Below, in pieces: positions 1 to 64,000 of a DNA stretch of 64,000 bases (its first letter is position 1; each line of letters begins with the position of its first letter). The translations under genes and the position numbers were made by a program. Source of the DNA: Microbispora hainanensis (lineage in GTDB: Bacteria; Actinomycetota; Actinomycetes; Streptosporangiales; Streptosporangiaceae); assembly GCF_006874475.1 (NCBI RefSeq), contig NZ_VIRM01000008.1, positions 1 to 64,000 of the forward strand, given 5' to 3'. The notes beneath the pieces were generated by a model. That model saw only the letters and a program-made list of their open reading frames with translations. It did no database searches and was not told where the DNA came from.

Positions 1-908
1 CGCATGGCCTCGCTGCCGGTGTGGCCCGCGTCGTCCACCACGACCAGGCGCGCGTCCGGCCAGGCCTGAGCGAGCTGCCAGGCGGTCTCCAGCGGTCCCC
101 CAAGGTCGAGGCGGCCGTGGACGAGCACACCGGGGATGCCGGCCAGCCTGTGCGCGTCGCGCAGCAGGACACCCTCCTCCAGCCAGGCGGCGTTCGAGAA
201 GTAGTGCGTGCAGATCCTGACGAAGGCATGCAGGGCGGCGGAAGGCCGGTCGCTGTAGGCGTCCGGCTTGCCGTTGACCTCGTGCGCGATCACCGCGTCC
301 TCCCACGCCACCCAGTCGCGAACCGCCTTGGCCCGCACGCCGGGATCGGGGTTGGACATCAGCCACGCGTAGGCGGTGACGAGGTCGCCGTCACGCCGGT
401 CTTCGGGAACGCCGGAGCGGAAGCGCTGCCATTGCTCAGGAAGGAACCGGCGCACTCCCCGGTAGAGCCAGTCGATCTCGGAGCGGCGGGTCATGGTGAC
501 GCCGGTGATGACGATCTCCGACACTCGCTCGGGGTGGGCCTCGGCGTAGGCGAGGATGAGCGTCGATCCCCAGGACCCGCCGTGGAGCAGCCACCGCTCG
601 ACTCCGAGGTGCTCACGCAGCCGCTCCATGTCCGTGATCAGATGATGAGTGGTGTTGGTCGTCAGATCGGCGGCCGGGTCGCTCGCGTGGGGCAGGCTGC
701 GGCCGCAGTTGCGCTGGTCGAACAGGATGATGCGGTAGCGCGCGGGGTCGAAGGCCCGGCGCCGGCCAGGGGTGCAGCCCGAGCCGGGGCCCCCGTGGAC
801 GACGAGCGCGGGCTTGCCCTCGGGGTTCCCGCAGACCTCCCAATAGACGAGGTGGCCGTCGCCGGTGTCCAGGTGCCCGTGGTCGTACGGCTCTATGGCG
901 GGATACAC
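1..908 (-). CDS. pip: Proline iminopeptidase (3' end outside window)
   Basis: Alpha/beta hydrolase of peptidase family S33 that releases N-terminal proline from peptides, probably in the cytoplasm. The visible 302 residues start at a GTG (908) and read VYPAIEPYDHGHLD, the usual family opening, which fixes the start. The oxyanion motif HGGPGSG begins at about residue 38, the nucleophile elbow GGSWGS puts the catalytic serine at residue 112, and HGRLD followed by DDAGH near the window edge supply the acid and histidine regions. The last residues and stop lie beyond base 1. The gene is divergent from the WYL gene; no functional link is evident. Confidence 0.93.
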   Translation of the reverse strand, partial: MYPAIEPYDHGHLDTGDGHLVYWEVCGNPEGKPALVVHGGPGSGCTPGRRRAFDPARYRIILFDQRNCGRSLPHASDPAADLTTNTTHHLITDMERLREHLGVERWLLHGGSWGSTLILAYAEAHPERVSEIVITGVTMTRRSEIDWLYRGVRRFLPEQWQRFRSGVPEDRRDGDLVTAYAWLMSNPDPGVRAKAVRDWVAWEDAVIAHEVNGKPDAYSDRPSAALHAFVRICTHYFSNAAWLEEGVLLRDAHRLAGIPGVLVHGRLDLGGPLETAWQLAQAWPDARLVVVDDAGHTGSEAM

Positions 909-1071
909 GCCGAAGAAACTACAGTGGCGCGCATCGGCGGGACGACCGGTTTCTTCCGTCGGCGGTCAGGCGTCCCGGACAGGAAACGGTGACCGGGAGG
1001 ACAGGCCAACCTAGCGCCTTTCCCGAGCGCACGTTCGGAAAAATGTCAGTCCTCGTCGCTATTGTCGAGAT

Positions 1072-1566
1072 ATGGCCAACGTCATTCGGCACTCGCTGAC
1101 CGCCGAGGAACTCGCCGCCCTCGCCCTGTCGCTCGCTCACCTCGGTGCCGGCCCGCAGTCGGTCACCGCCCGGCGCGGTCTGCGCCACGCTTTCGAGCAC
1201 CTCGATCTGGACGACGACGTCATCGCCACGACCCTGACCACCCTGACCACTCCGCTGCCCACCGACGTCGCCCGCCGGGCGCGGGCGGTGGCCAACGCGA
1301 TCACCGCGCGCCTGGTGATCCGCATCCAGTATCACGACGCGGCGGGCCGGATGACGGTCCGCGACGTCGAGCCGGTGACCTGCCTGGTCCACGGCGAGTT
1401 CTGGTATCTGGTGGGCTGGTGCCGCATGCGCCGCTCGATCAGGGCGTTCCGCTTCGACCGCATCCTGGCGGTGGAGCCGACCGACCTGCCGGCGCGTGCT
1501 CACCTGCCGCAGCGCTACCTGCCGTTCCAACGCCGCTCGCGGGCCGGTCGCCCGTCCGCGGCCTGA
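1072..1566 (+). CDS. Stand-alone WYL domain protein
   Basis: A 164-residue protein whose C-terminal half is a WYL domain, a ligand-sensing fold found in YafY/PafBC-type regulators. The signature is FWYLVGWC at about residues 107-114, followed by the conserved arginine-rich stretch RRSIRAFRFDRI. The usual N-terminal helix-turn-helix of about 60 residues is absent; the first 75 residues are helical but carry no recognisable DNA-binding motif. It may be a truncated regulator or a partner sensing protein. It converges on the fmdB-like gene across a strong palindrome. Confidence 0.8.
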   Translation: MANVIRHSLTAEELAALALSLAHLGAGPQSVTARRGLRHAFEHLDLDDDVIATTLTTLTTPLPTDVARRARAVANAITARLVIRIQYHDAAGRMTVRDVEPVTCLVHGEFWYLVGWCRMRRSIRAFRFDRILAVEPTDLPARAHLPQRYLPFQRRSRAGRPSAA

Positions 1567-1624
1567 AGACGCTCCTGACCCGGCCGCCCGGCTCCGCTCC
1601 CTGACCCTGCGGCCCGGTCACGCC

Positions 1625-1654
1625 GCCCGCGGGCGTGGCGCCACGCCCGCGGGC
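1625..1654. terminator. Perfect 30-bp palindrome, bidirectional terminator candidate
   Basis: Two 15-base GC-rich arms (5' arm GCCCGCGGGCGTGGC) meet without a spacer and pair perfectly. The site lies between the convergent WYL (ends 1566) and fmdB-like (ends 1747) genes, where a shared terminator is expected. There is no T tract, which is common for high-GC actinomycete terminators. Confidence 0.6.
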
Positions 1655-1746
1655 CGCACGGCCACCCGCGCCTGCGGCCGGCATCAGACCGGAGACAGCC
1701 TGGGGCAGGCAGGGGCAGCCCGGAGAAGGCACAGGACAGACGCGGC

Positions 1747-1971
1747 TCAGCCGCCGCAGCAGCCACCGCCGCAGCAACCGCCACCCCCGCCACCCGAGGG
1801 ACGGGCGGCGGAAGCCCCGGACGCCCTGCCCGTGACGGCCACCGTGGACAGCAGCTTCACGGTGTCGTCGTGGCCGGAGGGGCAGACCGCCTGGTCACCG
1901 GCCTCAGCCATGGGACGGTTGAGTTCGAACGTCGATCCGCACGCGCGGCAACGGTAGTCATAGCGAGGCAT
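1747..1971 (-). CDS. FmdB-family zinc ribbon protein
   Basis: A 74-residue protein starting MPRYDYRCRACG, the classic opening of the FmdB/CxxC regulatory-protein family. CRAC at residues 8-11 and the later C-P-S-G-H form the zinc-ribbon knuckles. The tail is low complexity and ends in a glycine/cysteine run (GGGCCGGGCCGG-type), which is frequent in actinobacterial members but of unknown role. The function is not established; a metal-binding or regulatory role is inferred from the fold. Confidence 0.85.
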   Translation of the reverse strand: MPRYDYRCRACGSTFELNRPMAEAGDQAVCPSGHDDTVKLLSTVAVTGRASGASAARPSGGGGGGCCGGGCCGG

Positions 1972-2023
1972 GCGTCCAGATTAAAGCCAGGCCCGGCGTA
2001 CGCGGGCGTCCCGGAGAGGCGGC

Positions 2024-2839
2024 TCAGCCGAAGTGGATGGTCGCGTAGTCGGCGATGGGTCGGAAGCCGAGCCGCTGATAGATGGAGTTGGACGTGGGAT
2101 TGTCCAGATCGGTGAACAGCAGCACCTCGGTGGCGCCGTCGTCGAGCGCCTTCCTGCAGGCCGCGTGGGTGACGGCGCTGCCGTACCCGCGCCCGCGCAG
2201 ATCGTGCGGGGTGTAGACGGGCCCGATCCGCGACATGCCGGCGATCGGCGCGGAGACACCGGCGATGGAGACGGGCCGGTCGTCGTCCTCCCACACGATC
2301 AGTTCCTCCCGGTTGACACGGGCGGCGACGACCGGAGTGGGGTCGGCCGTGCGCTCGACGTGCGCCTCGCGCTGGAACTCCCGGATGAAGCACACGGCCG
2401 TCGGCAGGTCGCCGGGGCCCGCGACCCGGGGCTTCCCCGGCGCGGCGGGAGCCCGCAGCGCGCCGAGGCGGTAGAGCCGCTCGGCCCGGCGGCGTGTCTC
2501 CGGCCGCCACCACGCGGCCGCGAACGCCTCGGAGACGGCCACCGGGCCACCGACCGCGAGCACGTTGTGATCCAGCTCGATCAGGTCGCGTGCCAGCAGG
2601 GGAAGCGCCGCGAGCGGGACGTCGCCCAGCGCGAGCGGATAGGGCGGGGTCTGGCAGGCCGCCCCCGCCACGGTGTCGCCGTCCTCCAGCCAGGCCAGCA
2701 GGGGATCGGCCGTGAACTGACCACTGCGGATCCCGCGCAGCACGGTCAGCATGACCGTGTTGCGGACGGGATCGCGCAGCAGCCAGGGCTCCGCCGCCGC
2801 GGCGTACTCCTCCACGTCGGCGGTGATCGTCCACCTCAT
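2024..2839 (-). CDS. GNAT family N-acetyltransferase
   Basis: A 271-residue acetyltransferase with its GNAT domain in the C-terminal half. The acetyl-CoA loop is the stretch DLRGRGYGSAVTHAA (R/Q-x-x-G-x-G/A type) at about residues 207-221, followed by LGFRPIADY, the usual closing beta strand. The N-terminal 130 residues resemble the extra domain of two-domain GNAT proteins. I chose the ATG at 2839 (MRWTITADVEEY); the reading frame stays open farther upstream but that part overlaps the HNH gene. Substrate unknown. Confidence 0.85.
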   Translation of the reverse strand: MRWTITADVEEYAAAAEPWLLRDPVRNTVMLTVLRGIRSGQFTADPLLAWLEDGDTVAGAACQTPPYPLALGDVPLAALPLLARDLIELDHNVLAVGGPVAVSEAFAAAWWRPETRRRAERLYRLGALRAPAAPGKPRVAGPGDLPTAVCFIREFQREAHVERTADPTPVVAARVNREELIVWEDDDRPVSIAGVSAPIAGMSRIGPVYTPHDLRGRGYGSAVTHAACRKALDDGATEVLLFTDLDNPTSNSIYQRLGFRPIADYATIHFG

Positions 2840-2864
2840 GACGTCCACCTCATGGCGTCGCCCG

Positions 2865-3374
2865 TCAGGCCGCCGTCTCCGACAGGTAGGGCGCCCACTG
2901 CGGATCGCCGTCGAGTTGCGCGCCGATGAGCCGCCAGTGCGCACCGTGCGGCACCACCGGGGCCACCCGCAGCGCCCAGCCGATCTCCTCCAGCAGCCTG
3001 TCGGCCTTGCGGTGGTTGCACGGCGTGCACGAGGCGACGCAGTTCTCCCACGTGTGAGGGCCACCCCGGGATCGCGGGATGACATGGTCGATGGTCTCGG
3101 CCCGCTGGCCGCAGTAGGCGCAGCGGAAGTTGTCCCGGCGCATCAGCGCGGCCCGGGTGAGCGGGATGCGCGTCCGGTAGGGGATGCGGACATAACGCCG
3201 GAGCCGGATCACCGATGGGACGTCGAGCGTGCGCGTGGCCGAGCGCAGGACCGCGCCCCGGCCGTCGCGGTGCACGACGTCCGCCTTCTCTCTCAGCACC
3301 AGGATGACCGCCCGGTGCAGGGAGAGCGTGGTCAGCGGTTCGTATGTGGCGTTCAGGAGCAGGACTTGGCGCAT
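2865..3374 (-). CDS. HNH endonuclease family protein
   Basis: A 169-residue protein opening with MRQVLLLNATYEPL, a hallmark of a conserved actinobacterial HNH family. The nuclease core has CAYCG, then TIDHVIPRSRGG with the catalytic histidine, WENCVASC and CNHRK, so two CxxC zinc pairs frame the ββα-metal motif. It is widespread and chromosomal, not linked here to phage or restriction genes. Its cellular role is unknown; a DNA repair or processing role is only inferred. Confidence 0.9.
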   Translation of the reverse strand: MRQVLLLNATYEPLTTLSLHRAVILVLREKADVVHRDGRGAVLRSATRTLDVPSVIRLRRYVRIPYRTRIPLTRAALMRRDNFRCAYCGQRAETIDHVIPRSRGGPHTWENCVASCTPCNHRKADRLLEEIGWALRVAPVVPHGAHWRLIGAQLDGDPQWAPYLSETAA

Positions 3375-3673
3375 CAGCCGGCCTCCACAGCGGTCTCGGC
3401 TGTGCGCCTGGGTTGTGGCCCCGTCGGTTGGGACCCGGGTGCTTCCGTCACAGGGACCTCCGCCGGACGGCCCAGCGGATCGTCACCACGGCACCGCCCT
3501 TCACCAAAGTGTGGCCTTTTCGGCGGCCCCTGCGCCACCCCATAAAGGGTCTAGGAGGTGAACGACTGGGACGCCTGCTGCTTCTATGCCCAGGTGTTCA
3601 CCCCTTTATTCCCGTCTTGGCCGGGTACGGCCGATGTACCGTCGCAGTCGTCCGGCTGTTTTAAAGTGCCAGC

Positions 3674-5737
3674 ATGAGCCGAGTGCCGTACCCGCCAGCC
3701 CGCCGTGACGACATCGTCGACGATCTCCACGGAACGCCCGTCCCCGACCCGTACCGGTGGCTGGAGGATCCGGACGATCCGGCGACGAAGGAGTGGCTGG
3801 ACGCGCAGGAGACCCTCTTCCGCTCCGCCGAGCTCGAAGGGCGCGACCACTTCCGCGAGCGGATCGCCGAACTGCTGCGTTCCGGGTCGGTGGGCACGCC
3901 GTCCTGGCGCGGCGAGCGCCGCTTCTTCACCCGCCGGGCCCCCGATCAGGAGCACCCGGTCCTGTACGTCGCGGACGGCGACGGCGAGCGGGTGCTGCTC
4001 GACCCCACCACCCTCGACCCCTCGGGCCTGACCACGCTCGACTCCTACCAGCCGGACAAGGAGGGCAACCGGCTGGCGTACCAGATCTCGGTCGGCGGTG
4101 ACGAGGAGTCGCGCCTGTACGTCGTCGACGTGGCGACCGGAGAGATCATCGAGGGGCCGATCGACCGCTGCCGCTACTCCCCCGTGGCCTGGCTACCCGG
4201 CGGGGAGGCGTTCTACTACGTGCGCAGGCTGGCGCCCTCGCTGGTCCCGGCCGGCGAGGAGCAGTATCACCGCCGCGTCTACCTGCACCGCGTCGGCACC
4301 TCGCCCGACGACGACGTGCTGATCTTCGGCGAGGGCCTGGAGAAGACCAACTACTACGGGGTATCGGTCTCCCTCGACGGCAGGTGGCTGTCGGTCTCCG
4401 CCTCGCGGGGAACCGCCCCGCGCAACGACCTGTGGGTGGCGGATCTGGCCGCCTCGTCGCCGGAGGCGCCGGAGCTGGTCACCGTGCAGCAGGACGTCGA
4501 CGCCCAGACCGGGCTCCACTTCGGCCGCGACGGGCGGCTCTACGTCTTCACCGATCTCGACGCCTCGCGTGGACGGGTCTGCGTCACCTCGCCGGAGACA
4601 CCCGGCCGTGAGCACTGGCGCGACCTGATCCCCGAGGACGCCGAGGCGGTGCTGTCCGACTTCGCGATCCTCGACGGCATGGCCGAGCCGGTCCTGCTCG
4701 TCGGCTGGACCCGCCACGCGATCGGCGAGATCTCCGTCCACGCCCTGGAGACCGGCGAGCGGATCGGCGAGGTCCCGTTGCCGGGGCTCGGCTCCATCGG
4801 AGGGATCTTCGAGCGCCCGGAGGGCGGGCACGAGGCCTGGTTCAGCTACACCGACGGCATCACCCCGACCGCCGTGTACCACTACGACGCGCTCACCGGC
4901 GAGACCTCGCTCTGGGAGGCGCCTCCCGGCGCGGTGGAGGTGCCCGAGGCGACGACCGAGCAGGTGGTCTACCGGTCGAAGGACGGCACCGAGGTACGCA
5001 TGCTGGTCACCTCGCGCCCCGGCTCCGGGCCCCGTCCCACGATCCTGTACGGCTACGGCGGCTTCGGGGTCCCGATGACCCCCGGCTTCTCCGCCACGAC
5101 GCTGGCGTGGGTCGAGGCGGGCGGCGTCTACGCGGTCGCCCAGCTCCGCGGCGGCGGCGAGGAGGGCGAGCAGTGGCACCGCGACGGCATGCTCGGCAAG
5201 AAGCAGAACGTCTTCGACGACCTGCACGCCGCGGCCGAGCACCTCATCGCCACCGGCGTCACCAGCCGGGATCAGCTCGCCATCTCGGGCGGCTCCAACG
5301 GCGGCCTGCTCGTCGGCGCGGCGCTCACCCAGCGCCCCGACCTGTACGCGGCCGTCGTCTGCCTGGCCCCGCTGCTCGACATGATCAGGTATGAGAAGTT
5401 CGGTCTCGGGGCGACCTGGAACGTCGAGTACGGCTCGGCCGACGTGCCGGAGGAGTTCGCCTGGCTGTGGGGCTACTCGCCGTACCACCACGTGCGTGAG
5501 GGGGTGTCCTACCCGGCCACGCTGTTCGCCGTGTTCGCGTCCGACACCCGCGTCCATCCCCTGCACGCGTGGAAGATGGCGGCGGCCCTGCAGCACGCGC
5601 AGGCGGGCGACCGCCCGATCCTGCTGCGCAACGAGACCGAGGTGGGGCACGGCGCCCGGGCCGTGAGCCGGTCGGTCGAGCTCTCGGCCGACCAGCTCGC
5701 GTTCCTGGCCCGGCACACCGGCCTGAAGGTCGGCTGA
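3674..5737 (+). CDS. Prolyl oligopeptidase (S9A)
   Basis: A 687-residue serine peptidase that cuts after proline in short peptides (EC 3.4.21.26 type). The N-terminal ~400 residues form the seven-bladed propeller that filters substrates; the C-terminal catalytic domain holds the nucleophile in GGSNGG (Ser541), an acid in ASDTRVHP (about Asp624) and the histidine in EVGHG (about His659). The N-terminal PYRWLEDPDDP is the family signature. There is no signal peptide, so the enzyme is cytoplasmic. It converges tightly on purU, with 10 bp between stops. Confidence 0.95.
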   Translation: MSRVPYPPARRDDIVDDLHGTPVPDPYRWLEDPDDPATKEWLDAQETLFRSAELEGRDHFRERIAELLRSGSVGTPSWRGERRFFTRRAPDQEHPVLYVADGDGERVLLDPTTLDPSGLTTLDSYQPDKEGNRLAYQISVGGDEESRLYVVDVATGEIIEGPIDRCRYSPVAWLPGGEAFYYVRRLAPSLVPAGEEQYHRRVYLHRVGTSPDDDVLIFGEGLEKTNYYGVSVSLDGRWLSVSASRGTAPRNDLWVADLAASSPEAPELVTVQQDVDAQTGLHFGRDGRLYVFTDLDASRGRVCVTSPETPGREHWRDLIPEDAEAVLSDFAILDGMAEPVLLVGWTRHAIGEISVHALETGERIGEVPLPGLGSIGGIFERPEGGHEAWFSYTDGITPTAVYHYDALTGETSLWEAPPGAVEVPEATTEQVVYRSKDGTEVRMLVTSRPGSGPRPTILYGYGGFGVPMTPGFSATTLAWVEAGGVYAVAQLRGGGEEGEQWHRDGMLGKKQNVFDDLHAAAEHLIATGVTSRDQLAISGGSNGGLLVGAALTQRPDLYAAVVCLAPLLDMIRYEKFGLGATWNVEYGSADVPEEFAWLWGYSPYHHVREGVSYPATLFAVFASDTRVHPLHAWKMAAALQHAQAGDRPILLRNETEVGHGARAVSRSVELSADQLAFLARHTGLKVG

Positions 5738-5747
5738 GGCGCGGAGG

Positions 5748-6596
5748 TCAGCGCGGGAAGATGACGGTCTTGTGGCCGTCCAGCAGCACGCGGTGCTCCG
5801 CGTGCCAGCGGACGGCCCGGGCCAGCGCCTGGCATTCGAGGTCGCGACCGATCGCGGCGAGGTCCTCGGGCGAGTGGGTGTGGTTCACCCGCGCGACCTC
5901 CTGCTCGATGATCGGCCCCTCGTCGAGGTCGGGCGTCACGTAGTGCGCCGTGGCGCCGATCAGCTTCACGCCGCGGGAGTACGCCTGGTGGTAGGGCTTG
6001 GCGCCCTTGAACGACGGCAGGAACGAGTGATGGATGTTGATCATGCGCCCGGCGAGCTTGGCGCACATCTCCTGTGAGAGCACCTGCATGTAGCGGGCGA
6101 GCACGACCAGGTCGGCCTGATAGTGGTCGACCAGCGTGAGGATCTCCGCCTCCTGCCGGGGCTTGGTGTCCGGGGTGACCGGCAGGTGGTGGTAGTCCAC
6201 CCCGTACGACTGGGTGAGGGGACGCAGGTCGGGGTGGTTGGACGCGACGCCCACGATCTCGATGGGCAGCAGGCCCGAGCGCACCCGATAGAGCAGGTCG
6301 TTGAGGCAGTGATCGAACCGGCTGACGAGCACGAGCGCCCGCGTCCGCACCGCGAGGTCGAAGAGCTGGAACTCCATGGCGAACTCCGACGCGAGCGCGG
6401 CGAACTCGGCCTGCAGCTCGTCGACGGCGCGCCCGCTGGAGAACTGCACGCGCATGAAGAACCGCTCCTCGACGGGGTCGCCGAACTGCTGGCTCTCGAT
6501 GATGTTGCAGCCCTTCCCGGCCAGCAGCCCGGAGACGGCCGCGACCACTCCCGGCCGGTCCGGGCAGGACAGGGTCAGCACATATTCAGCGCTCAT
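5748..6596 (-). CDS. purU: Formyltetrahydrofolate deformylase
   Basis: Hydrolyses 10-formyl-THF to formate and THF, balancing the one-carbon pool and supplying formate to purine synthesis. Residues 1-85 are an ACT domain (YVLTLSCPDRPGVVAAVSGLL), and residues 86-282 are the formyltransferase domain. The catalytic set N-x-H-H is in MINIHHSFLPSF and the aspartate in DLDEGPIIEQE. The length of 282 matches the family (about 280-290). It is a single gene; the upstream 200 bp are repeat-rich. Confidence 0.96.
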   Translation of the reverse strand: MSAEYVLTLSCPDRPGVVAAVSGLLAGKGCNIIESQQFGDPVEERFFMRVQFSSGRAVDELQAEFAALASEFAMEFQLFDLAVRTRALVLVSRFDHCLNDLLYRVRSGLLPIEIVGVASNHPDLRPLTQSYGVDYHHLPVTPDTKPRQEAEILTLVDHYQADLVVLARYMQVLSQEMCAKLAGRMINIHHSFLPSFKGAKPYHQAYSRGVKLIGATAHYVTPDLDEGPIIEQEVARVNHTHSPEDLAAIGRDLECQALARAVRWHAEHRVLLDGHKTVIFPR

Positions 6597-6670
6597 GCTC
6601 AGATCCTCGACGGGTGACGGTATCGGCTACAAGGGTAGGGCCACCCGGTCGGCACACGCGGGCCCACAGC

Positions 6671-6767
6671 GGCGGGGACGGCGGACGCGGGGCCGGTAGG
6701 CCGCTGGCGACCGGGACGGCAGGTCGGTGGAGGCCAAGACGGCCGGTGGAGGCGGGGACGGCGGACG
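6671..6767. repeat. Two 17-bp direct repeats in an intergenic GGC-rich tract
   Basis: GGCGGGGACGGCGGACG occurs at 6671-6687 and again at 6751-6767, exactly 80 bp apart, with further degenerate GGTGGAGGC units between. The tract lies between the end of the TPR gene (6804) and the start of purU (6596). Function unknown. Confidence 0.6.
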
Positions 6768-6803
6768 GCGGGGTGGCCGTCCGCCGTGAGCGCTCCCCCC
6801 GCG

Positions 6804-8825
6804 TCAGCCCTCCTTCTCGTGCCGCTCCAGCGCCGCCCGCACGTCGGGGTCGTCCGGGGCCAGGGCCAGCGCCCGGCGCAGGTCGAGCAGCGCCTCCCGG
6901 CCCCGGCCGAGCGCGTCGAGCGCGGTGGCCCGGTTGAAGTACAGCGCCGCGTCCTCGCCCAGCTCGATCGCCCGGGTGAGGTCGTCGACGGCGCCCCGCG
7001 CATCGCCGGTCTCGAACCGCAGGGTCGCGCGGTTCGCCCAGGCCGAGGCCAGGCGGGCGTCGGCGGCCAGCGCCGCGTCGAAGGCCAGGGCGGCCTCCGC
7101 GTAGCGGCCCGCCTCCGTCTCCAGCTGCCCCAGCACGCCGTGCAGGTGCGCGTTGCCGGGGTCGAGGGCCAGCCCCGCCTCGACGTCGCGCCTGGCGGCC
7201 TCGTGCTCGCCGAGCATCTCCAGCACGCCGGCCCGGTTGACGTACGCGTCGAGGTAGCCGGGGTCGAGCTCGATCACGTGGTCGAGGTCGGCCCGGGCGC
7301 CGTCCAGGTCCCCGGCGGCCAGGCGCAGCTCCGCCCGGTTGTAGTACGCCTCGGGCAGCGGCGGGCTGACCCGCATCGCCGCCTCGTAGTCGGCCAGCGC
7401 CTCGTCCGTACGTCCCATCTCGAACAGCAGGTTGCCCCGGTCGAGATAGTGGTCGGGGAAGCCCGGGTCGATCGCGACGGCGCGGTCGAAGTCGGCCAGC
7501 GCCTCCTCCGGCCGGCCGAGGCGTGCGAGGAGCTGCGCGCGGTTGCCGAACAGCACCATCCGGTGCACGGGGTGGGTGTCCGGCCGAAGATCGCGCTCGG
7601 CCAGGTCGATGGCCGACTGCACCAGGCCGAGCGCCTCGTCGGTCCGCCCCTCCCGCAGCTCGATCAGCGCGCGGCCGTTCTGGTCGAACCCGAGCTTGAA
7701 GGCTCGCGTCCGCCGGTCGGGCAGCAGCGTCGAGATGGCTATCGCCTCGTTGATCCAGGCCCTGGCCCTGGCCAGGTCGCGCCGCGCAGGATCGCGGTCG
7801 CGCGCGTCGAGCATCGCCGTGCCGTAAGCGGCGGCGGCGTGCACGGCCGGATCGACGCTGACCCTGCGCGCCTGGTCGTACAGCTCCTGCGCGTACGCCC
7901 GGCGGCCCAGCCCCGCCAGGGCCGTCGCGGTGCGGTGGGTGAAGCGCCACCACAGGTCGGACCCCGGCTCCACCAGCCGCAGGCCGCGCGAGCCCAGCTC
8001 CACAACTGCGTGCAGGAGCCCCTCGGTGACGCAGTGGTCCACCGCGGCCCACAGGGCCCGCGCCGCCGCGTCCACGTCGCCGCCGTGCTCCAGGTGGTAC
8101 GGCACCGCGCCCAGGGCGTGCTCCGCCGCCGCGGGGTCGGCCATCAGCTCGGCGGCGCGCCGGTCGTGCCGGTGGGCCCGTTCCTCGGGCGGCAGCGACA
8201 GGTAGGCCCGGTAGGCCCGGGGGTCGTCGGAGGTGCAGTCAGAGGCGACGTAGTCGTCGGGCGGCCCGCCCTGGGCCCGCGCCTCCACCAGCCGCGTGCC
8301 CTCCCCCGTGTCCTTCCATGGGGGCTCCGGGGAGCCGAGGGCCAGCGTCAGATCCGGCACCCGGCGCGCCAGGACGCGCAGCAGCTCGCGGTCGGCCGGG
8401 TCCGCCTCGTGCAGGTTGTCCACCAGCAGCGTCCGCGGCCCTTCGAGGCAGTCGCGGACGAACTCGGCGATCCCGTTGGCGATCCGGAGCGTACGGCGCG
8501 GCGCGGGCACGAGGATCCGCTCGTCCTCGGTCAGACGGGCCTCGATGGTCTGCCGTCGCGCCGGCACCAGAGGGCGCAGGCTCGGAGCGACGGCGCGGAT
8601 CTCGATGTCGTGTTCCGCCACCAGGCCCGGGGAACGCTCCAATGCGACCGGGACGAGGGCGCGCAGAATCGCGCCACCGATCGTGTACGGACCGCGTAGC
8701 CGTCGGTGCCCGTTGACGACGGGCGCCACGGAAGGCGGCACCTCCGTGGGAAGCGCGAGGAGGGCCGCCACGCGGTCCCGGGAGAGGTCTCCCCGGACCC
8801 AGATGTGGCTCGGGTGGACCCTCAC
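6804..8825 (-). CDS. Seven-TPR protein with degenerate ATPase-like N-terminus
   Basis: A 673-residue protein in two parts. Residues 1-180 contain LLVDNLHEADP, which resembles the Walker B region of STAND/LAL ATPases (DDLHWAD), but no Walker A loop is visible, so ATPase activity is doubtful. From about residue 425 to 665 there are seven consecutive canonical TPRs (for example YYNRAELRLAAGDLDGA), a protein-binding solenoid. The GTG start overlaps the stop of the micro-gene at 8822-8899 in a GTGA junction and has no well-spaced ribosome site of its own, so translation is probably coupled. I do not recognise its function; a scaffold or peptide-binding role is inferred. Confidence 0.8.
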   Translation of the reverse strand: MRVHPSHIWVRGDLSRDRVAALLALPTEVPPSVAPVVNGHRRLRGPYTIGGAILRALVPVALERSPGLVAEHDIEIRAVAPSLRPLVPARRQTIEARLTEDERILVPAPRRTLRIANGIAEFVRDCLEGPRTLLVDNLHEADPADRELLRVLARRVPDLTLALGSPEPPWKDTGEGTRLVEARAQGGPPDDYVASDCTSDDPRAYRAYLSLPPEERAHRHDRRAAELMADPAAAEHALGAVPYHLEHGGDVDAAARALWAAVDHCVTEGLLHAVVELGSRGLRLVEPGSDLWWRFTHRTATALAGLGRRAYAQELYDQARRVSVDPAVHAAAAYGTAMLDARDRDPARRDLARARAWINEAIAISTLLPDRRTRAFKLGFDQNGRALIELREGRTDEALGLVQSAIDLAERDLRPDTHPVHRMVLFGNRAQLLARLGRPEEALADFDRAVAIDPGFPDHYLDRGNLLFEMGRTDEALADYEAAMRVSPPLPEAYYNRAELRLAAGDLDGARADLDHVIELDPGYLDAYVNRAGVLEMLGEHEAARRDVEAGLALDPGNAHLHGVLGQLETEAGRYAEAALAFDAALAADARLASAWANRATLRFETGDARGAVDDLTRAIELGEDAALYFNRATALDALGRGREALLDLRRALALAPDDPDVRAALERHEKEG

Positions 8826-8899
8826 CCCTTGTGGATCACGCTCGAGGTGCCGCTGAGCTTGGTCGTCCCCGGCTTACGGATAATGATCTTCTTCATCAT
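8822..8899 (-). CDS. 25-residue micro-gene coupled to the TPR gene
   Basis: A short ORF starting ATG ATG behind GGGGAAAGAGG and ending in TGA that overlaps the GTG of the TPR gene by four bases (GTGA). The peptide begins MMKKIIIRKPG, continues with Thr/Ser/Gly-rich residues and ends VIHKG; it is basic (six Lys/Arg), with no Cys. The same frame stays open upstream into the acetyltransferase 3' end, but only this start has a ribosome site. The ATG 3 bases downstream (8896) has better spacing. The 80 bp upstream are clearly AT-richer than the surroundings, as expected of a promoter. It could be a peptide ligand, modified peptide precursor or leader peptide for the TPR gene. Confidence 0.6.
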   Translation of the reverse strand: MMKKIIIRKPGTTKLSGTSSVIHKG

Positions 8900-8976
8900 G
8901 CCTCTTTCCCCACTCTTGCGGACAAGGCACAAGTATTCGCACAGATCAGCTATCCGCCAAGGGATGGAAGCATTAT

Positions 8977-9546
8977 CTATCGGGAGAAAAGTGGCGAGAC
9001 GACGGCATTTAGCTGCTTCTCGATATAAATCACCACGTTGTCGCCGCGTACCTCGCGTCGCAGCTCCCGCCACCCGGATTTGCGATAGAGCTCCAGCGCG
9101 GCTACCTGACGCATAGTGGTGTCGCCGCGCAGGGTGCTGTAGCCGAGCCGGCGCGCCCGATCCTCAAGCTCCTGAGTGATCCGTGCGCCGTAGCCACGCC
9201 GCTGGTGGTCGGGATGGACCCGGAGCCGGCACATCTCGGCCGTGCCGGCGTCGATGCGCCGCAGGCCGCCCATCGCGACGAGCCCTGCTCCAGGCACCTC
9301 CCCCACCAGGAAGTCGCCCCCGGCCCTCAGGTAGACCTCGGTAATCCGGGGGAAGTCGTCGTCGTAGTAGACGCCGTCACCCGGCACGACGCCCACCTGG
9401 GCCAGGCCGATCTGATGGAGGGACCACACCGCGTCAAGGTCGGACCAGCGGTATCGCCGGATCCTCAACGGCGCGGGCCCGCTCTCCCCGCCCCTCACGG
9501 GATCTCCCGGCTCGAGATCTCCCGCCAGCGCGTCTCCTCCTGCCAC
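8977..9546 (-). CDS. GNAT family N-acetyltransferase
   Basis: A 189-residue acetyltransferase. The CoA loop HPDHQRRGYGARITQELE (residues about 112-129) is a textbook R-x-x-G-Y/F-G/A motif, followed by ALELYRKSGW. The GTG start at 9546 follows GAGGAGG by four to five bases. It lies 21 bp behind the XRE-TPR gene on the same strand, so the two may be co-transcribed. Substrate unknown. Confidence 0.88.
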   Translation of the reverse strand: MAGGDALAGDLEPGDPVRGGESGPAPLRIRRYRWSDLDAVWSLHQIGLAQVGVVPGDGVYYDDDFPRITEVYLRAGGDFLVGEVPGAGLVAMGGLRRIDAGTAEMCRLRVHPDHQRRGYGARITQELEDRARRLGYSTLRGDTTMRQVAALELYRKSGWRELRREVRGDNVVIYIEKQLNAVVSPLFSR

Positions 9547-9567
9547 ACGTCCTCCTCGGTACCCACG

Positions 9568-11157
9568 TCACCCGGCGTCCCGCAGCAGCTCCGGTGGGAC
9601 CTCGACCCGGCTCTCCTTGAGCATCTCGCAGAAGGCCTGGAGCCGAGCCGAGTCGCCGTGCTTGGCCCTGATCTCCTTCACCAGGTCATATGCCGGTCTG
9701 AGCAGCAGGTCGGTCCGGTAGTCCTTGTCGACCAGCTCGATGGCCTCCTCGCCCAGCTTGAGCGCGGCGTCGACGTCGCCGTCGATGAGGCGGCACATCG
9801 CCCGGTCGAACCGGATCAGGGTCTGGTCGAGCAGGTCCTCGTCGGTGTATTTGTCGAGCGCCTGCTGCAGGATCACGTCGGCCTCGACGGTCTGCCCCAG
9901 CTTCACCAGGACGTCACCCTGGTAGAAGTAGAGCTGCCGCTCGGTGTAGCCGAACGCCGGGTCCTCCCGGTCGCTGTCGTTCATCTGCTGGAAGGCCGCC
10001 CTGGCGCGGTGCAGGGCCCGCTTGGCCTGCTCGACCACCTCGTGGCGCGAGCCGTTGACACCGGCGATCTTCGCCAGCGCCCTCGCCTCGACGACAGGCG
10101 CCATGGTCCGCGCGGCACAGGGGGTGTGGCCGGCGAGGTCGCGGCTCTTCTTCGCCAGCGTGAGCGCCTCACGCGGGTCGCCGTAGTAGAGCGGCACCAG
10201 CGCCTCGCGGGCGGTGACCCAGGCCCGCAGGGCCCGGTCGCCGGTCTCGTCCGCCGCCATCCGGCCGGTGCGGAAGAACGAGCGGGCCATCCGCTGGTCC
10301 CCGAGGTCGATCATGATCATTCCCGAGAGCCCGGCGAGCTGGGCGGCCATCCGGCACAGCCGTTCCTGCACGTCGATGGGCTGCCGGCGGTCCAGCGCCT
10401 TGCGCACGGCGGTGAACTCCAGCATGACGTCGCAGAGCAGCCGTACGGGCGGGGTGTTCATGTACTGCCGCCCGAAGCCGAACGTGGCCTGCTCCCACTG
10501 GTCGAGCATCGCCGGCGAGACGGTGGCTGTGACCATCGTCTCGTCCATCCGCCGGCGGAGGTTCTCCACCGCGCCGAGCACCTCTTCGTTGAGCTCCTTG
10601 AGCCCGACCGACCCGACGGCGCCGCCGGCGAGGAGCCTCAACAGCGTCCTCCGTAGCACGTTCTCGTCCTCCTCGCCCCCGTCCACCGGATGGGTGCCGC
10701 CGCCCGACGGGGCGGGCGCAGCCCACGGAGCGGGTGAAGTGATATTTCTGTCCTGTTCCGAGCCCCCGCCACCTGATTCGCCCGGATGTCCGTGGCCGCA
10801 GATGCACGGGCTTTCGAACCCGAGGGCCAGGGGCTCCACCCGGTAGACCGAGCACAGGTAGTGGAGATACTCCGGGCCGGGCCGCTTCATGCCCGACTCG
10901 TACGCGGACAGTAGCGTCTCGCCGATGCCGGGGACGGCTTTTCCGTCCTTCTCGAAGAGAGCGCGCACCTGCTCGATCACGTCGGCGAGCGCCACACCGT
11001 GTGAGAGGCGATGTGCCTTGATGCGAGTCGTGCCGAACTGCGCTCCGCAGTCTTTGTGGATCTCCTCTGCGATCTGGGCCAGGCTGCGCCCGGCGGCCAG
11101 GCCCCGCGCCCGGATCCGGCGCGCGATCTCCGTCTCCCTGTGTTGCCTGCCGGACAT
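9568..11157 (-). CDS. XRE-type HTH regulator with TPR-like C-terminal domain
   Basis: A 529-residue protein starting MSGRQHRETEI at ATG 11157, with GAGAGGGG 5-6 bases upstream; the longer open frame upstream runs into the divergent promoter and was rejected. The N-terminal ~100 residues are an HTH region with LLSAYESGMKRPGPEYL, typical of XRE recognition helices. A disordered Gly/Pro segment with a CICGHGHP cluster follows, then an alpha-helical TPR-like domain over about 350 residues. This architecture is common in Streptosporangiales and Streptomyces, often divergent from a small partner protein, as here. A development or metabolism regulator is likely; targets are unknown. Confidence 0.82.
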   Translation of the reverse strand: MSGRQHRETEIARRIRARGLAAGRSLAQIAEEIHKDCGAQFGTTRIKAHRLSHGVALADVIEQVRALFEKDGKAVPGIGETLLSAYESGMKRPGPEYLHYLCSVYRVEPLALGFESPCICGHGHPGESGGGGSEQDRNITSPAPWAAPAPSGGGTHPVDGGEEDENVLRRTLLRLLAGGAVGSVGLKELNEEVLGAVENLRRRMDETMVTATVSPAMLDQWEQATFGFGRQYMNTPPVRLLCDVMLEFTAVRKALDRRQPIDVQERLCRMAAQLAGLSGMIMIDLGDQRMARSFFRTGRMAADETGDRALRAWVTAREALVPLYYGDPREALTLAKKSRDLAGHTPCAARTMAPVVEARALAKIAGVNGSRHEVVEQAKRALHRARAAFQQMNDSDREDPAFGYTERQLYFYQGDVLVKLGQTVEADVILQQALDKYTDEDLLDQTLIRFDRAMCRLIDGDVDAALKLGEEAIELVDKDYRTDLLLRPAYDLVKEIRAKHGDSARLQAFCEMLKESRVEVPPELLRDAG

Positions 11158-11332
11158 TCCGGCCCCTCTCTCGTGGCCGGCCGCACTCGCAGCCCGTGGT
11201 CTCGAGCGGTCCTCGCTTCGTGACGGAGAGTGACTTACTCGTCGCACTCCGCCGACACCATAATGATGGACCATAGTTGGCGCGGCCAAGCCCCCAACAT
11301 GAACGTGCCGACTAAGGATCGTCTCCCGATAG

Positions 11333-11361
11333 GGGTTTTCTTTCAACCAACATGGGTTTTC
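11333..11361. promoter_or_regulatory. Direct repeat in the divergent XRE/partner promoter
   Basis: GGGTTTTC is found at 11333-11340 and 11354-11361, starting 21 bp apart, i.e. two helical turns. The repeat lies in the 335-bp AT-richer region between the XRE-TPR gene start (11157) and the divergent small gene (11493), so it is a candidate autoregulatory site. Confidence 0.4.
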
Positions 11362-11492
11362 CTCCACCTCAGGGACTTCTCGCCATCGTTGACCCGAGCA
11401 CTTCCGTGAGCCATCTTGGGCGCACCAGAGTGAACAGACGGGAACGGAAAGTACACATTCCGCCCGCGAACGGAAATGAAGGAGGACCTACG

Positions 11493-11753
11493 GTGGGGGA
11501 GGACGATTTCCGGCACCTGGAACATCTGGTGGCCGAACTCGATGCGCGGGGTCTGCTCGCGCGAGTCGTGCGCACCCCGTCGGGCCGCGCCTACGTACGC
11601 GTGATCAACCCCGACGCGACGAGCCTCACGGAGAACGTCGTCTGCCAGGCGGCCGACTACTGGTGGTCCTGGGGTGAACGGATGCACCGGGCGGACGACC
11701 CCGCCGGAGCGGCCACGAAGGTGGCCCGCGTGCTTGCCGCGGTGAGCGAGTAG
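11493..11753 (+). CDS. Small conserved protein paired with the XRE-TPR regulator
   Basis: An 86-residue protein starting at GTG 11493, with a perfect GGAGG at 11481-11485 and a 7-base spacing; the ORF extends upstream but lacks such a site. The sequence VGEDDFRHLEHLVAELDARG leads into RVINPDATSLTENVVCQ and the aromatic YWWSWGER. Similar small proteins with an N-terminal helix, a VxNP motif and a WWSW patch often lie next to XRE-type regulators in actinomycetes. Function unknown; a partner or antagonist of the divergent regulator is an inference. Confidence 0.75.
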   Translation: MGEDDFRHLEHLVAELDARGLLARVVRTPSGRAYVRVINPDATSLTENVVCQAADYWWSWGERMHRADDPAGAATKVARVLAAVSE

Positions 11754-12225
11754 GGGAAGGCGGCGGCCCCGAGGTGAGAACCGGCGAGAGCGCAGGCGCC
11801 GTGGGCCGCCGCATCCACCGCGGCTTTGAAGGGGTGGGCAGGACGCCCGGTGCGGAGCGTGGTCGTCGCGCCGCCCCGGTGCGACGGCGACGCTGCGGCG
11901 TCCCGCCCGCCCCGACCCCGCCCGCGCCCCGCGGGCGGGCCGACCGGTCCGCCGGTCGCCACGAACCGCCGTCCGGCCCTGTCGAGCAGGTGGGGCCGGA
12001 CGGTGATCGGGGGGGATCCCCACTTGGAGAACGGCGTCGGGCGCGCTTCCGGGTGCGCGCCCGCGTCCTGCCATACCGTCACTGGAGCGTGTCCGGTCCG
12101 CCCTCCGCGGCCCCGGACGGGACGCGCTTCCGTCTTCCCCGGCGATGTGACGGAGGCCGGATCAGTCGGCAGTATTGGCTACGTTCATGACCTGCCGTTG
12201 AACCGATCCAGGGGGGATCCACCTC
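11754..12225. other. Intergenic stretch with one hairpin
   Basis: No convincing gene was found in these 472 bp; open frames are GC-driven and lack ribosome sites or family signatures. A hairpin with 9-bp arms (CCCGCCCGC / GCGGGCGGG) and a 5-base loop at 11917-11939 could terminate the small upstream gene. The last 80 bp presumably hold the mscS promoter. Confidence 0.5.
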
Positions 12226-13239
12226 GTGTTGCCGCTGTCGCCCGTGACGCCGACTCCTGAGCCGACCGTCGTACCGGACCTGGACGTGCTCGGGGAGAAG
12301 GTGTCGCAGGCGTGCCAGAACAACGACGGCATCTTCTGCACCGTCATGAACAGCGCCTTCCCCGACCGGGATTTCCCCGCCTGGGTGCAGCTCGTGGCGG
12401 GCATCGTCGACGTGCTGCTCCTCGTCGCCCTGATCCTGGCCGGGGCGCTGATCATCCGTAACGTCGTGCACCGGCTGATCACCCGGCTCACCATGCGGGC
12501 CAGTGTGGGCGTGCTGCCGGAACGGCTGCGCGGCAAGAGCGTGCTGACGAGCGCGGAGGCCGCGGCGGCGATCATGACGGAGCGCCGCAGGGCGCGCGCC
12601 GAGACGATGGGCTCGGTCCTGCGGAGCCTCTCGTCCGTCGTGATCCTGGGCACCGCGGCCTTGATGGTCTTCGCGAAGCTCGGGGTCGATCTGGCGCCGC
12701 TGCTCACGAGCGTCGGCATCATCGGTGTGGCGGTCGGCTTCGGTGCCCAGGAGCTGGTCAAGGACTTCATCGCCGGCATGTTCATGCTCCTGGAGGACCA
12801 GTACGGCGTGGGCGACGTGATCGACACCGGGGTGGCCGTCGGCACGGTGGAGGCCGTCACGCTCCGCATCACCCGCCTGCGCGACTCCGACGGCAAGGTC
12901 TGGTATGTGCGCAACGGCACGATCACCCGGATCGGCAACGAGTCGCAGGGCTGGTCGAGGGCCGTGGTGGACGTGCCGGTGCCGTACGACAGCGATGTGG
13001 CGACGGTCCGCGAGCTGCTGAACGACCTCGCCCGCGACATGTGGGAGGACCCGGACTACCGGGACACGGTCATCGTCGAGGAGCCGCAGGTCTTCGGCCT
13101 GGAGTCGATCTCGGGCTCGTCCGTCATCTTCCGCGTCAGCGTGAAGACCGTGCCGGCGCGGCACCTGGAGGTCGCCCGCGAGCTGCGCCTGCGGGTGAAG
13201 CGGGCCTTCGACGAGAAGAGCCTCACCTTCGCCGCCTGA
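12226..13239 (+). CDS. MscS-family mechanosensitive channel
   Basis: A 337-residue membrane protein that releases solutes on hypo-osmotic shock. An N-terminal membrane span (about residues 55-80), a second at about 130-150 and the pore helix (LLTSVGIIGVAVGFGAQELVKDF, with the typical Gly/Ala packing) precede the cytosolic beta domain (VGDVIDTG, WYVRNGTITRIGN) and a C-terminal alpha/beta part. GTG start at 12226 with a G-rich ribosome site at about 12211-12217. Globin follows 34 bp downstream. Confidence 0.93.
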   Translation: MLPLSPVTPTPEPTVVPDLDVLGEKVSQACQNNDGIFCTVMNSAFPDRDFPAWVQLVAGIVDVLLLVALILAGALIIRNVVHRLITRLTMRASVGVLPERLRGKSVLTSAEAAAAIMTERRRARAETMGSVLRSLSSVVILGTAALMVFAKLGVDLAPLLTSVGIIGVAVGFGAQELVKDFIAGMFMLLEDQYGVGDVIDTGVAVGTVEAVTLRITRLRDSDGKVWYVRNGTITRIGNESQGWSRAVVDVPVPYDSDVATVRELLNDLARDMWEDPDYRDTVIVEEPQVFGLESISGSSVIFRVSVKTVPARHLEVARELRLRVKRAFDEKSLTFAA

Positions 13240-13241
13240 CC

Positions 13242-13255
13242 TTACCCATCGGTAA
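13242..13255. promoter_or_regulatory. Inverted repeat and probable leaderless promoter for the globin gene
   Basis: TTACC-CATC-GGTAA is a perfect 5-bp inverted repeat. TAGGCT at 13262-13267 is a plausible -10 box and places transcription start at or next to the GTG start codon (13274), so the globin mRNA may be leaderless and the repeat would sit between -35 and -10, an operator position. Confidence 0.4.
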
Positions 13256-13273
13256 CTGTCTTAGGCTGAAACC

Positions 13274-13657
13274 GTGACCAGCGAGCAGACCCTGTCCTTC
13301 TACGAGGCGGTCGGCGGCGAGGAGGCCTTCGAGCGCCTCGTCCGCCGGTTCTACGAGGGCGTCGCGGAAGACCCCCTGTTGCGCCCGATGTACCCCGAGG
13401 AGGACCTCAGCGGCGCGGAGGAGCGGCTGCGCCTGTTCCTCATCCAATACTGGGGCGGCCCGCGGACCTACAGCGAGCAGCGCGGCCATCCCCGGCTGCG
13501 GATGCGGCACGTGCCGTTCGTCATCGACGAGGCGGCACGGGACGCCTGGCTCAGGCACATGGGCGACGCCGTGCGCTCCCTCGGCCTGCCGGCCGAGCGC
13601 GAGAAGGAGCTGTGGGACTACATCGTCTACGCCGCCCACAGCATGGTCAACGCATAA
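13274..13657 (+). CDS. glbO: Truncated haemoglobin, group II (GlbO type)
   Basis: A 127-residue 2-on-2 globin binding haem and oxygen or NO. It begins [23 protein letters not shown], and has [21 protein letters not shown], the strongly conserved trHbO region: the proximal histidine is in the RMRHVPF segment and the tryptophan near the end (LWDYIVY) is the group II hallmark. No ribosome site is seen before the GTG, in agreement with a leaderless message. Role: oxygen/NO chemistry, known only from the family. Confidence 0.95.
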
Positions 13658-13687
13658 GCGACCGAAGCAGCGGGCAGCCCAAGACTC

Positions 13688-15238
13688 ATGGAAACAACCC
13701 CCTGGTGGCGTGACGCCGTCGTCTATGAGATCTACGTCCGCAGTTTCGCCGACGCCTCCGGCGACGGTGTGGGCGACCTGGCGGGAATCCGCGACCGCCT
13801 GCCCTACCTCGCCGGGCTCGGCGTCGACGCGATCTGGCTGACCCCTTTCTATCCCTCCCCCATGGCCGACGGCGGTTACGACGTGGCGGACTACCGTGAC
13901 GTCGATCCGTTGTTCGGGTCGCTGGCCGACTTCGACGACCTGGTCGCCGACGCGCACGCGCACGGCCTGCGCCTGATGGTGGACATCGTGCCGAACCACA
14001 GCTCGTCGGCCCACCCGTGGTTCCAGAAGGCCCTGGCGTCCCCCAGGGGCTCCCAGGAGCGCGAGCGGTACATGTTCAGGGACGGGGGCCCGGAAAGCGG
14101 CGGAAGCGGCCACGGAGAGCCGAACAACTGGCTGTCTACGTTCGGAGGCCCGGCCTGGACCCAGGTGCCCGACGGGCAGTGGTATCTCCACCTGTTCGCG
14201 CCCGAGCAGCCCGACTTCAACTGGCGCAACCCCGAGGTGCGGGAGGAGTTCCTCGACGTCCTGCGGTTCTGGCTCGACCGGGGGGTGGACGGCTTCCGGA
14301 TCGACGTCGCGATGGGGCTGATCAAGGCGGAAGGGCTGCCCGACACCGATCCGGGCTTCAGCTCGCGGTCGCCGATCTGGAGCCGGCCCGAGGTGCACGA
14401 CGTCTATCGCGACTGGCGGCGGGTGCTCGACTCCTATCCCGGCACCCGCGTCGCCATCGGCGAGGTCTGGACCGACTCGGCCGAGGACCTCGCGCTGTAT
14501 GTGCGGCCCGACGAGCTGCACCAGAGCTTCAACTTCGCCTGGCTTGAGGCCCCCTGGTCGGCCACGGCCTTCAGGAAGGTCATCGACGACACCCTCAAGG
14601 CCGTCGCCTCGCCGACCTGGGTGCTGTCCAACCACGACGTCGTACGGCACGTGACCCGCTATGGCCAGGGGTCGCTCGACCCGGGGGCCGGCCTGGCACG
14701 GGCCCGTGCGGCGCTGCTCGCCCTGCTCGCCCTGCCGGGCTCGGCCTACCTCTACCAGGGTGAGGAGCTCGGGCTGCCCGAGGTCACCGACCTGCCTCCG
14801 GAGGCGCGCCAGGACCCGATCTTCGCGCGGTCGAACGGCGAGGTGCCGGGCCGCGACGGCTGCCGGGTGCCGCTGCCGTGGTCGGGCACCGAGCCGCCGT
14901 ACGGCTTCGGGCCGGGTGGGTCATGGCTGCCGCAGCCGGCCGGCTGGGCGGACCTCACGGCCGAACGGCAGGCGGCCGACCCGTCCTCGACGCTCTGGTT
15001 CTACCGACGGGTGCTGCAGACGCGGCGCGAGCTGCGCGGCACACTGCCCGACGCGATCACGTGGCTGGAGTCGCCGGAGGAGACGCTGCTCTTCCAGCGG
15101 GGCCGCCTGATCTGTGTGATCAACTGCGGCGAGGGGGCGGTCGCGCTCCCGCCCCACGACCAGGTGCTGATCACCAGCGGCCCGCTCGACGGGACGGCCC
15201 TTCCCGCCGACACGGCGGCCTGGCTGCTCACCGGCTGA
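13688..15238 (+). CDS. GH13 alpha-glucosidase / oligo-1,6-glucosidase
   Basis: A 516-residue enzyme hydrolysing alpha-glucosidic bonds of short maltooligosaccharides or isomaltose. The four GH13 regions are present: DIVPNHSS (region I), GFRIDVA with the nucleophile aspartate (II), AIGEVW with the acid/base glutamate (III) and LSNHDVVRH (IV). WWRDAVVYEIYVRSFAD at residues 6-22 is the family start. No signal peptide, so it acts inside the cell. It lies 30 bp behind the globin gene on the same strand; no metabolic link is evident. Confidence 0.95.
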   Translation: METTPWWRDAVVYEIYVRSFADASGDGVGDLAGIRDRLPYLAGLGVDAIWLTPFYPSPMADGGYDVADYRDVDPLFGSLADFDDLVADAHAHGLRLMVDIVPNHSSSAHPWFQKALASPRGSQERERYMFRDGGPESGGSGHGEPNNWLSTFGGPAWTQVPDGQWYLHLFAPEQPDFNWRNPEVREEFLDVLRFWLDRGVDGFRIDVAMGLIKAEGLPDTDPGFSSRSPIWSRPEVHDVYRDWRRVLDSYPGTRVAIGEVWTDSAEDLALYVRPDELHQSFNFAWLEAPWSATAFRKVIDDTLKAVASPTWVLSNHDVVRHVTRYGQGSLDPGAGLARARAALLALLALPGSAYLYQGEELGLPEVTDLPPEARQDPIFARSNGEVPGRDGCRVPLPWSGTEPPYGFGPGGSWLPQPAGWADLTAERQAADPSSTLWFYRRVLQTRRELRGTLPDAITWLESPEETLLFQRGRLICVINCGEGAVALPPHDQVLITSGPLDGTALPADTAAWLLTG

Positions 15239-15301
15239 TCCCCCCCCCCCGTCTCCCCCCCGTCTCCGCACCGGCCGCCGGCTTCGGCGCCTGCTCTGGC
15301 C

Positions 15302-15338
15302 GCGGGCTCCGCCCGCCCGCTCCGGCCGTCGCGGCCGG
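15302..15338. terminator. Two GC hairpins between convergent genes
   Basis: GCGGGC-TCC-GCCCGC (15302-15316) and CCGGCCG-TCG-CGGCCGG (15322-15338) are two compact hairpins between the glucosidase stop (15238) and the thioesterase stop (15339). Together they form a likely bidirectional terminator. An 11-base C run at 15240-15250 precedes them. Confidence 0.55.
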
Positions 15339-15776
15339 TCACGGAGCGTCGGCGAGAAACTGCCTGAGATATGCCAGCTCGTCTTCGTCGAGCCTCCGGG
15401 GGCGGGCCTCCGCGGCGTCGTAGGCGACCAGGACCGTGCGCGCCTCGACGTAGAGCGTCTCGTCGTCGCGGATCTCGTACGCGAGGGTGAAACGCACCCG
15501 GGAGATCTCGGTGACCCACATCTCGACGCGTACGGGATCGATGCGGAAGGTCAGCGGCCGCCGATAGTCGATCTCGTGCCGGGCGACCACCAGGTCGTGC
15601 CGGCGGCCGCCGAGCTCACGGGGCCGCTCCCACAACATCGACACCCGCGCGTCCTCGAGGTAGTCGAGGAAGCGGACGTTGTTGACGTGGCCGAAGCTGT
15701 CGATGTCGGCGAAGCGCACCTTGCGCTCGAAGACGAAACGGGTCGACTGCTCTGGAGGATGGCGTAGCTCGGTCAC
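15339..15776 (-). CDS. Acyl-CoA thioesterase, hotdog fold
   Basis: A 145-residue single hotdog-domain enzyme of the 4-hydroxybenzoyl-CoA thioesterase type. The motif RFADIDSFGHVNNVRFLDYLEDAR (about residues 21-44, catalytic Asp in DIDSFGHVNN) is diagnostic. It would hydrolyse acyl-CoA esters in the cytoplasm; substrate unknown. It is 75 bp downstream of ettA on the same strand. Confidence 0.9.
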   Translation of the reverse strand: MTELRHPPEQSTRFVFERKVRFADIDSFGHVNNVRFLDYLEDARVSMLWERPRELGGRRHDLVVARHEIDYRRPLTFRIDPVRVEMWVTEISRVRFTLAYEIRDDETLYVEARTVLVAYDAAEARPRRLDEDELAYLRQFLADAP

Positions 15777-15851
15777 CGGTCAAACCTAACGGGCCCCCGT
15801 TCCCGGCACGGAGGCGGGGACGGGGGCCGTGTGAGGCGCAAGGAACGCCGC

Positions 15852-17516
<1,665 letters not shown>

Positions 17517-17526
17517 ACCTTCAAGC

Positions 17527-18828
17527 CTAGGGGATCGCACCGGCAGCGCCGTCCGCGCTGCGCGGAGGTGGGGCCACTGGGGCTGCGGGGAGACAGACTC
17601 TGTCCCTGCCGAGCTCCTTCGCTCGATAGAGGGCGAGGTCGGCGGCGGCCAGCAGCTCGATCAGGTCCTCACCGTGGACGTTCATGATGGCCACCCCGGC
17701 GGAAACCGTGACCGTGACCGTCGCCTGCTCGGCAGGGACGACCATCCGGCCCACCCGGGTGCGCAGGCGCTCGGCCACCCGCCTCGCCTCGTGCACGTCG
17801 GCGCCGGGCAGCAGCACGACGAACTCCTCGCCGCCGAACCGCCCCACCACGTCGTACTCGCGCAGCTGGGTGCGGAGCGTGGCCGCCACCTGGGCGAGGA
17901 CCTGGTCGCCCACCAAGTGGCCGTAGGTGTCGTTGACCTTCTTGAAGTGGTCGATGTCGACCAGGACCAGCGCGAGGGCGTCTCCGGTCCGCTGGGCCCT
18001 GACGATCTCCGTGTCCGCCTCCCGCTGCCAGGCGGCCGCGTTGAGCAGGCCCGTCTTCGGGTCCGTACGCGCCGCGGCCTGGAGCTGGGCGTGCAGCAGG
18101 CTTCGCTGCAGCAGCACGACGGGCGGCAGCACGAGCAGCAGCAGCGCCAGGTTGAGGCCGCAGACGACGGCGACGAGCACGCCGAGGCAGAGCTCGACCG
18201 CGTCGAGCAGGACGCGCTCGCGGTCCCACAGAACCTCGCCCCAACGGCCCTCCGGGTCGGACGCGTGCGCCGCGACCGCGATCAGCGCGGTGTTGAGCAC
18301 CGTGAACAGCACCGCACAGGCCGCCGCGACCGCGATCGCCTCGCCCTTCCCCGACGACAGGTCCGCGGCGGAGGGGACCCAGCGGTGGAAGACGGCCGAG
18401 GCGGAGCCCGCCGCGATTCCGATCGCCGCCGCGCTGAACACGCGGCGATACAGCACGGTCGCCCGGACCCTGAGCTGGAGCAGGATCTGCATCGGTATGG
18501 GCGCGAGCAGGGCGTATACCGGCGGAAGCAGGAACGCCACCGGCAACCACCAGGCGGACAGCAGGTCACGGGACACACCGGCGGGCATGCCGAGGCGGCG
18601 GGTGGCCTCGATGCACACCGCGCCGCAGACGGTGAGCGCGCCGAACATGACGAGGTGAGGGGCGTGGAACGCGGTCGACTTCGCCAGCACGGCGATCAGG
18701 ACCGCGTCGAACGCCACGATCGCGCACACGTAGGACACGAGCGCGGGCGGCTGGGCCAGCAGCGGCCAGCGATTTCGCGAGCAGATCGCGCTTCGCGGTC
18801 TGGCCGAGGTCTGACCGGTTGCCGTCAT
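17527..18828 (-). CDS. Membrane-bound diguanylate cyclase (GGDEF)
   Basis: A 433-residue protein with about six membrane spans in the first 250 residues (for example LVSYVCAIVAFDAVLIAVL and LCLGVLVAVVCGLNLALLLLV) and a C-terminal GGDEF domain. The active site is GGEEF, an active variant, and RxxD (REYD) five residues upstream is an intact product-inhibition I-site, so the enzyme should make c-di-GMP with feedback control. Start ATG 18828 follows GGGGGGCGGG. The stop is 10 bp upstream of ettA's start, on the same strand. c-di-GMP controls development in actinomycetes. Confidence 0.92.
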   Translation of the reverse strand: MTATGQTSARPRSAICSRNRWPLLAQPPALVSYVCAIVAFDAVLIAVLAKSTAFHAPHLVMFGALTVCGAVCIEATRRLGMPAGVSRDLLSAWWLPVAFLLPPVYALLAPIPMQILLQLRVRATVLYRRVFSAAAIGIAAGSASAVFHRWVPSAADLSSGKGEAIAVAAACAVLFTVLNTALIAVAAHASDPEGRWGEVLWDRERVLLDAVELCLGVLVAVVCGLNLALLLLVLPPVVLLQRSLLHAQLQAAARTDPKTGLLNAAAWQREADTEIVRAQRTGDALALVLVDIDHFKKVNDTYGHLVGDQVLAQVAATLRTQLREYDVVGRFGGEEFVVLLPGADVHEARRVAERLRTRVGRMVVPAEQATVTVTVSAGVAIMNVHGEDLIELLAAADLALYRAKELGRDRVCLPAAPVAPPPRSADGAAGAIP

Positions 18829-18969
18829 CCCGCCCCCCAGTAGCCGAAGCCATCTCACGATGAGTAACACAATAGTTGCGGAGTGTGCGATGCGCGACGG
18901 GAACCGCTACCTTGGCACGTTGGCCATCTGCATCTGAGGGGCTGAAAAGGCATCTGCGGCGGTTTGCGC

Positions 18970-18986
18970 GACGCGCGTTTCGCGTC
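18970..18986 (-). terminator. Hairpin downstream of the PPOX gene
   Basis: GACGCG-CGTTT-CGCGTC forms a six-pair stem, about 40 bp after the stop of the PPOX-family gene (19027) and before the GGDEF start (18828). Terminator role inferred from position. Confidence 0.35.
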
Positions 18987-19026
18987 CTCCGGGGCGGCGC
19001 GCAGACCCGGCTCCGCCCACCGCATG

Positions 19027-19620
19027 CTACGTGGTGCGGGGAAGCGGCGGCAGCGGCAGCGGCAGCCCCGGCAGGCCGTCGATACTGGTCGCGACGTGCT
19101 CCTTCTTGTGGAAGTACGCGTCGAGCGACTCGTCGGTCTCGCGTCCGAACCGCGATCCGTGCAGCGGGCGGTCCCCTTCGTAGGTCATGAACGGCACGGA
19201 GTAGCCGCACGTGTCACGGATCTTCTCGGCGGTCACGACGATGATCGCCCGCAGGCCGTGCCGGGTCGGGTCGATGTCCGGGAAGTGGCGCATCAGCCCG
19301 GCCCAGCGTGGATCGTCGCGGAAGACCGGCTCTCCCCGGCCGTGCACGCGCACGATGGTGGGAGGACCGTCGAAGGCGCACCACATCAGGGTGATGCGGC
19401 CGTTCTCGCGCAGGTGGGCGATGGTCTCGGCGTTGCTGCCCGCGAAGTCGAGGTAGGCCACGGTGAGCTCGTCGATCACGGCCGACGAGCCGGTCAGGCC
19501 CTTGGGTGAAAGGTTGACGGTGCCCTCGCCGTCCAGCGGCGCGGTCGCGGTGAAGAAGATGTGCTGCGCCTCGATGAAGGCCCGCAATCTCCCGTCTATC
19601 CGCTCATAGCTCTTCCCCAT
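19027..19620 (-). CDS. Pyridoxamine 5'-phosphate oxidase family protein
   Basis: A 197-residue flavin-binding split-barrel protein. The stretches FFTATAPLDGEGTVNLSPKG and NGRITLMWCAFDGPPTIVRVHGRGEPV are typical of a PPOX-family group of unknown substrate, with no PdxH-specific motifs. The ATG at 19620 (MGKSYERIDGRLRAF) gives the usual start; longer frames upstream are GC-driven. The flavin or F420 use and substrate remain unknown. Confidence 0.85.
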   Translation of the reverse strand: MGKSYERIDGRLRAFIEAQHIFFTATAPLDGEGTVNLSPKGLTGSSAVIDELTVAYLDFAGSNAETIAHLRENGRITLMWCAFDGPPTIVRVHGRGEPVFRDDPRWAGLMRHFPDIDPTRHGLRAIIVVTAEKIRDTCGYSVPFMTYEGDRPLHGSRFGRETDESLDAYFHKKEHVATSIDGLPGLPLPLPPLPRTT

Positions 19621-19793
19621 GCTCCGAGTATCCCCCCGGTGATCCCGCACGGCGGGAGCAGAAACGCCCCAGCGGGCGAGCGGACAGTCCAGCAGGTGCG
19701 GGGGCGGCCCAGCGGGGGTGTGGGAGCGGGGACGGCTCCCCAGTCCCGCGCGCCGCCGAAGCCTTCTGCGGAGTCTCAAGCTGAAGAACGCCG

Positions 19794-20732
19794 TCAGGCG
19801 CCTGGCGGGGCGAGCACGATGTCGAAGCGCACCTTGCTCCAGGTGCCGTCGATCACCCGCCCGTCAGGGGTCGGAGTGCCGGCGGGCTGCCGCTCGAACT
19901 TCTTGATCAGCGATTCCTTGACCCCGAAGACGGAGTCGTTCCAGCCGATCGGGTCGCCCTCGGGGAAGATGTGCGTCACCAGCGTGCGCCCGTTCTCATG
20001 GCTGACCATGAAGTGCAGGTGCGATGCCCGCAGCGGGGACCGGCCGACCGCGGCGAGCATCTGCCCGACCGGGCCGTCGTCCGGGATCGGGTAGGGCGTC
20101 GGGGTCAGCGCCCAGAACCGGTAGCCGCCGCCTTCGGCCGAGAACAGGTGACCGCGCGCGGAGCGCTTGGCCCCGTCGTACTGCACGTCGTAGAGGCCGG
20201 TCTCGTCGGCCTCCCAGACATCGATGCGCGCCCCCTCAAGCGGGTTGCCGTCCGTGTCGGTCACCGTGCCCTCGACCCAGCACGGCTCTCCCGGGGCGCC
20301 GAAGGCGACGTCCCCGCCGAGCTCGACGCGTGGCGAGTCCTCGACGAAGAACGGGCCGAAGACCGTCGCCTCGGTGGCGTCCTTGTAGGCCGCGTTGTTG
20401 ACGTTGATGGTCTGCATCGAGGCGCCGAGGGTGTCCGACAGCAGGATGAACTCCTGACGCACGTCGTCGGTGATGTGACCGGCCCTCGTGAGGAAGCCGA
20501 TCGCGGCGCGCCACTCCTGCTCGGTCAGTCGCACGTCCCGGATGAAGGCGTGCAGGTGCTTTACCAGGGCGATCATCAGCTCCCTCAGCCGAGGGTCCGA
20601 GCAGTCGGCGAAGGAGGCGACGACGTTCTCGACCAGCTTGGCCTCGACGGCCTCCTGCGCGGGATCGATCTCTCGGCGGACGGGTCCCTGAGTGCCCGCC
20701 TGGGCCGATCCCGGGTTTCCCTGGCTGCTCAT
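19794..20732 (-). CDS. Hydroxyquinol 1,2-dioxygenase (intradiol ring cleavage)
   Basis: A 312-residue non-haem Fe(III) intradiol dioxygenase. The N-terminal helical domain ([26 protein letters not shown]) is typical of hydroxyquinol/catechol enzymes. Iron ligands are visible as Tyr in GLYDVQYDG, Tyr in [13 protein letters not shown] and two His in [10 protein letters not shown]. It opens 1,2,4-trihydroxybenzene to maleylacetate. The start overlaps the stop of the maleylacetate reductase gene by four bases (ATGA), matching successive steps of the resorcinol/hydroxyquinol route. No monooxygenase making hydroxyquinol is in the window. Confidence 0.9.
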
Positions 20733-21781
20733 CGACGCTCTCCTTCCCACGCGGCACGCAACAGCGCGGTGAGGTTCTCTTCGGTCACCGGGGTCGGATT
20801 GCCGGCCGGCAGGGCCGCCATGATCGGCGCGACCGCCTTGGTGATGCCTTCCTCGGGCATCCCGTAGTCCTTCAGGGCACGTGGCACGCCGACCTCCGCC
20901 CGCAGCGCCGCGAGCCCCTCGACGGCGGTGGCGGCGCCGAAGGCCGCCGCGATGCGCCGCTCGGCCTCGGGCGCGCTCGGAGCGTTGAAGGCCAGCACGT
21001 GCGGCAGCACGACGGCGTGGGTCTGCGCGTGGGGCAGGTCGAACATGCCGCCGAGCACGTGGCAGATCTTGTGGTGCAGCCCCGAGCCTGCCGACGCGAA
21101 CGCGACCGCGGCGAGGTGGGCGCCGTACAGCGTCTGCTCGATGCCCTTGATCGCACCGCCGTCCGCCGCGACGACGGGCAGCCCTGCGGCCAGGGCGCGG
21201 ATGCCCTCGCCCGCCAGTGCCCGGTCGATCGGGTCCGCCCGCGGTCCCCACATCGAGTCGACGCAGTGGGCCAGCGCGTTGAGCCCCGATGCCACGCTCA
21301 TGTCGGCGGGCAGTGAGGTGAGCAGCTCGGCGTCGTAGACGATCGAGCGCGGCAGCACCTTGTCGTCGACGCCGGTGGTCTTGGTCCCGCCCTTGGTCAG
21401 GCCCCAGACGTTGGTCGCCTCGGAGCCCGCGTAGGTGGTCGGGACGGCGACGACCGGCAGGCCGGTCGTCATGGCGACGGCCTTGCCCAGCCCGGTGGCG
21501 GACCCGCCGCCCACGGTGACCACGACGTCGGCCTCGGCCGCCGCGGCGGCCGTCCGCGCCCGCCCGGCCACTTCGACCGGGACGTGCATGACGACCTCCT
21601 CATGCCGCTGCACGACCGGCAGCCGTGCCGCGATCGGGTCGGCGACAGCGGCCGCGCGGCCGGAGGCGATCAGCATGACCCGCTGGGCGCCGAGGAGGGA
21701 GACTTCCTCGGCGACCGCCTCCGGCGAGCCGCCGGAGGCGAAGACGACACGCTGCGGCAGCGTCGCGTGGACGAACCTCAT
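20729..21781 (-). CDS. Maleylacetate reductase
   Basis: A 350-residue iron-containing alcohol dehydrogenase-fold enzyme reducing maleylacetate to 3-oxoadipate with NAD(P)H. The nucleotide loop [30 protein letters not shown] and the His-rich metal/active region [29 protein letters not shown] are characteristic. It is the first gene of a two-gene unit with the dioxygenase. No regulator is next to it; its promoter should lie in 21782-22138. Confidence 0.93.
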
Positions 21782-22138
21782 GCCCGCCCCCGCGGCTTCA
21801 GCGCCGAAGCGCCCAGAACGCCGGAAGGGACGCCGGAAGGGACGCCGGGCAAGCTCGTCGGGCGCCGGGCGATGTGCGTGTGGGGGCGGACCAGCAGCAC
21901 GCCGGACTCCTCTGCCTCGCGAAGTTTGGCCCGGTCATAGTACAGATCGTGACAAGTGACCACGCCCCACCGCCACCGTCTGGCGTCCCGGTCCTGGCCG
22001 CCACCGCCGCGATCGTTGATCGCAAGGCTCTGACCAGTGCGCCCAACGCTCACCGCATGCCGGATGCTTCCCGCTACCTGGGCCGGCCGCTTGCCGGGCT
22101 GCTCGGCACCACCCATCTGAGCACCTGACAAGGCTCTG
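21782..22138. other. Intergenic stretch upstream of maleylacetate reductase
   Basis: No gene is supported in these 357 bp. A 12-bp unit (CGCCGGAAGGGA) is repeated in tandem near 21822-21846. An AT-richer patch around 21935-21965, containing TTGTCA and TACTAT on the minus strand, may hold the promoter, but the spacing is not canonical. Confidence 0.4.
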
Positions 22139-22945
22139 CTAGGCCGCCAGTGCGGGCGGCAGCCAGGCGGCCTCGCCGCTGTCTCGCAGGCCGCGCTCCG
22201 GCTCCGTCACCTCGCCCGCCACATCGCCAGTCACATCGCCAGTCACATCGCCGGCCACCCTGCCGGCCATCTCGTCCGCCGCCCCGTCCGTCGCGCTTCC
22301 CGTCGCGCCGTCCTCTCCGCTGATCTCCCCCGTGCTGATCTCCCCTGTGCCGATCTCTCCGGTGCCGCCGGTCTGGAACGCCGCGTCGTGTGCGCCTCGC
22401 GCGCCGACGAGGGCGTCGAACGCCTCGTCGTCGTCTCCGTCGGCGACGGACGCCGCACTGGACCCGCTGAACCCGCTGGGCCCGCTCGGGGCGCTGGGGC
22501 CGCTGCGACTGGCCAGCTCCCATTCCCGCGTCGCGTCTTCCATCGAGTGGCGCTCGTCGTCGCTGGGCGCGCCCGCCGCGTAGGACCGGATCGGCTTCTC
22601 GAACGTGGCGATGCCCCACTTCAGGTCATGGCCCACCGAGCTCGCCTCGATCTCCGCCCAGAACCGCTGCTCGCCGTCGCGCTCGAACTGCTTGATCCGC
22701 AGCTTGCCGTACACCACGACCGGGTGTCCCCTGCGGATCGACTGCTGCACGTTGTCCGCCAGCCCTCGGTAGCAGCGCACGGTGTAGTAGGTGGTGTCCC
22801 TGGTCTGCCAGGTGTTGGTCTGCTGGTCGAGGACGCGCCTGTTGACGGCCATCCGCATCGAGGTGACCCGCGAGCCGTCGCGGAACTGATACTGCCGGGG
22901 GTCGTCGGTGACGTTCCCGCTCAGCGTGACGTAGATGTCGTTCAT
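22139..22945 (-). CDS. Single-stranded DNA-binding protein, SsbB-like paralogue
   Basis: A 268-residue SSB-family protein. Residues 1-115 are the OB fold (MNDIYVTLSGNVTDDPRQYQF, then VRCYRGLADNVQQSIRRGHPVVVYGKL). The tail of 150 residues is acidic and repetitive (TGEIS and TGDV units) and ends in PPALAA, so the acidic DDDIPF-type tip that recruits repair proteins is missing. Actinomycete SsbB paralogues also lack it and act in chromosome segregation during sporulation; that role here is inferred. It follows two dynamin-like GTPase genes on the same strand. Confidence 0.88.
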   Translation of the reverse strand: MNDIYVTLSGNVTDDPRQYQFRDGSRVTSMRMAVNRRVLDQQTNTWQTRDTTYYTVRCYRGLADNVQQSIRRGHPVVVYGKLRIKQFERDGEQRFWAEIEASSVGHDLKWGIATFEKPIRSYAAGAPSDDERHSMEDATREWELASRSGPSAPSGPSGFSGSSAASVADGDDDEAFDALVGARGAHDAAFQTGGTGEIGTGEISTGEISGEDGATGSATDGAADEMAGRVAGDVTGDVTGDVAGEVTEPERGLRDSGEAAWLPPALAA

Positions 22946-23110
22946 CGAAGTGCCTCCCCGGCCCGGTCACTCGCCGGGCTCGGGGGACACACTGGCCCCG
23001 CATCGCACCACCTCGCGGGTCAGAACCGCGTTCTGTGGACGAAGCCACCCCTGTGGACAACTCTCCGGGCCGCCGGCCAGAGGACGGGCGGCGGGACATC
23101 CGGTGCCCGG

Positions 23111-23185
23111 CGGCAGGGTTAAGCGGCAGGGTTCAGCGACGGGGTTAAGAGACGGGGTTCAGCGGCAGGATTCAGCGGCGGGGGT

Positions 23186-23189
<4 letters not shown>
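23111..23189. repeat. Six 13-14-bp tandem repeats
   Basis: Imperfect copies of CGGCAGGGTTCAG run from 23111 to 23189: units alternate TTAAG and TTCAG endings and CGGC/CGAC/AGAC starts. The array fills the space just after the stop of the second GTPase gene and before the ssb start. Function unknown; it may be a slippage-prone minisatellite. Confidence 0.75.
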
Positions 23190-24813
<1,624 letters not shown>

Positions 24814-24817
<4 letters not shown>

Positions 24818-24879
24818 GGATTCCTCACCGTGGTGCCGGAGACGTACCCGCGCCTGATCTGCCGGATCGGCTCCGTCAT
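24814..24879 (-). CDS. 21-residue bridging micro-ORF between the GTPase genes
   Basis: The ORF starts in the ATGA that ends the first GTPase gene and stops in the ATGA that begins the second. The peptide starts MTEPIRQIRRGYV and ends TTVRNP. Nearly all third positions are G or C, as in neighbouring genes. The second GTPase's ribosome site lies inside it. It could be a coding micro-gene, a re-initiation bridge, or chance. Confidence 0.35.
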
Positions 24880-26996
24880 CGTGCGACCTCGAGGTTGTAC
24901 GTTGCCTGGTAGAGCCGCGTCGCCGCGGCCTCGTCCGGGATTCCGGCGCTGTCGAGCGCGTCGACGTATCGGAGGGTCTCCTCGTCGAAGAGCAGGCCGA
25001 CGCGGGCGCGCAGATCGCTGCGGGCCTTGGCGCTGATGTTGCGCAGCGACTCGGCACCGAGCAGGCCGCGCAGCAGCCGCTGGGGCAGCGCGCCGGCGCC
25101 CGCGCCCGCCGGGGCGTCCGTGGCGCCGTAGCCGAGCAGGCCGATCATGAAGATCAGCGAGAGCGACTCCACGTCGAAGGAGATCAGCTTGGCCACCGAC
25201 CGCTTGGTCACGCCCTCGGTGCGGATCAGTTCGGTGACGTGGTCCTGCCAGGCGGTGACGGTCCTGGTGGTCCTGCGGGCGATCTCCTCCGACGGGCGGC
25301 CGAGCCCCGGCGTCGCGGCCAGGCGGTCGCCCGCGCCCGCCCGCTGCCGCCAGCGCGCCACGACCTCCTCCGCGGCCTGCTGGACGGCCGAGTTGACCAG
25401 CGCTTCGAGGCCCGACCTCAGGGCGGTCTTCAGCCCGCGCACCCGCTCCGGGCCCTGCTGGTGGCTCTTGGCGCCGCCGCGGCGCAGGTGAAGGGTGCGC
25501 ATGAGGTCGCCGGTGCCGGCGAAGTCCTGCCACCGCGCGAGCACCTCCCCGCGCAGCAGCGAGCCGTCCCTGGTCGCCTCGTCGATCCGGGTCAGCGCGC
25601 CCATGTAGGCCGCGTCGACGTCGGAGCGCAGATCGGCGCGCAGGGCGACCTGGGTTTCGAGGTGCCGGGCGAGCGCGGGCAGCCGGGTGCGGAAGCTGTT
25701 CAGCACGCCGTTCAGCGTCGTCTTGACCGCCGCGTCGCGCCGCTCGTCGTCGGCCGACAGCCCGGACAACCAGATGCGCAGATCCGCGATCTCGATCTCG
25801 GGCAGCCGCCCGTCGTGTACGGACGTCTCGTTGATGACGAAGCACTCGACCTCGCCGAGGCCGTACTCGCTCAGCATCCGGCCGAAGTGCTTGACGACGA
25901 CATCGCGGGACCTCGGCGGCACCCGGGACAGCACGATGACCAGCCGCGCCCCGCGTTCCTTGGCCCGGCGCAGCAGGCCCCAGGACGGCGCGTCGGCGTA
26001 CCGGGACGCCGTGGTGACGAACACCCACAGGTCGGCGGCGTCCAGCATGCGGTGCGCGATCTCGTGGTGCTCCTCCACGACCGAGTCGATGTCGGGCGTG
26101 TCGAGCAGGGCGATTCCCCGGGGCAGGGACGGGCTCGACGTCAGCACCACGCTGCCGGCCGGGGCGTCCCGCGTGGGTTCGCCGAGCCTTCGCAGGCCGC
26201 TCAGAAGGTCGCCCTGCGCGTACCACTCGTGGTCGCCGGGGTGGCAGACGATCACGGGCGTCGCCGTCGTGGGGCGGCGCACTCCGGTGGCCGAGACCTT
26301 CCCTCCGGCGAGCGAGTTGACGATGGTGGACTTGCCCGCCCCCGTCGAACCGGCCACGGCGATCAGCGCGGGCGCGGTGCTCATGTGGACCCGTGGGATG
26401 ACGTAGTCGTCGAGCTGGGCCAGGACCGCCGCCTGCGCCTTGCGCGCCTCCTCGGAGCCCGGCACGTCGAGACCGAAGTGCAGTCCCTTCACGGCCGTAC
26501 GGAGCTGGTTGAGCGCCTCGGTCAGCGCCGCCGAGACCGGCTCCGGCATCGGGAACGAAAGGATCGGATCGCCGTCGGAGTCGTCGGACTCGTCGCGTTC
26601 CCCGGGCTCGCCGGGCTCGTCGGCGGGGTGCTCGGTCTCCTCCGCGTCCTCGGCGTCCTCCGCGTCGTCCGCGTCGTCCGCACGGCGCTGCGGCGCGTCC
26701 TCTGCCTCCCCGGCCCCCGCCGGCCCGCCCTCGGAATGCCCGCCGGGCCGCCCGCCCAGCCCAGAGGAGGGCGAGGCGGTCTCCGGCGCGGCGGGACGAT
26801 CCACCGCCTCGTCGTCGCGGATGGCGCGGAACGCGATGGTCTGCTCCCCCGGCGACTCCCGGTGCGCCCCGCTGTCCCGCTCTCCGCTGTCCCGCTCCTC
26901 GGCGTCCCGCTCCTCGGCGTCCCGCTCCTCGGTCACGGCGTCACCGGAACCCGCACCGGTCCCGTGGTCGGGCGTGTTCCTGGCTGCCGATCTCAC
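24876..26996 (-). CDS. Dynamin-like GTPase with acidic disordered N-terminus
   Basis: A 706-residue protein if translated from GTG 26996, which overlaps the cobA stop by four bases (GTGA). The first ~200 residues are disordered and acidic, with tandem ERDAE/ERDSG units encoded at about 26871-26937 and a DDAEDAEDAE run. The GTPase domain has G1 GSTGAGKST, G3 DTPDIDS and a LSRVPPRSRD segment in place of a clean NKxD. A hydrophobic segment (SLSLIFMIGLLGYG) lies near residue 615. The start is uncertain: a GTG before TEERDAEERD is also possible. It likely pairs with the second GTPase at membranes. Confidence 0.78.
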   Translation of the reverse strand: MRSAARNTPDHGTGAGSGDAVTEERDAEERDAEERDSGERDSGAHRESPGEQTIAFRAIRDDEAVDRPAAPETASPSSGLGGRPGGHSEGGPAGAGEAEDAPQRRADDADDAEDAEDAEETEHPADEPGEPGERDESDDSDGDPILSFPMPEPVSAALTEALNQLRTAVKGLHFGLDVPGSEEARKAQAAVLAQLDDYVIPRVHMSTAPALIAVAGSTGAGKSTIVNSLAGGKVSATGVRRPTTATPVIVCHPGDHEWYAQGDLLSGLRRLGEPTRDAPAGSVVLTSSPSLPRGIALLDTPDIDSVVEEHHEIAHRMLDAADLWVFVTTASRYADAPSWGLLRRAKERGARLVIVLSRVPPRSRDVVVKHFGRMLSEYGLGEVECFVINETSVHDGRLPEIEIADLRIWLSGLSADDERRDAAVKTTLNGVLNSFRTRLPALARHLETQVALRADLRSDVDAAYMGALTRIDEATRDGSLLRGEVLARWQDFAGTGDLMRTLHLRRGGAKSHQQGPERVRGLKTALRSGLEALVNSAVQQAAEEVVARWRQRAGAGDRLAATPGLGRPSEEIARRTTRTVTAWQDHVTELIRTEGVTKRSVAKLISFDVESLSLIFMIGLLGYGATDAPAGAGAGALPQRLLRGLLGAESLRNISAKARSDLRARVGLLFDEETLRYVDALDSAGIPDEAAATRLYQATYNLEVAR

Positions 26997-28225
26997 GGGA
27001 TCCGCTCCGCTCGCACCATTTCGATCTCCTGGCCGACCTTGACGACCTCGCCGACGATCACGATCGCCGGAGGCCGCACTCCGGCCGCGGTCACCCGTTC
27101 CGCCACCGTCGACAGCGTCGCGGCAACGGCTCGCTGCGTCGGAAGAGTACCGTCCTGTACCACCATCACGGGAGTTTCCGGTGAACGTCCGTCTCGGACC
27201 AGTGTTTCGGCGATCTCCTTGATCCGTTCGACGGCCATGAGAAGTATCAGGGTTCCCGTCGATGTCGCCAATCCGGGCCAGTCGACGGTGGACCTGGGGT
27301 CGCCGGGCGGGACGTGCACGGAGATGACGTGGAACTCCTGGCTCACCCCGCGATGGGTGACCGGGACCCCGGCGGCCCCGGGGACCGCGACCGCGCTGGT
27401 GATCCCGGGCACCACGGTCACCGGGATGCCCGCACGGGCGCAGGCGATCATCTCCTCGCCGCCGCGGCCGAAGACGAAGGGGTCGCCGCCCTTCAGCCGT
27501 ACGACGAACCTGCCCGCGCGGGCGTGCTCGACGAGCAGCTCGTTGATCTTCTCCTGGGACAGCGACCGGCCGTACGGCACCTTCGCCGCGTCGATCAGCT
27601 CGACGTCGGGCGACAGCTCGTCCAGGAGCGCGCGCGGTGCGAGGCGGTCGGCCACGACCACGTCGGCCTGGGCCAGGAGCTGGCGTCCGCGCACGGTGAT
27701 CAGGCCGGGGTCGCCGGGACCGCCGCCCACCAGCGCGACGCCGACGGGCTTGGTGCGGTGCCGCCTGGCGTCCACGGTGCCGTCGCGCAGCGCGCCCACG
27801 ATCGCGTCGCGGATACCGGCCGCGCGGCGGGGGTCGCCGCCCGCGGTGACCGCCACGCCGACCTCGTCCACCCGCCCGCTGGCGGGGGTCCAGGCCGCGG
27901 AGGCGTCCTTGTCGTCGGCGCGCACACACCAGATGCGCTTCGCCTCGGCCTCTGCGGCAACGGCGGTGTTGACGTCGCGGTGGTCGGTGCAGGCGTGCAC
28001 CAGCCAGGCGCCGTCGCAGTCGCCGACCTGGTAGGGCCGCCGCTCCCAGGTCACCCGGCCCGTGGCGATGAGGTCGTCCAGCGCCGGGGTGACACTGGGC
28101 GAGACGAGGGTGACGGAGGCTCCGGCGTCGAGCAGTGCGGGAACCCGTCGCTGAGCGACACGTCCCCCGCCGACCACGAGCACCCGCCGCCCGTCAAGGC
28201 GGAGGCCGAGCAGGTAGGGCGCCAT
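26993..28225 (-). CDS. cobA: Uroporphyrinogen-III C-methyltransferase / precorrin-2 dehydrogenase fusion
   Basis: A 410-residue CysG-like bifunctional enzyme at the branch to sirohaem and cobalamin. Residues 1-155 are a Rossmann dehydrogenase (VLVVGGGRVAQRRV) that oxidises precorrin-2; residues 165-405 are the SAM-dependent methyltransferase, with VGGGPGDPGLITVRG, VRLKGGDPFVFGRGGEE and VVPGITSAVAVPG. cobT follows in the genomic cluster and a cbiX-like gene lies upstream. The stop overlaps the GTPase start. Confidence 0.95.
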   Translation of the reverse strand: MAPYLLGLRLDGRRVLVVGGGRVAQRRVPALLDAGASVTLVSPSVTPALDDLIATGRVTWERRPYQVGDCDGAWLVHACTDHRDVNTAVAAEAEAKRIWCVRADDKDASAAWTPASGRVDEVGVAVTAGGDPRRAAGIRDAIVGALRDGTVDARRHRTKPVGVALVGGGPGDPGLITVRGRQLLAQADVVVADRLAPRALLDELSPDVELIDAAKVPYGRSLSQEKINELLVEHARAGRFVVRLKGGDPFVFGRGGEEMIACARAGIPVTVVPGITSAVAVPGAAGVPVTHRGVSQEFHVISVHVPPGDPRSTVDWPGLATSTGTLILLMAVERIKEIAETLVRDGRSPETPVMVVQDGTLPTQRAVAATLSTVAERVTAAGVRPPAIVIVGEVVKVGQEIEMVRAERIP

Positions 28226-28351
28226 GACCCCTGTCTCCCTAGAGCGTCAAGTGTGCATTGTTAGGAGGCAAACCTACCCGCTGGGCTCGGGCGACATTCA
28301 CAGGATGAGACTTGTGAGTCCACAGGGCGGTCGCCCGCGGGCCGCGCCGTC

Positions 28352-29440
28352 TCACTCTCCCTTGTCGGCCACGCCCGCGGAGTCGAAGGTGGCGACCTCG
28401 TGCATGACCCGCGCCGCCGCGCTGACCAGAGGGTGGGCGAGCAGCCCGCCGGTGCCCTCCCCCAGCCGCAGCCGCAGGTCGACGAGCGGGTCGAGGCCCA
28501 GATGGGCCAGCGCCACCGCGTGGCCGGGCTCGGCCGAGCGGTGCCCGGCCAGGCAGTAGCCGAGGGCGTCGGGCGCGAGCGCGCCCGCGGCCAGGGCCGC
28601 GGCCCCGGCGATCACTCCGTCGAGGATGACGGGCACCCGGGCCGCGGCGGCGCCGAGCACGAAACCGGCGATGGCCGCGTGCTCCAGGCCGCCGACGGCC
28701 GCGAGCACGCGCAGCGCCTCGCCGGGCCCCTCGGGCGCGGCTTCCGCCTCGGCGATCCCGTTGGCCCGCAGGCCGCGCCGTACGATCTCGATCTTGTGCT
28801 CGTAGGTGGCGTCGTCGACGCCGGTCCCACGGCCGGTGACCTCGGCGGCGGGCCTTCCGGTGAAGGCGCAGATCAGGGCGGCCGACGCGGTGGTGTTCGC
28901 GATGCCCATGTCTCCGGTGACCAGGCAACGCGCGCCCGCCTCCACCAGGTCGCGGGCGACCTCGATCCCGGCCGTCAGGGCAGCCGTGGCCTGCTCCTCC
29001 GTCATGGCGGGCCCCTGCGACAGGTCGGCCGTGCCGTACGCGACCTTGCGGGCGAGCAGCCGGGGCGCGGGCGGCAGGTCGGCCGCGACGCCCACGTCGA
29101 CCACGGTCACCGACGCGCCCACCTGGGCGGCGAAGGCGTTGGCGACCGCGCCTCCCGCCGTGAAGTTGGCCACCATCTGCGCGGTGACCTCCTGCGGCCA
29201 GGGGCTCACCCCCTGCGCGTGCACGCCGTGGTCGGCGGCGAAGATCGCCAGGGCGGCCGGGGCCGGGAGCGGCGGCGGGCACGTCCCGGCGATGCCGGCC
29301 AGCCGCACCGCGACGTCTTCGAGCACCCCGAGCGAGCCGCTCGGCTTGGTCAGCCTGTCCTGGTGGGCCCTGGCCTCCGTCATGGGGCCGGGCTCGACCG
29401 GGCGGATCGCGCCGATCGTCTCGCCGAGGGGGGACGTCAT
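28352..29440 (-). CDS. cobT: Nicotinate-nucleotide--dimethylbenzimidazole phosphoribosyltransferase
   Basis: A 362-residue enzyme that makes alpha-ribazole 5'-phosphate for the lower ligand of cobalamin. FAADHGVHAQGVSPWPQEVTAQM is the diagnostic segment; GDMGIANTTASAAL binds phosphate/nucleotide and the catalytic glutamate is expected in the C-terminal RLGEGTG. Start ATG 29440 follows AAGGAGAGAGC. Length fits the family (about 350-360). Confidence 0.96.
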   Translation of the reverse strand: MTSPLGETIGAIRPVEPGPMTEARAHQDRLTKPSGSLGVLEDVAVRLAGIAGTCPPPLPAPAALAIFAADHGVHAQGVSPWPQEVTAQMVANFTAGGAVANAFAAQVGASVTVVDVGVAADLPPAPRLLARKVAYGTADLSQGPAMTEEQATAALTAGIEVARDLVEAGARCLVTGDMGIANTTASAALICAFTGRPAAEVTGRGTGVDDATYEHKIEIVRRGLRANGIAEAEAAPEGPGEALRVLAAVGGLEHAAIAGFVLGAAAARVPVILDGVIAGAAALAAGALAPDALGYCLAGHRSAEPGHAVALAHLGLDPLVDLRLRLGEGTGGLLAHPLVSAAARVMHEVATFDSAGVADKGE

Positions 29441-29504
29441 GCTCTCTCCTTCTGCGCGGCGGCCACACGGCGCCGGCCGTACCGCGTCGGCTACAGCAGC
29501 CCGG

Positions 29505-30668
29505 TCACACCACGCTGGCGATTCCGGGCCGGGGGAGCGGCCCGTCCGGGGCGTCGCCACGGGGCTCCTCCCCCGCCTCGCCGCGGCCGGCCACGCCGAT
29601 CATGCTATCGGGCCCGATCGCGCCTTCCGTTTCCGGCTCCGGCCTCTCGGCGTCGAACCCCTCCATCTCGAAGGCGTCCACGTCGAGCGGCTCGTGGTTC
29701 GGCGGCGCGCCGCCGGTCTCCCCGGCCGTGCTCAGCCGCGGGGCGATGGCGGTCACGAGGCCGGCGTCCTTCGCGGCGCCCGGGCCCGCCTCCGGCGTAC
29801 GCCGCGAGGGGAACGGCCGGGTCACCGGCAGCCCGGGGGACGGGCGGCGCGCGGCCGGCGCCGAGGACTGGCCGCCTCCGGCGAGCGCCTCCTCATACCT
29901 GTCGATCACCACGTCTGCGAGGCCCTCGCAGTCGCCGATCACCTCGGCGCAGCGGATGTCGAGGCCCTCGTGGTTGGCGCCGTACGCCAGCGCCTGCGCC
30001 CAGATGCGTTCGAGGACTCCGCCGGCGAACAGGACGTACGGCAGGACGATCACGCGCTTGGCGCCGAGCCTGCGGCAGCGCTCCAGGCCGCCCGGCACGC
30101 CGGGGCGGGTGTGCGAGACGTACGCGGTCTCCACGGTCAGCAGGTCGGCGGCGTGGGTCTCCCAGAACAGCCGCGAGACGCGGTGGACCTCGGCGTTGAC
30201 GGCGGGGTCGGTGGAGCCGTGCCCCACCAGGACGACCGCGGTCTCGCCCGGCGCGATCTCGGCGGGCGGCTCGTCGGTCACGAACCGCGGCATCTCCGCG
30301 CGGGCGTCGGCGAGCCGCTCCGCAAGGAGCTTGAGCACGCGCGGGTCGGGCCCGAGGGGGCGGCCGAGGTCGTATTCGAGCGTGGGGTGCCGCTCCTGTT
30401 CCAGTGCCATGGTGCCCGGGATGTCCCCGAGCGCACGCCGGTCGCCGGTCAGGCTGAGCGGCACCGCGATCAGATGGTGGTGTCCCCGGGCCACGAGAGA
30501 GGCGATGGAGTCGCCGAGCGGGGGGCGGGCGTTCGTGATGAAGCCGCCGCTCACCTCGGCGGGAAGCCCGTCAAGGCGGCAGCGGAGACGGTGAACGAAC
30601 CTGCCGAACTCGGCGACGCCGGTCTCATCGTGGGTGCCGTGGCCGATGAGCAGCAGCGGCGGTTTCAT
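29505..30668 (-). CDS. CbiX/SirB-like sirohydrochlorin chelatase
   Basis: A 387-residue protein with two CbiX-type half domains: LLLIGHGTHDETG (residues 5-17) and AVVLVGHGSTDPAVNAE (about 144-160), each with the metal-binding histidine, and later VLPYVLFAGGVLERI. It would insert Co or Fe into sirohydrochlorin. The last ~120 residues are a proline/acidic tail of no known role and unusual for the family. ATG 30668 has AGGGGAG about 10 bases upstream. Context with cobA and cobT supports the cobalt branch. Confidence 0.88.
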   Translation of the reverse strand: MKPPLLLIGHGTHDETGVAEFGRFVHRLRCRLDGLPAEVSGGFITNARPPLGDSIASLVARGHHHLIAVPLSLTGDRRALGDIPGTMALEQERHPTLEYDLGRPLGPDPRVLKLLAERLADARAEMPRFVTDEPPAEIAPGETAVVLVGHGSTDPAVNAEVHRVSRLFWETHAADLLTVETAYVSHTRPGVPGGLERCRRLGAKRVIVLPYVLFAGGVLERIWAQALAYGANHEGLDIRCAEVIGDCEGLADVVIDRYEEALAGGGQSSAPAARRPSPGLPVTRPFPSRRTPEAGPGAAKDAGLVTAIAPRLSTAGETGGAPPNHEPLDVDAFEMEGFDAERPEPETEGAIGPDSMIGVAGRGEAGEEPRGDAPDGPLPRPGIASVV

Positions 30669-30884
30669 CTAGCTGATCTCCCCTGCAGTTGACCTGCGTG
30701 TCGTTCACAATCCCCCGCCCGCCCGGGCCGGCGCCACCCGTGTGCATGCCGGGCCGGTGTCTCCCGCATCTGGACGCGCGCTCACCGGCCGGCGGGAGGC
30801 TCACGGCTGGCGAGGATAGCCTTCCGGCCCCCAATCATGGTGGCCACTTGACCGATGGGCACAGGGACTAGGGGGATTCTTTAC

Positions 30885-32006
30885 CTATTGCCATGAAATT
30901 TCCCCGTTGAGCATGCCGAACAGCACGGCGTCGGCCCAGCCCCCCGGGACCGGCAGCGCCCGGCGCATGATGCCCTCCTCGATGAACCCGGCCTTCCTCG
31001 CGACCCCCTGGCTGGCACGGTTGCCCGTCGCGACCAGCAGGTGGACCCGGTGGAATCCGAGGTCGAACAGGTAGGCCGTCGCCAGTCGCGTTGCCTCCAC
31101 CGCGTACCCCTTGCGGCGGGCCCACGGCGCGATCCAGTAGCCGAGCTCGGCGTCCCCGCGTTCGTGGTCCTCACGTTGCACGCCGATGGCTCCGGCGAGC
31201 CGTTCCCCGTCCTTCGGCTGTATCGCGAAGTTGCCACCATAGCCGGGGCCGTTCGCGTGCGCGAGCCGGGTGCACCACTCGAGCGCCCGCTCCAGCGTGT
31301 AGCCCTCGGCCCACGGCATCCACCGGGCGATCTCTGGGTCGCCCTTGACCGCGTCGACCACGTCGAAGGCGTCCTGCTGGGCGAACGGCCGCAGGACCAG
31401 CCGCTCGCTCTCGATCCTGCGGCGCGGGACCGACCGCCCGTCGCCGCGCAGCCGGCCGAAGACCACCAGGTCATGCGGGCCGTCGTCTTCGAATCCCGCG
31501 CCGCGGAGCAGTCCCTCACGGATGAAGCCGGCCTTCTCCGCGACCCTGATCGACGCGAGGTTGTCGGCGTTCGCCCGCAGTTCGATCCGCCGCAGCGGGC
31601 CCTCCCCGAGCAGACGGCCGACGAGACCGCGGAGCGCCTCGGTCGCGTATCCCCGGCGGCGGTAGCCCGGATGCACGCCGTATCCCACCTCGGCGGTGCC
31701 CGTGCCCCACTGGGTCTTGAAGACCGTGATCGACCCGACCACGCCGTGCCGCGCGTGCATCGCGAGGTGGATGCCCTGGCCCGAGCGCCACAGCTCGTGC
31801 ACGCCGTACGACAGCCACTGCGCGATGCCGGACGCGTGCCCGGGCGCCCCCGGGGGCAGCGCGGTGGTGTGCGCGCCGTCCTCAATGACGGCCCGTACCT
31901 GGCCCGCGTCCCCGGGACCGAACGGCCGCAGGATCAGCCGTTCCGTGTTGATCGTCAGCCGCTCGTCGAACAATACGTCGCTCCATCCCAGAAGAGGATT
32001 TTCCAC
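30885..32006 (-). CDS. Tandem GNAT (RimJ/RimL-like) acetyltransferase
   Basis: A 373-residue fusion of two RimJ/RimL-like GNAT domains. Domain 1 (about 15-185) begins LTINTERLILRPFGPGDAGQ and has VHPGYRRRGYATEALRG; domain 2 (about 195-373) begins RIESERLVLRPFAQQDAFD and has APWARRKGYAVEATRLA. Both CoA-binding loops look intact, and both end in the AxKAGFI strand (VAEKAGFI, VARKAGFI). Likely origin by duplication. Substrates may be protein N-termini or small amines; unknown. Confidence 0.9.
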   Translation of the reverse strand: MENPLLGWSDVLFDERLTINTERLILRPFGPGDAGQVRAVIEDGAHTTALPPGAPGHASGIAQWLSYGVHELWRSGQGIHLAMHARHGVVGSITVFKTQWGTGTAEVGYGVHPGYRRRGYATEALRGLVGRLLGEGPLRRIELRANADNLASIRVAEKAGFIREGLLRGAGFEDDGPHDLVVFGRLRGDGRSVPRRRIESERLVLRPFAQQDAFDVVDAVKGDPEIARWMPWAEGYTLERALEWCTRLAHANGPGYGGNFAIQPKDGERLAGAIGVQREDHERGDAELGYWIAPWARRKGYAVEATRLATAYLFDLGFHRVHLLVATGNRASQGVARKAGFIEEGIMRRALPVPGGWADAVLFGMLNGEISWQ

Positions 32007-32108
32007 CTGTCAGGGGTTATGTGGGACACGGCCCGCACCACTCCCGATGTTTGGGGCAGGCGGTCCGGGTACGAGGCACGTCAGTGACCCTAATCGGGAG
32101 GTGAGGTC

Positions 32109-32528
32109 ATGAGTATCCAGCGCGGCAGCGACAAGCACGGCCCCAGGCTCGACGAGGAGCAGAAGCACGAGACGCAAGGCCTCGTGCAGGGCGCCGGACC
32201 CACCCGGGTCGAGGAGTGGCGCGAACCCGAGCCGACGCAGGAGCCCGAGGAAGACCTGTCGCCGCCCCGCCGGCACCCGCCCGGCCACGAGCCCGGGACG
32301 CCGCTCGGCATCACCCCCGCCGACGTGGAACGCCGCAGTCACCTCGCCATCTGGCTCAGCGACGCCGGCTTCCCCGCCGACCCGGCCAAGCTGCTCGCCC
32401 ACGCCCAGCGGAAGAACGCTCCCGACGCCGTGATCGACGCCGTACGACGGCTGCCCGAAATGACGTTCCACAACATCGCGGAGGTCGCGGAGGCCCTCGG
32501 ACTCGGAGTGGAACGACAGCGCTGGTAG
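32109..32528 (+). CDS. DUF2795 domain protein
   Basis: A 139-residue protein. The first 75 residues are charged and proline-rich (disordered); the last ~60 form a DUF2795 domain (HLAIWLSDAGFPADPAKLLAHAQRKNAPDAVIDAVRRLP), a small helical unit found in actinobacteria. It lies 9 bp before the BaeRF-like gene and is probably in the same operon. Function unknown. Confidence 0.8.
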   Translation: MSIQRGSDKHGPRLDEEQKHETQGLVQGAGPTRVEEWREPEPTQEPEEDLSPPRRHPPGHEPGTPLGITPADVERRSHLAIWLSDAGFPADPAKLLAHAQRKNAPDAVIDAVRRLPEMTFHNIAEVAEALGLGVERQRW

Positions 32529-32537
32529 GGAGGGCGC

Positions 32538-33611
32538 GTGAGACTGGACTTCATCCGCGGGCTGTACGAGCGGAGCGGCCCGTACGCCTCGGTATACATC
32601 GACACCGACCGGTCGTCGGAGGGCACGGCCAACGTCGTTCAGCGCCGGTGGGCACAGCTCAGGGAGCGGCTCGCCGAGGAAGGGGCGCCCGCCTCCGCGC
32701 TCGACCCCATGGACGAGCTGATGTCCGATCCCGCGTGGGCCGCGCCCGGGCGCGCGATCTTCGCCGTGGAGGGCGAGGTCGTGCTCACCGAGGCGCTCCG
32801 GCACCGTCCGCGCCGGCAGACCGCACGGTGGTCGCCGCTGCCCCACGTGGTGCCGCTGCTCGCGCAGCGCGGCGAGCAGGTGCCGCACATCGAGGTGCTG
32901 GCCGACCGGGCCGGGGGCGACGTGGTGGTCGTGGCGGACGGGCGGCGGCGCGAGCTGACGGTGCAGGTGACCGACCCGACCCGGCCGCTCCAGAAGACCG
33001 GCCAGGGCGGCTGGTCGCAGGCCAACTTCGACCGGGAGGTGGAGGAGGGCTGGCGCCGCAACACCGCGGCCCTCGCCGAGGTGGTGGAGAAGGAGGCGCA
33101 CCGGATCGGCGCGGAGGTCGTGGTGCTGGCCGGCGATCCCAAGGCCCGCGCGCTCGTGACCGACTACCTCCCCAAGGACGTCGTACGGCGGCTTGTGGTG
33201 GCCGAGCACGGCAGCCGGGCCCCGGGCGCCGACCTGGACAACTTCCGGCGGGAGGTCGAAGAGGCCTGCCGGGCCTGGATCGAGCGGCGCTGCGAGGAGC
33301 TGCTGGACGCGTACGCGGCGGGCAACTCCGTGGCGGGCCTGGCGGAGACGGCACGCGCGCTGCGCGACCGGCGGGTGGCCACGGTGCTGATGCACGACGA
33401 CCCGTCCTCCACGGCCATGATGTGGATCGGCCCCGAGCCCACGCAGTTGTCCACCGACCCGGCGGAGCTGGCCGCCTGGGGGGTCGAGGAGCCCGTGCCG
33501 GAACGCGCGGACGCCGCCCTCGCGCGGGCGGTGGCCGCGACCGACGCCGAGCTGTGGTTCGTCCCGAGGCTGGAGTCGCCCGACGGGATCGGCGCGCTGC
33601 TGCGCTTCTGA
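32538..33611 (+). CDS. Vms1/BaeRF-like (Rv2629-type) release-factor-fold protein
   Basis: A 357-residue protein resembling the bacterial eRF1-like family that includes M. tuberculosis Rv2629. The central KTGQGGWSQANFDREVEEGWRRN holds the GGxSQ-type loop, in which the Gln matches the catalytic position of Vms1 peptidyl-tRNA hydrolases; the part from about residue 170 (HRIGAEVVVLAGDPKARALVTDYL) is the eRF1 domain 2/3-like fold. A ribosome-rescue or stress role is inferred. Starts with GTG 32538, 9 bp behind the DUF2795 gene. Confidence 0.78.
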   Translation: MRLDFIRGLYERSGPYASVYIDTDRSSEGTANVVQRRWAQLRERLAEEGAPASALDPMDELMSDPAWAAPGRAIFAVEGEVVLTEALRHRPRRQTARWSPLPHVVPLLAQRGEQVPHIEVLADRAGGDVVVVADGRRRELTVQVTDPTRPLQKTGQGGWSQANFDREVEEGWRRNTAALAEVVEKEAHRIGAEVVVLAGDPKARALVTDYLPKDVVRRLVVAEHGSRAPGADLDNFRREVEEACRAWIERRCEELLDAYAAGNSVAGLAETARALRDRRVATVLMHDDPSSTAMMWIGPEPTQLSTDPAELAAWGVEEPVPERADAALARAVAATDAELWFVPRLESPDGIGALLRF

Positions 33612-33642
33612 CCCCGGGGGGTGATGACCATCTGGGCCGGGT

Positions 33643-34254
33643 TCAGGTCACGATCAGCACTTCGAGCGTGCGGGGGCCGTGCACGCCCTCGACCCGGTTC
33701 AGCTCGATGTCGCTGGTCGCAGAGGGGCCGCTGATCCAGGTCAGCGGCCGCGCGGGGACGAGCCGGGCGACGGCGTCCGGCACGTTCGCGACGACCTCGG
33801 CGGCCCGCACCACGCACAGGTGATAGTCGGGCACCAGCGTGAGCGCCCGCCGGCCCTGGCCCGGCCCGGCGTCGAGGACGATCGTGCCGGTCTCCGCGAT
33901 GGCGACCGCGCAGGTGGTGATCACGCCGTCCACGGCGTCGAGCTCGGCGGCGCTCAGCGGCGGGTCGTCGGCGACCGCCTCCACGTCCGCGGCGGCGAGC
34001 CACGGCGCGGGGAACCCGGCGGGCACGACGACCCGCCGCGCCCCGCGCTCGGCGAGAGACCGCGCGACGCGCTCCGCCACGCCCGGCTCGTCCACGAGGT
34101 GGACCACGGCGCGGTAGTCGCGGACCCGCTCCTCGAACAGGCGGATGTCGCCGGGCTTGTCCGACGGCCCGCGGTAGGCGCGGGTGATCTCGACGTCGGG
34201 CACGCCCGCCAGGGCGCGGCGGACCCGGCCGAGGATCAGGTCGCGGGAGCTCAT
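33643..34254 (-). CDS. lutC: Lactate utilisation protein LutC (LUD domain)
   Basis: A 203-residue LUD-domain protein, third subunit of the LutABC L-lactate oxidation complex. VDGVITTCAVAIAETGTIVLDAG and the glycine-rich SGPSATSDIELNRVEGVHGPR are family signatures. The start overlaps the lutB stop by four bases. Transcribed with lutA and lutB under the operators at 36417-36444. Confidence 0.92.
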   Translation of the reverse strand: MSSRDLILGRVRRALAGVPDVEITRAYRGPSDKPGDIRLFEERVRDYRAVVHLVDEPGVAERVARSLAERGARRVVVPAGFPAPWLAAADVEAVADDPPLSAAELDAVDGVITTCAVAIAETGTIVLDAGPGQGRRALTLVPDYHLCVVRAAEVVANVPDAVARLVPARPLTWISGPSATSDIELNRVEGVHGPRTLEVLIVT

Positions 34255-35666
34255 CGGCGTCCTCCGTCCGTGCGGTCCCACCAGTCGCGGAACGACTCCT
34301 TCGGCACCTCGGGGAGATCCCTGGTGTCGGTCCAGCCGCCGAGCGGCCCGGGGAGCCTGCGGGGCATCAGCCGGCGCAGCCGTCCCCCGGCCCGCTGCAG
34401 GCGCGCGAGCCGTCCCGACCGCTCGAACACCCATCCGGCCGCGGCCATCCCGGCGCGCTCCGGCCAGGGGTGCGGGGCCCGCGCCCGGAGGTCCACCAGC
34501 ACGGACGGGATGTCGATCGCCACCGGGCAGACCTCGTAGCAGGCGCCGCACAGCGAGGAGGCGTACGGCAGCGAGCGGTCGAGCTCGGAGCCCATGCCGC
34601 GAAGCTGCGGCGTCAGGATCGCCCCGATCGGCCCGGGATAGACCGACCCGTACGCGTGGCCGCCCGTCCGTTCGTACACCGGGCAGACGTTGAGGCAGGC
34701 CGAGCAGCGGATGCAGCGCAGCGCCTGCCGCCCGACCTCGTCGGCGAGGACGCCGGTGCGGCCGTTGTCGAGCAGCACGAGGTGGAATTCCTGGCCCTCG
34801 GCCGCGCCGGTCCACATGGAGGTGTAGGGGTTCATCCGCTCCCCGGTCGAGCTGCGGGGCAGCAGTTGCAGGAAGACCTCCAGGTCGCGCCAGGCCGGCA
34901 GCACCTTCTCTATGCCGACCACGCTGATCAGGGTGCGCGGCAGCGTGAGGCACATGCGGCCGTTGCCCTCGGACTCCAGCACGACCAGGGTGCCGGTCTC
35001 GGCGATCGCGAAGTTGGCCCCGGAGATCGCCACCTTGGTCTTCAGGAAGCGTTCGCGCAGGTGGAGCCGGGCCGCCTCGGCCAGCGCGGCGGGCTCGTCG
35101 GTCAGGTCGCCGGGCGCGGGCCTGCCCCACCCGGCCATGTGCTCGGCGAAGATCTCCCGGATCTCCGCGCGGTTGCGGTGGATCGCCGGGACGAGGATGT
35201 GCGAGGGCCGGTCGTCGCCCAGTTGCACGATGAGCTCGGCCAGGTCGGTCTCGTACGCCGTGATGCCCTGCTCATGCAGCGCCTCGTTGAGGCCGATCTC
35301 CTGGGTGGCCATCGACTTGACCTTGACGACCTCGGTCTCGCCCGTGGCCTTCACCAGGCCGGCGACGATCCGGTTGGCCTCGTCCCCGTCGGCGGCCCAG
35401 TGCACGTGGCCCCCCGCCGCCGTGACGGCCTCCTCCAGCCGCACCAGGTATCTGTCCAGGTTGCGGAGCGTGTGCTCCTTGATCGCCCGGCCGGCCTCGC
35501 GCAGCTCGGCCCAGTCGGGGGCCTCCGCGACGACACTCGCCCGTCGTGCCCTGATCGTCCGGGTCGCCTTGCGCAGGTTGAACCGCAACTGCGAGTCCCG
35601 TACGGCTCTCGCGGCGTTGCGGGGGAAGGGCCGCTCCGCCGGCATGCCGAGAAAGGTGACGCTCAT
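34251..35666 (-). CDS. lutB: Lactate utilisation iron-sulfur protein LutB
   Basis: A 471-residue protein with an N-terminal LUD domain (residues about 60-300, ISGANFAIAETGTLVVLESEGN) and a C-terminal ferredoxin domain with two 4Fe-4S motifs, CIRCSACLNVCPVY and CGACYEVCPVAID. It transfers electrons from lactate in the membrane-associated LutABC complex. Four-base overlaps with both lutA and lutC show tight coupling. Confidence 0.95.
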   Translation of the reverse strand: MSVTFLGMPAERPFPRNAARAVRDSQLRFNLRKATRTIRARRASVVAEAPDWAELREAGRAIKEHTLRNLDRYLVRLEEAVTAAGGHVHWAADGDEANRIVAGLVKATGETEVVKVKSMATQEIGLNEALHEQGITAYETDLAELIVQLGDDRPSHILVPAIHRNRAEIREIFAEHMAGWGRPAPGDLTDEPAALAEAARLHLRERFLKTKVAISGANFAIAETGTLVVLESEGNGRMCLTLPRTLISVVGIEKVLPAWRDLEVFLQLLPRSSTGERMNPYTSMWTGAAEGQEFHLVLLDNGRTGVLADEVGRQALRCIRCSACLNVCPVYERTGGHAYGSVYPGPIGAILTPQLRGMGSELDRSLPYASSLCGACYEVCPVAIDIPSVLVDLRARAPHPWPERAGMAAAGWVFERSGRLARLQRAGGRLRRLMPRRLPGPLGGWTDTRDLPEVPKESFRDWWDRTDGGRR

Positions 35667-36400
35667 CGCACCCCCGCCGTCTCGGTCGAGCAGAGGATCT
35701 CGGCCAGGTGCGTCACCCGCACACCGGACCTCTGGCGGCCGAGCATGCCGCCGATGTGCATGAGGCAGGAGTTGTCGGCCGCGCACAGCACCTCGGCGCC
35801 GGTGTCGAGGACGGCGCGCACCTTGTCGGCGCACATCGCCGCCGACACGTCGGCGTTCTTCAGCGCGAAGGTGCCGCCGAAGCCGCAGCACTCCTCCGCG
35901 CCCGGCAGCGGCACCAGTTCGAGCCCCTTGACCTGGCGCAGCAGCGTCAGCGGGCGGTCGCCCAGGTGGATGCCGCGCAGGGAGTGGCACGTCGGGTGGT
36001 AGGTGACCCGGTGGGGGAAGTAGGCCCCCACGTCGGTCACCCCCAGCACGTCGACCAGGAACTCGGTCAGCTCGTAGGTCTTCGGCACGACCTGCGCCAC
36101 CGCGTCGGCGAAGGGTCCGGACGACCCGGCCAGCCCGGGGTACTGCTCGCGGATCATGGCGGCGCACGAGCCCGAGGGGACGACGACCGCGTCGTAGCCG
36201 CGCAGCGCCGCCACGCTGCGCCGGGCCAGCCGTACGGCCTCGTCCCGATAGCCCGTGTTGGCGTGCATCTGCCCGCAGCAGGTCTGGGCGCGGGGGAAGT
36301 CGGCCTCGACGCCGAGGCGGCGCAGCAGGCGCACGACCGCACGCCCGGTGTCCGGGAAGAGCGTGTCGTTGACGCAGGTGACGAACAGCGCTACCCGCAC
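35663..36400 (-). CDS. lutA: Lactate utilisation protein LutA (cysteine-rich CCG domain)
   Basis: A 245-residue protein with two CCG domains: TCCGQMHANTGY (about residue 41) and ECCGFGGTFALKN (about 170), each preceded by distal cysteines as in heterodisulfide-reductase-like subunits. First gene of lutABC; its start lies 44 bp from the twin FadR-type operators. Confidence 0.95.
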   Translation of the reverse strand: MRVALFVTCVNDTLFPDTGRAVVRLLRRLGVEADFPRAQTCCGQMHANTGYRDEAVRLARRSVAALRGYDAVVVPSGSCAAMIREQYPGLAGSSGPFADAVAQVVPKTYELTEFLVDVLGVTDVGAYFPHRVTYHPTCHSLRGIHLGDRPLTLLRQVKGLELVPLPGAEECCGFGGTFALKNADVSAAMCADKVRAVLDTGAEVLCAADNSCLMHIGGMLGRQRSGVRVTHLAEILCSTETAGVR

Positions 36401-36416
36401 ATGTCCTCCCGGCGTG

Positions 36417-36444
36417 TATGGTCAGACCAAATATGGTCAGACCA
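36417..36444. promoter_or_regulatory. Twin FadR/LldR-type operators for lutABC
   Basis: TATGGTCAGACCA occurs twice, at 36417-36429 and 36432-36444, 15 bp apart. The core TGGTC-A-GACCA is palindromic and matches the TGGT-N3-ACCA class bound by FadR-family GntR regulators, including lactate regulators. The pair lies between the divergent lutA and gntR starts. Confidence 0.85.
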
Positions 36445-36491
36445 TACATCCTGGTGCGCATGCGGCGACACCAGGCATCGGAGGAGCCGTG

Positions 36492-37214
36492 GTGACCCCC
36501 GGAGAACGCCGGCGTACGGACGCCCGCCCGCGCGCCTTCGAGGAGGTGCTCGCCCGCATCGAGGAGCGGATCGCGGCCGACGGCCTGACCGTGGGCGACC
36601 GCCTGCCGGGCGAACGGCAGCTCGCCGAGCAGCTCGGCGTGGGCCGGTCGTCGGTCAGGGAGGCGCTGCGCGTGCTGGAGACCCTCGGGGTGGTCGCGTC
36701 GCAGGCCGGCCGGGGCCCGGACGCCGGTGCGGTGCTCACCTCCCGCCCGGGAGACGCGCTCACCGACCTGCTCCGGCTGCATCTCGGCCTCGCCACGCTC
36801 TCGATGCGCGAGGTGATCGACACCCGGCTGATGATCGAGCAGTGGGCCGCGGCCCACGCGGCTTCTGTGCGGGCGGCTTCCGTGCGGGCGGCGACCGGGC
36901 GGATGGCGGAGGCGATCGCGGCCATGGACGCCGCCCGCGACCCCGCCGGGTTCGTCGAGCACGACATCGCGTTCCACCTCGCCCTGGCGGAGGCGGCGGG
37001 CAACCGGCTGATCGTGGCGGTCATGCGGGCGCTGCGCGACGCCGTGCGCCGCTATGCCGTGGACGCGGTCGTACGGCTCGGCGACACCGGCGGTCTGCAG
37101 GACGACCACCGGCGCATCCACCAGGCGATCGAGGACGGCGACGCCGGGGCCGCCACGGCGGCGGTCGCCGAGCACCTTGCCCGCGCCTATCCGGAGTCTG
37201 GCCGGGATTCATAG
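36492..37214 (+). CDS. FadR-family GntR regulator of lutABC
   Basis: A 240-residue repressor with an N-terminal winged helix (LPGERQLAEQLGVGRSSVREALRVLETLGVV) and a C-terminal FCD ligand domain (DTRLMIEQWAA..., FHLALAEAAGN with metal/ligand histidines). GTG 36492 is preferred to the adjacent GTG 36489 because GGAGGAG then lies 5 bases away. Divergent from lutABC across the twin operators; most likely a lactate-responsive LldR/LutR-type repressor. Confidence 0.88.
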   Translation: MTPGERRRTDARPRAFEEVLARIEERIAADGLTVGDRLPGERQLAEQLGVGRSSVREALRVLETLGVVASQAGRGPDAGAVLTSRPGDALTDLLRLHLGLATLSMREVIDTRLMIEQWAAAHAASVRAASVRAATGRMAEAIAAMDAARDPAGFVEHDIAFHLALAEAAGNRLIVAVMRALRDAVRRYAVDAVVRLGDTGGLQDDHRRIHQAIEDGDAGAATAAVAEHLARAYPESGRDS

Positions 37215-37225
37215 AACGTGTTCTA
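37212..37225. promoter_or_regulatory. KstR-type palindrome upstream of the LLM oxidoreductase
   Basis: TAGAACGTGTTCTA is a perfect palindrome matching the mycobacterial KstR consensus TNNAACNNGTTNNA. It starts on the stop codon of the gntR gene and lies 9 bp before the GTG of the LLM gene, so a bound repressor would block its transcription. Confidence 0.65.
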
Positions 37226-37234
37226 ATCACGCGT

Positions 37235-38248
37235 GTGGCCGATGATCTGAGACTCGGGCTGAACCTCGGGTATTGGCAGCGGAACGCCGACGACGCGACC
37301 GAGGTGGTGCTGACCGCCGAGTGGCTGGGCTACGAGTCGGTGTGGACCGCCGAGGCGTACGGCAGCGACGCGTTCACCCCGCTGGCCTGGTATGGCGCGC
37401 GCACCAGCCGCATCAAGCTCGGCACCAGCGTCGCCCAGTTGTCCGCCCGGCCCCCGGTGACGACCGCGATGACCGCCATGACGCTCGACCACCTGACGGG
37501 TGGCCGGCTGGTGCTCGGCGTCGGCGCCTCGGGCCCGCAGGTCGTGGAGGGCTGGTATGGGCAGCCGTTCGCCGCGCCGCTCGCCCGCACCCGCGAGTAC
37601 GTCGAGATCATGCGGAAGGTGTGGCGGCGGGAGGAGCCGGTGACGAGCCCCGGCCCGCACTATCCGCTGCCGCTGCCCGGCGGCCTCGGCAAGCCGCTCA
37701 AGCCGATCACCCACCCGCTGCGGCCGGACATCCCCGTCTATCTGGGCGCCGAGGGCCCGAAGAACGTCGCGCTCGCCGCCGAGATCGGGCAGGGCTGGCT
37801 GCCGCTGTTCGCCTTCCCCGAGAAGATCGAGGCGATGTACGGCGACGCCCTGTCCGGCGCGAAACCGGGGTTCGACGTCGCCGCCATGGTCATGGTGGTC
37901 GTCACCGGCGACCTGCGGGCCGCGCTCGACGCCGTGAAGATGATGCTGACGCTCTATATCGGCGGCATGGGGGCCGAGACCCGCAACTTCCACGCCGACA
38001 TCATCGGGCGTATGGGCTACGCCGAGGAGGCCCGCCGCATCCAGGAGCTCTATCTGGCCGGCCGCCGCGACGAGGCGTTCGCCGCCGTCCCCGACGAGCT
38101 GGCCGACGGCATCGCCCTCCTCGGACCGCTCGGCCGCATCAGGGAGCGGCTGGAGCTGTGGCGCCGCAGCCCGGTCACCACGCTGCTCGTCATGGGCCCC
38201 CGCGACGAGCCCACGCTCAGAGCCGTACGGGATCTGGTCCTCGGGTGA
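37235..38248 (+). CDS. LLM-class F420-dependent oxidoreductase
   Basis: A 337-residue luciferase-like TIM-barrel enzyme using F420 (or FMN). GLNLGYWQRNADDATEVVLTAEWLGYESVWTAE opens the barrel, and LGTSVAQLSARPPVTTAMTAMTLDHLTGGRLVLGVGASGPQ is the family core. GTG 37235 gives the right frame and a start at the usual position. The KstR-type site upstream and family likeness to M. tuberculosis Rv3520c suggest a link to steroid or lipid catabolism. Its 3' end overlaps the convergent GATase-like gene by 32 bp. Confidence 0.88.
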   Translation: MADDLRLGLNLGYWQRNADDATEVVLTAEWLGYESVWTAEAYGSDAFTPLAWYGARTSRIKLGTSVAQLSARPPVTTAMTAMTLDHLTGGRLVLGVGASGPQVVEGWYGQPFAAPLARTREYVEIMRKVWRREEPVTSPGPHYPLPLPGGLGKPLKPITHPLRPDIPVYLGAEGPKNVALAAEIGQGWLPLFAFPEKIEAMYGDALSGAKPGFDVAAMVMVVVTGDLRAALDAVKMMLTLYIGGMGAETRNFHADIIGRMGYAEEARRIQELYLAGRRDEAFAAVPDELADGIALLGPLGRIRERLELWRRSPVTTLLVMGPRDEPTLRAVRDLVLG

Positions 38249-38936
38249 GCGCGGCCCGGGCGGCGGCAGCGGCGGCGAAGGCCCGCACCAGGGGGTGCGG
38301 CTGCCGTTCGGCCAGCTCGGGCTGGAACAGCGTGACCAGATAGAAGGGGTGGCCGGGCAGCTCGGCGACCCGCATCTCACCCTCGTCGTCGTGCCCGGTG
38401 AAGCGCAGGCCGTGGGCCTCCAGGGTCTCCAGATAGGCGGGATCGGGGCCATAGGAGCAGAAGTAGCGCTCCACGGTCCGTTCGGCGCCGATGATCCGCT
38501 CGGCGAGCGAGCCGGAGACGAGCCGCACGGCCGCCTCGTGCCCGGCGAGTGAGCAGGCGAGCTGCCTCATCAGCGGGTTCGGGGCGCCGGGGTCGTTCTC
38601 CCCGTGGCTCACGTCCAGCCCGCACACGTTGCGGGCATATTCCAGCAGCGCGTGCTGGAGGCCGGCGCAGGTGCCGAGCAGCGGGATCGCGTGCTCCCTG
38701 GCGGTCCGCGCGGCCGTGATCGCGCCCTGCTCGCTGCGGTAGGGGCTGCCGGGCAGGATCCAGACGCCGTCGAACCCGCTCGGATCGGCGACCTCGTCGG
38801 TCCTGATCCAGTAGGCGTCGAGGTCCAGCCCCTCACGCTCGCGCAGCGCGTCGAGGATGAGCGGGATGCGGGTGTGGGCACGGACGGCGGGTGACCGGTC
38901 GCCCACCAGCGCGATGCGGGGTCTCATGACGTCCAT
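38217..38936 (-). CDS. Class I glutamine amidotransferase-like protein (CTP-synthase C-terminal-related)
   Basis: A 239-residue protein with a GATase1 fold. The nucleophile elbow GTCAGLQHALLEYARN has the cysteine, but the usual catalytic HPE region reads LFQPEL, i.e. Gln in place of His, so glutamine hydrolysis is doubtful. It matches the family annotated as CTP synthase C-terminal region-related (seleno)protein. The start may be ATG 38936 (MDVMRPRIALVGD) or ATG 38927. Divergent from a LysR gene 66 bp away. Function unknown. Confidence 0.75.
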   Translation of the reverse strand: MDVMRPRIALVGDRSPAVRAHTRIPLILDALREREGLDLDAYWIRTDEVADPSGFDGVWILPGSPYRSEQGAITAARTAREHAIPLLGTCAGLQHALLEYARNVCGLDVSHGENDPGAPNPLMRQLACSLAGHEAAVRLVSGSLAERIIGAERTVERYFCSYGPDPAYLETLEAHGLRFTGHDDEGEMRVAELPGHPFYLVTLFQPELAERQPHPLVRAFAAAAAARAALTRGPDPVRL

Positions 38937-39002
38937 GCTGGCGAGGTGCGAACTTAATGACAAATGATGATTTCTGGGGTCGGCATAAGCGATGCTGATG
39001 TC

Positions 39003-39845
39003 GTGGATCCTCATCTGCTGCGCACGTTCGTGACCGTGGTCGCCGAGGGGTCGTTCTCTGCCGCGGCCGACCTGCTCGGCTACACCCAGCCCGCGGTGTC
39101 CCAGCAGATCGCCGCACTGGAGGCCGACCTCGGGGTGCCGCTGCTGACCCGCCGCCCCGTACGGCCGACCCGGGCGGGCGAGCGCCTGCTGGAGCACGCG
39201 GGTCCACTGCTGCTGCGGCTGCGGGCCGCGCGGGCGGACGTGGCGCGGCTGTCCGCGCGGCCGCGGACCCTCACCGTCGCCGCCGGTCCCCTCGCGCTCA
39301 CGGCGGACACGGCGGCGGCGCTGGCCGGGGTGACGACGCTGCGCATCGCCGGGGCGGCGGCGTCCGTGGCGCTGGTGGCCTCGGGCGAGGCCGACCTCGC
39401 GCTGGCCGACGGCCCGGCCTCGCCCTCCGACCCGCTGCACCTCCCCGACGCGGGGCCGCTCACCACCGTCGGCGTACGGGAGGAGGAGCTGGTGGTCGTG
39501 CTGCCGGAGGGACATCCGCTGGCGGGCGGGGCCGGCCTGCGGCTGGACGACCTGGCCGACGCCCTGTGGGTGGACGCCCCCGAGGTGATGCCGCTCGACC
39601 GCCTGCGCGCGGTGGCCCGGCTCGACGGGCTGCGGCCCGGCATCCGTTATGAGGGCCACGACCCGGCCGTCGCGGCACGCCTGGCCGCGGCCGGGCACGG
39701 CCTGACCGTGCTGCCCGCGTCCGCCGCTCCGTGCGGGATCCGAGCTCCGCTGGTCGCGCCGAGGATCGTCCACCGGGTCGAGCTGGTGCACGCGGCCCTT
39801 CCGCCCGGCCCCGCCGCCGAGGTCGTCCGCGCACTCACTTCCTGA
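39003..39845 (+). CDS. LysR-family transcriptional regulator
   Basis: A 280-residue LTTR. The winged helix is at residues 4-62 (LLRTFVTVVAEGSFSAAADLLGYTQPAVSQQIAALEADLGVPLL), followed by the linker helix and two-part effector domain (LADGPASPSDPLHL, EEELVVVLPEGHPLA). The GTG at 39003 has no ribosome site, so the message may be leaderless. Divergent from the GATase-like gene, its most likely target. Confidence 0.88.
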   Translation: MDPHLLRTFVTVVAEGSFSAAADLLGYTQPAVSQQIAALEADLGVPLLTRRPVRPTRAGERLLEHAGPLLLRLRAARADVARLSARPRTLTVAAGPLALTADTAAALAGVTTLRIAGAAASVALVASGEADLALADGPASPSDPLHLPDAGPLTTVGVREEELVVVLPEGHPLAGGAGLRLDDLADALWVDAPEVMPLDRLRAVARLDGLRPGIRYEGHDPAVAARLAAAGHGLTVLPASAAPCGIRAPLVAPRIVHRVELVHAALPPGPAAEVVRALTS

Positions 39846-39900
39846 GCCCCCGGGCCTCGCCGGCCGGGACGGATGTCAGCCGGGGCCGGAACGTCCTGGC

Positions 39901-39930
39901 TTGACATGGCCGACCGCCTGGGTGATTGAT
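39901..39930 (+). promoter_or_regulatory. Consensus -35 promoter, probably leaderless, for the LAL gene
   Basis: TTGACA at 39901-39906 is a perfect -35 box; about 17-18 bp further lies ATTGAT/GATTGA as a weak -10. Transcription would then start at or next to the ATG at 39937, which has no ribosome site, suggesting a leaderless message. Confidence 0.45.
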
Positions 39931-39936
39931 GGATTT

Positions 39937-42855
39937 ATGGGGTATTTGGCCGATGCCGAGCAGCAAACTGATGATTGGTCCGATTTCTGTCGAGCGTCGT
40001 GGCCGGGTTGGCGGGGTCGCGCCCGGGAATGGGGCCTCGTCGTCGGAGCGCTGGAGGCGGCCAAGGCAGGCCGGGGCGCGGTCTTGCTGGTCGAGGGCCG
40101 GTCGGGCGTCGGGAAGAGCCGCCTGCTCGGCATCACCACTGCCGCGGCGGCGGAGGCGGGGCTGGGAGTCGCTCAGGGCACGGCGGACGAACTCACCCAG
40201 CTGATCCCCCTCGCCCCGCTCACGTCGGCGCTCGGGGAGCCGAGCCGTGTGCTTCCCGCGGTTGCCGAGATGAACGTCTGCAGTCACGCCGATCAACGAC
40301 TGCTGCTGGTGGAACAACTGGAGAGACGGCTGGAGAAGCGGGTTGCCGAGGAACCGACGCTTCTCGCGTTGGACGACCTGCACTGGGCCGATCCGATAAC
40401 CCTGCTGGCCTTGCGGTCGATGACCAGAGAACTCGCCTCCTATCCGCTCGTCTGGATGCTGGTCCGCACGATCGGCAGCGGCGACTGCCCCCGTCTCAAC
40501 TGCCTGTTCGACGTCCTGGAACGTGACGGCGCGACCCGGATCACGCTGGAGCCGCTGGATCAGGAAGCCGTGGAGGACGTCGTCACCGACGTCCTCGGGG
40601 CGAAGCCCGACCCGGACGTGCTGGCCCTGGCCGGCATCGTGGACGGCAACCCCTTCCTGCTCGTCGATCTCCTGGAGAAGTCCAGAAGCGAGGGCGTCTT
40701 CCAGATCGCCAATGGCCACGCGAGCATGGCGGCATCCCCGCCGCAGAGTCGGACGATCATGCAGGAACGCCTGGAAGGGTTGTCCGCACGGACCAGATAT
40801 CTGCTGCAGTGCGCCGGAATCCTCGGCCGTGCGTTCTCGGTGAAGGATCTGGCCGAAATGCTGGATGAGACGACCAATGGCCTGTTGCCGATGCTGGAGG
40901 AAGCCATGCTGGCGGGCGTCATCGAACCCGCCGGAGACGAACTCTCCTTCCGGCACGACTTGCTGTGGCAGGCGGTTATAGGGACCATCCCCGACTCCGT
41001 ACGCCGGGCCCTGCACCACGATGCGGGAAAGATGCTGCTCAAGCGCAGCGGATCGGCCGTTCCCGCCGCCGCGCACCTCATTCACAGTGCCACTCGTGGA
41101 GACACGTCCGCGCTACTGGGGCTCGACCGGGCGGCGCGGGAGGTGCTGCGGTCCTCGCCGCAGACCGCCGTCGACCTCGCCATGCGGGCGCTGGAACTCA
41201 GCGACGCCGCCGACCCCGACTGGTTCGGTCGCGCCGCCACGGCGGTCGACGCCCTGACGGTCATCGGACGGCTGTCCGAGGCGGCGGAACTCGCCCGTTC
41301 CGCGCTCGGCAGGGCCCCGCCTCTCCACGCCCCTCGCCTGCGGTGCGCGCTGGCGCACATCCTGCTGTGGAGCGGCCGGCCGGCGGATGCGGTGTCCGAG
41401 ACCGAAAACCTGCTCGCCCAGAAAGACCTGCCCGACGACCTTCGCGGCATCGCCGAATGGACGATGTTCTGGGGGCTCACCTGTCTGAACGACTTCCGCA
41501 AAGGACGGCACCGGGCGGAAGCCGTTCTCGCCGACCGCGAGCGGCACACCGATGCCGCGGTCGTCGGAGCTCTCCTGCTGCTCGCTCGGTTCGCCATGGT
41601 CGACGGGCGGATCGCCGACTCGTACGCGCACCTTTGCGAAGCCCTGCGCATCACCGACCGTGGCGCCGCCGAAGCCATCCAGCGCCCGTATACGCGCCTG
41701 ATACTGAGCCTCTACCACAGGGCCATGCGCGAGTTCGACGCGGCCGAGATCGCCATCCGGGCCGCCGAGGAGGAGATCAACGACCTCGGGCTGACCGTGC
41801 TCGCCGCACAACCCGCGCTGTTCCGCTCCGTTCTGCATCTCGGCGCCGGCCGGCTCGACGACGCCGCCGCCGAGGCCCAGGCCGGGAGCATGACCGCCGA
41901 AGAACTCGGCACCCACGGGTTCATCCGCGTCGGGCTGTCCATCCTCGCGGTCATCGCCCTGCGGCAGGGCGACATCGACGCCGCGGTCCGGCACATCGAA
42001 CGCTTCCAGTCCATCCAGGCCGCGCCCGAGATGTTGTTCGGATCGGTGTGGGAGAAGTGGGTGATGGCGGCGGTGGCCGATGCCCAAGGTGATCCCGGGC
42101 GCGCGGTCGACATACTCGACGCCATCTACACCGACGAGGAGACACGGCGCTGGGCACTCCTCACGACGCCTCTTATGGCCGCCTGGATGATCCGGGCGGC
42201 GCTGGCCGCGGCGAACCGCCCGTACGCGCGGGCCGTCCTTGACACGGCCGAATACCTGGCCCGGAACAACCCGGACTTTCCGATCTTCACCACCACGTTC
42301 GCCCACGCCCGCGGGCTTTTCCACCAGGACCCCGATGCGCTGGCCGCCGCCGTCGATCAGCCCGAACCGTGGGCACGCGCCTTGACCGCCGAAGACCTCG
42401 GCGTCCTGCTGGCCGCCACTTCGGGCACCGACGCCACCGCGAAGGCCGTCGACGCCCTGGACCAGGCGCTCGACGGCTACGAGCGCATCGGCGCGCTCGG
42501 GGACGTGGCCCGTGTGCGGGCCCGGCTGCGGGCGCTTGGGGTGCGGCGCCGCCACTGGAACCAGCCCCAGCGGCCGGCCTTCGGCTGGGACAGCCTCAGC
42601 GACACGGAACGCGCCGTCGCCGGCCTGATCGCCAGGGGGATGACCAATCGCCAGATCGCCCAGCGGATGTTCCTGTCGCCGCACACGGTGTCCACCCACC
42701 TTCGCCGGATGTTCGGCAAGCTCCACATCGCGTCCCGCACCGAGCTGGCCCGCATCGTCGCCGAAAAGTGCCCTCAGCTCATCGAGAGTGGTCGAGCGGG
42801 TCCTCTCGACGCCGTGAACCATCCTTCCTCGCCGGGTGGTCCCGGACCGGATTAG
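39937..42855 (+). CDS. Large LuxR-family (LAL) ATPase regulator
   Basis: A 972-residue STAND-type regulator. The N-terminal NTPase has Walker A GRSGVGKSR (about residues 54-62) and Walker B LLALDDLHWAD; the middle ~500 residues are helical repeats; the C-terminus is a LuxR HTH (LSDTERAVAGLIARGMTNRQIAQRMFLSPHTVSTHLRRMFGKL). LAL proteins activate specific genes or clusters when bound to a ligand. The codons are slightly less GC-biased than neighbours. The next gene downstream, in the same direction, is a membrane protein. ATG 39937 is chosen over the in-frame TTG 39901, which is part of the -35 box. Confidence 0.93.
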   Translation: MGYLADAEQQTDDWSDFCRASWPGWRGRAREWGLVVGALEAAKAGRGAVLLVEGRSGVGKSRLLGITTAAAAEAGLGVAQGTADELTQLIPLAPLTSALGEPSRVLPAVAEMNVCSHADQRLLLVEQLERRLEKRVAEEPTLLALDDLHWADPITLLALRSMTRELASYPLVWMLVRTIGSGDCPRLNCLFDVLERDGATRITLEPLDQEAVEDVVTDVLGAKPDPDVLALAGIVDGNPFLLVDLLEKSRSEGVFQIANGHASMAASPPQSRTIMQERLEGLSARTRYLLQCAGILGRAFSVKDLAEMLDETTNGLLPMLEEAMLAGVIEPAGDELSFRHDLLWQAVIGTIPDSVRRALHHDAGKMLLKRSGSAVPAAAHLIHSATRGDTSALLGLDRAAREVLRSSPQTAVDLAMRALELSDAADPDWFGRAATAVDALTVIGRLSEAAELARSALGRAPPLHAPRLRCALAHILLWSGRPADAVSETENLLAQKDLPDDLRGIAEWTMFWGLTCLNDFRKGRHRAEAVLADRERHTDAAVVGALLLLARFAMVDGRIADSYAHLCEALRITDRGAAEAIQRPYTRLILSLYHRAMREFDAAEIAIRAAEEEINDLGLTVLAAQPALFRSVLHLGAGRLDDAAAEAQAGSMTAEELGTHGFIRVGLSILAVIALRQGDIDAAVRHIERFQSIQAAPEMLFGSVWEKWVMAAVADAQGDPGRAVDILDAIYTDEETRRWALLTTPLMAAWMIRAALAAANRPYARAVLDTAEYLARNNPDFPIFTTTFAHARGLFHQDPDALAAAVDQPEPWARALTAEDLGVLLAATSGTDATAKAVDALDQALDGYERIGALGDVARVRARLRALGVRRRHWNQPQRPAFGWDSLSDTERAVAGLIARGMTNRQIAQRMFLSPHTVSTHLRRMFGKLHIASRTELARIVAEKCPQLIESGRAGPLDAVNHPSSPGGPGPD

Positions 42856-42915
42856 CGCGATCGCGGACGGGATAAGAGTGAGGCAGGTCACACACCCGGC
42901 GCGGGGGGAGAACAG

Positions 42916-43887
42916 ATGCGGTCCAGATCGTCAGCGCTGAACCGGGCGGCCGCCGGCGTGTACGCGGCCCTCGCCGCCCAGGTCGTGTCTGTGGCCGCGC
43001 TCGCCGTGTTCGAGGAGACCAGGGGCAGGCGGCTGGCCGCGCAGATCGCGGCCTTCGGCGGCGATCCCGCCTCTCCCGCCGCCCGGAGCGTCAGCGGCGC
43101 GGCCACGGCCTTCGCCGTGCTGGTCCTGCTGGTGATCGGCGCGACCGTGGCGTGCGCCGCCGCCTATCTGGGCTGGCTGCGGCTGGTGCGGCCGGGCACG
43201 CCTCCCGTCGCGCTCGCGGCGGCGTGCCTCGTGCCCGGCGTCAACCTCGTGGTCCCGCCGTTCCTCGCCGACCTGGCCTGGCGCGAGGGCCCGGCGGGGC
43301 GCCCCCGGCGAAACGGCGGCCTCATGCGGAGCGGCGGTCCCGCGCGGGGCGAGCCGTACGGCGGCGGGGACCGGACGCGGTGGCTGGTCGTCCTCGCCTG
43401 CTGGTGGATGAGCTGGCTGGCCGCGCTCGGCCTGGTGTTCGCCGGCCCGGCGCGGGACGGGCTGACCGGCCTCGGCACGGCCCAGGCCGCCGCGATCGCC
43501 GTCGCGGCCCTCCTGTGCGCCTCGGCCGTCCACGAGATCACGCTTCGGCACACGAGCGGCGGGCGCGGGGCCCGGCCCGCCGTCCGGCCGCAGGTCCGCC
43601 TCGGCAGCACCCTCGACCAGGCCGAACGTCCGTCCGGCAGGCCGGCGGGAGGCCGCGCGGAAACGAGCGGAACGGCTGCGCCCGGTGCCGGATCGGATGC
43701 CCAGCACTCCGAGCCCGGCCGCGCGGCCTCCGCCCGCGCGGGATTCGGGGACGGCGGCGAGGATCATCGGCCTGGCGGCGGTCCCGAGCTGCCGGAGCTG
43801 GCGTGCCAGAGCCGCCGCTGGGGCGCGGACGGATGGCCGGGGAACCGCCCCTCGCGTACGGCAGGCGGGGCGCCGTTGTCGGAGTAG
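42916..43887 (+). CDS. DUF4328-like membrane protein
   Basis: A 323-residue protein with about four membrane spans (AAGVYAALAAQVVSVAALAVF, FAVLVLLVIGATVACAAAYLGWL, LVVLACWWMSWLAALGLVF, TAQAAAIAVAALLCAS) and a C-terminal ~120-residue low-complexity tail. Span layout and the WLR/PGVNLVVPP segment resemble DUF4328 proteins. The last 124 bp overlap the 3' end of dnaE2 on the other strand, so the true C-terminus may be shorter through sequence or annotation limits. Function unknown. Confidence 0.7.
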   Translation: MRSRSSALNRAAAGVYAALAAQVVSVAALAVFEETRGRRLAAQIAAFGGDPASPAARSVSGAATAFAVLVLLVIGATVACAAAYLGWLRLVRPGTPPVALAAACLVPGVNLVVPPFLADLAWREGPAGRPRRNGGLMRSGGPARGEPYGGGDRTRWLVVLACWWMSWLAALGLVFAGPARDGLTGLGTAQAAAIAVAALLCASAVHEITLRHTSGGRGARPAVRPQVRLGSTLDQAERPSGRPAGGRAETSGTAAPGAGSDAQHSEPGRAASARAGFGDGGEDHRPGGGPELPELACQSRRWGADGWPGNRPSRTAGGAPLSE

Positions 43888-46800
43888 GGCGACACCCGGA
43901 AGCCGTTGCCGTATTCGATGGGCCGTCCGCCCACCCCGGCACCGGGCACGGGCACCTCGCTGATCACGGCGCGTACGGCGTCGAGCCCCTCGGTGCGCCA
44001 CACGCGGTCGAGGTCGGCGAGGTTCCAGCAGTGGACGGCGCGCAGCGAGACCGCCCGGCCCCCGGTGCGCCGCACCACTCCCCTGGCCGCGAGCAGCCAC
44101 GACCCGAACACGGTCGCGGCCGTGTGCGCCTGCACCGACTCGAAGAACGTCAGGTCGATCGGGCCGGTGGAGTCGTCCAGGGTGGTGAAGATGACCCGCT
44201 GCCCCGACCGCACGGCGGGCGTCTGGGTGGCGACCTTCACCCCCGCGACCAGGATCTCCGCGCCGTTGCGCTGCCGGAGCAGATCCCTGGCCCGCGTCAC
44301 GCCGATCGCGTCGAGCAGGTCGCGGTAGAAGTCCATGACGTGGTGGCTCACGTCCATGCCGAGGATCTCCAGCTCGGCCTCGACGGCCTCGGCCTCGGTC
44401 ATCTCCGGAAGCTCGCCGGGCGTGACCCGATCGGTGAATCCCATCGGGAGCTGCCCCGCCGCGCCCACCGGTGAGCCGCGGTCGAGCGCGCCGACCTGGG
44501 CGATCAGGTCGCGCCTGGTCAGCCGTCCCGGCCGCCAGCGCGGCTCCCCCGGCCGCAGGCCGTGCAGCGCGTCGAACCCGCCGACCTCCACGATCCGCTC
44601 GGCCACCGGCCGCGAGGGCCGGGCCCGCTCCCAGAAGTCGGCCAGCGAGGTGTAGGGCCGGCCCGCGACCATGCGGTCCACCTCGGCCTCGCTCACCCCC
44701 CGTACGGCCGAGAACGGCACCCGCAGGCCATATCCGCGGCCGAACTCCACCGGCCCGTCCTCCACCGGCCCGTCCTCCACCGGCCCGCCCTCCGACGGGC
44801 CCGTACGCTCGACCAGCCAGGCCTTCCCCGACCGGTTGACGTCGAGGGGCAGCACGTCCACCCCGCACTGGCGGGCCTCGTCGAGGATGACCCGGCTCGG
44901 ATACATGCCGGGGTCGTGGGTGAGCACGCCCGCGAGGAACGCCGCCGTGTGGTGCCGTTTCAGCCAGGCCGACTGATAGGTGGGCAGCGCGAACGCCGCC
45001 GCGTGCGCCTTGCAGAACCCGAACCCGCCGAACGCGTCGAGCACCTTCCACGCCCGCTCGACGACGTCGTCGGCGTAGCCGTTCTCCTTCGCGAGCGGCA
45101 CGAACCAGGCGCGTACGGCCTCGCGGCCCTCCGGCGTGCCGAGGGCGCGGCGGGCCCGGTCGGCCTCCGACAGCCCCGACCCGGTCATGACGTCGATGAC
45201 CTTCATGACCTGCTCGTGGAAGACGACCACGCCGTTGGTCTCCCTGAGGGCCTCGCGCAGCGACTCGTGCGGGTAGCGCGCCTCGCGGAAGCCGTGCCGG
45301 GTCTCCAGGTAGGGGGTGACCATGTCGGAGTTGACCGGTCCGGGGCGGAACAGCGAGATGTCCACGATCAGGTCGTGCATCGTGCGCGGCTCCAGCTTGG
45401 CGACCAGTTCGCGCTGCCCCGGCGACTCGATCTGGAAGCAGCCGATCGTGCGGCTGAGGCGGATCATGTCGTAGGTCTCCAGGTCGTCGCGCGGCACGGC
45501 GTCCAGGTCGATCTTCCGGTTCTCGACCCGGTCGACCTCCTGGAGGGCGTAGGCGAGCGCCGACTGCATGCGCACGCCGAGCACGTCGAGCTTGAGCAGG
45601 CCCGCCTCCTCGACGTCGTCCTTGTCGAACTGCGACATCGGGAAGTCGAGCAGGCTGCGCTCGACCGGCGTGCGGTCGCGCAGCGTGGAGTTGCCGATCA
45701 GCACGCCGCAGGGGTGCAGCGCGATGTGCCGGGGCAGCCCGTCGAGCCGCTCCGCCAGGCGGAACACCGTCTCCAGCGACCGGTCGTTCAGCCCGCTGTC
45801 GCGCAGCTCCGGCAGGTCGGACAGCGCGGCCCTGATCTGCCTGGCCCGCACCTGCGGGAACGCCTTGGCGATGACGTCGATCTCGTGCGGCGGCAGGCCC
45901 ATGGCGGCGCCGACGTCCCTGATCGCGCTGCGGGCGCGATAGGTCTCCATCATCGACACACAGGCCACCCGCTCCTCGCCGTACCGGTCGAGGATCGCGC
46001 GGTAGCAGTCGAGGCGGCGGGCCGACTCCACGTCGATGTCGATGTCGGGCAGGCCCTTGCGGCCCTCCGACAGGAAGCGCTCCATCAGCAGGCCGTGTTC
46101 GAGCGGGTTCACCTCGCCGATGCCGATCAGGTAGTTGACCAGGCTGCTCGCCCCCGAGCCGCGGATCGCGCACCGCACACCCATCGCCCGGATCATGTCC
46201 GTGATGCCGGCGACGGACGTGAAATAGCCCGACAGCCGCTTCTTCTCGATCACGTGGAGCTCGGCGGCGAGCCGGTCGCGGGCCTCGGCCGAGCGCTCCA
46301 GGCCCCGCCGAGCCAGCCCCTCCTCGCAGCGGCGCCGCAGCAGGGGCACCGGGTCCTCGCCGACCTCCGGCAGGTGGAGCCGGGGCCGCTCGGGGTCGAG
46401 CAGGGGCACGATCTCGACGGGGTCGAGCACGCACCTTTCCGCGACACGCCGCGTCTCTGCCGGCAGGCGGGCGGCCCGGCCCGTGTCGCCGCCGCAGATC
46501 CGCGCGGCCACCCGCGCCATCTCTGCGCCGTCCTTCAGGTACGCGTGGGCCGTGGGGTCGTCGAGGTGCCGCCCGTCGAGAGGCACCAGCTTGCGCGCCG
46601 CGTCGAGCACGTTGCCGATCTGGTGGTCGGCGGCGTCCAGATAGCGGACCGCGTTGGTCAGCACGACCGGCACGCCCATCGAGTCGGCCAGCCCGATCAT
46701 GCGGGCGGCGGTGGTCGCGTCGCGATAGCCGTACAGGTCGGACACCTCGACGACCAGGTCGGGGACCACCGCGCGCCAGGCGGCCAGCAGAGCGCGGGCC

Positions 46801-47369
46801 TGGTCGTCGCGCCGCTCGGCCACCGCGCGGCCGACGCCGGAGCGGGGCCCGAGCAGCACGGTCAGCCGGGGCTCCCCGTCCGGGCCGGTCGCGTGCTCGG
46901 CCACCATCCCCGGCGTGACGTACGGCGCGCCGCGCTCCCCCGCGTGGTGGGCGGCCGTGACCAGGCGGCACAGCGCGGCCCAGCCGTCGGTGCGCGCGAG
47001 CACGACGACCCGCGCCGGCTCGGCCGCCGTGCCCCGGCCGTGCCCGTGCCCATGCCCGTGCCCGTGCCCATGCCCGCGGCCGTGGCCGTGACCCGTGCGG
47101 CGGCCGGACGGCAGGCCGCCCTCGAACAGGTCGTCCGGCGTGGAGGAGGCGCCGTCGAGGGCGAGATCGACCCCGACGACCGGGCGGACGCCCTGCTCGT
47201 GGCAGGCGATGACGTGCTTGATCGCGCCGTAGAGGCCGTCGCGGTCGGTCAGCGCGAGCGTGTCCATGCCGTGCTCGGCGGCCCGCCGGACGAGGGCGGC
47301 CGGGAACGCGGTGCCGTACCGCAGCGAGAAGGCGGACGCCACGTGCAGGTGGGCGAAGGCGTGCGTCAC
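43764..47369 (-). CDS. dnaE2: Error-prone DNA polymerase DnaE2 (Pol III alpha-like)
   Basis: A 1201-residue C-family polymerase used for SOS translesion synthesis and mutagenesis. The N-terminal PHP domain opens HLHVASAFSLRYGTAFP; the palm has PDIDIDVESARR with catalytic aspartates, plus IRGSGASSLVNYLIGIGEVNP; a C-terminal helix-hairpin-helix and OB fold (LTFFESVQAHTAATV) follow. Residues about 92-114 are a Gly-His repeat (GHGHGHGHGHGHG), an unusual insertion in the PHP domain. DUF6504 lies just upstream on the same strand, as in other actinobacterial mutasome loci, and a LexA-like box precedes both. Confidence 0.92.
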   Translation of the reverse strand: MTHAFAHLHVASAFSLRYGTAFPAALVRRAAEHGMDTLALTDRDGLYGAIKHVIACHEQGVRPVVGVDLALDGASSTPDDLFEGGLPSGRRTGHGHGRGHGHGHGHGHGHGRGTAAEPARVVVLARTDGWAALCRLVTAAHHAGERGAPYVTPGMVAEHATGPDGEPRLTVLLGPRSGVGRAVAERRDDQARALLAAWRAVVPDLVVEVSDLYGYRDATTAARMIGLADSMGVPVVLTNAVRYLDAADHQIGNVLDAARKLVPLDGRHLDDPTAHAYLKDGAEMARVAARICGGDTGRAARLPAETRRVAERCVLDPVEIVPLLDPERPRLHLPEVGEDPVPLLRRRCEEGLARRGLERSAEARDRLAAELHVIEKKRLSGYFTSVAGITDMIRAMGVRCAIRGSGASSLVNYLIGIGEVNPLEHGLLMERFLSEGRKGLPDIDIDVESARRLDCYRAILDRYGEERVACVSMMETYRARSAIRDVGAAMGLPPHEIDVIAKAFPQVRARQIRAALSDLPELRDSGLNDRSLETVFRLAERLDGLPRHIALHPCGVLIGNSTLRDRTPVERSLLDFPMSQFDKDDVEEAGLLKLDVLGVRMQSALAYALQEVDRVENRKIDLDAVPRDDLETYDMIRLSRTIGCFQIESPGQRELVAKLEPRTMHDLIVDISLFRPGPVNSDMVTPYLETRHGFREARYPHESLREALRETNGVVVFHEQVMKVIDVMTGSGLSEADRARRALGTPEGREAVRAWFVPLAKENGYADDVVERAWKVLDAFGGFGFCKAHAAAFALPTYQSAWLKRHHTAAFLAGVLTHDPGMYPSRVILDEARQCGVDVLPLDVNRSGKAWLVERTGPSEGGPVEDGPVEDGPVEFGRGYGLRVPFSAVRGVSEAEVDRMVAGRPYTSLADFWERARPSRPVAERIVEVGGFDALHGLRPGEPRWRPGRLTRRDLIAQVGALDRGSPVGAAGQLPMGFTDRVTPGELPEMTEAEAVEAELEILGMDVSHHVMDFYRDLLDAIGVTRARDLLRQRNGAEILVAGVKVATQTPAVRSGQRVIFTTLDDSTGPIDLTFFESVQAHTAATVFGSWLLAARGVVRRTGGRAVSLRAVHCWNLADLDRVWRTEGLDAVRAVISEVPVPGAGVGGRPIEYGNGFRVSPYSDNGAPPAVREGRFPGHPSAPQRRLWHASSGSSGPPPGR

Positions 47370-47448
47370 GGGCGTGCCTCCGTCCGTCCCCCGGTCCGTC
47401 CTCCAGCGGCCCGTCCCCCGGTCGTCGTGGGTGGCTGGAGCGTTCCCA

Positions 47449-47745
47449 TCAGTCCCAGGCCCTCAGCAGGAGCCAGCCGCCGCTGGCGGTGTCGAAGCGC
47501 AGTTCATAGGTCCCGACCTCCTTGCCGGCCGCGGCCCCCACTCGCCAGAAGCGCCGCTCGCCGGGATCGGCGTCCGAGGTCTTCCACCATTCTCTGGCGA
47601 CCACCCAGTGGTCCTCGATCTCGCGGACGGTGTAGAGCCGGTCACGCCAGACGAACTGAGCAGGGCGCCCGTCCCGGACCCACACCTCGATCGGATCGCC
47701 GTAAAGTCTGCTCAAGACTCCTTCTCCCTGTGGCTTCGTGGCCAC
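47449..47745 (-). CDS. DUF6504 family protein
   Basis: A small protein (98 residues from GTG 47745; a TTG at 47715 after GAAGGAG is an alternative start). The conserved core is VLSRLYGDPIEVWVRDGRPAQFVWRDRLYTV, and REWW and GWLLLRAWD follow. DUF6504 proteins typically lie next to the imuB and dnaE2 genes in actinobacteria; here only dnaE2 is adjacent. Role in mutagenesis is inferred from this linkage. Confidence 0.82.
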   Translation of the reverse strand: MATKPQGEGVLSRLYGDPIEVWVRDGRPAQFVWRDRLYTVREIEDHWVVAREWWKTSDADPGERRFWRVGAAAGKEVGTYELRFDTASGGWLLLRAWD

Positions 47746-48106
47746 CCGGGGGAAGACGGGCGGATGATTCGGGCAGAATCGCCGCTACTTCGAACATACG
47801 TTCCCAGGGCGGTGAACGCAAGTCGGCACGGCCCGTTCCCGGGTGCGAAATCCCAGGAAGCGCGCCCGCAGGCGGATCCGTCAGGCACCGGCGACCGCAT
47901 AGGGTCGCCGGGCGGACGCTTCGTCGCCGCAAGGTGCGCGGCGACCACGATGTCGACCCTGTGACGTTGAACCTCGTCCCGCACCCGAGGCGCGATCTTC
48001 AGAGGAGACCGTCTCCGTCTGTGATCACAGCAGTACTCTGGCGGGGACTCGCACTGGTCCGCACAGTGACCATTGGAACGCAGACCGGCATGGAAAGTGT
48101 GGCTTG
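47746..48106. other. Divergent region between DUF6504/dnaE2 and the ATPase cassette
   Basis: No gene recognised in these 361 bp. It holds the SOS box at 47791-47804 near its left end. A weak open frame on the minus strand (47712-47984) has no family signature. Confidence 0.4.
47791..47804 (-). promoter_or_regulatory. LexA-type SOS box for DUF6504-dnaE2
   Basis: CGAAC-ATAC-GTTCC: the core GAAC-N4-GTTC is perfect and only the outermost base of one arm differs from the Gram-positive SOS consensus CGAAC-N4-GTTCG. It lies about 45 bp upstream of the DUF6504 start, as expected for a LexA operator of the damage-inducible mutasome genes. Confidence 0.75.
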
Positions 48107-49300
48107 ATGGAGAAGCGGCTGATCGAGCTCGAGGTGGAGAACTTCCGCAGCCTGCGAAAAGTGGTGCTTCCCCTGGGGCCGCTCAATGTGCTCGTCGGCG
48201 CGAACGGCGCGGGAAAGACCAACATCCTCGAAGTGTTCCGATTTCTCGCGGACGTGATCCGGACCGACCTGCAGCCGGCACTCGACCTTCGCGGCGGGTT
48301 CGACGAGGTCGCCTTCTGGGGTGGGGACAAACCACCGACCTCCATCCAGATCAAACTGAAGGCCAACTGGACGACCCACAGCAGCCCGAACGCACCCGAC
48401 GAGTACTCACTCCGGATCGAGCAGCGCAGCGGCAGATCGCTTTCCCGGCGTGAGACATTCCAATTCAAACGGACGCAGGGACGCGGCCGCCGCATCACGA
48501 TTTCCGGCCAGAAGGTCAATGTCGTTCAAATCGGTAAAGACCGCGCCGAGTCCCCTGCACACTCCATCGGAATCCAGCGGCTGAGCAGCGGTCTCTCCAC
48601 GCTTCCCCGGCTCACAGATGACGAGGGAGGGACCGAGGTGGCGACGGTGGCGCAGCGGCTCGCGTCCTTCCGGGTCTTCGATGTGAACGTCGGATCCGCC
48701 CGCATGCCGAGTCGCTTTCCACACGGGATGGATGCTTTGGAGGACGACGCCGCCAACATGGCCGCGTTTCTTCTGACGCTGCGAAGTCGTGACGAGGAGG
48801 CGTTCCAGAGGCTGGAGGCAGACGCGATCGAGGTGCTTCCACAGCTCACCGGAATTGATTTCGAATTTCCCTCTGGTCCCGCGCGCGAGGTCATCGTCAT
48901 CCTCCACGAGCGAGGACTTCGCAGACGGACGCAGCTCGCCGACGCATCGTACGGAACGATCCGCCTCCTCGGTCTCCTTTCCCTGCTTTACGACCCCAGC
49001 CCGCCGGCCCTGACGTGCATCGAGGAGATCGATCACGGCTTGCATCCCCAAGCTCTGGAGCTCCTGGTGGAGCGGCTACGCGAGGCCAGCCTACGGACGC
49101 AGTTCCTCATCGCCACGCACTCCCCTGCCCTTGCCGACAGGCTGCACCCTCACGAACTGGTCGTCTGCGAACGCCGAGACGACGGATCTTCCGCGATACC
49201 CGCCATATCCCATAATCAGATCCGTGACATCGTCACGCGAAGCGAAGGGCTGCCTCTCGGCGAGCTGTGGTTCTCGGGCGCCCTGGGAGGCGATCTGTGA
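48107..49300 (+). CDS. OLD/RecF-like AAA ATPase of a two-gene defence-like cassette
   Basis: A 397-residue ABC-type ATPase of the AAA_15/21 class. RLIELEVENFRSLRKVVLPLGPLNVLVG leads into Walker A GANGAGKTN (residues 31-39); a signature-like DASYGTIRLLGL, Walker B LTCIEEIDHGLHPQALELL and the H-loop FLIATHSPALADRL follow. The ATG 48107 is used (a TTG lies just before it). It overlaps the next gene by GTGA. Base and codon use are noticeably less GC-rich than neighbours, pointing to horizontal gain. Such ATPases with nuclease partners are usual in anti-phage systems. Confidence 0.88.
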   Translation: MEKRLIELEVENFRSLRKVVLPLGPLNVLVGANGAGKTNILEVFRFLADVIRTDLQPALDLRGGFDEVAFWGGDKPPTSIQIKLKANWTTHSSPNAPDEYSLRIEQRSGRSLSRRETFQFKRTQGRGRRITISGQKVNVVQIGKDRAESPAHSIGIQRLSSGLSTLPRLTDDEGGTEVATVAQRLASFRVFDVNVGSARMPSRFPHGMDALEDDAANMAAFLLTLRSRDEEAFQRLEADAIEVLPQLTGIDFEFPSGPAREVIVILHERGLRRRTQLADASYGTIRLLGLLSLLYDPSPPALTCIEEIDHGLHPQALELLVERLREASLRTQFLIATHSPALADRLHPHELVVCERRDDGSSAIPAISHNQIRDIVTRSEGLPLGELWFSGALGGDL

Positions 49301-49971
49301 CCCCGCGAGGCGGCACTCGGGTGCGTGCCACGAAAAAGCCCGTCGTGGTTCTCGCCGGCGAGGACAGCAACGACCGGCGCTGCCTCCGCATCGTGTTGGA
49401 AGCCATGTGCCCGCAGATGAAAGGGAGGCTCGTGGAGATCAACGAGCCTGTCCGACTAAGGCAGGCCACCGGGCAGAGACTCACCGATCGAGTGAACAAA
49501 CTCGCCAGACTCGCCCGCGCCCGGGCCGCCAGGGAGAAGGCCGAACTCGCCTGCTTTTTCGTCCATGAGGATCTCGACGCCCTCGACGGCGAAGAGTACG
49601 TCCGGATTCGCGACCGGGTGCAGGACGCCCTGAACAGGGAGATGAATTCGGCTCATTACGGGCTGGCCGCATGGGAAACGGAAGCGTGGATGTTCCTGTT
49701 CCCGAAAGCGTTAAAGGCGTTCGTGTCCTCCTGGGAGGTGCCGAGCAAATACCTGGGGCGAGACACGGGGAAAATACATGACCCGAAGAAGGTCCTCATG
49801 AACGAGATCGGGAACTCGTCACGCCGCTACCGGGAGTCGGATGCACCCGGGGTGCTGGAGAAAGCGGTCTCCCTGGGATCCCTGAGAGAGTTGTCCGGTT
49901 CGAACCGATCATGGAGCGATCTCTGCGTCAACGTGGAGCGCTGCTGCGGGGAACACCTCGGGAACCGATAG
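49297..49971 (+). CDS. TOPRIM-like (DUF4276/DUF4435-type) partner protein
   Basis: A 224-residue protein translated from GTG 49297 in a GTGA overlap with the ATPase gene. VVVLAGEDSNDRRCLRIVLE (motif E22 after a beta strand) and ACFFVHEDLDALDGEEY (acidic DxD-like E91-D92-x-D94) resemble the TOPRIM signature, followed by GLAAWETEAWMFLFPKAL with further acidic residues. The order ATPase then TOPRIM-like nuclease is that of OLD- and PARIS-like systems; family membership is an inference since I cannot place it in a named family with certainty. Confidence 0.7.
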   Translation: MTPRGGTRVRATKKPVVVLAGEDSNDRRCLRIVLEAMCPQMKGRLVEINEPVRLRQATGQRLTDRVNKLARLARARAAREKAELACFFVHEDLDALDGEEYVRIRDRVQDALNREMNSAHYGLAAWETEAWMFLFPKALKAFVSSWEVPSKYLGRDTGKIHDPKKVLMNEIGNSSRRYRESDAPGVLEKAVSLGSLRELSGSNRSWSDLCVNVERCCGEHLGNR

Positions 49972-50090
49972 TTCCGCCCTCACCTGCTTCCCTCTGCCGG
50001 ACAGCCCCGAGTCACCCCTTCGCGGACTTCACACGCGTCGGCTCGGCCGGAAACCCGATTCGGCCTCCGTATGGAACAGGAGGGGCCTGT

Positions 50091-50117
50091 TTGGCACTCG
50101 GGACAGGAGAGTGCTAA
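50091..50117 (+). promoter_or_regulatory. CIRCE (HrcA operator) element
   Basis: TTGGCACTC, a 9-base spacer, then GAGTGCTAA. This matches the CIRCE consensus (TTAGCACTC-N9-GAGTGCTAA) with a single mismatch. It lies 110 bp upstream of the glycosyltransferase start; no groES/groEL/dnaK gene is in the window. Confidence 0.85.
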
Positions 50118-50227
50118 CAGTAGTGTCGTCGCCGGCGCGGGCGCTGGGACCAAGCACTACGACGCGTACGCGGCGGCGGTGATTCCCACGCCGAAGACCG
50201 TGGATGCGTATCGGAGGTGTACTCGTC

Positions 50228-51349
50228 ATGCGTTCAGTGAGCGATCTTCACCCCGCCCGGTCCCGCTCCGGTGGCCTGCGGATCGCGATGGTCGCCCCAC
50301 CCTGGTATGAACTCCCGCCCCGGGCGTACGGCGGCATCGAGGCCATGGTGTCCGACCTGACCACCGCCCTCGTGCGCCGTGGACACACGGTGACGCTCAT
50401 CGGCGCGGGACGCGCCGACACCCCGGCGGACTACGTCGCCACCTATCCCGAGGCCCCCTCGTCGCGCATCGGCGAGCCGCTGCCCGAGGTGGTGCACGCG
50501 GCGGCCGCCGCGGCCACGCTGGCCTCCCTCGACGTCGACATCGTCCACGACCACTCCCTGGCCGGCCCGCTCACCGCGGCCTCCCGTACGGCCCCGACGC
50601 TGGTGACCGTGCACGGCGCGATCGACGACGACCTGGGCGAGTTCTACCGCAGGCTGGGCGGCACGGTCTCGCTGGCCGCCATCTCCGGCTCCCAGCGCGG
50701 GTCGGCCGCCGGCCTGAACTGGGCCGGTGTGGTGCACAACGCCGTGAACGTCGCGAGTTTCCCCTATCGGACGGACAAGGAGGACTGGCTGCTGTGGCTG
50801 GGCAGGTTCAGCCCGGACAAGGGCGCCCACCTTGCCATCGACGCGGCCCGCGCGGCCGGGCGCAGGATCCTCCTCGCGGGCAAGCTGACCGAGCCGTCCG
50901 AGCACGACTACTTCTCCAGGTTCGTCCGTCCGCGCCTGGGCGCGGACGCCGAATATGTGGGCGAGGCCGACGCCGCCCGCAAGCGCGACCTGCTGTCGCG
51001 GGCCCGCTGCCTGCTGTTCCCCATCCAGTGGGAGGAGCCGTTCGGGCTGGTCATGATCGAGGCGATGGCGTGCGGCACGCCGGTGGTCACCCTGCGCCGC
51101 GGCGCGGCCCCCGAGGTCGTGGTGGACGGCGTCACCGGTTTCGTGCGCACCTCGCCCGACGAGCTGCCGGACGCGGTCGAGCGGGCCGGCGCGCTGGATC
51201 CCCGCGCCTGCCGCGCCCACGTCGAGCGGCGCTTCGACGTCTCGGTGATGGCCGAGGGATACGAGCGCCTCTATCGGCAGGTGATCGCCGCGGCCGCCCG
51301 GCGAAACCGCACTCCCGCCTCCGTCCCCGCCCCCGCTCTCGCCGGCTGA
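50228..51349 (+). CDS. GT4-family glycosyltransferase
   Basis: A 373-residue GT-B fold glycosyltransferase. PPWYELPPRAYGGIEAMVSDL at the N-terminus and WEEPFGLVMIEAMACGTPVVTLRRGAAPEVVVDGVTGF at the C-terminus are the GT4 acceptor and nucleotide-sugar (EX7E) motifs. ATG 50228 has GGAGGT 9 bases upstream (50213-50218). Acceptor unknown. The CIRCE element upstream implies heat/stress control, unusual for this type. A hairpin terminator follows. Confidence 0.92.
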   Translation: MRSVSDLHPARSRSGGLRIAMVAPPWYELPPRAYGGIEAMVSDLTTALVRRGHTVTLIGAGRADTPADYVATYPEAPSSRIGEPLPEVVHAAAAAATLASLDVDIVHDHSLAGPLTAASRTAPTLVTVHGAIDDDLGEFYRRLGGTVSLAAISGSQRGSAAGLNWAGVVHNAVNVASFPYRTDKEDWLLWLGRFSPDKGAHLAIDAARAAGRRILLAGKLTEPSEHDYFSRFVRPRLGADAEYVGEADAARKRDLLSRARCLLFPIQWEEPFGLVMIEAMACGTPVVTLRRGAAPEVVVDGVTGFVRTSPDELPDAVERAGALDPRACRAHVERRFDVSVMAEGYERLYRQVIAAAARRNRTPASVPAPALAG

Positions 51350-51357
51350 CCAACCGA

Positions 51358-51393
51358 CCGGCCCGCCTGCCGCGCACGCCGCGGGCGGGCCGG
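51358..51393. terminator. Bidirectional hairpin terminator
   Basis: CCGGCCCGCC at 51358-51367 pairs perfectly with GGCGGGCCGG at 51384-51393 across a 16-base loop. It lies between the convergent glycosyltransferase (ends 51349) and GntR (ends 51436) genes. Confidence 0.65.
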
Positions 51394-51435
51394 ACCGGCA
51401 CGGTTGCTCAGGTGCCGTGGCTCAGGCGCCGTGAC

Positions 51436-52134
51436 TCAGCCCGCGTGATCCGCGTACGCGGCCAGGAGCTGGGCCTCCGCGGTGTCGAAGTACGCGAGCA
51501 GCTCCCGCTCGGCCCGTTCGGGATCGCCCTCGATCAGCAGCGTGGCGATGCGCGCGTTGTCTTCCAGGTAGGGCTCGTGGAAGGTCCTGAGCTCGCCCAT
51601 CACGTGGAAGGCCAGCCGCAGCTCGGCGAGCAGGCGCGCCATGGTCTCGTCCACCCGGGGACTGGCGAGCAGCGCGGTGATCGCGCGGTGGAACCGCATG
51701 TTGGCGGTGCCGACGGCCGCCCAGTCACCGTCCTCCGCCGCCGCCTTCCCCTTCTCGACGTGGCGCCGCACCTCGTCCAGAGCCTCCCGCGGGGCCGTGA
51801 CGGACGCCCGTACGCCCGCCGTTTCGAGGATGCGGCGCATCGCGTAGATGTCGGCCACGTCGGCGGCGGCGAGCTTGCGGACGAAGACCCCGCGGTGCAG
51901 CTCGTGCACCAGCAGGTTCTCGTGCGACAGCAGCCGGAACGCCTCTCTGAGCGTGTTGCGGGAGACGCCGAGCAGGTTGCCGATCGTCTCCTCCGACAGG
52001 CGGGTGCCCGGCGGCAGGGAGCCGTCGATGACGTTCTCCCGCAGGACGTCGGCGACCAGCTCCGCGGCACTGGCCCGATCGAGCACCGGCCGGGCCGCGC
52101 TCAACCGTGCCGCCCAGTCCGCCATAGCCGTCAT
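51436..52134 (-). CDS. GntR/FCD regulator of the pxp locus
   Basis: A 232-residue repressor with an N-terminal winged helix (LPPGTRLSEETIGNLLGVSRNTLREAFRLLSHENLL) and FCD domain (RRILETAGVRASV..., FHRAITALLAS). ATG 52134 is used (AAGGGG 8 bases upstream); GTG 52137 and ATG 52125 are possible. Divergent from the NRAMP-like/pxpABC operon, which it most likely controls. Confidence 0.85.
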   Translation of the reverse strand: MTAMADWAARLSAARPVLDRASAAELVADVLRENVIDGSLPPGTRLSEETIGNLLGVSRNTLREAFRLLSHENLLVHELHRGVFVRKLAAADVADIYAMRRILETAGVRASVTAPREALDEVRRHVEKGKAAAEDGDWAAVGTANMRFHRAITALLASPRVDETMARLLAELRLAFHVMGELRTFHEPYLEDNARIATLLIEGDPERAERELLAYFDTAEAQLLAAYADHAG

Positions 52135-52323
52135 CACCGCAACCCCTTCTCGACCGCCGGATCAGTCCCAGCTTAGGCCGCGGCACGCCGGCCGGATTCC
52201 GTGATCACCAATGGATTTCGCGCGATCACATGGAGTTGTAGCGCGGAAGTAACCTACAAGAGTCTTGATGAATCGTTGAACAATCCTCTAATTTCCAGGG
52301 GAGGTGAAGCAAAGGAGTTTCGG

Positions 52324-53565
52324 ATGAACCCACCCCCCGGCACCCAGACGACCCCGTCCGCGGGCACCACGAGCGGAGGACGGCGCTCGGCGCTGCTCGG
52401 CGCGATGTTCCTCATGGCCACGAGCGCCATCGGCCCCGGCTTCATCACCCAGACGACGACGTTCACGGCGCAGCTCGGGGCGGCGTTCGCCTTCGTGATC
52501 GTCGCGTCGATCCTCGTCGACATCGCCGTCCAGCTGAACGTCTGGCGGGTGATCGGCGTCTCCGGCATGCGCGCCCAGACGCTGGGCAACCGGGTGCTGC
52601 CGGGCTCGGGATATCTCCTGGCCGCCCTCGTGGCGTTCGGCGGCCTGGTGTTCAATATCGGCAACGTCGGCGGCGCGGCGCTCGGCCTGAACGCCCTCGC
52701 GGGGATCGACGTCAAGATCGGCGGCACGGTGTCCGCCCTGATCGCCGTCGGCATCTTCCTCAGCAGGAAGGCCGGCGTGGCCGTCGACCGGATTGTCGTC
52801 GTCCTCGGCGTCGTGATGGTGGCGCTGACGCTGTACGTGGCGGTCGTCTCCGACCCGCCGGTGGGCGAGGCCCTGCGGCAGACGGTCCTGCCGGACAAGG
52901 TCGACTTCCTCGCCGTCACGACGCTGATCGGCGGCACGGTCGGGGGCTACATCACCTACGCGGGGGCGCACCGGCTCATCGACGCGGGCGTGACCGGACC
53001 GCGCAACGCGGGGCAGATCTCCCGCGGCTCGGTCACCGGCATCCTCGTCACCGGTGTCATGCGCGTGATCCTCTTCCTCGCCTCGCTCGGCGTGGTGGCC
53101 GGAGGCTTCAAACTCGCCGCCGACTCCGCCAACCCCGCCGCCGACATCTTCGCGAGCGCGGCGGGCGAGCTGGGCCTGCGGCTGTTCGGCGTCGTCCTGT
53201 GGGCCGCGGCCATCACCTCGGTCATCGGCGCCTCGTACACGTCGGTGTCGTTCCTCGCCAGCTTCTCGCCCCGGACGGACCGCTACCGCTCGTGGATCAC
53301 GGTGGCCTTCATCATCGTCTCGACCGCGGTCTTCCTGCTCCTCGGCAAGGCTCCGGCCAACCTCCTGATCCTCGCCGGAGCGCTCAACGGCCTCATCCTG
53401 CCCGTCGGCCTGGCGGTGATCCTCTGGGTCGCCGCACGCCGTCGTGATCTCCTGGGCGGATACCGCTACCCTGTCTGGCTGCTCGGGATCGGCGTGCTCG
53501 CCTGGGCGCTGACCATCTATCTCGGCTGGAACTCCCTCAGCGGGATCAGCGCGCTCTGGAGCTGA
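52324..53565 (+). CDS. NRAMP-family (YcsG-like) transporter
   Basis: A 413-residue membrane protein with about eleven spans, e.g. [24 protein letters not shown] and [28 protein letters not shown] proteins normally import divalent metals, but the YcsG-type member linked to pxpABC may carry 5-oxoproline or another substrate; unknown. ATG 52324 follows AAAGGAG by 6 bases. First gene of the pxp operon. Confidence 0.88.
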
Positions 53566-53566
53566 C

Positions 53567-54415
53567 GTGTCCTACCCGACCATGTGCATCGACCTCAACT
53601 CCGACCTTGGCGAGGGCTTCGGCCGGTGGACCCTCGGCGACGACGACGCGCTGCTGTCGATCGTCACGAGCGCCAACGTCGCCTGCGGATTCCACGCGGG
53701 AGACCCGGTCATCATGCGGCGCACCTGCGAGACGGCGGCCGCGCGCGGCGTGGTGATCGGCGCCCAGGTCGGCTATCGCGACCTGGCGGGCTTCGGGCGG
53801 CGCTTCGTCGACGTGCCGCCCGTCGAGCTCGCCGACGACGTCATCTACCAGATCGGCGCCCTGGACGCCTTCGCGCGCGTGGCGGGCACCAGGGTCAGGT
53901 ATGTCAAGCCGCACGGCGCGCTCTACAACGCGATCGTGCACCACGAGGCGCAGGCCGCCGCGGTGGTCGCGGCGGTGCGGGCCTACGACCCCGGCCTGCC
54001 CGTGCTCGGTCTCCCCGGCTCGGCGTGGCTGCGCCAGGCGTCCAGGGCCGGCCTCACCACGGTCGCCGAATGCTTCGCCGACCGCGCCTACACCCGCGAA
54101 GGCAGACTGGTGCCGCGCGGCGTGCCCGGCGCCGTCCTGCACGACCCCGCCCTGGTCGCCGAGCGCAGCGTGCGCATGGCCAGGGGCGAGCCGATCGAGG
54201 CGGTCGACGGCACACCGCTCACCGTCACCGCCGACTCGATCTGCGTGCACGGCGACAGCCCCGGCGCCGTCGCCATGGCGATCGAGGTCCGTGACGCGCT
54301 CAAGGCGAACGGCATCGGCCTGGCGCCGTTCGCGCAGCAGCCGTTCGCGCAGCAGCCGTTCAAAGAGCAGCCGGTCACGGACACGAAGGCGTCGTTCGCG
54401 GAGGAGAGTGTGTGA
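53567..54415 (+). CDS. pxpA: 5-oxoprolinase subunit PxpA (LamB/YcsF)
   Basis: A 282-residue subunit of the ATP-dependent 5-oxoprolinase that opens pyroglutamate to glutamate. [28 protein letters not shown] and VKPHGALYN are the family motifs. GTG 53567 has GGAG 5 bases upstream; ATG 53582 is another option. The C-terminus has an unusual repeat [16 protein letters not shown]. Confidence 0.95.
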
Positions 54416-55029
54416 ACGCACGGCTGCACCGCTGTGGCGAGCACGCGGTCCTGGTCGAGCTCGACCGCCTCGAGGAGGTGGTCGCCCTCTACGATGCCCT
54501 CGCGGCCTCCCCTCCGCGGGGGATCGTCGACCTCGTCCCCGCGGCGCGTACGCTGCTCGTCCGGTTCGAGCCGCCGGCACGTCACTCCGAGGTGGAGTCC
54601 GCCGTCCTGTCCGTACGGCCGGCCCGGGGCCGCCTGGCGACGACCGAGGAGGTGGTGATCCCGGTGGTGTACGACGGCGACGACCTCGCCGACGTGGCCC
54701 GGCTGACCGGGCTCACCGAACGCGAGGTCGTGGCGGCGCACACCGGGACGGCGTGGACGGTCGCCTTCTGCGGGTTCGCCCCCGGCTTCGGCTATCTGAT
54801 CGGCGGCGATCCCCGGCTGGCCGTGCCCCGGCGGCCGGAGTCCCGCGTACGCGTGCCGACCGGCGCCGTGGCGCTCGCCGGGGAGTTCAGCGGGGTCTAC
54901 CCGCGCGAGTCGCCGGGCGGCTGGCAGCTCATCGGGCGCACCGAGACCGTGGTGTGGGACATCGCGGCCGACCCGCCCGCCCTGCTGCGCCCGGGGGTCC
55001 GGGTGCGGTTCGCGGAGGCGCGGCCGTGA
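54412..55029 (+). CDS. pxpB: 5-oxoprolinase subunit PxpB (KipI-like)
   Basis: A 205-residue carboxyltransferase-like subunit. [58 protein letters not shown] is the diagnostic core. GTG start overlaps the pxpA stop. Partner of PxpA and PxpC. Confidence 0.95.
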
Positions 55030-55039
55030 GCGGGGCGTC

Positions 55040-55948
55040 ATGAACGAGCAGGCGGTGAGCGGGCCTCGGCGGGCGCTGGTGGTGCTGGCTCCCGGTCCGC
55101 TCACCACGGTGCAGGACCTCGGGCGGCGCCGGCACAGCCATCTCGGCGTCGGGCGTTCCGGCGCCGCCGACCGGGGCGCGCTGCGGCTGGCCAACCGCCT
55201 GCTGGCCAATCCCGAAAACGCCGCCTGCCTGGAGGTGACCCTGGGCGGGCTGAAGGTGCGCGCCGTCGGCGACCTGCTCCTGACGCTCACCGGCGCCCCG
55301 TGCCCCGCCACCGTCACCCTCCCTGATGGACGCACGCGCGGCCCCGGGCACGCGTCGGTCGAGCACCTGCCTGACGGGGCCACGCTGCGGCTCGGCGTGC
55401 CGCCCCGGGGGCTGCGGACCTACCTGGCGGTCCGCGGCGGGATCGACGTGCCCGAGGTGCTGGGGTCGCGGTCCACCGACCTGCTCTCCGGGCTCGGCCC
55501 GGAACGTCCGGCGCCCGGGTCGGTGCTCCCGGTCGGGCCGGCGCCCGCGGCGTTTCCGGTGGCCGATTTCGCCCCGGTGCCCGAGCCTGAGGCGGGCGTC
55601 CTCGTGCTCGATGTGATCCCGGGGCCACGCCACGACTGGTTCACCCCCGGGGCGCTGGCGGCCCTGTGCGCGGAGCCGTACGAGGTGACCCCGCACAGCG
55701 ACCGGGTCGGCATGCGGCTGCGCGGGCCGCGCCTCGAACGCGCGCGCGACGGGGAGCTGCCGAGCGAGGGCATGGTGCCCGGCGCGCTGCAGGTGCCGCC
55801 GTCGGGGCAGCCGACGCTCTTCCTCGCGGATCACCCCGTGACCGGCGGATATCCGGTCATCGCGGTGGTGCGCGACCACCACGTCGACCGGGCGGCGCAG
55901 GCCCGCCCCGGGCAGCACGTCCGTTTCCGGGTGGCCGGCACCCGTTGA
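55040..55948 (+). CDS. pxpC: 5-oxoprolinase subunit PxpC (KipA-like)
   Basis: A 302-residue biotin-independent carboxyltransferase-like subunit. LTTVQDLGRRRHSHLGVGRSGAADRGALRLANRLLANPENAACLEVTLGG is the family opening and later VRGGIDVPEVLGSRSTDLL and GPRHDWF. It lies 10 bp behind pxpB. Confidence 0.95.
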   Translation: MNEQAVSGPRRALVVLAPGPLTTVQDLGRRRHSHLGVGRSGAADRGALRLANRLLANPENAACLEVTLGGLKVRAVGDLLLTLTGAPCPATVTLPDGRTRGPGHASVEHLPDGATLRLGVPPRGLRTYLAVRGGIDVPEVLGSRSTDLLSGLGPERPAPGSVLPVGPAPAAFPVADFAPVPEPEAGVLVLDVIPGPRHDWFTPGALAALCAEPYEVTPHSDRVGMRLRGPRLERARDGELPSEGMVPGALQVPPSGQPTLFLADHPVTGGYPVIAVVRDHHVDRAAQARPGQHVRFRVAGTR

Positions 55949-56036
55949 CCTGGTGGGCTTCCTCATCGGAATCCGGCCGTGCCACGGCGCGCCGGCGCAC
56001 GCCGGCGACCGGCGCCTGCTCTGAGGCCTGCCGGGA

Positions 56037-56774
56037 TCAGTCGGCGGCGCGGCGGACGAGGGGGTTGGCGGCGGTGGAGTTGCGGATGCTGAAGGTCACG
56101 CTGCCGGCCCGGTAGCGGTCGTCGGAGCACTCCACGGGCCTGCCCTCCTGCGTGGTGGTGACGCGGCGCTGGCGCAGCAGGGGGCTGCCCCGCCGCACCT
56201 CGAGCAGCCGGGCGTCCTCGCTGCCGGCCGCCACGGCGTCGATCAGGTGCTCGCCGTACGCGAAGACGAGGCCGACCGACTCGTAGAGCTCCTGGGTCAC
56301 CGACTCGCACTCGGGGTCGAGCCGCTCGACGGCGGGGGCGATCCACCCGGCGTAGACCGTGCGCTCGACCAGCACCGGCTCGCCGTCGAGCCGCCGCAGC
56401 CGCAGCACGTCGAGCACCTCCTCCCCCGGCTCCAGCGACAGCCGTACGGCCTCGGAGGGCGAGCACCGGCGGCGGCGGGAGGACAGCACGGTGCCGCTGG
56501 CGCGGTAGCCCATCGATCGGGCCCACTGGGCGAAGCTGTGCAGCTCGGCGAAGCTCTGGCTGCGCTCGCTGCCGAGCACGATGCGGCGCGCGCCCTGCCG
56601 CGACCCCACCAGCCCCTCGGCGGCCAGCAGGGCGACGGCCTGGCGAACGGTGCCGCGCGCCGCCGAATAGCGTAGGGCCAGCTCAGCCTCGGAGGGGAGC
56701 TGAGCGCCTATCGGATAGTCCCCCCTGACGATGGCGTCCCGCAGGTCACCCGCGATCTGTTCGTAGCGCGCCAT
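56037..56774 (-). CDS. GntR/UTRA (HutC-type) regulator of the ABC importer
   Basis: A 245-residue repressor: winged helix (LPSEAELALRYSAARGTVRQAVALLAAEGLV, residues 26-56) and UTRA domain (SFAELHSFAQWARSMGYRASGTVLSS; LLRQRRVTTTQEGRPVECSDDRYRAGSVTFSI). Divergent from the ABC operon; a palindrome at 56832-56845 is its probable operator. Ligand unknown; UTRA regulators often sense sugars or amino compounds. Confidence 0.9.
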   Translation of the reverse strand: MARYEQIAGDLRDAIVRGDYPIGAQLPSEAELALRYSAARGTVRQAVALLAAEGLVGSRQGARRIVLGSERSQSFAELHSFAQWARSMGYRASGTVLSSRRRRCSPSEAVRLSLEPGEEVLDVLRLRRLDGEPVLVERTVYAGWIAPAVERLDPECESVTQELYESVGLVFAYGEHLIDAVAAGSEDARLLEVRRGSPLLRQRRVTTTQEGRPVECSDDRYRAGSVTFSIRNSTAANPLVRRAAD

Positions 56775-56831
56775 CGTGATGAGCCCTTCCGTTCACGCGA
56801 CTGACATCGATATGCGACTTACTAGCTCTGG

Positions 56832-56845
56832 CTTGTTTGTACAAG
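56832..56845. promoter_or_regulatory. Probable GntR/UTRA operator
   Basis: CTTGT-TTGT-ACAAG is a 5-bp inverted repeat with a 4-base centre, in the 112-bp divergent region between the GntR regulator (start 56774) and the substrate-binding protein (start 56887). Confidence 0.45.
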
Positions 56846-56886
56846 TTCGCCTAAGTTCGATCCACGCACCACAGTGGGAGGGACAG

Positions 56887-58038
56887 TTGTCCACACGTAC
56901 CGTCGGCCTTGTGGCCGCGCTCACGATAACCACCTCAGTGATCGCGGCATGCGGCGCCGCCCCCACGACCGCCGGCGGCGGCTCGGGGTCGGGTGATTCC
57001 AAGGCCGCCTCCGCGACCTCCGTCCAGGACTTCGGCGGGATGGACAAGCTGGTGGAGGCCGCCAAGAAGGAAGGGCAGCTCAACACCATCGCTCTGCCGC
57101 CCGACTGGGCCAACTACGGCGAGGTCATCAAGGCGTTCGAGGCCAAGTATGGCATCAAGATCACCAACGACAACCCCGACGGCTCCAGCCAGGACGAGAT
57201 CAACGCGGTCAAGACCCTCAAGGGCCAGGACCGCGCGCCCGACGTGCTCGACCTCGGCAGCGCCTTCGCGCTCAGCGGCGCCCAGGAGGGCCTCTTCGCG
57301 CCTTACAAGGTGCAGAGCTGGGACAAGATCCCCGATGGCCAGAAGGACGCGAGCGGCGCCTGGTACTACGACTACGGCGGCTACATCTCCATCGGCTGCG
57401 ACGCCAAGCGGGTCAAGACCTGCCCCCAGACCTTCGCCGACCTGCTCAAGCCCGAATACAAGGGCATGGTCGCGCTGAACGGCGACCCGACCAAGGCCGG
57501 CGCCGCCTTCGCCGGCGTCTACGCCGCCTCGCTCGCCAACCAGGGCTCGTTCGACGACATCCAGCCGGGCATCGACTTCTTCAAAAAGCTCAAGGAGAAC
57601 GGCAACTTCAACCCGGTCGAGGCCACCCCGGCCACGGTGGAGAAGGGCGAGACCCCGATCACCCTCGACTGGGACTACCTGCAGGCCAGCTACGCCAAGG
57701 AGTTCTCCTCCAAGGGCGTGGACTGGCAGATCGCCATCCCCGGCGACGGCCAGTACGCCAACTTCTACGCCCAGGCGATCAACAAGTGGGCGCCGCACCC
57801 CGCCGCCGCCCGCCTCTGGCAGGAGTTCCTCTACAGCGCCGAGGGCCAGAACCTGTGGCTGAAGGGCTACGCCCGCCCGGTGCTGCTGCCCTCCATGCAG
57901 GAGGACGGCAGCGCGGACGCCACGATGGTCGCCCAGCTCCCCAAGGTCGAGGGCACCCCCTCCTTCCCCACTCCGGACCAGGTCAACAAGGCCAAGGAAG
58001 TCCTGGCGAGCGGGTGGGGCGCGGCGGTCTCGGGCTGA
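56887..58038 (+). CDS. ABC transporter substrate-binding lipoprotein
   Basis: A 383-residue lipoprotein. TTG 56887 is the start because GGGAGGG lies 4-6 bases upstream and the product then opens with a signal peptide (STRTVGLVAALTITTS) ending in the lipobox VIAACG, Cys at about residue 21. The rest is a periplasmic-binding fold (MDKLVEAAKKEGQLNTIAL; GGYISIGCDAKRV; ITLDWDYLQASYAKEF). It captures an unknown solute for the permeases encoded just downstream. Confidence 0.93.
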   Translation: MSTRTVGLVAALTITTSVIAACGAAPTTAGGGSGSGDSKAASATSVQDFGGMDKLVEAAKKEGQLNTIALPPDWANYGEVIKAFEAKYGIKITNDNPDGSSQDEINAVKTLKGQDRAPDVLDLGSAFALSGAQEGLFAPYKVQSWDKIPDGQKDASGAWYYDYGGYISIGCDAKRVKTCPQTFADLLKPEYKGMVALNGDPTKAGAAFAGVYAASLANQGSFDDIQPGIDFFKKLKENGNFNPVEATPATVEKGETPITLDWDYLQASYAKEFSSKGVDWQIAIPGDGQYANFYAQAINKWAPHPAAARLWQEFLYSAEGQNLWLKGYARPVLLPSMQEDGSADATMVAQLPKVEGTPSFPTPDQVNKAKEVLASGWGAAVSG

Positions 58039-58042
58039 GATC

Positions 58043-58879
58043 GTGCGCGACAGCCGTACGCGATCGAAGAGCCGGTGGGCGGCCGTGCCGCTGCTGGTCT
58101 TCGTCGTCATCGTCTTCGGCGTGCCGATGCTGGTCCTCCTTGGTGGCACGTTCACCAAGGAGGGCACGTTCAGCACCGCCAACCTCACCGAGTCGCTCCA
58201 GGGCGCGTACCTGACCGCCCTGTTCGGCAGCGTCAAGCTCTCGGCGCTGGTGGCGGTGCTGGGCGGGGTGCTCGGCACCTTCCTCGCCCAGGCCGTGGTG
58301 ACCTCCCGGTTCCGTGCGCTGCGCGAGGCGGTGCTGACCGCCTCCGGCGTGCTGGCCAACTTCGGCGGCGTGCCGCTGGCCTTCGCCTGGATCGCCACGC
58401 TCGGCAACTCGGGCGTCGTCACCACCACGCTCGGCCTCGGCCAGCACGGGTGGAGCCTGTACAACTTCTGGGGTCTCACCCTGGTCTACCTGTACTTCTC
58501 CATCCCCCTCCAGGTGCTCACGGTCGTGCCCGCGCTCGACGGGCTGCGCCCGCAGTGGCGCGAGGCCGCGCAGAACAACGGCGCGAGCACCTGGCAGTTC
58601 TGGCGTTATGTCGGGATTCCGGTGCTGACCCCGGCGCTGCTCGGCGGGGTCGTGCTGCTGTTCGGCGGCGCGTTCTCGGCCTACGCCACGGCGCAGGCCA
58701 TGGTCGGGTCCACGGTCCCGCTGGTCACGCTGAAGATCGCGGACGCGCTCACCGGCAACGTGCTGATCGGCCACGAGAACGTCGCGCTGGCCCTCAGCCT
58801 CGACATGATCGTGGTCGCGGGCCTGGTCATGGCCGTCTACCTCCCGCTGCAGCGAAGGAGCGCCCGATGGCTTCGCTGA
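58043..58879 (+). CDS. ABC transporter permease 1
   Basis: A 278-residue inner-membrane permease with about six spans (WAAVPLLVFVVIVFGVPMLVLL; LSALVAVLGGVLGTFLAQAV) and the EAA loop REAAQNNGASTWQFWRYVGIP that contacts the ATPase. GTG start 4 bases behind the lipoprotein gene. Works with permease 2 as a heterodimer. Confidence 0.93.
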   Translation: MRDSRTRSKSRWAAVPLLVFVVIVFGVPMLVLLGGTFTKEGTFSTANLTESLQGAYLTALFGSVKLSALVAVLGGVLGTFLAQAVVTSRFRALREAVLTASGVLANFGGVPLAFAWIATLGNSGVVTTTLGLGQHGWSLYNFWGLTLVYLYFSIPLQVLTVVPALDGLRPQWREAAQNNGASTWQFWRYVGIPVLTPALLGGVVLLFGGAFSAYATAQAMVGSTVPLVTLKIADALTGNVLIGHENVALALSLDMIVVAGLVMAVYLPLQRRSARWLR

Positions 58880-59775
58880 CCCCCCAGGTGACCCCTCAGG
58901 TGACCACGCAGGCCGCCACCGGAACGGCGCCCGCGCGCGGCGGCCGGCCGCGGCAACGCGGCGCGACGGCAGCACGGTCCCGGGTGTGGCGCGGGGTGGT
59001 CCTCGTGCTCGCCGCCGTCTATTTCCTCGTCCCGCTGATCGCGTCGTTCGTCTTCACGGTGAAGGTGCCCGACCAGGGCTTCTCGCTCGACGCGTACGGC
59101 CAGATCTTCTCGGCCGAGGGCTTCGGCGGCAGCCTCCTGCTGTCGCTCGGGCTCGGGGTCGCCACGATCGTGCTCGTGCTGCTGCTGACGCTGCCCGCCG
59201 CGGTGGCCGTACGGCTCGGCGCGCCGCGGCTGCGCCCGGTGCTCGAAGTGGTCTGCACGCTGCCGCTGGTGGTGCCGCCGATCACGTTCGTGGCCGGGAT
59301 CAGCACCGTGCTGCGGTGGGGGCCCGACTATCTGGCGACCACGCCCCTCTATCAGACGATCATCGCGGTGCAGAACCCCGACTTCCCGGTGGTGCTCGTG
59401 CTCGCCTACGTCGTGCTGGCGCTGCCGTTCGCCTACCGCTCGCTCGACGCGGGCCTGGGCGCGATCGACGTGCGCACGCTGTCGGAGGCGGCCAGGAACC
59501 TCGGGGCGTCGTGGCCCCACGTGCTGCTGCGGGTGATCATCCCCAACATGCGGTCGGCGATGGCGAGCGCGTCGTTCCTCACGCTGGCGCTGGTGCTCGG
59601 GGAGTTCACGATCGCCAGGCTGCTCAGCTTCGAGACCTTCCCCAACTGGATCTACCGGATCTCCGGCTCACAGGCGCAGGTGTCGGTGGCCGTCTCGGTG
59701 TTCAGCCTGCTGATCACCTGGCTGCTGCTGCTCGCCCTGTCGTCCGCCGGTGCGAGGCAAAGGAGTGGATCATGA
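58867..59775 (+). CDS. ABC transporter permease 2
   Basis: A 302-residue permease, six spans (VLVLAAVYFLVPLIASFVF; IVLVLLLTLPAAVAV), EAA loop SEAARNLGASWPHVLLRVIIPNM. Overlaps permease 1 by 13 bp and the ATPase gene by ATGA. The first 38 residues are a Thr/Gln/Arg-rich cytosolic tail. Confidence 0.93.
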   Translation: MASLTPQVTPQVTTQAATGTAPARGGRPRQRGATAARSRVWRGVVLVLAAVYFLVPLIASFVFTVKVPDQGFSLDAYGQIFSAEGFGGSLLLSLGLGVATIVLVLLLTLPAAVAVRLGAPRLRPVLEVVCTLPLVVPPITFVAGISTVLRWGPDYLATTPLYQTIIAVQNPDFPVVLVLAYVVLALPFAYRSLDAGLGAIDVRTLSEAARNLGASWPHVLLRVIIPNMRSAMASASFLTLALVLGEFTIARLLSFETFPNWIYRISGSQAQVSVAVSVFSLLITWLLLLALSSAGARQRSGS

Positions 59776-60854
59776 ACAGCGCCCGGGTCGAGTTCCGCGG
59801 CCTGCGGCGGCGGTTCGGCAGCACGGTCGCGCTGGACGGGCTCGACCTCACGGTGGAGCCCGGCGAGCTGATCGCGCTGCTCGGCCCGTCGGGGTGCGGC
59901 AAGACCACCGCGCTGCGCTGCCTCGCCGGCTTCGAGCAGCCCGACGAGGGCGAGGTGCTGGTGGACGGCGCCGACATCACGCGCGTGCCGGCCAACCGGC
60001 GCGACGCGGGCATGGTCTTCCAGTCCTACAGCCTCTTCCCCAACCTCAACGCGCGCGACAACGTGAGCTTCGGCATGCGGGTGCGCAAGGCGCCCGCCGC
60101 CAAGCGGCACGCCCGCGCGCAGGAGCTGCTCGAACTGGTCGGCCTGCCTTCCGTCGGCGACCGCTACCCCCACCAGTTGTCCGGTGGCCAGCAGCAGCGC
60201 GTGGCGCTGGCCCGCGCGCTCGCCCTGGAGCCCAGGGTGCTGCTGCTGGACGAGCCGCTGTCGGCGCTCGACGCCAAGGTGCGGGTCACGCTGCGCGAGG
60301 AGATCCGCCGCCTGCAGCTCTCCCTCGGCATCACGACGATCTTCGTGACGCACGACCAGGAGGAGGCGCTGTCGATGGCCGACCGTGTCGCCGTGCTGCG
60401 CGACGGCCGCCTGGAGCAGGTCGCCGACCCCGCCACCCTGTACGACCGGCCGGCGACCGCGTTCGTCGCCGAGTTCGTCGGCGCGATGAACCACCTGCCC
60501 GGCCTGGTGTCGGGCGACGGGGTCACCGTCCTCGGGCAGACGCTGCCCGTGGAGGGGCCGTCTCCGGACGCGGCGCAGGCGGACGTGCTGGTGCGGCCCG
60601 AGGCCGTGCTGGTCACTCCGGACGCCGAGGGCGACGGGATCGTCATGGTGTCGTCGTTCCGCGGCTCCACCGCCCGCCTGCGGATCCGCCTGGGCGACGG
60701 CACCGAGGTGCTGGCCGACGTCCCCGGCCACGACTCGGCGCGCTTCGCGCCCGGCACGGCCGTACGGATCGGGCTGGTCGAGCGGCCAGTGCTCGTGTCG
60801 GCCCGTTCGGAGACCGGAGCCGCGGCGGCGGTCCCCGAACCCGATGTCGTCTAG
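59772..60854 (+). CDS. ABC transporter ATP-binding protein
   Basis: A 360-residue PotA/FbpC-type ATPase: Walker A GPSGCGKTT, signature LSGGQQQR, Walker B VLLLDEPLSALD, H-loop VTHDQEEAL; the last ~110 residues form a TOBE regulatory domain. The set (binding protein, two permeases, ATPase) is like 2-aminoethylphosphonate, polyamine or iron importers; the substrate is undetermined. Confidence 0.95.
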   Translation: MNSARVEFRGLRRRFGSTVALDGLDLTVEPGELIALLGPSGCGKTTALRCLAGFEQPDEGEVLVDGADITRVPANRRDAGMVFQSYSLFPNLNARDNVSFGMRVRKAPAAKRHARAQELLELVGLPSVGDRYPHQLSGGQQQRVALARALALEPRVLLLDEPLSALDAKVRVTLREEIRRLQLSLGITTIFVTHDQEEALSMADRVAVLRDGRLEQVADPATLYDRPATAFVAEFVGAMNHLPGLVSGDGVTVLGQTLPVEGPSPDAAQADVLVRPEAVLVTPDAEGDGIVMVSSFRGSTARLRIRLGDGTEVLADVPGHDSARFAPGTAVRIGLVERPVLVSARSETGAAAAVPEPDVV

Positions 60855-61521
60855 GGCGTGCCCTGCGGCGGTCCTGTTCGACATGGACGGCACGCTGGTG
60901 GACACCGAGGACCTGTGGTGGGACGCCTGCGTGGAGGTCGCGGACGGCCTCGGCTCCCCTCTCGGGGAGGCCGACCGCGAGGCGCTGTTCGGCCTGTCGG
61001 TCGAGGACGCCGCCGTGCACATCACCGGAGGTCCGGGGGCGGCGGCCGTCGAGGCCATGCTGACGGGCGCGTTCACCGGCCGGCTGAAGAACGGGGTGAC
61101 CACGCTTCCCGGCGCGGTCGCGCTGCTGGAGGCCCTGCGCGCGGCCGGGATCCCGGCGGGGCTGGTCAGCGCGTCCCCCCGGCCCGTCGTGGACCTGGTG
61201 CTCGAAACCGTCGGCGGGCACCGTTTCCGGCTGTCGGTGGCCGCCGGCGACAGCGCCAGGAACAAGCCCGCGCCCGATCCCTACCTGGCCGCCGCCGCGC
61301 GGCTCGGCGTCGACCCGGCCGCGTGCGTGGCGATCGAGGACAGCCCGACCGGCGTCGCCTCGGCCCGGTCCGCCGGGTGCGCCGTCATCGTGGTCGGCCC
61401 GTCCGGCACGACGAACGAGACGAGCGGCGTGAGCGGAACCGACGGGGTGACGGCGGTGCCGACGCTGGAGAGCATCGACCTGCCGCTGCTGCGCCGGCTG
61501 GTCATCTGCGCATCTCAGTGA
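60844..61521 (+). CDS. HAD-family phosphatase
   Basis: A 225-residue HAD hydrolase of the beta-phosphoglucomutase-like subgroup: motif I LFDMDGTLVDTE (nucleophile Asp about 13), motif II SAS, motif III NKPAPDPY, motif IV IEDSPTGV. Overlaps the ATPase gene by 11 bp, so it is the last gene of the ABC operon and probably processes the imported, perhaps phosphorylated or phosphonate, compound. Confidence 0.93.
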   Translation: MSSRACPAAVLFDMDGTLVDTEDLWWDACVEVADGLGSPLGEADREALFGLSVEDAAVHITGGPGAAAVEAMLTGAFTGRLKNGVTTLPGAVALLEALRAAGIPAGLVSASPRPVVDLVLETVGGHRFRLSVAAGDSARNKPAPDPYLAAAARLGVDPAACVAIEDSPTGVASARSAGCAVIVVGPSGTTNETSGVSGTDGVTAVPTLESIDLPLLRRLVICASQ

Positions 61522-61542
61522 ACGCCGTGAGCCTCGGCTGGT

Positions 61543-61561
61543 AACTTCGCGGACTTAAGTT
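61543..61561. promoter_or_regulatory. Candidate HxlR operator
   Basis: AACTT-N9-AAGTT is an inverted repeat 22 bp upstream of the HxlR start (61583). A second, imperfect repeat (GGTTCCCG...CGGGTAACC, 61958-61994) precedes the oxidoreductase gene, where a regulator of both genes could bind. Confidence 0.4.
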
Positions 61562-61582
61562 CCCCTTGGGTATCGTCGCAGC

Positions 61583-61942
61583 ATGCACGTCATGAACACC
61601 TGCGACGATCCCAAGGACGTCTACTCGGCCGCCTGCCCGTGCCGCAACATGCTCGACCTGCTGGCCAACAAGTGGAGCGCGCTGGCCCTGGGCGCCCTGG
61701 AGGACGGGCCGCAGCGTTTCGGCGCGCTGCGCGCCCGGCTCCAGGGCGTCAGCCCCAAGGTGCTCACCCAGACCCTGCGCCGCCTGGAGGACCACGGCCT
61801 CGTCCACCGCGACGTGTATCCCGAGGTGCCGCTGCGCGTGGAATACAGCCTCACGCCGCTCGGCCGCGACGCCAACGTCCCGCTCGCCCACCTGCGGACG
61901 TGGGTGGAGCGCAACATCGGCCGCTTCCCCGGTTCGGAGTAG
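61583..61942 (+). CDS. HxlR-family redox-type regulator (QorR/YodB-like)
   Basis: A 119-residue HxlR winged-helix protein: CPCRNMLDLLANKWSALALGALEDGPQRFGALRARLQGVSPKVLTQTLRRLE. The N-terminal cysteines C7, C18 and C20 match the positions of redox/quinone-sensing cysteines in YodB (Cys6) and QorR (Cys17). The next two genes are quinone oxidoreductases, so a quinone- or thiol-stress repressor is likely, though this is an inference. Confidence 0.88.
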   Translation: MHVMNTCDDPKDVYSAACPCRNMLDLLANKWSALALGALEDGPQRFGALRARLQGVSPKVLTQTLRRLEDHGLVHRDVYPEVPLRVEYSLTPLGRDANVPLAHLRTWVERNIGRFPGSE

Positions 61943-62083
61943 GCCCTTCACCTGGATGGTTCCCGATGGATACTCGTGTCCCTTGCGGGTAACCAGGCGC
62001 CGGTGGCTACCGTGCAGGTCATGCCGCCGAGCCGTACGACCGGCTTCGGCACGTGATTCGTGACGAACGCGCAAGGGACAGAC

Positions 62084-63118
62084 ATGACCGAGAACCCGAA
62101 CGGGACCATGCCCGCCGTCGCCTACCGGCGCAGCCTGCCCATCGACGACCCGGAAAGCCTCCTCGACGTGGAGCTGCCGGTGCCCGTACCCGGACCGCGC
62201 GACCTGCTGGTCCGGGTGGAGGCCGTCGCCGTGAACCCGGTGGACTACAAGGTCAGGCGCAACAGCGATCCGGGCGGCGAGCTCAAGGTGCTCGGCTGGG
62301 ACGCCGCGGGCACCGTGGTCGCCGTGGGCGACGAGGTGGAGCTGTTCGAGGTCGGCGACGAGGTCTACTACGCCGGCGCGCTCGACCGGCCCGGCGCGAA
62401 CTCCCGCTTCCACGCCGTGGACGAGCGTATTGTCGGCCGCAAGCCCGCCACGTTGTCCTTCACCGAGGCCGCCGCGCTGCCGCTGACCTCGCTCACGGCG
62501 TGGGAGGGCCTGTTCGAGCGGCTGGGCCTGCGCGGCGACGCGCTCGACCAGACCGGGACGCTGCTGATCACCGCGGCCGCGGGCGGCGTCGGCTCCATCG
62601 CCGTGCAGCTCGCCCGCGCCCTGACCGGGCTCACCGTGATCGGCACGGCCTCCCGGCCCGAAACGGTGGAGTTCGCCCGCCGGATGGGCGCCCACCACAT
62701 CGTGGACCACCGGGCGCCGCTGGCGAAGCAACTGGCCGAGGTCGCGCCCGGCGGCGTCGACCACGTCTTCAGCACGATCGGCACCGACCGCAACCTCACG
62801 GCCTACGCCGAGGCGCTCACCCCCTTCGGCGCGATCGTCGCCATCGACGACCACGACTCCCTCGACATCGGCGTGCTCAAGCCGAAGAGCATCGCGTTCC
62901 ACTGGGAGCTCATGTTCACCCACTCGCTGTTCAAGACGCCGCACCAGGTGAACCAGCACCGCATCCTCGACCGGGTCGCCCGGCTCGTGGACTCCGGCGT
63001 CCTCACGACCACCGCCACCCGCGACCTCGGCCCGGTCAACGCCGCCAACCTGCGTGAGGCCCACCGGATCGTCGAATCGGGCACCGCGATCGGCAAGATC
63101 ACCCTCACGGGCTTCTGA
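62084..63118 (+). CDS. Zinc-type alcohol dehydrogenase/quinone oxidoreductase
   Basis: A 344-residue MDR-superfamily enzyme: VRVEAVAVNPVDYKVR, LGWDAAGTVVAVGDEV, and the nucleotide fold LLITAAAGGVGSIAVQLARAL. No catalytic zinc cysteine set is obvious, so it is likely a zinc-free NADPH:quinone oxidoreductase. ATG 62084 follows AAGGGA by 5 bases; GTG 62060 is possible. Probably under HxlR control. Confidence 0.92.
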   Translation: MTENPNGTMPAVAYRRSLPIDDPESLLDVELPVPVPGPRDLLVRVEAVAVNPVDYKVRRNSDPGGELKVLGWDAAGTVVAVGDEVELFEVGDEVYYAGALDRPGANSRFHAVDERIVGRKPATLSFTEAAALPLTSLTAWEGLFERLGLRGDALDQTGTLLITAAAGGVGSIAVQLARALTGLTVIGTASRPETVEFARRMGAHHIVDHRAPLAKQLAEVAPGGVDHVFSTIGTDRNLTAYAEALTPFGAIVAIDDHDSLDIGVLKPKSIAFHWELMFTHSLFKTPHQVNQHRILDRVARLVDSGVLTTTATRDLGPVNAANLREAHRIVESGTAIGKITLTGF

Positions 63119-63204
63119 ACAACCCTTCTCCGGCGGGAACAACGGATGCGGCGCGACCGGTTGGGGACGAGAGGAACCGAGCCCAAGAACACCAGGAGTC
63201 GCGC

Positions 63205-64000
63205 ATGCATGCCATCGTCGTCCCCACTTACGGTGATTCCTCCGTGCTGGAGTACGCCGAACGGCCCGACCCCGAGCCCGGTCCCGGGGAGGTGCTGGTC
63301 GACGTCGCGGCGACGGGCGTCAACTTCATCGACGTCTACCACCGCGAGGGCCGCTATCCGCTGCCGCTTCCGCTGATCCCGGGCTCGGAGACGGCCGGGA
63401 CCGTCACGGCCGTCGGGCCCGGCGTGACCGACATCGTGCCCGGCGACCGGGTCGGCTCCGCCGCCGCGGTCGGCGCGTACGCGAGCAAGGCCGTGATCCC
63501 GGCGGAGAAGGTGGTCCGGCTGCCCGACGGGCTGGCGCCCGATCTCGCGGCGGCGGTGCTGCTCCAGGGGCTGACCGCGCACTACCTGACCCACTCCACG
63601 TACGCGATCCGGTCGGGCGACGACGTGCTCGTGCACGCGGCGGCCGGGGGCATGGGCCTGCTGCTCGTCCAGATGGCCAAGCTCCGCGGCGCCCGCGTGA
63701 TCGGCACGGTCTCCAGCCACGAGAAGGAGAAGCTGGCCCGGCAGGCGGGGGCCGACGAGGTCGTCGGCTACGAGGGCTTCTCCGAGGCCGTCAAGGAGAT
63801 CACCGACGGCGCCGGGGTGCACGTCGTCTACGACGGGGTCGGCGCCGCCACGTTCGACGGGTCGCTCGCGTCGCTGCGGCCCCGCGGCATGATGGCGCTG
63901 TATGGCGCGGCCAGCGGTCCCGTCCCGCCGTTCGACCCGCAGCGGCTCAACGCGGGCGGCTCGCTGTTCCTCACCCGGCCCACGCTGGGGCACTACACGG
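63205..64000 (+). CDS. qor: NADPH:quinone oxidoreductase (3' end outside window)
   Basis: At least 265 residues of a QOR-type enzyme: VDVAATGVNFIDVYHREGRYPLPLPLIPGSETAGTVTAVGPGV at the N-terminus, and the nucleotide loop VLVHAAAGGMGLLLVQMAKLRGARVIGTVSS. ATG 63205 has CAGGAG about 7-12 bases upstream. One-electron versus two-electron chemistry cannot be told. It is a second member of the HxlR-linked pair. Confidence 0.93.
   Translation, partial: MHAIVVPTYGDSSVLEYAERPDPEPGPGEVLVDVAATGVNFIDVYHREGRYPLPLPLIPGSETAGTVTAVGPGVTDIVPGDRVGSAAAVGAYASKAVIPAEKVVRLPDGLAPDLAAAVLLQGLTAHYLTHSTYAIRSGDDVLVHAAAGGMGLLLVQMAKLRGARVIGTVSSHEKEKLARQAGADEVVGYEGFSEAVKEITDGAGVHVVYDGVGAATFDGSLASLRPRGMMALYGAASGPVPPFDPQRLNAGGSLFLTRPTLGHYT

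Follow-up and report, generated by a model that had tools for sequence, protein, structure and literature searches.

A 24-residue peptide gene overlapping a TPR protein gene in Microbispora hainanensis: a candidate RiPP-like pair conserved in Streptosporangiaceae

The overlapping genes and their upstream DNA

The window analysed here is a stretch of 64,000 nucleotides from Microbispora hainanensis (contig NZ_VIRM01000008.1, positions 1 to 64,000), in which two overlapping genes lie on the minus strand. The first, assigned by reading of the sequence, encodes the peptide MKKIIIRKPGTTKLSGTSSVIHKG (24 codons plus a TGA stop, 8822..8896), and the second a 673-residue TPR protein (6804..8825), delimited by its ORF, Pfam matches and a structural model. 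The stop codon of the former and the GTG start codon of the latter share the bases GTGA (8822..8825, minus strand, also read from the sequence), as the original prediction had described. That prediction spoke of a 25-codon ORF; the ORF is present, and a length of 24 codons, counted from the second ATG (8896), is likelier than 25. An additional in-frame ATG at 8899 would lengthen the peptide to 25 residues. We consider 8896 the likely start because of the spacing of the GAGG motif (8901-8904), which leaves 4 nt to this ATG against 1 nt to the one at 8899, and because the first ATG is missing in most compared rows from relatives outside Microbispora. The ribosome site attributed to the short ORF can be read directly as the Shine-Dalgarno-like AAAGAGG (8901..8907, minus strand), and many relatives carry purine-rich stretches before the peptide gene. 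The window peptide terminates in HKG, and neither it nor the related peptides scanned matched any family in Pfam or NCBIfam. Peptides this short can escape gene callers.

The AT-rich DNA noted earlier in front of the short ORF was found as well: the 80 nt upstream of the peptide gene contain 51% GC vs 72% in the window, where 0.5% of 80-nt windows are as low. This region includes a promoter-like motif, TTGGCG-N17-AATACT (8932..8960, minus strand), recognised as a pattern shared among upstream sequences of group A, the group of relatives to which the pair belongs (groups A to C are described below). The pattern TTG-N19/20-A[AG]TA[ACT]T, which was derived by eye from the same upstream sequences in which it was counted, occurs in 58 of the 70 distinct upstream sequences from group A loci with a TPR gene, in 8 of 9 from group A loci without one, in 0 of 24 group B and 0 of 12 group C upstreams, and once in the window on both strands together.

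The TPR gene has no spaced Shine-Dalgarno sequence; AAGGGG stands directly against the GTG at 8825, which agrees with the claim that a properly spaced ribosome site is missing. This GTG is the first in-frame start of the TPR gene, codons 19, 29 and 33 are also GTG, and the deposited relatives P0006 and P0008 are annotated from about codon 33-34. Two observations count in favour of the overlap GTG as the probable start: among 48 aligned homologues 33 begin at most 12 residues from the overlap start (15 begin later), and codons 2-32 give a dN/dS of 0.46. An early W-x-R-like motif is present in only 12 of the 48. Translation of the TPR gene may depend on the short ORF, as had been proposed, with the later in-frame GTGs available as other starts.

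The front of the TPR protein (about residues 1-200; 8226..8825, minus strand) resembles a degenerate AAA_16 domain with a Walker-B-like LLVDNLHEAD and no Walker A; the Walker-B assignment and the borders were made by reading. Of the earlier description as ATPase-like but P-loop-less, the second part stands, since the Walker A pattern GxxxxGK[ST] was found in 0 of 48 homologues, and the first corresponds to a weak Pfam match to AAA_16 (E 0.0015, below cut-off). No DNA-binding domain is among the Pfam matches listed for the protein. The remaining part (about residues 216-673; 6804..8180, minus strand) is predicted as a TPR superhelix (AlphaFold2, pLDDT 95.2), and both Foldseek and VIA matched the model to OGT and other TPR proteins. 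As in OGT, model and alignment together indicate a superhelical TPR array with a conserved Asn ladder (residues 428, 465, 496, 530, 598 and 631). The seven TPRs originally counted were recovered, as seven stretches by one Pfam model and as seven repeats that can be read over about 422-655, the signature of one being weaker; the predicted helical superhelix is longer than these repeats and extends over about 216-673. A reading of the locus as a defence system was dropped, as the only PADLOC match was that of the TPR protein to PrimPol, covering the TPR repeats.

Distribution, groups and selection on the peptide

Among 297 Streptosporangiaceae genomes the peptide was detected in 128 (E<=0.1) and the TPR protein in 140 (E<=1e-60); comparison of the two lists by hand gave 127 genomes with both, 1 with the peptide alone, 13 with the TPR protein alone and 156 with neither. 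The original prediction suggested looking for the peptide upstream of TPR homologues, and there it was present in 29 of 30 and in 37 of 37 loci that had been retrieved with nothing but the TPR protein as query, two sets which share species, the distant L098 being omitted from the 37. When all 133 distinct TPR loci were taken, many of them chosen via peptide matches and with the HMM built from those loci, the peptide was located upstream in 131. The two exceptions are L215 and L153. For L215, the genome (G030) does contain a peptide match, a weak one (E 0.018) at an unlisted place. Application of the peptide HMM to the opposite strand of the 133 loci as a control gave 2 matches reaching 15 bits; the higher-scoring one is in L153, where a peptide of group B type and the TPR gene lie on opposite strands.

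In a tree of the TPR proteins (129 rows with some loci entered twice, quick method, midpoint root) groups A and B form one branch (support 100), within which B is supported by 100 and A by 99, and group C is diverse. Group A peptides have SVIHKG-type tails and mostly Arg at position 7 (R7), and group B peptides have tails such as SPKHVG and His at this position (H7). Placed on the TPR tree, the R7/H7 label requires 3 changes vs 23 in shuffles. Sorting of 116 distinct peptide loci assigned 71 to group A with a TPR gene, counts which are inflated by near-identical strains. The in-frame four-base overlap is kept in 70 of these 71 pairs, as GTGA in 69 and as TTGA in one (L195), with L084 as the exception; it is missing in 16 of 22 group B pairs and in 11 of 11 group C pairs. 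One further peptide, MKKIIVCKHTLAKLTGSSSVIHKG (L204, genome G023), was missed by our head and tail patterns; it lies beside a TPR gene and is group A-like, but position 7 is Cys and the PG is altered.

Selection on the peptide was assessed by position only, in 40 loci chosen by a TPR protein match beginning at residue 1, the peptide sequence being ignored. TGA is present at the overlap in 40 of 40, and the preceding 24 codons are open in 39, and so in every one of the group A loci (39 of 39); the remaining locus, L025, belongs to group C, with the peptide before the protease. The 39 loci represent 23 distinct DNAs with a dN/dS of 0.14 over codons 2-23. Stops or frame shifts next to close TPR homologues, or conservation limited to the overlap region, had been named as observations that would speak against the gene; instead the frame is open throughout group A and the conservation spans the whole peptide. 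Where the peptides were instead selected by patterns of head and tail, so that some positions are conserved by construction, dN/dS was 0.18 for group A (63 DNAs), 0.21 for group B (21) and 0.27 for group A without TPR gene (8); the position-only test repeats the measurement without that restriction. Within group A the peptide DNA has a mean identity of 78%, and the 72 nt upstream of it 33%. At the level of sequence comparison, the peptide-TPR pair is confirmed as real and beyond chance.

In nine genomes a group A-type peptide persists where the 7.5-8 kb read yielded no TPR match; in one of these loci, L186, the tail is longer. Their neighbours are of NsdA and GNAT type in 9 of 9 and include purU in 6 of 9; the six loci with purU make up one clade and so probably reflect one event. 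A TPR match is present elsewhere in each of these genomes, and those of G019, G175, G234 and G238 belong to group B in the tree, the other five being unplaced. H7 occurs in 21 of 21 group B DNAs, in 2 of 63 group A DNAs with a TPR gene and in all nine genomes without an adjoining one. It is suggestive, no more, that these peptides are served by a paralogous TPR protein. We rejected the change from R7 to H7 as a proof of recognition by a group B TPR protein, given that the six purU loci are one clade and two group A DNAs with a TPR gene also have H7. A gene for an NsdA-family TPR-like regulator is located in the window as well (9568-11367, minus strand; NCBIfam NF053720, above cut-off), and a relative of it was found in 26 of 26 compared loci, with or without the peptide-TPR pair.

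Group C cassettes with a protease gene

In other actinomycetes the shared leader MKKIxVRKxGxVRLT heads variable tails, often bearing Tyr or Cys, examples of which are QPLYAGGCGSVPLK, RLCNNYCYGMCCCAEILG and ACTTYPSKL. In these group C loci a protease gene lies between the peptide and the TPR gene, and its product is predicted to combine an RRE fold with an HExxH membrane protease. The fuller cassette consists of one or more precursors, the RRE-plus-HExxH membrane protease and the TPR protein, often together with a flavin reductase and a SARP regulator. Precursor genes are repeated before the RRE-protease and TPR genes in L276 (5 copies), L277 (4), L256 (4), L278 (6) and L283 (3), the last two counts each including one diverged member. 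Across 15 wider group C stretches from 14 genomes, one gene family directly follows the TPR gene in 7 (three members were scanned and 3 of 3 are flavin reductases), and a gene of a SARP-like family, of which one was scanned, is present in 8. In L138 a scanned old-yellow-enzyme-type gene follows the cassette, and L139 and L225 have unscanned look-alikes.

A protease search of 200 genomes of the G520 family gave 30 places in 27 genomes (E<=1e-40). All 21 loci scoring at least 231 bits have both the TPR gene (21 of 21) and the leader peptide (21 of 21), and the 9 loci scoring at most 165 bits have neither within about 1.5 kb, two of these having another short ORF; in L269 and L272, protease loci without a TPR gene, this different ORF reads MEKTVETRKPSKVVVRKLER...CRNEVCG and a near copy. 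Across the phylum, 396 genomes searched with one group C peptide contained a single clear match (G520); 16 others were weak (E 0.016-0.099) and were judged to be chance. The protease was matched in only 7 of 394 genomes across the class (E<=1e-30), and therefore group C is sparse there. No protease gene was seen beside the window pair or the group A pairs read, and the A and B pairs are without an adjoining RRE-protease.

Interpretation of the pair and its alternatives

We regard it as probable, with moderate confidence, that the window pair is a reduced form, inherited vertically, of a RiPP-like family undescribed in the literature searched, whose peptide is read by the TPR protein. The promoter-like element would drive the short peptide gene, the 24-residue peptide would be translated, and the ribosome may reinitiate at the overlapping GTG, so that the TPR protein is made in step. 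The TPR superhelix would then bind the extended peptide, mainly by its N-terminal half, MKKIxV[R/H]KxG.V.L. We infer such binding because the TPR gene is the sole partner gene common to groups A, B and C, and because of the Asn ladder and the P-loop-less front; recognition of the leader is the simplest reading since the leader half is common to all groups and the A and B pairs have no adjoining RRE-protease. In the fuller cassettes the RRE-HExxH membrane protease, as judged from its predicted domains, may also engage the peptide and probably frees the variable tail. In Microbispora and its relatives the tail, SVIHKG, hardly varies any more and the pair has no protease gene next to it; the product is therefore probably one conserved effector, signal- or cofactor-like, and not a diversifying antimicrobial.

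The features usual for RiPPs are distributed unevenly over the family. A gene-encoded short precursor, conserved and apparently selected as protein, is found in the window; a conserved leader with a variable core is seen family-wide through the group C tails, the group A tail being nearly constant; and an RRE fold is predicted on the group C protease, with none beside the window pair. On these sequence features we place the pair as RiPP-like, outside any named class. The original prediction knew no named system with this pair, and no description of the peptide-protease-TPR set was found in the literature searched, most subscription journals being outside its coverage. Daptides, as far as the accessible part of PMC10036551 goes, have an MpaA precursor with a C-terminal Thr, the RRE-dependent intramembrane peptidase MpaP, and cluster genes for an oxidative decarboxylase, an aminotransferase and a methyltransferase. 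They resemble our family in the short precursor with a conserved leader and in the fusion of an RRE to an intramembrane peptidase, which is predicted in group C, but the window peptide ends in HKG without a C-terminal Thr, a TPR protein takes part instead and no protease lies beside the window pair. MpaB/C/D/M-type families were absent among the scanned window neighbours and among families recurring in the 15 group C stretches, which are partly annotated. A PqqD-M50 cousin in the window genome matches the NCBIfam daptide_HExxH model weakly (22.5 bits vs a cut-off of 300). PqqD/M50-like proteins of this genome (G000:C90, L136 4869-8239; G000:C203, L137) have ThiF-family and DUF6879 genes nearby and probably represent another peptide-modification system; that they serve the window peptide was considered unsupported in view of this location. 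The epipeptide YydF locus, in the available text of PMC7026026, encodes the epimerase YydG and the membrane protease YydH, thought to release the peptide. The likeness is a small peptide with a membrane protease (1 of 42 group C proteases matches YydH/LiaK, weakly, E 0.18), and the differences are the TPR partner and that no radical SAM epimerase or ABC exporter was recognised beside the pair. To the extent covered by these two sources, both daptides and YydF offer a precedent for the proposed release of RiPP tails by membrane proteases. AfsR/SARP-type STAND-TPR regulators share the order of an NTPase-like domain followed by TPRs (excerpt of PMC10936776), and a SARP-like gene is present in 8 of 15 group C stretches; the window protein, however, has no Walker A, and a DNA-binding domain was not found. 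Biphenomycin RiPP clusters, according to the sections seen of PMC12257519 and PMC12707348, contain a TPR-containing arginase and thus a TPR protein in a RiPP context, but the MNIO, radical SAM, TldD-type protease and arginase-TPR of those clusters were not recognised at the peptide-TPR loci.

The best surviving alternative, which we hold to be somewhat unlikely, is an RRNPP-like pair, in which the peptide would act as a secreted or internal signal on the TPR protein, its cytosolic receptor. RRNPP pairs, as delimited in the part of PMC10075063 available, comprise a TPR receptor of 250-500 residues adjoining a small peptide gene, with SEC-type secretion of the propeptide, and to this extent they are a precedent for reading of a peptide by TPRs. 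The window pair shares two of these traits, the small peptide gene and its place directly beside the TPR gene; the nearly constant group A tail suits a signal, and a P-loop-less STAND-like front would suit a receptor. The window protein, however, has 673 residues (many Nonomuraea relatives have about 540-570), its listed Pfam matches include no DNA-binding domain, and the peptide lacks a hydrophobic signal stretch by eye. The actinomycete host, the upstream and overlapping position of the peptide gene, and the group C relatives with RRE-protease and tandem variable precursors are further differences.

Rather unlikely, in our estimation, is a plain two-protein complex, in which the peptide, never processed, would serve the TPR protein as a small structural subunit or would inhibit it. 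The conservation of the group A peptide along its whole length, the overlapping genes and the lack of a protease beside the group A pairs read would fit it, but variable tails and an RRE-protease in group C would not, and neither would the keeping of the peptide without a TPR gene in cis, though the nine genomes concerned each have a TPR match elsewhere. We find it very improbable that the short ORF is a translational leader which only sets TPR translation: the four-base overlap is nearly universal in group A and no spaced Shine-Dalgarno sequence precedes the TPR gene of the window, but most B and all C pairs do without the overlap, residues far from it are conserved despite synonymous change, and the peptide is not merely a coupling leader because it is kept in nine genomes without a neighbouring TPR gene. 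A chance ORF kept only as part of regulatory DNA, for which the AT-rich, promoter-bearing upstream region might speak, can hardly be credited against the low position-only dN/dS with its synonymous drift, the poor identity of the upstream DNA in group A and the occurrence of the peptide beside three TPR groups at differing spacings. Of the three roles first suggested for the peptide (signal, RiPP-like precursor, leader), that of a RiPP-like precursor has gained support from the RRE-protease and the variable-tail relatives, and a leader-only role is disfavoured.

Within the favoured RiPP-like reading, a more specific picture is offered tentatively, as one short of probable. The pair may represent a RiPP-like class so far without a name, whose leader is read by a P-loop-less TPR superhelix of STAND type, and the Streptosporangiaceae branch may have shed the protease and the diversity and fixed a single SVIHKG-ending, hormone- or cofactor-like product, which a paralogous TPR protein could serve in trans where the peptide's own TPR protein has gone. 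If true, a TPR superhelix with a dead NTPase front would be a new type of leader-recognising protein in peptide natural-product biology, and the motif MKKIxVRKxGxVRLT near a TPR gene would be a handle for finding further loci. The pair would also pose the question of what has held a 24-residue peptide nearly invariant in one bacterial family, with some species retaining it when the partner gene had been lost.
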